21,774 bases of DNA from a virus, in IMG/VR virus record IMGVR_UViG_3300030107_004662, positions 1 to 21,774 of that record. One strand, given 5' to 3'. The position numbers were made by a program, and so were the translations under genes. A model generated the notes under the pieces. It did not search any database. It saw only the letters and a program-made list of their open reading frames with translations, and was not told where the DNA came from. Below are positions 1 to 21,774 of the stretch, piece by piece. The stretch's first letter is position 1. The number at the start of each line of letters is the position of its first letter.

Positions 1-72
1 ACTGGTGCTACTGGTGCCGTTGGTGCTACTGGTGCTACTGGTGCCGTTGGTGCTACTGGTGCTACTGGTGCT
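1..72 (+). repeat. Tandem DNA repeat encoding Gly-Ala-Thr collagen-like units
   Basis: Bases 1-27 and 28-54 are identical 27-bp units, each made of three 9-bp Xaa-Gly-Ala codon triplets. A partial third unit runs to 72. Codon choice is also conserved (GGT and GCT almost throughout), so this is repetition at DNA level and not only at protein level. The array probably continues upstream of the window. Such arrays can expand or contract by slippage or recombination and change stalk length. Confidence 0.85.
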
Positions 73-1602
73 GACTCTACGGTTGCTGGTCCTACTGGTG
101 CTACAGGAACCATAGGAAGAGTTGGACTGTCCGGTGGTGCTTCCTTTGACAACAACCAGTCTCTATTATTCTTCTCTTCTACTGACGGATTAACTTTAAC
201 TGCTTCCCAAGCAGGCACAGTTACTAAAGTAGTATTTGATGGTGATGGTCTTCTTGGTTCCGGTATGCAGGAAGCACTGTATACTTACGGTTTAACTAGC
301 GGTATATTGAATGCAGTTGAACCATCTTCAAATGGTGAGTTGTTATACAATGAAACCAACAAGCAGTTGGGAATTTATAAATTCGACAACAGTGGCAGGG
401 ATTTCAGAACACAACTCTCTTCTGCCATAAACAATAATGCCACTGGTAGAGTTATCTTGAGATTCGATGATGGTATTCAAGCCAGATCATTTGAATTTGA
501 CGGCACTGATTCCGATGGTGCGTATAATGGAACATATTTTAGAATTCCAATCGTTCAAATCAACGGCGGAACAGCGGGTTCCGGTAAAATAGTTGGAGTT
601 GAAATTGAACTAGATAACCAAACTATGGGACCTGGTTCAGCATTCCGTTTTCCCGGTGGAGGAGAAACTTTCACCAGCGTTGTCACAATGCTTAATGGAT
701 TTACTGGTGGTATCACTCTCAATCACGGCGCAGGAATTACCACTGCTGGTGGAACTGCTACTGGTATAACCATAGGAATTGATGCAACTTCTACAATAAA
801 GGTTGCAGGAATTTCATGCGATGGTGGTGCGACCTTTGGTGGAAACGTCCGGTTTAAAGATGATATCGATGTTAGCAGTGTCTTTATAAAGGGCGGTGGC
901 AGTGGTGGTCCTCCCGGTGAAGCACCGATGGCACTTGACCTCACGGACGGCCGGCATGGTCTGGCATTAGGCGAGGTAGACACCGAACGCAACCATACCA
1001 TTTTGTTTATGGATGATCTAAATAAAAAATATCACTTTACCGCAAATGGTGGTTGTACAGTAGACATCGGTGGAAAACTTAAAGTGAGTGGACTGATCGA
1101 GGCCACTGGTGGTTTCTCTGGTCCCGGAGCAACATTTACAGACATTATAAGAGCGAGAGGTCTTACTCTCGGAACTGCTGGTATTGTATTTTCTGATGCA
1201 ACGACAATAACGACTGCCCCCGTCAATCAGAAAAATGTAGCACACTTTACTGTTACTTCTTCTAGTGGAATTTCTTCTGGTAGTAGAACACACAGCCTAC
1301 ACTATATTCCTTTCGATGCGACAGCAAAAGAAATTGGAATCAAGACTTGTGTAACTGGGGGAATAACTGCATCCATTTTGGTAACAAGTTTCTCTACTCC
1401 TTTCGCAGAAACAGGAGTAACAACAACAGGACAGAGAACTATTGCAACACTTAATGCTGCTACTGCATCCTTTGGTGCTACAGGAACAACAATGTCAAGT
1501 GCTGCCATAACAGGTGGTTCTTATGTGTTCCTTAAGATTGATGGAATTTCATATCCCGGTATTACTGGTGTACAAGCATTTTTAACGTATGAAAGAAATT
1601 GA
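1..1602 (+). CDS. Tail fibre protein with collagen-like repeats (5' partial)
   Basis: The frame is open from the first base of the window, so the gene starts upstream; an ATG at 265 is internal. The first 24 codons are a Gly-Ala-Thr / Gly-Ala-Val collagen-like stretch, and a further Gly-Pro-Thr-Gly-Ala-Thr-Gly block follows at about codon 30. The rest is glycine-, threonine- and serine-rich, with repeated beta-strand-like patterns (GGATFGGNVRF, GGFSGPGATFTDIIRA) and no enzyme motif. Collagen-like Gly-X-Y stretches are common in phage fibres, where they make trimeric stalks. The C-terminal part would then be the shaft and distal, possibly receptor-contacting, domain. The stop at 1600-1602 lies 3 bases before the next fibre-like gene, so the two are probably co-transcribed. 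The fibre assignment is firm by type; which fibre it is cannot be told. Confidence 0.8.
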   Translation, partial: TGATGAVGATGATGAVGATGATGADSTVAGPTGATGTIGRVGLSGGASFDNNQSLLFFSSTDGLTLTASQAGTVTKVVFDGDGLLGSGMQEALYTYGLTSGILNAVEPSSNGELLYNETNKQLGIYKFDNSGRDFRTQLSSAINNNATGRVILRFDDGIQARSFEFDGTDSDGAYNGTYFRIPIVQINGGTAGSGKIVGVEIELDNQTMGPGSAFRFPGGGETFTSVVTMLNGFTGGITLNHGAGITTAGGTATGITIGIDATSTIKVAGISCDGGATFGGNVRFKDDIDVSSVFIKGGGSGGPPGEAPMALDLTDGRHGLALGEVDTERNHTILFMDDLNKKYHFTANGGCTVDIGGKLKVSGLIEATGGFSGPGATFTDIIRARGLTLGTAGIVFSDATTITTAPVNQKNVAHFTVTSSSGISSGSRTHSLHYIPFDATAKEIGIKTCVTGGITASILVTSFSTPFAETGVTTTGQRTIATLNAATASFGATGTTMSSAAITGGSYVFLKIDGISYPGITGVQAFLTYERN

Positions 1603-1605
1603 TAA

Positions 1606-2745
1606 ATGGCACTAACTAACGTATACATCTCACCCGCTGGTGCTGGAGACAATTCCGGTAGTTCTGTTGCCAATGCTGTTCCTGCTATAGACAGTAATGA
1701 CTGGTCTAGTGAAATCGCAGCATTAGATCGAGCAGACAAACGATTCATATTCTTGGGTGGTACATACACTGTTGCTTCAAAATTAGCATTTACTGGATCT
1801 GCACCGGCAGACAATACTCCCAATCAATGGGTTGGTGCAGATGCTAGTGGTAATATTCTTCGTCCCAAGTTTGACGAATCTGGTCTTAGACTTGATTTAA
1901 CAGATTACCCTTTATTTGTGAATACAGCAGATACACAAATGATCGATACCGAAGAATATACTTTTTATAAGTGTCTGTCTTTTGAAAATACAAACGCAGG
2001 ATACAGTCAAGGTGGAATAGTTGAAGCAACCACGGCTGACGTTGATGCACAGATGTGGTTTGGTTGTAATTTTAAGGCCGCGGTGGCAAGCGACAATGCA
2101 GAGGTTATGGTAGCATCCACATGTGTAATGGCAATGTGTGTTTTTGAATGTACAACAAAACAATACGATAGAATTTTAGATGTAAGAACAAACACTAATA
2201 TCAAAAACTGTAGGGTGATTGGTGGTGGAACCAGTTCCGGTTCTGGAGATGGTGATGGAATTGAGACAACATCATTTAGTGCAGTAATTACAGATACGGT
2301 TATTTGTAATGTTCATGGTGATGGTTTCTATTATAGCAACACGAACGACAGACAAAACCCAAGTATATCAAATTGCACTATTATAAATTGTGGTGTCAAT
2401 GGGTTAGCAATGGCAACTCCTACTAATAACATTGGCAATTCTACTGGTATCTGTGATCAAAATATTATTTTCAACTGTGCTGGTGTTGGAATGAAGGCGA
2501 ACGCAACAGATGATAGGCAGGGTGGATGTCAGATTGTCGCTATGGGTTCTAATGGAACAGATTTCCAGAACCTAGACTCATACGAAGACATGATTGATAA
2601 AATTACAATCACCACCGCTGACTTTGTTGATTATGCAAACAACGACTTTAGGATTCGTCGAGACTCCGTGTTGTATAAACTTCTCGGAGACAAGAACCTT
2701 GGTGCCCTTCAGAACGAAGATTACGAATTTGATTCAGTAGGATAA
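1606..2745 (+). CDS. Right-handed beta-helix (pectate-lyase-like) tail protein
   Basis: The 379-aa product opens with an N-terminal YISPAGAGDNSGSS pattern, the usual entry of parallel beta-helix proteins in which residues after a Ser/Gly-rich turn begin the first coil. From about residue 180 to 300 it shows irregular rungs with repeated Asn/Gly turns (GDGDGIETT, VHGDGFYYSN, ISNCTIINCGVNGLAM, CDQNIIFNCAGVGMK), as in beta-helix tail spikes and fibres. The C-terminal YANNDFRI...NLGALQ pattern is a common closing segment of such proteins. No catalytic residues can be assigned, so it may bind or cleave a surface glycan, or be purely structural. It starts 3 bases after the collagen-like fibre gene and is followed 5 bases later by a methyltransferase gene, which places it in the host-contact module. 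Confidence 0.7.
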   Translation: MALTNVYISPAGAGDNSGSSVANAVPAIDSNDWSSEIAALDRADKRFIFLGGTYTVASKLAFTGSAPADNTPNQWVGADASGNILRPKFDESGLRLDLTDYPLFVNTADTQMIDTEEYTFYKCLSFENTNAGYSQGGIVEATTADVDAQMWFGCNFKAAVASDNAEVMVASTCVMAMCVFECTTKQYDRILDVRTNTNIKNCRVIGGGTSSGSGDGDGIETTSFSAVITDTVICNVHGDGFYYSNTNDRQNPSISNCTIINCGVNGLAMATPTNNIGNSTGICDQNIIFNCAGVGMKANATDDRQGGCQIVAMGSNGTDFQNLDSYEDMIDKITITTADFVDYANNDFRIRRDSVLYKLLGDKNLGALQNEDYEFDSVG

Positions 2746-2750
2746 AGTAA

Positions 2751-3257
2751 ATGAGATATGAAGTAAACATTCCAGATGGAGTTTCGGGTGACTATAAAGT
2801 AGTCAACGAAGAATCTTATACGAAGTTATACCAACGGATTAATTCTGAATGGTTGGTTATAATGGAGGACAATGAAAAAGAAGCAGCAGAGTCAGAAGAT
2901 TTTTTAAATGCTGCCACGGGGGATGTTCTTCTTGCCGGGTTGGGGTTGGGAATGGTAATAAAACCACTCCTCAACAATGACTCGGTTACCAGTATAACCA
3001 TAGTTGAAAAGTTCCAAGAAGTTATAGATCTAGTATGGTCACATGTACCACAATCTGATAGAGTTAAAGTTAGATTGATAAAAGACGATATTTATACATG
3101 GACACCAGATAAAGATTTTGATGTGGCTTGGTTTGATTCGTTTATTAATCCAATTGATGGTACTGATCCGCATGGAACTTATTTGACTGAAATGAAAACT
3201 AAATATGAAAGTTCTGTTGGTGTAGGATATTTCTGGCCATATGGTGGTGCTTGGTAA
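2751..3257 (+). CDS. Small class I SAM-dependent methyltransferase (spermidine-synthase-like fold)
   Basis: The 168-aa product has the Rossmann glycine loop DVLLAGLGLGM (about residues 58-68), an acidic second-strand end ITIVEK (about 82-87) that would hold the SAM ribose, and a VRLIKDDIY then DVAWFDSF pair that fits the next two strands. The N-terminal IPDGVSGDYKV motif and the Trp-ending C-terminus match small methyltransferase-like proteins that I recall as common in phage genomes; this is recalled, not searched. The target is unknown: nucleic acid, a small molecule or the neighbouring fibres are all possible. The gene lies between the beta-helix protein and a glycosyltransferase gene. At under 170 aa it lacks a clear substrate-binding domain. 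Confidence 0.65.
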   Translation: MRYEVNIPDGVSGDYKVVNEESYTKLYQRINSEWLVIMEDNEKEAAESEDFLNAATGDVLLAGLGLGMVIKPLLNNDSVTSITIVEKFQEVIDLVWSHVPQSDRVKVRLIKDDIYTWTPDKDFDVAWFDSFINPIDGTDPHGTYLTEMKTKYESSVGVGYFWPYGGAW

Positions 3258-3283
3258 AAAATATTTAAACAAGGATTTATATT

Positions 3284-3943
3284 ATGAAGATTGACATTCG
3301 GAACCTCCGAACACAGTGGATTAACTTAGACAAAGACACAACCAAAGCAGAGCAAATGGTAACCCTTTTAAACGAACATGGGTTCACCAATCATGAGAGA
3401 TTTAGGGCAACAACAGACTCTGCTGAATTTGGAATCACAAAGGAAAATTGTAGGTGGTTCGGTACACATATGTGTGGATTGTCTCATAGAAAATTATTAA
3501 AAGAAACAATTATAGAAGATAGCAATCCTATTCTTGTTCTCGAAGATGACATAGAAGTGGAAGACAAAAATATTCAATATGAAGTAGAGATACCAGATGA
3601 TGCTGATGCAGTTTACTTCGGAACATCACAAGGCGATTGCAATTACTCTGCAATAGAAGCAGGAAATGGGTTTGCAAAAGTAAAAAGAATTTTTGCTACT
3701 CACGCAATCCTCCACATCAACCCTAAATATTCGGAAATGGTTGTTAAGATTACCGAAGATGCAGTTAAGGCGGACGGACCTTTTGATGTTGGTATAGCAT
3801 ATGGTGTACAAGAAAAATTTAATGTCTATGCAGTAAAGTCTCCTTTTTTCTATCAAGCAGATTCAAAAAATACAGTGAACAAGTACGAATATATCACCAG
3901 AATTCCATTACTTTTAAATGATGAGGAATCCAATTTAGTATGA
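3284..3943 (+). CDS. Glycosyltransferase family 25-like protein
   Basis: The 219-aa product has the GT25 signature order. An N-terminal QWINLDKDT strand comes first, followed by CGLSHRKLLKETI (about 64-76), which corresponds to the conserved xGCxxSH segment. The ILVLEDDIEV motif (about 83-92) supplies the acidic metal/nucleotide-sugar site (Glu87, Asp88, Asp89). GT25 enzymes transfer sugars, classically galactose, during lipooligosaccharide synthesis. In a phage the acceptor could be host surface glycan, which would alter superinfection, or the phage's own fibres. A ribosome binding site AAGGA precedes the ATG. Its stop overlaps the dUTPase start by ATGA, so translation of the two is probably coupled. 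The family is clear; donor and acceptor are unknown. Confidence 0.8.
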   Translation: MKIDIRNLRTQWINLDKDTTKAEQMVTLLNEHGFTNHERFRATTDSAEFGITKENCRWFGTHMCGLSHRKLLKETIIEDSNPILVLEDDIEVEDKNIQYEVEIPDDADAVYFGTSQGDCNYSAIEAGNGFAKVKRIFATHAILHINPKYSEMVVKITEDAVKADGPFDVGIAYGVQEKFNVYAVKSPFFYQADSKNTVNKYEYITRIPLLLNDEESNLV

Positions 3944-4446
3944 ACGATTTAAAATTTTATAAAAAGTATAACGATGTAGAGTCCCCATTCCATGCAACAT
4001 CAAATGCTGCATGTTTTGATATTCACGCATATATCAAAGAAGACATTCCAATCACTGTTTATGGAATGGACAATGTAAAGGAAAAGAAAATACCAACGGG
4101 AGGAATTCTAGTACTCCGCCCAGGCGACCGAGTATTGGTCCCGACTGGATTGATCTTTGATATTCCAGTACATCATTCTGTTCGTATTCATGCAAGATCT
4201 AGCATTTCTTTAAAATTTGGGTTGACTATACCCAATGGAGAGGGTATAATTGATTCAGATTATTACCACGAAACTTTTGTTATGCTTTACAATGCAAGTG
4301 CAGATGAAGTTACAATCGAAGATGGTACTCGCATTGCACAAGGCGAAATGGTAAGAAATGATGCATATGATGTGCTGGAAACCAACCAAGTTCCAGCCAA
4401 AAAAACAAATCGTGTTGGTGGGTTTGGTTCCACAGGAGTTAAATAA
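3940..4446 (+). CDS. dut: dUTPase (trimeric dUTP diphosphatase)
   Basis: All five motifs of the homotrimeric dUTPase family are present in order in the 168-aa product: ACFDIHA (24-30), ARSSIS (85-90), GEGIIDSDYYHE (100-111, with the catalytic Asp in IDSDY), GTRIAQ (129-134) and the flexible C-terminal arm RVGGFGSTG (158-166). The enzyme hydrolyses dUTP to dUMP and diphosphate, which keeps uracil out of phage DNA and feeds dUMP to thymidylate synthase. ThyX is encoded in the same window (12829-13542). A short insertion between motifs I and II (about 40-60) is slightly longer than in compact bacterial forms. It overlaps the upstream gene by 4 bases and the downstream gene by one base (TAATG). 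Confidence 0.95.
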   Translation: MNDLKFYKKYNDVESPFHATSNAACFDIHAYIKEDIPITVYGMDNVKEKKIPTGGILVLRPGDRVLVPTGLIFDIPVHHSVRIHARSSISLKFGLTIPNGEGIIDSDYYHETFVMLYNASADEVTIEDGTRIAQGEMVRNDAYDVLETNQVPAKKTNRVGGFGSTGVK

Positions 4447-4763
4447 TGAACAGAGAAGAACTACTAAAACATCATGCAAAACTCTGCAAAGAAGCAGTTG
4501 ATATTATGAAAAAGAAAAATCATGACTACGCCGGCGAAGGCGGAGACTCTCCTTTCGCCAATTTTACTAGATCGGAAGACATGGGGATTTGTACTACAGA
4601 ACAAGGATTCCTTGTTCGACTGTGTGACAAACTTTCTAGACTGTCTACATTTGCCACTGCCGGTAAACTCAAGGTAGACAATGAAGGATATCATGATGCC
4701 ATTCTAGACATTATAAATTACTGTATTCTGTTTGATGGTTATGTAAGTTCTAAGAAGAAATAA
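4446..4763 (+). CDS. DUF1599-like small protein (nucleotide-metabolism associated)
   Basis: The 105-aa, probably all-helical product carries the pattern KKKNHDYAG...DSPFANF at about 22-40, with a CDKLSRL segment near 60-66 and an acidic helix AILDIINY near 85-92. This resembles the DUF1599 family (also called a nucleotide-modification-associated domain), in which the HxDYG and E/D-rich helices recall all-alpha NTP pyrophosphohydrolases of the MazG/dUTPase-2 type. Function in phages is not established. Its place directly after dUTPase, sharing one base with its stop, fits a role in nucleotide-pool hygiene or base modification. The family call is from memory of the motif and should be treated as likely rather than certain. 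Confidence 0.65.
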   Translation: MNREELLKHHAKLCKEAVDIMKKKNHDYAGEGGDSPFANFTRSEDMGICTTEQGFLVRLCDKLSRLSTFATAGKLKVDNEGYHDAILDIINYCILFDGYVSSKKK

Positions 4764-4764
4764 T

Positions 4765-4792
4765 TTGACTTACCCCTTATATGTGGTATAAT
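4765..4792 (+). promoter_or_regulatory. Sigma70-like promoter for the lysozyme gene
   Basis: TTGACT at 4765-4770 and TATAAT at 4787-4792 are separated by 16 bases. The -10 box is a perfect consensus and the -35 has five of six bases. Transcription would begin near 4798-4800, on the ATG at 4799. It sits just after the stop of the DUF1599-like gene and could give the lysozyme and downstream polymerase genes independent transcription. Confidence 0.7.
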
Positions 4793-4798
4793 CTTTAT

Positions 4799-5218
4799 AT
4801 GAAGATTTCAACCGCTATTGTCATTTTACTCTCTGTCTTTGTCGTGAAGGCGGAAGCAAAAGATCACAATAAACTGCTTCTGGCTATATGCAAGGTCGAA
4901 TCAAACTGCGACCCTTCTGCCGTAGGAGACAACGGAAAGGCAATAGGAGCATACCAAATATGGTATGACTACTGGTATGATGCATGTACGTTTAGCGACA
5001 AGGACGACCTACGACTGACAGATGGTTATAACAGTTGCTATGATATTGACTACTCTAGGAAAGTAGTTCTTGCTTATTGGGAAAGATATGCTACAATAAA
5101 AAGATTGGGGAGAATCCCCACGAACGAAGATCGAGCAAGAATACACAACGGCGGGCCCAACGGATTTAGAAAAAAGTCCACTGTAAAGTATTGGAAAAAG
5201 GTGAAGAATGAATTGTAG
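4799..5218 (+). CDS. Secreted i-type (destabilase-like) lysozyme
   Basis: From the ATG at 4799 the 139-aa product begins with a Sec signal: MK, a hydrophobic core of about 13 residues, and a KAEA cleavage site near residue 20. The mature part has the invertebrate-type lysozyme layout. CKVESNCDPS (31-40) places the catalytic Glu34. GDNGKAIGAYQI (43-54) holds the second acid, Asp44. A YWYDAC segment follows, and near the end DRARIHNGGPNG (111-122) and TVKYWKKV (128-135). The ARIHNGGPNG block is the hallmark of the i-type family. It keeps only four cysteines after the signal, fewer than animal members. An upstream in-frame ATG at 4781 would lie before the -10 box, so I prefer 4799. There is no Shine-Dalgarno sequence for either start. 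The gene overlaps the polymerase by 11 bases. Probable role: peptidoglycan degradation at lysis. A related lytic transglycosylase is the main alternative. Confidence 0.8.
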   Translation: MKISTAIVILLSVFVVKAEAKDHNKLLLAICKVESNCDPSAVGDNGKAIGAYQIWYDYWYDACTFSDKDDLRLTDGYNSCYDIDYSRKVVLAYWERYATIKRLGRIPTNEDRARIHNGGPNGFRKKSTVKYWKKVKNEL

Positions 5219-7796
5219 TGGATATTATACGAACATAGCAATCCGGGGTAAGTATATTCTTGCTAGAGGTTTTGACTCAGACGGAGTTCCCTTTAAAAAC
5301 AAAGAAGAATTCCGTCCAACCATGTTTGTTCCTTCAAACAAAAATACAAAACATAAAACTCTAGACGGATTACATGTAGAACCAATTCAACCAGGCAACA
5401 TAAGTGACACCAGAGATTTCATAAACAAATATGAAGGGGTTGGTGGATTTACTGTTTATGGTAATACTGATTTTGTATATCAATACATCGGAGAGAACTA
5501 CAAAGGTGAGATTGATTATGATTTTGCCAAAATCAAAGTAGCAAACATCGACATTGAATGTGAGTCTGAACATGGTTTTCCCAGACCAAACAACCCCAAC
5601 GAAAGAGTCAATGCAATCACTGTAGATTTTAATGGTACAGTTTATGTTTTTGGTTTGGGTGAATTTTCTCTTCCGCAAAAAGACAATCGAAAGTGGTTTA
5701 AATTTGAAACCGAGGAAGATCTTCTCTCTTCGTTCTTGTCGGTATGGAACGACGAATCCCCCGATATCGTGACCGGTTGGAATGTTCGATTCTTTGATAT
5801 TCCTTATCTCGTAAATAGAATTGAGCGAGTGTTGGGTGGCTCTGAGATGAAGAAACTTTCTCCGTGGGGAATTGTAAAAGAAAAAACGGTTCGTAAAATG
5901 AATCGAGAAAACCAAACATATGAATTGTTGGGAATTTCTACACTCGATTATTACGAACTATACCAGACATTCACCTATGTAAATCAGGAATCATATCGAC
6001 TTGACCACATTGCATTCGTAGAACTTGGTGAAAAGAAACTTTCATACGACGAATACGACAGCATGGCTACATTCTATAAGAATGACTTTCAGAAGTTTAT
6101 AGAATATAATGTCAAAGATGTTGAACTTATTACTAAACTAGAAGATAAAATGAAGTTGCTCGAACTTGCAGTGTCTCTTGCATATGCAGCAAAGGTAAAC
6201 TTCATGGATGTGTTTGGTCAGGTGCGTATGTGGGACTGTATAATTTATCATTACCTCATGGAACACAACATTGTCCCCCCACCAAAGACGACAAGCAAGA
6301 AGGATGCTCAGTATGCAGGTGCGTATGTAAAAGATCCAATTGTTGGTATGCATGACTGGATTGTGTCATTTGACTTGAACAGTCTGTATCCTCACTTGAT
6401 TATGCAGTACAACATCAGTCCTGAAACCAAGATTGAAACCGGGAGGAATGATCGATTTGGTATTGGTGTTGATAACATTCTCAAGGCAAATCCCGAGATG
6501 TATTGGAAACCATGCCACGAAAAACTTGAGAAGTTCAGATCAATGGGATATTCTGTTGCCGCAAACGGAACATGCTACACAAAAGAGCATCAGGGGTTTC
6601 TTCCTGCACTCATGGAGAAGTTGTACAAAGAACGTAAGATGTACAAGAAGAAGATGATCGAGTGTCAAAAACAACTTGAAGAAATTCCAAAGATGAATAT
6701 GCCCACTCTTGGTAGAGGTGCATTACATTCCAAACTGACAAAAGATATTGCAAAGTACAACAATTTTCAGTTGGTTCGTAAGATTCAATTGAACTCTGCT
6801 TATGGTGCTATTGGTAATGAATGGTTCCGCTATTTCGATGTTGATATGGCAGAAGCGATTACCTTATCGGGCCAATTGAGCATTCGTTGGATTGCAGACA
6901 GGTTAAATGGGTTCCTAAATAAAACAATAGGAACGGAGGATTATGATTATGTTGTTGCGTCTGATACGGACTCTGTATATCTTCGTCTGGGCAACTTGGT
7001 TGATAAGGTGTGTGGAGAAAAGTCTAAGAGAGAAATAGTTGACTTTCTTGACAAAGCATCGGAAGAAATAATTCTTCCATTCATTAAGAAGCAATATGAT
7101 GAACTTGCAGAACTAATGAATGCCTATGAAAATAAAATGGTAATGGATAGAGAATGTATTGCAGATAAGGCAGTATGGACTGCCAAAAAGAGATACATGA
7201 TGCAGGTTTATGATTCGGAGGGAATTCGATATGAAACCCCCAAAAATAAAATCATGGGCATCGAAACTACCAGATCTTCGACTCCACAAGTTGTTCGGGA
7301 GAATCTCAAAGAAGCAATCAATCTGATTCTAACTACGGACGAAAAGACAGTGATTGAATTTATAGATTCTTTCAAGAACAAATTCAACAACTTTGAACCC
7401 GAAGATATAGCATTTCCAAGAGGTGTAAATGGCATGAACAAATATTCAAACAGTTCTACCATTTATGAAAAATCTACACCGATTGCGGTAAAGGGAAGTT
7501 TGATCTATAATTACTATATCAAGAAGAACAAACTACATAACAAGTATAGACAAATAGTTGATGGTGACAAGATCAAGTTCATGTACCTCAAGAAACCAAA
7601 TCCACTCGGTGGCATTTCGGGAACAGATCAGGTTATTGCTTTTCCGAATAGTTTGCCTAGAGAATTTGAACTGGAGTCATTTATAGACTATGAAATGCAA
7701 TTTGAAAAGGCATTTCTAGATCCGATTAAAAACATATTAGATAAAATTGGTTGGAACCACGAAACGGTTTCTTCACTGGAGGACTTTTTTGGATAA
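5208..7796 (+). CDS. 43: Family B DNA polymerase, T4 gp43 type
   Basis: The 862-aa product contains every core motif of a proofreading family-B polymerase. The 3'-5' exonuclease has Exo I NIDIE (Asp115, Glu117), Exo II GWNVRFFDIPY (Asn192, Asp197) and Exo III YNVKD (300-304). The polymerase has motif A FDLNSLYP (388-395), motif B KIQLNSAYG (525-533), motif C SDTDS (585-589, catalytic Asp586 and Asp588) and the KKRY DNA-binding motif (660-663). Length and order match T4 gp43 and its marine relatives, and no intein or intron interrupts the frame. It would be the replicative polymerase, acting with the helicase and primase encoded downstream. Its start lies inside the end of the lysozyme gene and its stop shares one base with the next start. 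Confidence 0.97.
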   Translation: MNCSGYYTNIAIRGKYILARGFDSDGVPFKNKEEFRPTMFVPSNKNTKHKTLDGLHVEPIQPGNISDTRDFINKYEGVGGFTVYGNTDFVYQYIGENYKGEIDYDFAKIKVANIDIECESEHGFPRPNNPNERVNAITVDFNGTVYVFGLGEFSLPQKDNRKWFKFETEEDLLSSFLSVWNDESPDIVTGWNVRFFDIPYLVNRIERVLGGSEMKKLSPWGIVKEKTVRKMNRENQTYELLGISTLDYYELYQTFTYVNQESYRLDHIAFVELGEKKLSYDEYDSMATFYKNDFQKFIEYNVKDVELITKLEDKMKLLELAVSLAYAAKVNFMDVFGQVRMWDCIIYHYLMEHNIVPPPKTTSKKDAQYAGAYVKDPIVGMHDWIVSFDLNSLYPHLIMQYNISPETKIETGRNDRFGIGVDNILKANPEMYWKPCHEKLEKFRSMGYSVAANGTCYTKEHQGFLPALMEKLYKERKMYKKKMIECQKQLEEIPKMNMPTLGRGALHSKLTKDIAKYNNFQLVRKIQLNSAYGAIGNEWFRYFDVDMAEAITLSGQLSIRWIADRLNGFLNKTIGTEDYDYVVASDTDSVYLRLGNLVDKVCGEKSKREIVDFLDKASEEIILPFIKKQYDELAELMNAYENKMVMDRECIADKAVWTAKKRYMMQVYDSEGIRYETPKNKIMGIETTRSSTPQVVRENLKEAINLILTTDEKTVIEFIDSFKNKFNNFEPEDIAFPRGVNGMNKYSNSSTIYEKSTPIAVKGSLIYNYYIKKNKLHNKYRQIVDGDKIKFMYLKKPNPLGGISGTDQVIAFPNSLPREFELESFIDYEMQFEKAFLDPIKNILDKIGWNHETVSSLEDFFG

Positions 7797-7975
7797 TGGA
7801 ACATGAAACAAAAAAATTCATAAAAGAAATATTGGTGTCTCTTCTTCAGGACAAGAGAAAAGAACTTATTCGTATGAGAGACGACAAGGAATGTAGCATA
7901 GGAATATATGAAACGGCACTGGACACTTGTAAAAAAATAGAGTATAGTATAGAACAATTGGAGAAAATAAAATGA
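7796..7975 (+). CDS. Small helical protein between polymerase and uvsX
   Basis: A 59-aa product starts at the ATG that shares one base with the polymerase stop (TAATG) and ends in the ATGA overlap with uvsX. Start-stop coupling on both sides argues that it is translated. A longer reading from 7751 would run 45 bases into the polymerase gene and is less likely. The protein is charged, has no signal or membrane segment, and shows heptad-like spacing of Leu/Ile/Tyr (for example [15 protein letters not shown] at the end) consistent with a short coiled coil. No family is recognised. Confidence 0.65.
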
Positions 7976-9012
7976 GTGATTTTCTAAAGACTATTATTAA
8001 AAATTCTGGAAACGAATATGCAGGAATCGCATCCGATGGGATCGAAGGAAGTGATGTCACGGGTTTTATTGATACTGGTTCTTATGTTTTCAATGCCCTG
8101 CTCTCTGGTTCTTTGTATGGTGGTATTCCAAACAATAAAATTATGGCACTGGCAGGAGAGTCTGCTACTGGTAAAACATATTTCGCACTTGGTATGTGTA
8201 AGAAATTTTTGGATGATAATCCAGACGGTGTGGTTTTGTATTTTGATACCGAACAAGCAATTACGTCCGACATGATTTCTGAAAGGGGAATGGACCCTTC
8301 AAGAGTTGCAATCTTTCCTGTTGCAACTGTCGAGACTTTCCGACACCAAGCAATCAGTATCGTCGATAAGTACATCGAGACAAAGGACAGTAAGCCTGTG
8401 TTTGTCGTTCTCGACTCTCTTGGAATGCTTTCCACCGAGAAAGAAATGAATGATACTGCCGAAGGGAAGTCCACCCGTGACATGACTAGGGCGCAAGTGA
8501 TCAAGGCAACATTCCGTGTGCTTACCCTTAAGTTGGGCAAGGCAGGTATTCCGCTTATCATGACAAACCACACCTATGATGTTGTTGGTGCTTATGTTCC
8601 TATGAAGGAGATGGGCGGTGGTTCTGGTTTGAAGTATGCCGCTTCTACGATTGTATATCTTTCAAAGAAGAAGGACAAGGATGGAACTGACATTGTTGGT
8701 AATATTATCAAGTGTAAATTGTTTAAAGGCAGATTTACGAAAGAAAACAAGGTTGTTGAGGTTCAATTGAATTATGATACTGGTTTGAATCCTTATTATG
8801 GTCTTGTTCCGATTGCAGTCAAGCATGATATCTTTAAAAAGGTTTCAACTCGGATAGAATTGCCTGACGGAAAGACCGCCTTTGAAAAGTCAATTAACAA
8901 CGAACCAGAAAAATATTTCACCAACGATGTTATGGAAAAACTAGAAGAAGCAGTTGCAAAAGAGTTTAAATATGGTACAATTAGTGAGGTAGAAAACGAT
9001 GACGAAGAATGA
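7972..9012 (+). CDS. uvsX: UvsX/RecA-like recombinase
   Basis: The 346-aa product has a RecA-fold ATPase core: Walker A GESATGKT (62-69), a YFDTEQA segment with the likely catalytic Glu94, Walker B VFVVLDS (143-149, Asp148), and a switch/L2-like region from MTNH to the glycine-rich [12 protein letters not shown] (197-225). UvsX pairs single-stranded DNA with homologous duplexes and drives recombination-dependent replication and repair in T4-like phages. Its position after the gp43-type gene and before the gp41-type gene is the usual order in marine T4-like genomes. The C-terminus is acidic, as in RecA-family proteins, where it tempers DNA binding. Its start overlaps the small upstream gene by 4 bases, and its end overlaps the next gene by 14. 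Confidence 0.93.
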
Positions 9013-9238
9013 AAATGAATTTCCGCCGCCTACTAACAAGGACATGAAAAATAACAAAACACCGATAGATCATGGACAAAGTTCAAGGGGAATAGGTGAT
9101 ACTATTTCTAAACTCATAAAAACTTTAACCGCCGGTAGAGTTGAAGAATGTGAACCATGTAGGAAAAGAAAAGAAAAACTCAACAAAATAATGCCATATA
9201 AAAAGAGGAATGATGAAAACGAAGTACAGGACAATTGA
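8999..9238 (+). CDS. Small conserved-looking phage protein with CxxC
   Basis: The 79-aa product has a disordered, polar N-terminus and a compact C-terminal half with the pattern [11 protein letters not shown], then [21 protein letters not shown] recall the GxGDT-helix-CxxC-R-KLN-PY layout from small phage proteins of unknown function; the CxxC may bind metal. There is no signal or membrane segment. It overlaps uvsX by 14 bases, and the next gene starts 28 bases before its stop, so the set is densely coupled. Function unknown. Confidence 0.6.
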
Positions 9239-9500
9239 AGGTCAAGACGAAGGCAACATTAGAATTCTAGACGAAAGATTCAATGGTGTTGCAGTATCTC
9301 TTGGGAGAATTGCAATTGTTCCTCTTGAAGATTCTGACAAAGCAACTCTAAAATATGATTATGATATTCTAGAAATACCAGAGGGAATGGAACTAGATGA
9401 AGAATTTGAAACTCTTCTGGGTGACATTGTAATTGATATTCTGGAAAACAAACTAGAAGAAGATCCCAATTCATTGAGGTTCAACGACAGTGCAGATTGA
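9210..9500 (+). CDS. Small acidic phage protein of unknown function
   Basis: The 96-aa acidic product has a mixed beta N-terminal half (IRILDERFNGVAVSLGRIAI) and an acidic helix near the end (EEFETLLGDIVIDILENKL). Two adjacent ATGs at 9210 and 9213 follow an AGAGGA ribosome binding site at 9204-9209; the second has the better spacing. It overlaps the genes on both sides, which supports translation as part of the uvsX-helicase operon. I recognise no enzyme motif. A role as a replication accessory protein would be a guess from location only. Confidence 0.6.
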   Translation: MMKTKYRTIEGQDEGNIRILDERFNGVAVSLGRIAIVPLEDSDKATLKYDYDILEIPEGMELDEEFETLLGDIVIDILENKLEEDPNSLRFNDSAD

Positions 9501-10875
9501 AAAAATTATACTACATTCTATATCCTGCAACGAGCAGGTATCTAGATCCGTTATTCCTTTTTTGAAGAGTGAATATTTTCATGAAACGAAGCATAAAGTT
9601 GTATTTGATAAGATCAACGAATACATCCAAGAATACAATTCCCTTCCGTCGAAGGAAGCGATTTCTATTAGTGTTAGTAAAATCCCACAGAACGAAGATC
9701 AAGAGAAAGAATGTCAGGAACTGATCGAAGAAGTCTTTTCATTAGAAAGTGATTATGACAACGAATGGATCGTAAACGAATCAGAAAATTTCTGTAAAGA
9801 AAAGGCAGTCTATAATGCTATTCTGGAATCTATTCATATCATAGAAGGAAAGAGTAATACACAATCAGAAAATGCAATTCCCGGTATCTTGTCCGATGCT
9901 CTCTCTGTGGGATTCGATACTCACATCGGCCACGACTATATTGAAGACTCAGACCAAAGATATGAATTTTACCACAAGAAAGAAGATCGAATACCATTCG
10001 ATCTTGAAATGTTCAACACCATCACAAACGGTGGAACTCCAAACAAAACGCTGAACATTATCATGGCAGGAACCGGCGTCGGTAAGTCCATGTTTATGTG
10101 CCACCATGCAGCGACTTGTCTTGCACAAAACCTCAAGGTTCTTTATATCACATGTGAGATGGCGGAAGAAAGAATTGCAGAACGTATTGATGCAAATCTA
10201 ATGAACATTACTATGGATGATCTTCGTTGCATACCCAAAGACATGTACGAAAAGAAATTACAAAATGCTACAATGGGGTTCAACGGTAAACTGATTGTAA
10301 AAGAATACCCAACAGCAACTGCAAATGTAAACCACTTCCGGCATCTTCTTGACGAACTAAAACTCAAGAAGAAATTTGAACCGGATATTGTATTTGTTGA
10401 TTATCTTAACATCTGTGCCGCTGCTAGATTTAAGAATGCTGCGAATGTTAATTCATACATGTATGTTAAAGCAATAGCAGAAGAGTTGAGAGGCCTGTCC
10501 ATCGAAAAGAATCTTCCTATCTGGTCTGCAACTCAAACAAACAGACAGGGATTTGCAAACACCGATGTCGGTCTTGAAGAAGTATCAGAATCATTTGGTC
10601 TTCCTCAAACCGCAGATTTTATGTTTGCATTGATTGGAACAGAAGAACTTGATGAACAAGGCCAACTGCTGGTAAAACAACTTAAAAACCGATACAATGA
10701 TCTGGCGACAAATAGAAAATTTGTTGTTGGTGTTGAAAAGGCAAAGATGAAATTTAGTGATGTTTCTCTTTCGGAAAATGACAACATTTTAGGAACTGGT
10801 AATGATGCTGATATTGGATTGTCAGAAAAGCAAGCATCGAAGTACTCAGAAAAATTCACTCAATGGCAGATGTAG
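9490..10875 (+). CDS. 41: Replicative DNA helicase, T4 gp41/DnaB type
   Basis: The 461-aa product starts at GTG (9490) with GAGG at 9476-9479 as ribosome binding site, inside the end of the previous gene. It has an N-terminal helical domain (about 1-150) and a RecA-like DnaB core: Walker A GTGVGKS (194-200), CEMAEERIAERID (222-234, matching the DnaB H1a region), Walker B DIVFVDYLN (299-307), and ATQTNRQG with the sensor Gln near 350. Family members form a hexameric ring that unwinds DNA 5'-3' at the fork and recruits the primase, which is encoded immediately downstream with no gap. Length and order match gp41. Confidence 0.93.
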   Translation: MQIEKIILHSISCNEQVSRSVIPFLKSEYFHETKHKVVFDKINEYIQEYNSLPSKEAISISVSKIPQNEDQEKECQELIEEVFSLESDYDNEWIVNESENFCKEKAVYNAILESIHIIEGKSNTQSENAIPGILSDALSVGFDTHIGHDYIEDSDQRYEFYHKKEDRIPFDLEMFNTITNGGTPNKTLNIIMAGTGVGKSMFMCHHAATCLAQNLKVLYITCEMAEERIAERIDANLMNITMDDLRCIPKDMYEKKLQNATMGFNGKLIVKEYPTATANVNHFRHLLDELKLKKKFEPDIVFVDYLNICAAARFKNAANVNSYMYVKAIAEELRGLSIEKNLPIWSATQTNRQGFANTDVGLEEVSESFGLPQTADFMFALIGTEELDEQGQLLVKQLKNRYNDLATNRKFVVGVEKAKMKFSDVSLSENDNILGTGNDADIGLSEKQASKYSEKFTQWQM

Positions 10876-11925
10876 ATGAGCATACATATAGATCAGACTT
10901 ATATCAATAGAGTTTCACCTATGCTAGAAAGGTTTTCTTGGAAAAAATCTAATCTTGCAAATTGCAGATGTCCTATCTGTGGAGATTCTCAAAAGAATAA
11001 GAGCAAGGCAAGAGGATTTTTTTACCAAAAGTCAAACTCATATTTTTATAAGTGTCATAATTGTAGTTATGGATGTAATCTATATAACTTTTTAAAGCAA
11101 GTCTCATCTCAACTCGCAAAGGAATATTCCCTTGAGAGGTGGAAATCGGGCGAAGATAAAAACAAAACACCTCAAAAGGAAAAAAATATGTTCGGACTAT
11201 TAGGAAAAAAACCTGAGTTTAAAAAGAAAGACAAGGCACTGGATTCCTTACAATGTCTTACTTCTTTACCAGATGATCATGTTGTTGTTAAATTTGCCAA
11301 TATGAGAATTATTCCAAAGCAGCATTGGAAGTATCTTTACTTCTCAGAAGATTTTGGAAATTTGATGCGAGAATTTGATCCTACTGTTCCTTGCGTCGGA
11401 AAAGAAGAAAGGTTGGTAATTCCATTCTTCAATAAGAATGGAGATGTTGTTGCAATCCAAGGCCGTTCCCTAAATTTCAGAGACGAATCGAACGCAAGAA
11501 AAACTGCAAAATATATCACCGTAAAGGCAGATAAAAGTATTGAACGCCTTTGGTATGGTATGTGGAGAACAAAACCAGAAAAAAGAATTTATGTAGTAGA
11601 AGGTCCCATAGACAGCATGTTCCTGCAAAATTCTGTTGCAATGGTAGGTGCAGGAGCATTAGAAAAAATACCAAATAGATTCAAAGACAGTCCAATGACA
11701 TTCATTCTGGACAACGAACCAAGAAACCTTCAAATTTGCAAATACAATCAAAAACTTATTGATATGGGTAAAGATGTTTGTATATGGCCAGAGAACATAC
11801 AAGAAAAAGATATAAATGACCTTGCATACAGATTGTCTACTCGTAAAATTCAGAAGATGATTGACGAAAATACCGTCCGCGGCCTCGAAGCAAACCTTAA
11901 ACTTAAAGCATGGAGGAAGGTATGA
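10876..11925 (+). CDS. 61: DNA primase, T4 gp61 type
   Basis: The 349-aa product begins with a zinc-binding domain: CPIC (32-35) paired with CHNC (60-63) and a further Cys67. A charged linker follows, then a Toprim-like catalytic core. The core has IPFFNKNGDVVAIQGR (182-197), the acidic VVEGPIDSMF motif (240-249, Glu242) and FILDNEPRN (276-284, with Asp279). Gp61-type primases make short RNA primers for the lagging strand with the gp41 helicase. Its ATG directly follows the helicase stop, and its own stop overlaps the epimerase start by ATGA. The zinc domain and Toprim order make the call secure. Confidence 0.92.
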   Translation: MSIHIDQTYINRVSPMLERFSWKKSNLANCRCPICGDSQKNKSKARGFFYQKSNSYFYKCHNCSYGCNLYNFLKQVSSQLAKEYSLERWKSGEDKNKTPQKEKNMFGLLGKKPEFKKKDKALDSLQCLTSLPDDHVVVKFANMRIIPKQHWKYLYFSEDFGNLMREFDPTVPCVGKEERLVIPFFNKNGDVVAIQGRSLNFRDESNARKTAKYITVKADKSIERLWYGMWRTKPEKRIYVVEGPIDSMFLQNSVAMVGAGALEKIPNRFKDSPMTFILDNEPRNLQICKYNQKLIDMGKDVCIWPENIQEKDINDLAYRLSTRKIQKMIDENTVRGLEANLKLKAWRKV

Positions 11926-12845
11926 AATATTTAGTAACTGGCGGAGCCGGTTTTATTGGTTCCAATATCGTTAGTCGTTTACTCGATGGGGGAAACGAAG
12001 TAGTTGTCATTGACAATGAATCTTCAGATGCACACGACAATTTTTACTGGGACGACCGAGCAAAAAATTATCAATATGATATCTCAGAATACCAACCTTG
12101 GTTGACTAGATTGTTTGAAGGTGTTGATACGGTTTTTCATTGTGCGGCGGAAGCACGAATTCAACCTGCTATACTCAACCCCCTACTCGCAGTAAAGACA
12201 AACTCATATGGAACTTGTTGTGTGCTGCAAGCAGCAAGAGAGAAGGGCGTTCGTAGAGTGGTTTACTCATCTACCTCTTCTGCATACGGTTTAAAAAATG
12301 ACATACCAAACAAAGAAATTCAACCAGAAGACTGCTTAAATCCATATTCAGTTTCTAAAGTGTCTGGTGAAAAACTCTGCAAGATGTACTACGATCTGTT
12401 TGGTCTTGAAACAATTGTGTTTAGGTACTTTAATGTTTATGGAGAAAGACAACCCCTTAAAGGACAATATGCCCCCGTAGTAGGTCGCTTTCTCCGTCAA
12501 CACGAACGGGGTGAACCATTAACTATTGTCCCAGACGGTGAACAAAGAAGAGACTACACTCATGTTAGTGATGTAGTAGAAGCAAATATTCTTGCATCTA
12601 GTGTAAATCTTGGTTGTTTCTACGGAGAGGTTTATAACGTAGGAACAGGAACAAATTATTCTGTGAATGAACTTGCTTCCATGATTTCAGATAAGACGAT
12701 AATGGTAGAACCCAGAATAGGCGAAGCAAAAGTAACACTAGCAGACAATAAAAAGATAAAAAATGTAATGGGATGGGAACCTAAAATCAAGTTAGAAGAG
12801 TGGGTATCAAAACAACTGGAAGGTAATTATGAAAGTATTGGATAG
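11922..12845 (+). CDS. NAD-dependent nucleotide-sugar epimerase/dehydratase (UDP-glucose 4-epimerase-like)
   Basis: The start at 11922 (MKYLV) is chosen over the in-frame ATG at 11910 because GGAGG at 11912-11916 precedes it and it forms an ATGA overlap with the primase stop. The 307-aa extended short-chain dehydrogenase has the NAD-binding GGAGFIG loop (7-13), Asp31 after the second strand (NAD preference), the YSSTSSAYG serine site (115-123), the catalytic Tyr142-x3-Lys146 pair (YSVSK) and a RYFNVYG segment. Such enzymes interconvert UDP-sugars, most often Glc/Gal or GlcNAc/GalNAc. Position inside the replication operon is odd. It could feed the GT25-like transferase at 3284-3943 or reshape host glycans. 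Substrate cannot be read from the sequence. Confidence 0.85.
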   Translation: MKYLVTGGAGFIGSNIVSRLLDGGNEVVVIDNESSDAHDNFYWDDRAKNYQYDISEYQPWLTRLFEGVDTVFHCAAEARIQPAILNPLLAVKTNSYGTCCVLQAAREKGVRRVVYSSTSSAYGLKNDIPNKEIQPEDCLNPYSVSKVSGEKLCKMYYDLFGLETIVFRYFNVYGERQPLKGQYAPVVGRFLRQHERGEPLTIVPDGEQRRDYTHVSDVVEANILASSVNLGCFYGEVYNVGTGTNYSVNELASMISDKTIMVEPRIGEAKVTLADNKKIKNVMGWEPKIKLEEWVSKQLEGNYESIG

Positions 12846-13542
12846 AGGACATGTTGAGTTAGTAGATAGCATGGGAAGTGATTTGACTGTATGCAATGCA
12901 GCCAGAGTTTCTTTCAACAAAGAAACCGATTGGGACATCGACGAAGAAGCACTCTCAAGGATAAGAAAACCAATTCCACCTTGGGTCAGAGAAGAATGTA
13001 AAATCCTTTCCGAAAAGGATGCGAAACTCATTCGCTATCTTGCCAAACACAATCATTGGACACCCTTCGCACATCCGCAGATCACGTTGCGGATTAAGGC
13101 ACCTGTTTCTATTCGCACACAATTCTTCAAGCACAAACAAGGATTTGTCGAGAACGAAATTTCTCGACGATATGTTTCCTTTGAACCAGAATTCTATACC
13201 CCGGAATGGAGAGGCAAACCAACAAACGGTGCGAAGCAAGGAAGTGAAGAATTTATTGATATTGATCCAGAGACTGCTCGGGGATACGAAAATGTCTTAA
13301 ATTTGTCTCTATACAATTATAACCAACTATTAGAAAACGGAGTTGCTCCAGAACAAGCAAGATTTATCCTTCCACAAGGAATGTACACTGAATGGTATTG
13401 GACAGGCAGTCTGGCAGCATATGGAAGATTTTATAAACAACGGATCGACGAACATGCACAGTGGGAAATTAGACAATATGCCGATGCAATTGGAAATATA
13501 ATTTCTCCACTTTTTCCTGTTTCGTGGAATGAACTTACATAA
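12829..13542 (+). CDS. thyX: Flavin-dependent thymidylate synthase ThyX (variant motif)
   Basis: The 237-aa product has the ThyX layout: CNAARVSF near 22-29, HNHWTPFAHPQ (74-84), and the signature segment KHKQGFVENEISRRY at 101-115. The usual RHRxxSxNExSxRY motif appears with both arginines changed to lysine and one extra residue before Asn-Glu. The Asn-Glu, second Ser and Arg-Tyr are kept, and the later ARFILPQGMYTEWYWTG block is typical. ThyX uses FAD, NADPH and methylene-tetrahydrofolate to turn dUMP into dTMP, complementing the dUTPase at 3940-4446. It overlaps the epimerase end by 17 bases with GGAAGG just upstream of the ATG. The family call is firm; activity of the variant motif is inferred. 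Confidence 0.9.
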   Translation: MKVLDRGHVELVDSMGSDLTVCNAARVSFNKETDWDIDEEALSRIRKPIPPWVREECKILSEKDAKLIRYLAKHNHWTPFAHPQITLRIKAPVSIRTQFFKHKQGFVENEISRRYVSFEPEFYTPEWRGKPTNGAKQGSEEFIDIDPETARGYENVLNLSLYNYNQLLENGVAPEQARFILPQGMYTEWYWTGSLAAYGRFYKQRIDEHAQWEIRQYADAIGNIISPLFPVSWNELT

Positions 13543-13581
13543 ATAGAAGCACAGATATTAGTTATTAGGAGAATGTGATAT

Positions 13582-15510
13582 ATGTCATTACCAACCCCTT
13601 TTCAAGATTTTATTCATCTTAGTAGGTATTCTAGATGGATAGACGAAAAAGAAAGAAGAGAAACGTGGGAAGAAACTGTTTCCCGTTATTTTGATTTTTT
13701 TATTGAACATCTGGAAGAAAACCAGAACTATAAAGTATCAAAGAAAGAAAGAGAAGAGTTACAAAGTGCAATTATAGACCTTAAAGTCATGCCCTCGATG
13801 AGAGCATTAATGACTGCTGGCGAAGCACTCAAAAGAGATCATGTTGCTGGATATAATTGTGCATATGTAAGTGCTGGTAGAGTAAGATCTTTTGATGAAA
13901 TTTTATATATTCTTATGTGCGGAACTGGGGTTGGTTTCAGCGTCGAGAGAGATTTTCTAGACAAACTCGCAACAATTTCCGAGGAGTTTGAAGCAAGTGA
14001 TACGACAATTGTTGTACAAGATAGCAAGTTGGGTTGGGCAAAGGCCTATAAAGAACTCACATCACTACTTATTGGTGGTCAAATTCCGCAATGGGACTTG
14101 TCAAAAGTTAGACCTGCGGGGGAAAGACTTAAAACTTTCGGTGGTAGAAGTTCGGGCCCGGAACCTCTGGATGATCTATTTAAATTCACAGTGGAAACCT
14201 ATAAGAAGGCTTCTGGACGAAAACTCACATCGATTGAATGCCACGATATCATCTGTAAAATTGCAGAGATTGTTGTTGTCGGGGGAGTACGAAGAAGTGC
14301 CCTTATCTCGTTATCATCTCTCACAGACGAACGAATGCGGGAAGCGAAAATTGGTCAGTGGTGGCACGAAAACCCACAAAGGTCGCTCTCGAACAACTCC
14401 GTTGCATACAAAACAAAACCAGAAGTAGGTACGTTCATGGAAGAATGGATTTCTCTTTATAAGAGCAAGTCCGGTGAACGTGGTATCTTTAACCGTGCAG
14501 CAGCCAAAAAGACAGTAGAAAAACTAGGAGATAGGCGAGATCCAAATTACGATTTTGGTTGTAACCCATGCTCAGAAATTCTTCTCCGAGACAGAGAATT
14601 CTGCAATCTCACTGAAGTGGTTGTACGCAAAGAAGATACTGTCGAGTCCCTAAAGGAGAAAGTAAGACTTGCCACTATCCTTGGAACTTGGCAGTCCACC
14701 CTTACCAATTTCCGTTATCTTTCTAGTGAATGGAAGAATAACTGTGAAGAAGAAAGACTCTTGGGTGTTTCCCTAACAGGAATCATGGACAATGATTTAA
14801 TGAATGGAAAACAAGGTAAAGAAATTCTTGTTGAAACTCTCCAGGCCCTGAGAAGTGTTGCCGTTGAAACCAATAAACAACTTGCAAAGAAACTGAGAAT
14901 TAATCAATCAGCAGCAATTACATGTGTGAAACCATCGGGTACTGTAAGTCAGTTGGTTGATGCTTCTTCTGGTATTCATGCAAGACATTCTGAACATTAC
15001 ATCCGCACTGTTCGTGCTGACGTTAAAGATCCTCTTTGTAAGTTCATGATTGATCGCGGGTTCCCAGCAGAACCGGATGTAATGAAACCAGAACACACAA
15101 TGGTATTTTCTTTCCCGGTAAAGGCACCGGAAGGTTGTGTTGTCCGCACTGAAATGTCTGCCATAGAACAACTTGAGCATTGGCTATTATACCAAAAGCA
15201 TTGGTGTGAACACAAACCAAGTGTTACTGTTACTGTAAAGGAACATGAATGGATGGCAGTAGGTTCTTGGGTGTATGATCATTTTGATGATGTGAGTGGA
15301 GTTTCATTCTTGCCCCATTCAGATCATAGTTATAGGCAAGCACCATATCAAGACTGCACCGAAAAGGAATACAAAGAACTTCTAGAAAAAATGCCAGTTA
15401 ATGTTGACTGGAGTGAACTCTCCAATTATGAACAGGAAGACAATACTGCCGGTTCTCAGACAATGGCATGTTCGGGAAATTCTTGCGAAATTGTTGACTT
15501 AACAAACTAA
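13582..15510 (+). CDS. nrdJ: Class II (adenosylcobalamin-dependent) ribonucleotide reductase
   Basis: The 642-aa product has the full catalytic set of monomeric B12-dependent reductases. Cys93 lies in GYNCAYVS. Asn328, Cys330 and Glu332 lie in NPCSE. Cys341 follows exactly 11 residues after Cys330, the same spacing as the redox and radical cysteines of the Lactobacillus enzyme. The C-terminal shuttle pair CxxxxC (630/635, ACSGNSCEIVD) is present. No small-subunit or activase gene is nearby, as expected for class II. The enzyme would reduce host ribonucleoside triphosphates to deoxy forms, using oxygen-independent adenosylcobalamin from the host. It is about 100 residues shorter than the Lactobacillus enzyme. 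The ATG follows AGGAG at 13567-13571. It is the last gene of the long + strand operon before an independent promoter. Confidence 0.9.
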   Translation: MSLPTPFQDFIHLSRYSRWIDEKERRETWEETVSRYFDFFIEHLEENQNYKVSKKEREELQSAIIDLKVMPSMRALMTAGEALKRDHVAGYNCAYVSAGRVRSFDEILYILMCGTGVGFSVERDFLDKLATISEEFEASDTTIVVQDSKLGWAKAYKELTSLLIGGQIPQWDLSKVRPAGERLKTFGGRSSGPEPLDDLFKFTVETYKKASGRKLTSIECHDIICKIAEIVVVGGVRRSALISLSSLTDERMREAKIGQWWHENPQRSLSNNSVAYKTKPEVGTFMEEWISLYKSKSGERGIFNRAAAKKTVEKLGDRRDPNYDFGCNPCSEILLRDREFCNLTEVVVRKEDTVESLKEKVRLATILGTWQSTLTNFRYLSSEWKNNCEEERLLGVSLTGIMDNDLMNGKQGKEILVETLQALRSVAVETNKQLAKKLRINQSAAITCVKPSGTVSQLVDASSGIHARHSEHYIRTVRADVKDPLCKFMIDRGFPAEPDVMKPEHTMVFSFPVKAPEGCVVRTEMSAIEQLEHWLLYQKHWCEHKPSVTVTVKEHEWMAVGSWVYDHFDDVSGVSFLPHSDHSYRQAPYQDCTEKEYKELLEKMPVNVDWSELSNYEQEDNTAGSQTMACSGNSCEIVDLTN

Positions 15511-15514
15511 AAAC

Positions 15515-15542
15515 TTGACATCTTTTGAATTTGATGTATACT
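15515..15542 (+). promoter_or_regulatory. Strong sigma70-like promoter of the porin cassette
   Basis: A perfect -35 TTGACA (15515-15520) is followed after 16 bases by TATACT (15537-15542), a five-of-six -10 match. The predicted start is near 15549. It begins only 4 bases after the ribonucleotide reductase stop and drives the 65-aa peptide and porin genes. It is the best promoter match in the window and looks recognisable by unmodified host polymerase. Confidence 0.85.
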
Positions 15543-15548
15543 ATTATC

Positions 15549-15659
15549 TTAAACATGTCTATATAGTAGACACTTTAATTTTGAGTCAAAAAAGACTCAC
15601 AGGTGCATTCAGCACCAGCCCACTTAGCCGGGTTTAACTTAACAAAAGGAGAAAAAGTT
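15549..15659 (+). promoter_or_regulatory. Structured 5' leader with three perfect hairpins
   Basis: The untranslated leader of about 110 bases holds three successive short inverted repeats: TGTCTA/TAGACA (15556-15561 with 15567-15572), TGAGTC/GACTCA (15582-15587 with 15594-15599) and GGTGC/GCACC (15602-15606 with 15612-15616). It ends with an AAGGAG ribosome binding site at 15646-15651. Loops are 5 to 6 bases. The first repeat is also placed where an operator would sit. No known riboswitch class is recognised. It may stabilise the message, insulate translation or bind a regulator. Confidence 0.6.
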
Positions 15660-15857
15660 ATGGCTAATAAATCCGAATGTCCCGTAGTCGGGAATTGTGA
15701 AAAGGATATCGTTTCTAAATCGCTTGCCAAGGTTGGTGTTTGTCGATCAATGATGATCACCCTTGCCCTTCTGCCATTCTCGTGGGATGGTGTAATTTGG
15801 GTTGCAAGTGCAGTCAAATCTCTGTGGGATACCGCAACTTCCGCAGTAGGTTCTTGA
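15660..15857 (+). CDS. 65-aa membrane peptide of unknown function
   Basis: The ATG at 15660 lies 8 bases after a strong AAGGAG. An upstream GTG at 15603 falls inside a leader hairpin and is unlikely. The peptide has a polar N-terminus with Cys7 and Cys13, then Cys28, and a hydrophobic stretch from about 30 to 52 broken by Pro39 and Asp43. It therefore spans the membrane at most once, or lies along it as an amphipathic hairpin. The end (SLWDTATSAVGS) is small and polar. There is no cleavable signal. It is the first gene after a strong promoter and directly precedes the porin (25 bases apart), so it is likely abundant and may work with it. I recognise no family; a small holin-like or envelope-modifying peptide is possible. 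Confidence 0.65.
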   Translation: MANKSECPVVGNCEKDIVSKSLAKVGVCRSMMITLALLPFSWDGVIWVASAVKSLWDTATSAVGS

Positions 15858-15882
15858 TAACCTTAGAAAAGGAGATTTTCCT

Positions 15883-16917
15883 ATGAACAATCTACTAACT
15901 GCAATCGCAACTGCCGCTCTATGTTCAACAGCATTTGGCCAAAATAGTGATATCGACGAACTCCGAGATCTAATTCTCTCTGATGCAAAATCAAGAGTCA
16001 GTCTCGGAGCCCTTTCAGAAGATTCGCCGTTTAAACTTGATGTCGGTGGGTTTATGCAAACTCGCTTCACCTACAGTGATGGTGGAGACACAGAAGCAAC
16101 CCACGGATTTAGTGTGCCTGCTGCACGACTTATCTTCAGCGGCAGCGTTTATGACGTTGGTTATGAAGTAAGTGGACAGTGGAGCGACACCGGAGATTTT
16201 GAACTCAAGGACGCCTTTGGTACTTTTGATCTCGCTGGACTTGACTTCAAGTTCGGTCAATTCAGATCACCATTCATGAAGGAAGTTCTTGTTGATCGTC
16301 AAGATACTCTACAGGTTGATCGTTCCGTAGTTGCTTATACTTTTGGTCAAGGAAGATCACAAGGTATCGAGTTTGGTAAGGATTTTGGCGCATTTAACTT
16401 TCGTGCCGCATACACCGATGGATTCAACAGTGCTAATGGTGCTGGTGTCCAAAATGGATATGCTCTTACTGCCCGTGCAGGACTTGTCATCTCAGATTGG
16501 TGGGATGTCGGTGCTGCGGTTTCGTGGAATGATAATGTCAATACCGACTATTGGACATTCACATTCGACACTGGTCTTCAGGTAGGAAACCTGAAGACAA
16601 CTCTGGCTTTTGTCGGAGCAGATAGGGATGGTGCCCATGACTGGGCAACCACAGCAACTGTCGCATATCAATGCACAGACGAACTACAAGGATTCCTTGC
16701 TTACGAGTATGGTGAACTTGATGGTTCAGTCGATCCCCTAAGCATTGCAAGCGTGGGTGCAAACTACTTCATCAATGACCATGTTAAGTGGACAACCGAA
16801 GTCGGTTACTCCATGAATGGCATTGGTGCAGGTTGGGATCTCGCAGATACAGGTTGGAACGCAAGTTCTACTGATGGCGAGTATCTCGTTAGAACCCAAA
16901 TTCAGATTTCCTTCTGA
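15883..16917 (+). CDS. Outer-membrane porin, OprO/OprP-like
   Basis: The 344-aa product starts with a signal peptide (charge-poor N-terminus, LTAIATAALCSTAFG, cleavage near 19-20). A short helical segment follows (DIDELRDLILSDAKSRV), then a predicted beta-barrel of alternating strands rich in Gly, Asp, Tyr and Trp. GFMQTRFTYSD, KFGQFRSPFMKEVL and VDRSVVAYTFGQGRSQGIEF follow the layout of the phosphate-selective porin O/P family. The chain ends in QIQISF with the C-terminal Phe used by the Bam machinery. The frame is intact, with AAAGGAG before the ATG; that AGGAG sits in the loop of a small GAAAA/TTTTC hairpin. A porin would let anions or other small solutes cross the host outer membrane, or replace a receptor. 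By eye the gene is richer in G+C than its neighbours. The porin class is clear; anion specificity is inference. Confidence 0.85.
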   Translation: MNNLLTAIATAALCSTAFGQNSDIDELRDLILSDAKSRVSLGALSEDSPFKLDVGGFMQTRFTYSDGGDTEATHGFSVPAARLIFSGSVYDVGYEVSGQWSDTGDFELKDAFGTFDLAGLDFKFGQFRSPFMKEVLVDRQDTLQVDRSVVAYTFGQGRSQGIEFGKDFGAFNFRAAYTDGFNSANGAGVQNGYALTARAGLVISDWWDVGAAVSWNDNVNTDYWTFTFDTGLQVGNLKTTLAFVGADRDGAHDWATTATVAYQCTDELQGFLAYEYGELDGSVDPLSIASVGANYFINDHVKWTTEVGYSMNGIGAGWDLADTGWNASSTDGEYLVRTQIQISF

Positions 16918-16924
16918 TGGTTCA

Positions 16925-16941
16925 TCGGGAATGAGTCCCGA
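16925..16941 (+). other. Small hairpin after the porin stop
   Basis: TCGGGA (16925-16930) and TCCCGA (16936-16941) form a perfect 6-bp stem with a 5-base loop just after the porin stop codon. It lacks a following T-run, so it is not a terminator by itself. It may protect the 3' end of the message or act with the terminator 10 bases further on. Confidence 0.5.
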
Positions 16942-16950
16942 ACATTCTCG

Positions 16951-16984
16951 AAAAAACCCTCTGGTTTCGGCCAGAGGGTTTTTT
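16951..16984. terminator. Strong bidirectional rho-independent terminator
   Basis: A 14-bp perfect stem, AAAAAACCCTCTGG (16951-16964) with CCAGAGGGTTTTTT (16971-16984), closes on a TTTCGG loop. The GC core is flanked by A on one side and T on the other, so it can stop transcription from both strands. It separates the porin cassette (+) from the - strand gene that ends at 16987. Confidence 0.93.
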
Positions 16985-16986
16985 AT

Positions 16987-17514
16987 TTAAAATTCTATTG
17001 GGTTTCGAGGATCAGGAATACCGTCGTCGTCTACATTTCGTTTTAACCCATATATGTGAGTTGGTTGTCCTGTAGGTTTAGGTCCACCCTTAGTCCAAAT
17101 GTGGTCGATTTCTCCATCTCCGTCTAAATCGATGGGGAGTCCACCATAGTAACCGAGTCCGGGTTTTCTGATTCCAGTTTCAGGATCAGGTGTGTTGTCT
17201 TCGGAATCAATTAGCATTTGTAAGATATCATAAAATCTGGCACCCTCGCCACCACCCATTCCAAAATTTTCTCCAAGAAACCGAGATTCACCAATAACTG
17301 CATCTGCACCACCGACATCAGCAAACTGAGAAGGTGCTGTTCTATAGCGGTCTTGTGTAATACCTTTATGCATACCCCATGTAGGATTCAATCCCCCCGG
17401 TCCCGCCAAGAGTTCTTGGTTACCCGGTTCCGATTCTGTATTCTTTGTGCTTGGTTTTCCTGTTGTTCTCAGTCTTCGTGTACTGAGTTTTGCATATTCT
17501 GGTCTTCTTCTCAT
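16987..17514 (-). CDS. Unknown protein with a calcium-loop-like motif
   Basis: The 175-aa product has a basic N-terminus (MRRRPEYAKLSTRRLR), a long low-complexity, glycine- and proline-rich middle with no membrane segment, and near residues 129-137 an Asp-rich DLDGDGEID motif like a single EF-hand or dockerin calcium loop. A second acidic turn, VDDDGIPDP, lies near 161-169. There is no signal peptide. Its ATG overlaps the stop of the PAP2-like gene by 4 bases (ATGA), so the two are co-translated, and its stop abuts the bidirectional terminator. I recognise no family. A virion or capsid-surface protein is one possibility, from the composition only. Confidence 0.65.
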   Translation of the reverse strand: MRRRPEYAKLSTRRLRTTGKPSTKNTESEPGNQELLAGPGGLNPTWGMHKGITQDRYRTAPSQFADVGGADAVIGESRFLGENFGMGGGEGARFYDILQMLIDSEDNTPDPETGIRKPGLGYYGGLPIDLDGDGEIDHIWTKGGPKPTGQPTHIYGLKRNVDDDGIPDPRNPIEF

Positions 17515-18107
17515 TTTTCTTTATCTTCCTTGTACCTATTATACAAAACGTGAGCAATTGTTTGTCCTGCTAAATTATCCGTGGGATAATTGTTGGAGGA
17601 AAGGAGTCTAGAATTAGCAATCTTGGTTGCAGTTTCCATGAACACCTCTTTATATAGGGGAAACTGTTCGGCGAGATATAAAGATAAGAACATGGACTCT
17701 GCTGCATGGGAAGAGGGGTATGAAAAAGAAATGGATTCTACAGATTCTTTTAATTCAAATCCCTGATCATCTGCCAGTTCTTTAGGTCGTCTTCTCTTAT
17801 GTTTTTTCTTTTCGTTTTCGCAAACCACTCGAACAACACTGAGCAAATCTTGAAGTTCGTTTAAATCGATTTTTAAAGAAAATTGTTCTACAATATGAAG
17901 ATACTCATTAATTACATTTCCATTATATCTCCTAATGGATTCTAGATCCTCTGGTTTTAGTCGCCTACCAACATTTTCCAGAAGTTCCAGTTCTATAGAA
18001 GTTTTGTCGCTGCTGTCTTTTGGAGGAGACATCAGGAATGATAAACCTTCCAGCCTAATTTTTCTAGGAGGATTTGGGGTATCATTATTTTCATAGAAGT
18101 TCTTCAT
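17511..18107 (-). CDS. PAP2-type phosphatase homologue with altered active site
   Basis: From the ATG at 18107 the product is 198 aa; an in-frame ATG at 18137 would add 10 residues, and neither has a clear ribosome binding site. The C-terminal half carries the acid-phosphatase/PAP2 signature in order: K-x6-RP (Lys100, Arg107, Pro108), SYPSSHA (129-135, replacing PSGH) and SR-x5-N-YPTD (166-177). In the last motif the expected nucleophile His is Asn173. The N-terminal half is acidic and helical, with no signal or membrane segment, so the protein is cytoplasmic. I recall soluble relatives from marine T4-like phages annotated as class A acid phosphatases. If the histidine is truly missing, it may bind rather than hydrolyse phosphate esters. 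Confidence 0.75.
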   Translation of the reverse strand: MKNFYENNDTPNPPRKIRLEGLSFLMSPPKDSSDKTSIELELLENVGRRLKPEDLESIRRYNGNVINEYLHIVEQFSLKIDLNELQDLLSVVRVVCENEKKKHKRRRPKELADDQGFELKESVESISFSYPSSHAAESMFLSLYLAEQFPLYKEVFMETATKIANSRLLSSNNYPTDNLAGQTIAHVLYNRYKEDKEK

Positions 18108-18159
18108 GTAATTATTTATGTTTATTCTGAAATACATATAGAGTAACAAGGAGTTTATT
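18108..18159. other. Divergent intergenic region between PAP2-like and RuvC-like genes
   Basis: These 52 bases must hold start signals for both directions. On the + strand an AAGGAG at 18148-18153 serves the RuvC-like gene. On the minus strand TTGTTA followed 17 bases later by AATAAA is a weak promoter candidate for the PAP2-like gene, and CATAAATA (18112-18119) is one mismatch from the T4 late box but only 4 bases from the ATG. No convincing promoter is seen for the + strand. Confidence 0.4.
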
Positions 18160-18744
18160 ATGGTAATAGCAGGAATTGATTATAGTTTACGAGGACCTTC
18201 CATTTGCATTTTTCATGGACTAGACACATATACTGGCAAGAAGGTAGAGAATTTTTCTTTTGAAAATTGTTCCTTTTTCTTTTTAACAGATGTGAAGAAG
18301 TATGCTAAGACTTTCATGAACAATATTCATGGTAAACTTTTTTCTGAAGTAGAATGCGACCCATCTCGCTATAATAGTATTTCAGATTGGGCAGTGGAAG
18401 TTCTTAAAAAATACAAATGCAATGAAGTGGCACTAGAAGGATATTCTTTTGGTTCAAAGGGAAAGGTGTTTCATATTGCAGAAAACACAGGAGTCCTGAA
18501 GTATAGATTATTTCAAGAATCTATTCCTATTGATATTATAGCACCTACGTCTATCAAAAAGTTTGCGACGGGCAAGGGAAATGCAGATAAGACAGCAATG
18601 CATGATGCTTTTGTGAAAGAAACATCATTGAATCTACACAAAAACATAACCCCCCTTAAAAAAGAAGTATCTAATCCAGTATCAGATATTGTTGATTCTT
18701 ATTATATTTGTAAGATGTTCTATGAAAGACTTAAGAAAAATTAA
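18160..18744 (+). CDS. RuvC-like Holliday junction resolvase
   Basis: The 194-aa product has the RNase H-fold pattern of RuvC: GIDYSLRGPSICIF (5-18) with Asp7, ALEGYSFGSKG (91-101) with Glu93, and NPVSDIVDSYYI (172-183) with Asp176 and Asp179 three residues apart. An IAPTSIKKFATGKGNADK segment (127-144) matches the RuvC region that precedes the last acidic pair. Such enzymes cut four-way junctions made during recombination and are used to resolve branched DNA before packaging, the role of gp49 in T4. The ATG lies 6 bases after AAGGAG (18148-18153). It is a lone + strand gene, divergent from the PAP2-like gene and converging with the dockerin-type gene 2 bases downstream. Confidence 0.85.
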   Translation: MVIAGIDYSLRGPSICIFHGLDTYTGKKVENFSFENCSFFFLTDVKKYAKTFMNNIHGKLFSEVECDPSRYNSISDWAVEVLKKYKCNEVALEGYSFGSKGKVFHIAENTGVLKYRLFQESIPIDIIAPTSIKKFATGKGNADKTAMHDAFVKETSLNLHKNITPLKKEVSNPVSDIVDSYYICKMFYERLKKN

Positions 18745-18746
18745 GA

Positions 18747-19340
18747 CTATATGTCATACCAATTGATTAACAATATAGAAAGATCTTGTGCATCTACAAT
18801 ACCATCGGAATTGAAGTCAGCAGTGCTATCTGTTCCCCATTGACCAAATAGCAGACCCAAGTCGCCCCCATTGATACGTCCATCTTGGTTAATATCACCC
18901 CAAGGTTCAATCTCTACACTATACGCCCATTCTTGTGTGTGTGGTGAATTATAAGAAATAACCTTTTCATAGTAAAATATAATTTTACCATCTTCGGCGC
19001 ATACCTCATAGTCCATAGAGTCTTGTGATATTATATAATCACCTTTCTTTATGGGTACAGTGTGTCTGTATTTGATTTTGCGGAAAAATGGTGGTGATAA
19101 TGAGTTTGTAAGCGTAACCTGTCCCTGTGAAGAAAACAGAAGAGGATATAACCTACGATTGTCTATGTAATCGACATCGATAACTCTTGTTTCATATGCT
19201 GTTCCACCCGTGGTGTGTAACCAACCATCTTTGAGTTCTTCTCGGTGGACACCGAAGGAAACAAGAGGAGGCCTACAAAATTCTTCCTCTCCTCCCACAA
19301 CAAAACAAGTTGCAAGAATGAAGGGAAGAATTTGTTTCAA
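18747..19340 (-). CDS. Secreted protein with C-terminal dockerin-type repeats
   Basis: The 197-aa product starts at TTG (19340), overlapping the previous stop as TTGA, and has a short signal peptide ([17 protein letters not shown]). The middle is a beta-rich domain of about 120 residues with no recognised family. The end holds two 12-residue calcium loops, [12 protein letters not shown] (149-160) and [12 protein letters not shown] (175-186). Each is followed by a helix with Leu-Leu and Trp ([17 protein letters not shown]). This is the dockerin type I pair, and the style with LL..W after each loop is abundant in Planctomycetes. It is the last gene of the - strand operon. Cohesin partners are unknown. 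It may be a host-derived surface or secreted protein; the non-ATG start lowers confidence in the exact N-terminus. Confidence 0.75.
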
Positions 19341-19846
19341 AGGAAATCGTTCCAGTCGATCCCCATATTATTTAAAACTTCTAACATTAAATCAAAGAAT
19401 GAATCTACAATTTGGTTTTCTGAAGCATCGCCCATATCTTGAATATGCCTATTCATATGAAAACCGAGTCTTCCATCGCTGACATAAGGAGTAAAGTTTT
19501 CATGTCTCAAAAGGTTCATTACCTGTTGCCAGTTTTCTGGACTGGGGTCTCGTAGGAAATTTCTAAAAGTTTGCCAGTATCCAAAAAGAATATCAGTAAT
19601 TCCACCTTGTCCTACTTGACCAGGAAGCAATGCTCTAATTTTTGCTTGCAGATCTGAAATCCAGTCATCCACTGATTGGCTAACACCACGAACGACACCA
19701 GGCCGAGGTTTAATGACAGCGCCACCTACGTCATCACCAGCACCTTTAATAAAACGCCATAGACCCCTAAGCGCCTTCCAGCCAAGTGTAGCACTTTCAT
19801 CCAATTCTATAAATTCTCTGAACGTATGAATTTTTTTATTTGTCAT
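19337..19846 (-). CDS. Unknown phage protein
   Basis: The 169-aa product begins [17 protein letters not shown], an opening of the type (short, basic, then a TFREF helix) that I recall from several T4-like phage structural or scaffold-associated proteins. It then has a Gly/Pro-rich linker near 35-50 and helical segments rich in Trp, Phe and Asn up to residue 169. There is no signal or membrane segment. It overlaps the lipoprotein gene upstream by 11 bases and the dockerin gene downstream by 4. No function can be assigned from motifs. Confidence 0.65.
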
Positions 19847-20078
19847 TTGATTTCTCTTTTCTAAAAGTCTTCCATGTTAAAAATCCTACACCTGCTAAAA
19901 TTGGAGTATATACAAGCCAAAAAGCATAGTTGGACTTCTTATCTATAATAACCTGTTCTTTCTTTACCGGATTTTCTTGGGGAACCTCGCCGTGCTGGTT
20001 TAATCCTTTATCTACTTTAATATATCCAGAACAAGAGAACAGTGAAGACATTAAAACTAAAATCGCTATTTTTTTCAT
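19836..20078 (-). CDS. Small lipoprotein with C-terminal membrane anchor (possible u-spanin)
   Basis: The 80-aa product has a lipoprotein signal (MKKIAILVLMSSLFSC) with a plausible lipobox LFSC ending at Cys16. A polar linker of about 35 residues follows, then a single membrane segment (FWLVYTPILAGVGFLTW, about 53-69) and a basic tail ([11 protein letters not shown]). An outer-membrane lipid anchor at one end and an inner-membrane segment at the other is the layout of unimolecular spanins such as T1 gp11, which join both membranes at the last step of lysis. It is shorter than T1 gp11, and the Phe at -2 of the lipobox is not ideal. The holin-like gene directly upstream (4-base overlap) supports a lysis role; the spanin call is inference. 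Confidence 0.65.
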   Translation of the reverse strand: MKKIAILVLMSSLFSCSGYIKVDKGLNQHGEVPQENPVKKEQVIIDKKSNYAFWLVYTPILAGVGFLTWKTFRKEKSNDK

Positions 20079-20518
20079 CGTCTTGTGTGCTTTCCTACTG
20101 CTTGTCCAAAATAGAATCCAACAATAGCCAACAATACTTGTCGATTCTCTTCTGTGAACAAGTAACCATATACTTCATGGAACGAAATTCGTTCACCACC
20201 ACCCAAACCAAGGAAGTCTCCTTCCTTCTCAGTAATTTCTACTACAGTAGGAATACCAAAAAAAGGAAGAATGAATGGTGCCATAATTGTTCCGAACAAT
20301 ATTGTAGTAACAATAAGTCTTCTGATTGCCTTTCCGGCATCAATACCAACTCGCTTGACTGCTAGATCCTGACTTTCATCTTGTCTTTTAGAACCACCAA
20401 GTATTCTTTCATATATTTCTTTTTGATCTTGTCTTTTTTCTGCCATAAACTTGAAAAGGAAACCAGTAAGGCTGCTTCCTATCAAAGTTAAGAATTCTGG
20501 AGTTAAAAATGCACTCAT
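20075..20518 (-). CDS. Holin-like membrane protein
   Basis: The 147-aa product has three candidate membrane segments: about 8-25 (FLTLIGSSLTGFLFKF), 68-90 (LIVTTILFGTIMAPFILPFFG) and 127-141 (QVLLAIVGFYFGQAVG). A charged, probably helical cytoplasmic loop rich in Lys, Arg, Gln and Glu (27-66) lies between the first two, and the C-terminus is basic (KHTRR). The length, segment count and charged tail fit holins, and I recall similar proteins from marine T4-like phages annotated that way. It overlaps the genes on both sides by 4 bases and is followed by the spanin-like lipoprotein gene. No catalytic motif is present. Another small phage membrane protein is the alternative. Confidence 0.6.
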   Translation of the reverse strand: MSAFLTPEFLTLIGSSLTGFLFKFMAEKRQDQKEIYERILGGSKRQDESQDLAVKRVGIDAGKAIRRLIVTTILFGTIMAPFILPFFGIPTVVEITEKEGDFLGLGGGERISFHEVYGYLFTEENRQVLLAIVGFYFGQAVGKHTRR

Positions 20519-21357
20519 TTGTATGCCTCCTTGAATGGTGTAATTGTTCCATCCTTTGATCTAAGGGCTATTTTTTTCCCTTTGTTTCTGTATGAATATT
20601 TTCGGATTGCTTTCTTCATGTTATCGTCAAGAGAATCAAATCTGTTTGATCCCCATTTTTCATATTTCTTTCTGCCATGAATCATGTTATGCGGAATCGA
20701 ATCCACATCAAATACTGCCATTCCTGCAATCATTTCTGGTGCAATGTTTATGTTCTCATGAATCTTCTCTATCGAAGATTTGCTAACAATGACTTCTTCG
20801 CCAGAATTAAGATGAACGGCAGTATAAAGAGGAATAGAAACCATTTCTGTGAGTGGTTGTTTATCATTCCCCACTAATATGATTTCGCCTTCTTTTATTG
20901 TATTGAACGAGGGAGTGACGGTTTCTTGTGTTGTGATATAAACGCCAGATTCTAGGGGTGCTTCAAATATAGATTCAAACAGAACGTCAGAGTCTGGATC
21001 TGTGTCTCTCAGACGCTCTAGAATCCTCTCTACGAGCAGTTCTCCCCCTTCATTGTTTTCTTTGTTGTATTGCTCCTTCAATAAGAACAATGCAGCGGCA
21101 TACGAACCAAGTTTACTCTTTAATCCCGGAACCTTCAACATTAACTTTTTAAGATTCCATATTAGGGTATGAAAGATGGTATATGCCGTACGTTCTTCGC
21201 CTCTTAGATCTTTTCTTTTCTTGAGGACGTTACCATCTTTGTCGATTATGCCCATCTTAAATGCATCAGTATCCTTAAAATCGGTAGTAAGGATCTTGAT
21301 GAACTTATAGGCGACCATCATATCGACTTGTTCGTTCAATTGAGATTTGTGGTGCAT
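20515..21357 (-). CDS. Conserved-looking T4-like phage protein
   Basis: The 280-aa soluble product opens with a helical domain (AYKFIKILTTDFKDTDAF, then a Gly-Ile-Ile-Asp-Lys-Asp-Gly segment and LRGEERTAYTIFHTLIWN) and has a SYAAALFLLKEQ helix near 85-96. The second half is beta-rich with charged turns and ends with helical, lysine-rich stretches. I recall the VYKFI..LTTPF..t.AF..GIID opening from marine T4-like phages, where it is conserved but without a settled function; this is memory, not a search. The ATG at 21357 follows an AGGGAG ribosome binding site (21366-21371 on the minus strand) and a TATAAATA late-promoter-like box at 21376-21383. Confidence 0.7.
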   Translation of the reverse strand: MHHKSQLNEQVDMMVAYKFIKILTTDFKDTDAFKMGIIDKDGNVLKKRKDLRGEERTAYTIFHTLIWNLKKLMLKVPGLKSKLGSYAAALFLLKEQYNKENNEGGELLVERILERLRDTDPDSDVLFESIFEAPLESGVYITTQETVTPSFNTIKEGEIILVGNDKQPLTEMVSIPLYTAVHLNSGEEVIVSKSSIEKIHENINIAPEMIAGMAVFDVDSIPHNMIHGRKKYEKWGSNRFDSLDDNMKKAIRKYSYRNKGKKIALRSKDGTITPFKEAYK

Positions 21358-21358
21358 T

Positions 21359-21742
21359 CTACAACTCCCTTAGTTTATTTATAACAAATTGATCTAGGGG
21401 AATTTCTACTAATTTGGCTTCCGGTATATCTTTTTCTGGAAGGTAGTTTAGGTAAACTAGAAAGGTCTTTAGCAGGTCGTGGAGTTCTTCTTCTATTTTA
21501 TAGAATAATATTCTATTTCCTGCTTCTACACCAAAGACATTAAAAAAAATGATTATGTGATTAAGTATAAGCCTCTCTCTAAGTATCTCACTATTTCGAT
21601 ACTTCCGAAAGAGGCGTTTTATGTATTTTATTCTGTTTAGATCTTCTTGAAACTCATCCATACCAATGCATTGAGGGTTTTCATAATGCTTCATTGCATA
21701 CATCATATATGTGTTATCGTTTAACCGCTCGTTCAATTGCAT
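21359..21742 (-). CDS. Conserved-looking T4-like phage protein, small helical
   Basis: From the ATG at 21742 the product is 127 aa; an ATG at 21757 would add five residues (MEICI). The MQLNERLNDNTYMMYAMKHYENPQC opening (start preferred because GGAAA precedes it) and the LILNHIIIFFNVFG and TFLVYLNYLPE helices match a small, all-helical protein that I remember from many marine T4-like phages, without known function. It ends one base before the next start, so the pair is co-translated. The gene sits at the edge of the window, so its operon continues to the right. Confidence 0.65.
   Translation of the reverse strand: MQLNERLNDNTYMMYAMKHYENPQCIGMDEFQEDLNRIKYIKRLFRKYRNSEILRERLILNHIIIFFNVFGVEAGNRILFYKIEEELHDLLKTFLVYLNYLPEKDIPEAKLVEIPLDQFVINKLREL
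21376..21383 (-). promoter_or_regulatory. T4-type late promoter box (TATAAATA)
   Basis: On the minus strand the sequence reads TATAAATA, the exact T4 late promoter core, 19 bases before the ATG at 21357 and just upstream of its AGGGAG ribosome binding site. It lies inside the last codons of the upstream gene (Val-Ile-Asn-Lys), as T4 late promoters often do. No -35 is expected for this class. The same 8-mer occurs once elsewhere inside a coding region (3089-3096), so chance cannot be excluded. Confidence 0.45.
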
Positions 21743-21774
21743 AATACAGATTTCCATAATGTAAAATAAATTTC

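Follow-up and report, generated by a model that had tools for sequence, protein, structure and literature searches.

A peptide–porin unit with a covarying leader RNA at a near-fixed site behind nrdJ in marine T4-like phages

Porins encoded by phages have been described as single cases. The Lc porin of coliphage PA-2 and the lom and bor products of lambda are phage-encoded outer-membrane proteins; they differ from the locus described here in belonging to temperate coliphages and in not being tied to nrdJ, and we know of no peptide or leader of the present kind beside them. To our knowledge, no account describes a porin that, throughout a large family of marine phages, accompanies one and the same small membrane protein almost universally and is strongly expressed with it. 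Our search of the literature on described phage porins returned a single relevant report (PMC8115048), the excerpted text of which describes an OmpL porin encoded with glnK-amtB in viruses of oxygen-minimum zones and traced to Bacteroidetes. As described there, the OmpL unit resembles ours in being a marine viral porin in a unit with a predicted promoter and terminator, but its partner is an ammonium transporter, and no such leader or peptide is described in that excerpted text.

We analysed a window of 21,774 nucleotides, which covers bases 1-21774 of a linear viral contig 24,017 bases in length. The contig is that of a T4-like marine phage, and the record contains genes for a DNA polymerase, a UvsX-like protein, a helicase and a primase, a thyX-like gene and a class II ribonucleotide reductase gene (nrdJ), whose product matches PHROG 367 at 1.9e-193; the gene names other than the reductase were judged from the translations. 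The cassette is placed between nrdJ and two opposite-strand genes, with thyX nearby (Table 1). The initial annotation had proposed that this block carries its own strong promoter, a leader with three hairpins, two genes with strong ribosome binding sites (a membrane peptide and a complete porin) and a 14-bp two-way terminator, and our analysis bears out each of these elements except the number of hairpins, which is four in the fold. We do not attribute the features to chance, given their recurrence in diverged relatives, as seen for the promoter and the covarying leader helices.

Table 1. Coordinates of the cassette and its flanking genes within the window
Feature	Position	Strand	Details
nrdJ	13582-15510		directly upstream of cassette
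Sigma70-type promoter	15515..15542	+	TTGACA-16 nt-TATACT; 11/12 matches
Structured 5' leader, four hairpins	15549..15659	+	expected transcript start about 15549
Leader hairpin 1	15556..15572	+	TGTCTAT-ATA-GTAGACA; fold
Leader hairpin 2	15582..15599	+	TGAGTC-loop-GACTCA; fold; stems change among relatives
Leader hairpin 3	15602..15616	+	GGTGC-ATTCA-GCACC; fold, covariation
Leader hairpin 4	15617..15634	+	AGCCC-ACTTAGCC-GGGTT; UAGCC/UUGCC loop; fold, covariation
Ribosome binding site, peptide gene	15646..15651	+	AAGGAG; 8 nt upstream of ORF
Phage-specific membrane peptide, 65 aa	15660..15857	+	one predicted TM helix, about residues 31-52 (hydropathy)
Ribosome binding site, porin gene	15869..15874	+	AAGGAG
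Outer-membrane porin, 344 aa	15883..16917	+	predicted 16-strand barrel, residues 50-344
Two-way intrinsic terminator	16951..16984	both directions	14-bp stem, TTTCGG loop
Opposite-strand genes beyond terminator	16987-17514, 17511-18149	minus

The promoter is the top-scoring site within 13500-18500, and it is conserved in relatives: sites with at least 11/12 matches were found in 40 of 60 non-redundant upstream regions, 29 of them with 12/12, against an average of 0.2 in shuffled sequences. Since other sites in these phage genomes also carry exact consensus promoters (one to six per record), the cassette promoter is strong but not unique within the phage. For a minority of the relatives we recognised no separate promoter for the peptide or the pair, which there lies within about 40 nt of nrdJ. 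At the other end, the two arms of the terminator (16951-16964 and 16971-16984) are perfectly complementary, with an A-run on one side and a T-run on the other; it is absent from the terminator-scan list, probably because the T-run is included in its stem. A near-identical stem follows the porin in one relative (L006) and directly follows the peptide in three porin-less ones (L007, L008 and L021).

The leader folds at -28.9 kcal/mol (z -4.4), and none of 200 shuffles was equally stable. Counterparts of hairpin 1 could be recognised by eye in relatives, with stems TGTCT..AGACA or GTCAC..GTGAC, and hairpins 3 and 4 are present in 43 of 43 leaders, which were themselves picked by eye for likeness. 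In an alignment of 39 leaders, two-sided changes occur in 8 of the 9 pairs and at all five pairs of hairpin 3, and 99.4% of cells pair; on four of five measures this covariation was higher than in any of 500 shuffles, although the alignment came from a covariance model fitted to the structure, which favours such a result. A search of 634 kb with the leader model gave 39 matches at 50 bits or more, each ahead of a peptide gene.

The leader shares three hairpins, a UAG in the last loop and AAGGAGAAA-AUG with the Rfam motif freshwater-2 (RF02980), but RF02980 scores reach 23.0 bits in the window and at most 32.2 among relatives, leaving all 25 records below the cut-off of 49.9, and true freshwater-2 precedes another phage gene, unlike the cassette leader ahead of its peptide. 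Membership in freshwater-2 was thus ruled out by score and by the gene that true members precede, and the leader is a covarying RNA that resembles that motif without belonging to it; the cassette adds a covarying leader RNA with no match to an Rfam family at cut-off. Among 67 fetched pattern matches in viral contigs (L140-L219), true freshwater-2 itself seems to serve as 5' leader to a single phage gene with a product starting MGRPLNKxxFG, often with the late-promoter-like ATAAATA just upstream, and this would put an identity on the gene behind an orphan motif. Five cassette leaders (L030, L036, L054, L063 and L071) have a terminator-like stem (e.g., GGGC..GCCC followed by a T-run) in place of hairpin 2, which could be an attenuator.

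The peptide has a nearly invariant core, RSMxITLALLPFxWxGVVW, and most copies have two N-terminal cysteines (alignment A1, 15 rows). A scan of IMG/VR returned 151 viral stretches, of which 80 were kept, and the peptide was seen in phage contigs only, with no credible match in 198 Phycisphaerae genomes. Weak matches in Phycisphaerae (best E 0.004, with a stop) were set aside as chance, as was a match in a Mesorhizobium phage (E 0.9) that runs antisense to an annotated gene, and a match to PHROG 28862 (E 0.016) was not accepted as kinship. Beyond the latter, neither the peptide nor the window porin gave a meaningful match in Pfam, PHROGs, NCBIfam, PADLOC or the phage collection, and the pairing, which the initial annotation had called unfamiliar, was likewise missing from Pfam, PHROGs, NCBIfam and the phage records that we searched. 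In three otherwise unmatched phage contigs (L017, L018 and L079) the peptide stands without the porin; the L017 copy is 77% identical and lies in a stretch otherwise without matches to genes of this phage, so the peptide can probably act without the porin. Two of these contigs encode a permuted (two-piece) tmRNA with tag ANEMRIAA, together with tRNAs (L017:9633-10153 and L018:5207-5605), and in the contig with the 77% identical copy the peptide gene lies behind a GroES-like gene. The tail of the nrdJ product (CSGNSCE) loosely resembles the start of the peptide (CPVVGNCE).

The porin has a hydrophobic N-terminal stretch and a C-terminal phenylalanine, a residue found at the end of all 77 porins checked. 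An AF2 model built from 11 sequences (pLDDT 75.6) has 16 strands and an inward L3, and its closest solved chains are OprP (Z 25.4), OprO (25.3) and Omp32 (25.2). In strands, inward L3 and terminal phenylalanine, the modelled protein is a 16-strand outer-membrane porin, sharing its predicted fold and strand number (Z 23-25) with OprP/OprO, Omp32 and OmpF; predicted viral porins are already present in BFVD. The window porin has no match to Pfam Porin_O_P (PF07396), which does match the porins of 4 of 11 phage relatives (best 3.2e-8), and it differs from the OprP/OprO group in lying under Pfam detection and in its few conserved basic residues. At a threshold of 90% or more of 78 porins, just five basic positions are conserved, and the window porin has 20 K+R against 46 D+E, which would argue against a phosphate-specific arginine ladder of the OprP type.

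Cellular matches to the porin came from only three Phycisphaerae genomes, with tandem porin arrays, among 84,980 scanned, and a deeper search confined to Planctomycetota gave matches at 1e-6 or better in 50 of 199 genomes. In a tree with 23 planctomycete porins, many on long branches, the 31 phage porins form one group (support 100/99), a topology by which the phage porins stem from one old capture, beside Phycisphaerae (Planctomycetota) porins. The phage barrels are 286-307 residues long (295 against a bacterial median of 347; bacterial quartile range 333-383), with several outer loops and turn T4 shorter than in bacterial porins. L3, at 38 residues, is equally long in the two groups and is where the phage porins come closest to the host form (35-42%), with the motif GQFKxPxxREELV...ERS common to phage and Phycisphaerae porins. 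Because L3 keeps its length and likeness while outer loops are shorter, the comparison is what one would expect if selection had maintained the pore while its exterior was trimmed; given the single origin, a host-to-phage change can be read in the sequence itself. Chromosomal porins of Phycisphaerae are longer than those of the phages, at about 400-680 aa, and both their loops and their N-terminal stretch are extended; no peptide was found in 198 genomes of the class. The tandem arrays, in marine Phycisphaerae genomes L123, L124 and L125, each comprise at least three porin genes.

Given this kinship, and a secreted-looking protein with a dockerin type I repeat (minus strand, 18747-19340; Pfam Dockerin_1, 9.8e-6) that we judge to be planctomycete in style, the host is probably a member of the Phycisphaerae or a near relative among planctomycetes. 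We know of few phages of Planctomycetota, and the case would link a large marine phage family to such hosts.

A porin scan of IMG/VR gave 53 stretches. Across 95 loci the order is peptide then porin in 71 and porin then peptide in 11, and the peptide occurs without this porin in 13; these are counts of loci and not of independent events, since the set includes nearly duplicate contigs and was in part assembled via the porin. Where enough sequence was available, nrdJ lies directly upstream in 81 of 91 loci, and it is of two types, about 29% identical, with the site of the peptide unit fixed regardless. A beta-barrel gene adjoins the peptide, in either gene order, in 88 of the 95 loci. In six of the 13 loci without the porin, the peptide is followed at once by a barrel-like protein that measures about 250-283 aa and ends in phenylalanine; a scan for this second barrel found 30 loci, with the peptide directly upstream in all 29 that could be tested. 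It looks like a reduced porin, because hhalign links it to the porin (probability 95-96%) and the one model made (L289:2819-3580 and relatives; 253 aa, pLDDT 83.4) has 16 strands. That length would be unusually small for a 16-strand porin.

The porin can also be lost outright. In four relatives whose nrdJ is 90-91% identical to that of the window (L007, L008, L009 and L021), a terminator comes straight after the peptide stop, nearly the same in sequence in three of them, and all four have the leader, three of them also a 12/12 promoter; the 118-kb record of L008 holds no other match to the porin profile. Between L037 and L048, the peptides are 94% and nrdJ 92% identical, against 34% for the porins. 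Peptide, porin and nrdJ distances, compared by rank correlation, did not resolve into a clear pattern of co-inheritance. On these comparisons we take the peptide to be the constant part and the porin its near-constant partner.

The initial annotation had read the block as a moron, which in the strict sense is a recently acquired, self-contained accessory cassette. As judged from the sequence, it does have its own promoter and terminator, but its composition is not atypical, the GC3 of both genes (0.36-0.38) falling within that of their neighbours (0.26-0.38), the peptide unit is near-fixed behind nrdJ in a large diverged family, and the porins form a single old clade. A strict moron is therefore very improbable; because of the near-fixed site and neighbour-like GC3, we see in the pair an old resident unit instead of a recent or sporadic insert. 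Presence in all relatives with matching composition is what the initial annotation had named as counting against its reading, and most of this is observed. The sporadic presence with clean edges expected of an accessory block applies to the porin only, which alone behaves as an accessory. Remodelling of the host envelope, also proposed at the outset, remains the best reading, its early timing being suggested only by position and promoter type.

We consider it fairly probable that the cassette, as a conserved phage operon transcribed at a very high level, serves to remodel the host envelope. Its anatomy and the selection on it are observed in the conserved promoter, the covarying leader, the fixed site, the barrel partner with its terminal phenylalanine and fold matches, and the single clade. 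Host RNA polymerase would read the unit early and at a high level, the porin would reach the outer membrane and work as a general, not phosphate-specific, pore, and the peptide would sit in the inner membrane, acting alone or with the porin. Infected cells would then probably be re-plumbed by the virus via a tiny membrane protein and a slimmed-down pore of bacterial type. A general pore is favoured by the apparent lack of a basic ladder and by loops L3, L4 and L8, which are conserved and not hypervariable. The anchoring of the porin behind nrdJ and near thyX leads us to propose, tentatively, that it is a working pore through which the infected cell maintains or increases its exchange of small solutes while replication makes heavy demands on nucleotides, and such solute supply is the single most likely use, with exclusion of rival phages close behind and almost equal.

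For superinfection exclusion, the loop-trimmed porin would replace host receptor porins and the peptide would block DNA entry at the inner membrane. The shorter outer loops and the free divergence of the porin under similar peptides (as in L037 and L048) favour it, and tolerated loss of the porin in four relatives, a peptide that moves alone, the precedent of PA-2 Lc and an analogy with small early membrane proteins of other phages are in keeping with it; the conserved loops and the lack of a match for either protein in PADLOC weigh on the other side, and we rate exclusion as a credible but doubtful use. Joint action of the two proteins is not required, since four close relatives lack the porin and the peptide also stands alone in other contigs. 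An unlikely rival reading makes the peptide the real effector (e.g., acting on an inner-membrane transporter or on lysis timing) and the porin a loosely attached accessory under the same promoter: leader and terminator remain beside the peptide where the porin is missing, as does the promoter in three of the four relatives, and the peptide occurs alone in unmatched contigs, but one of the two barrel types stands beside it in nearly all loci, in both gene orders. It may also be, though we would not expect it on balance, that the inner-membrane protein and the loop-trimmed pore jointly take over planctomycete solute exchange or phage adsorption as a phage-specific two-membrane system governed by a new class of conserved phage leader RNA.

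On the opposite strand, the gene at 17511-18149 adjoining the cassette has weak similarity to PAP2 phosphatases (8.8e-6, slightly below the Pfam cut-off) and is also found in close relatives.
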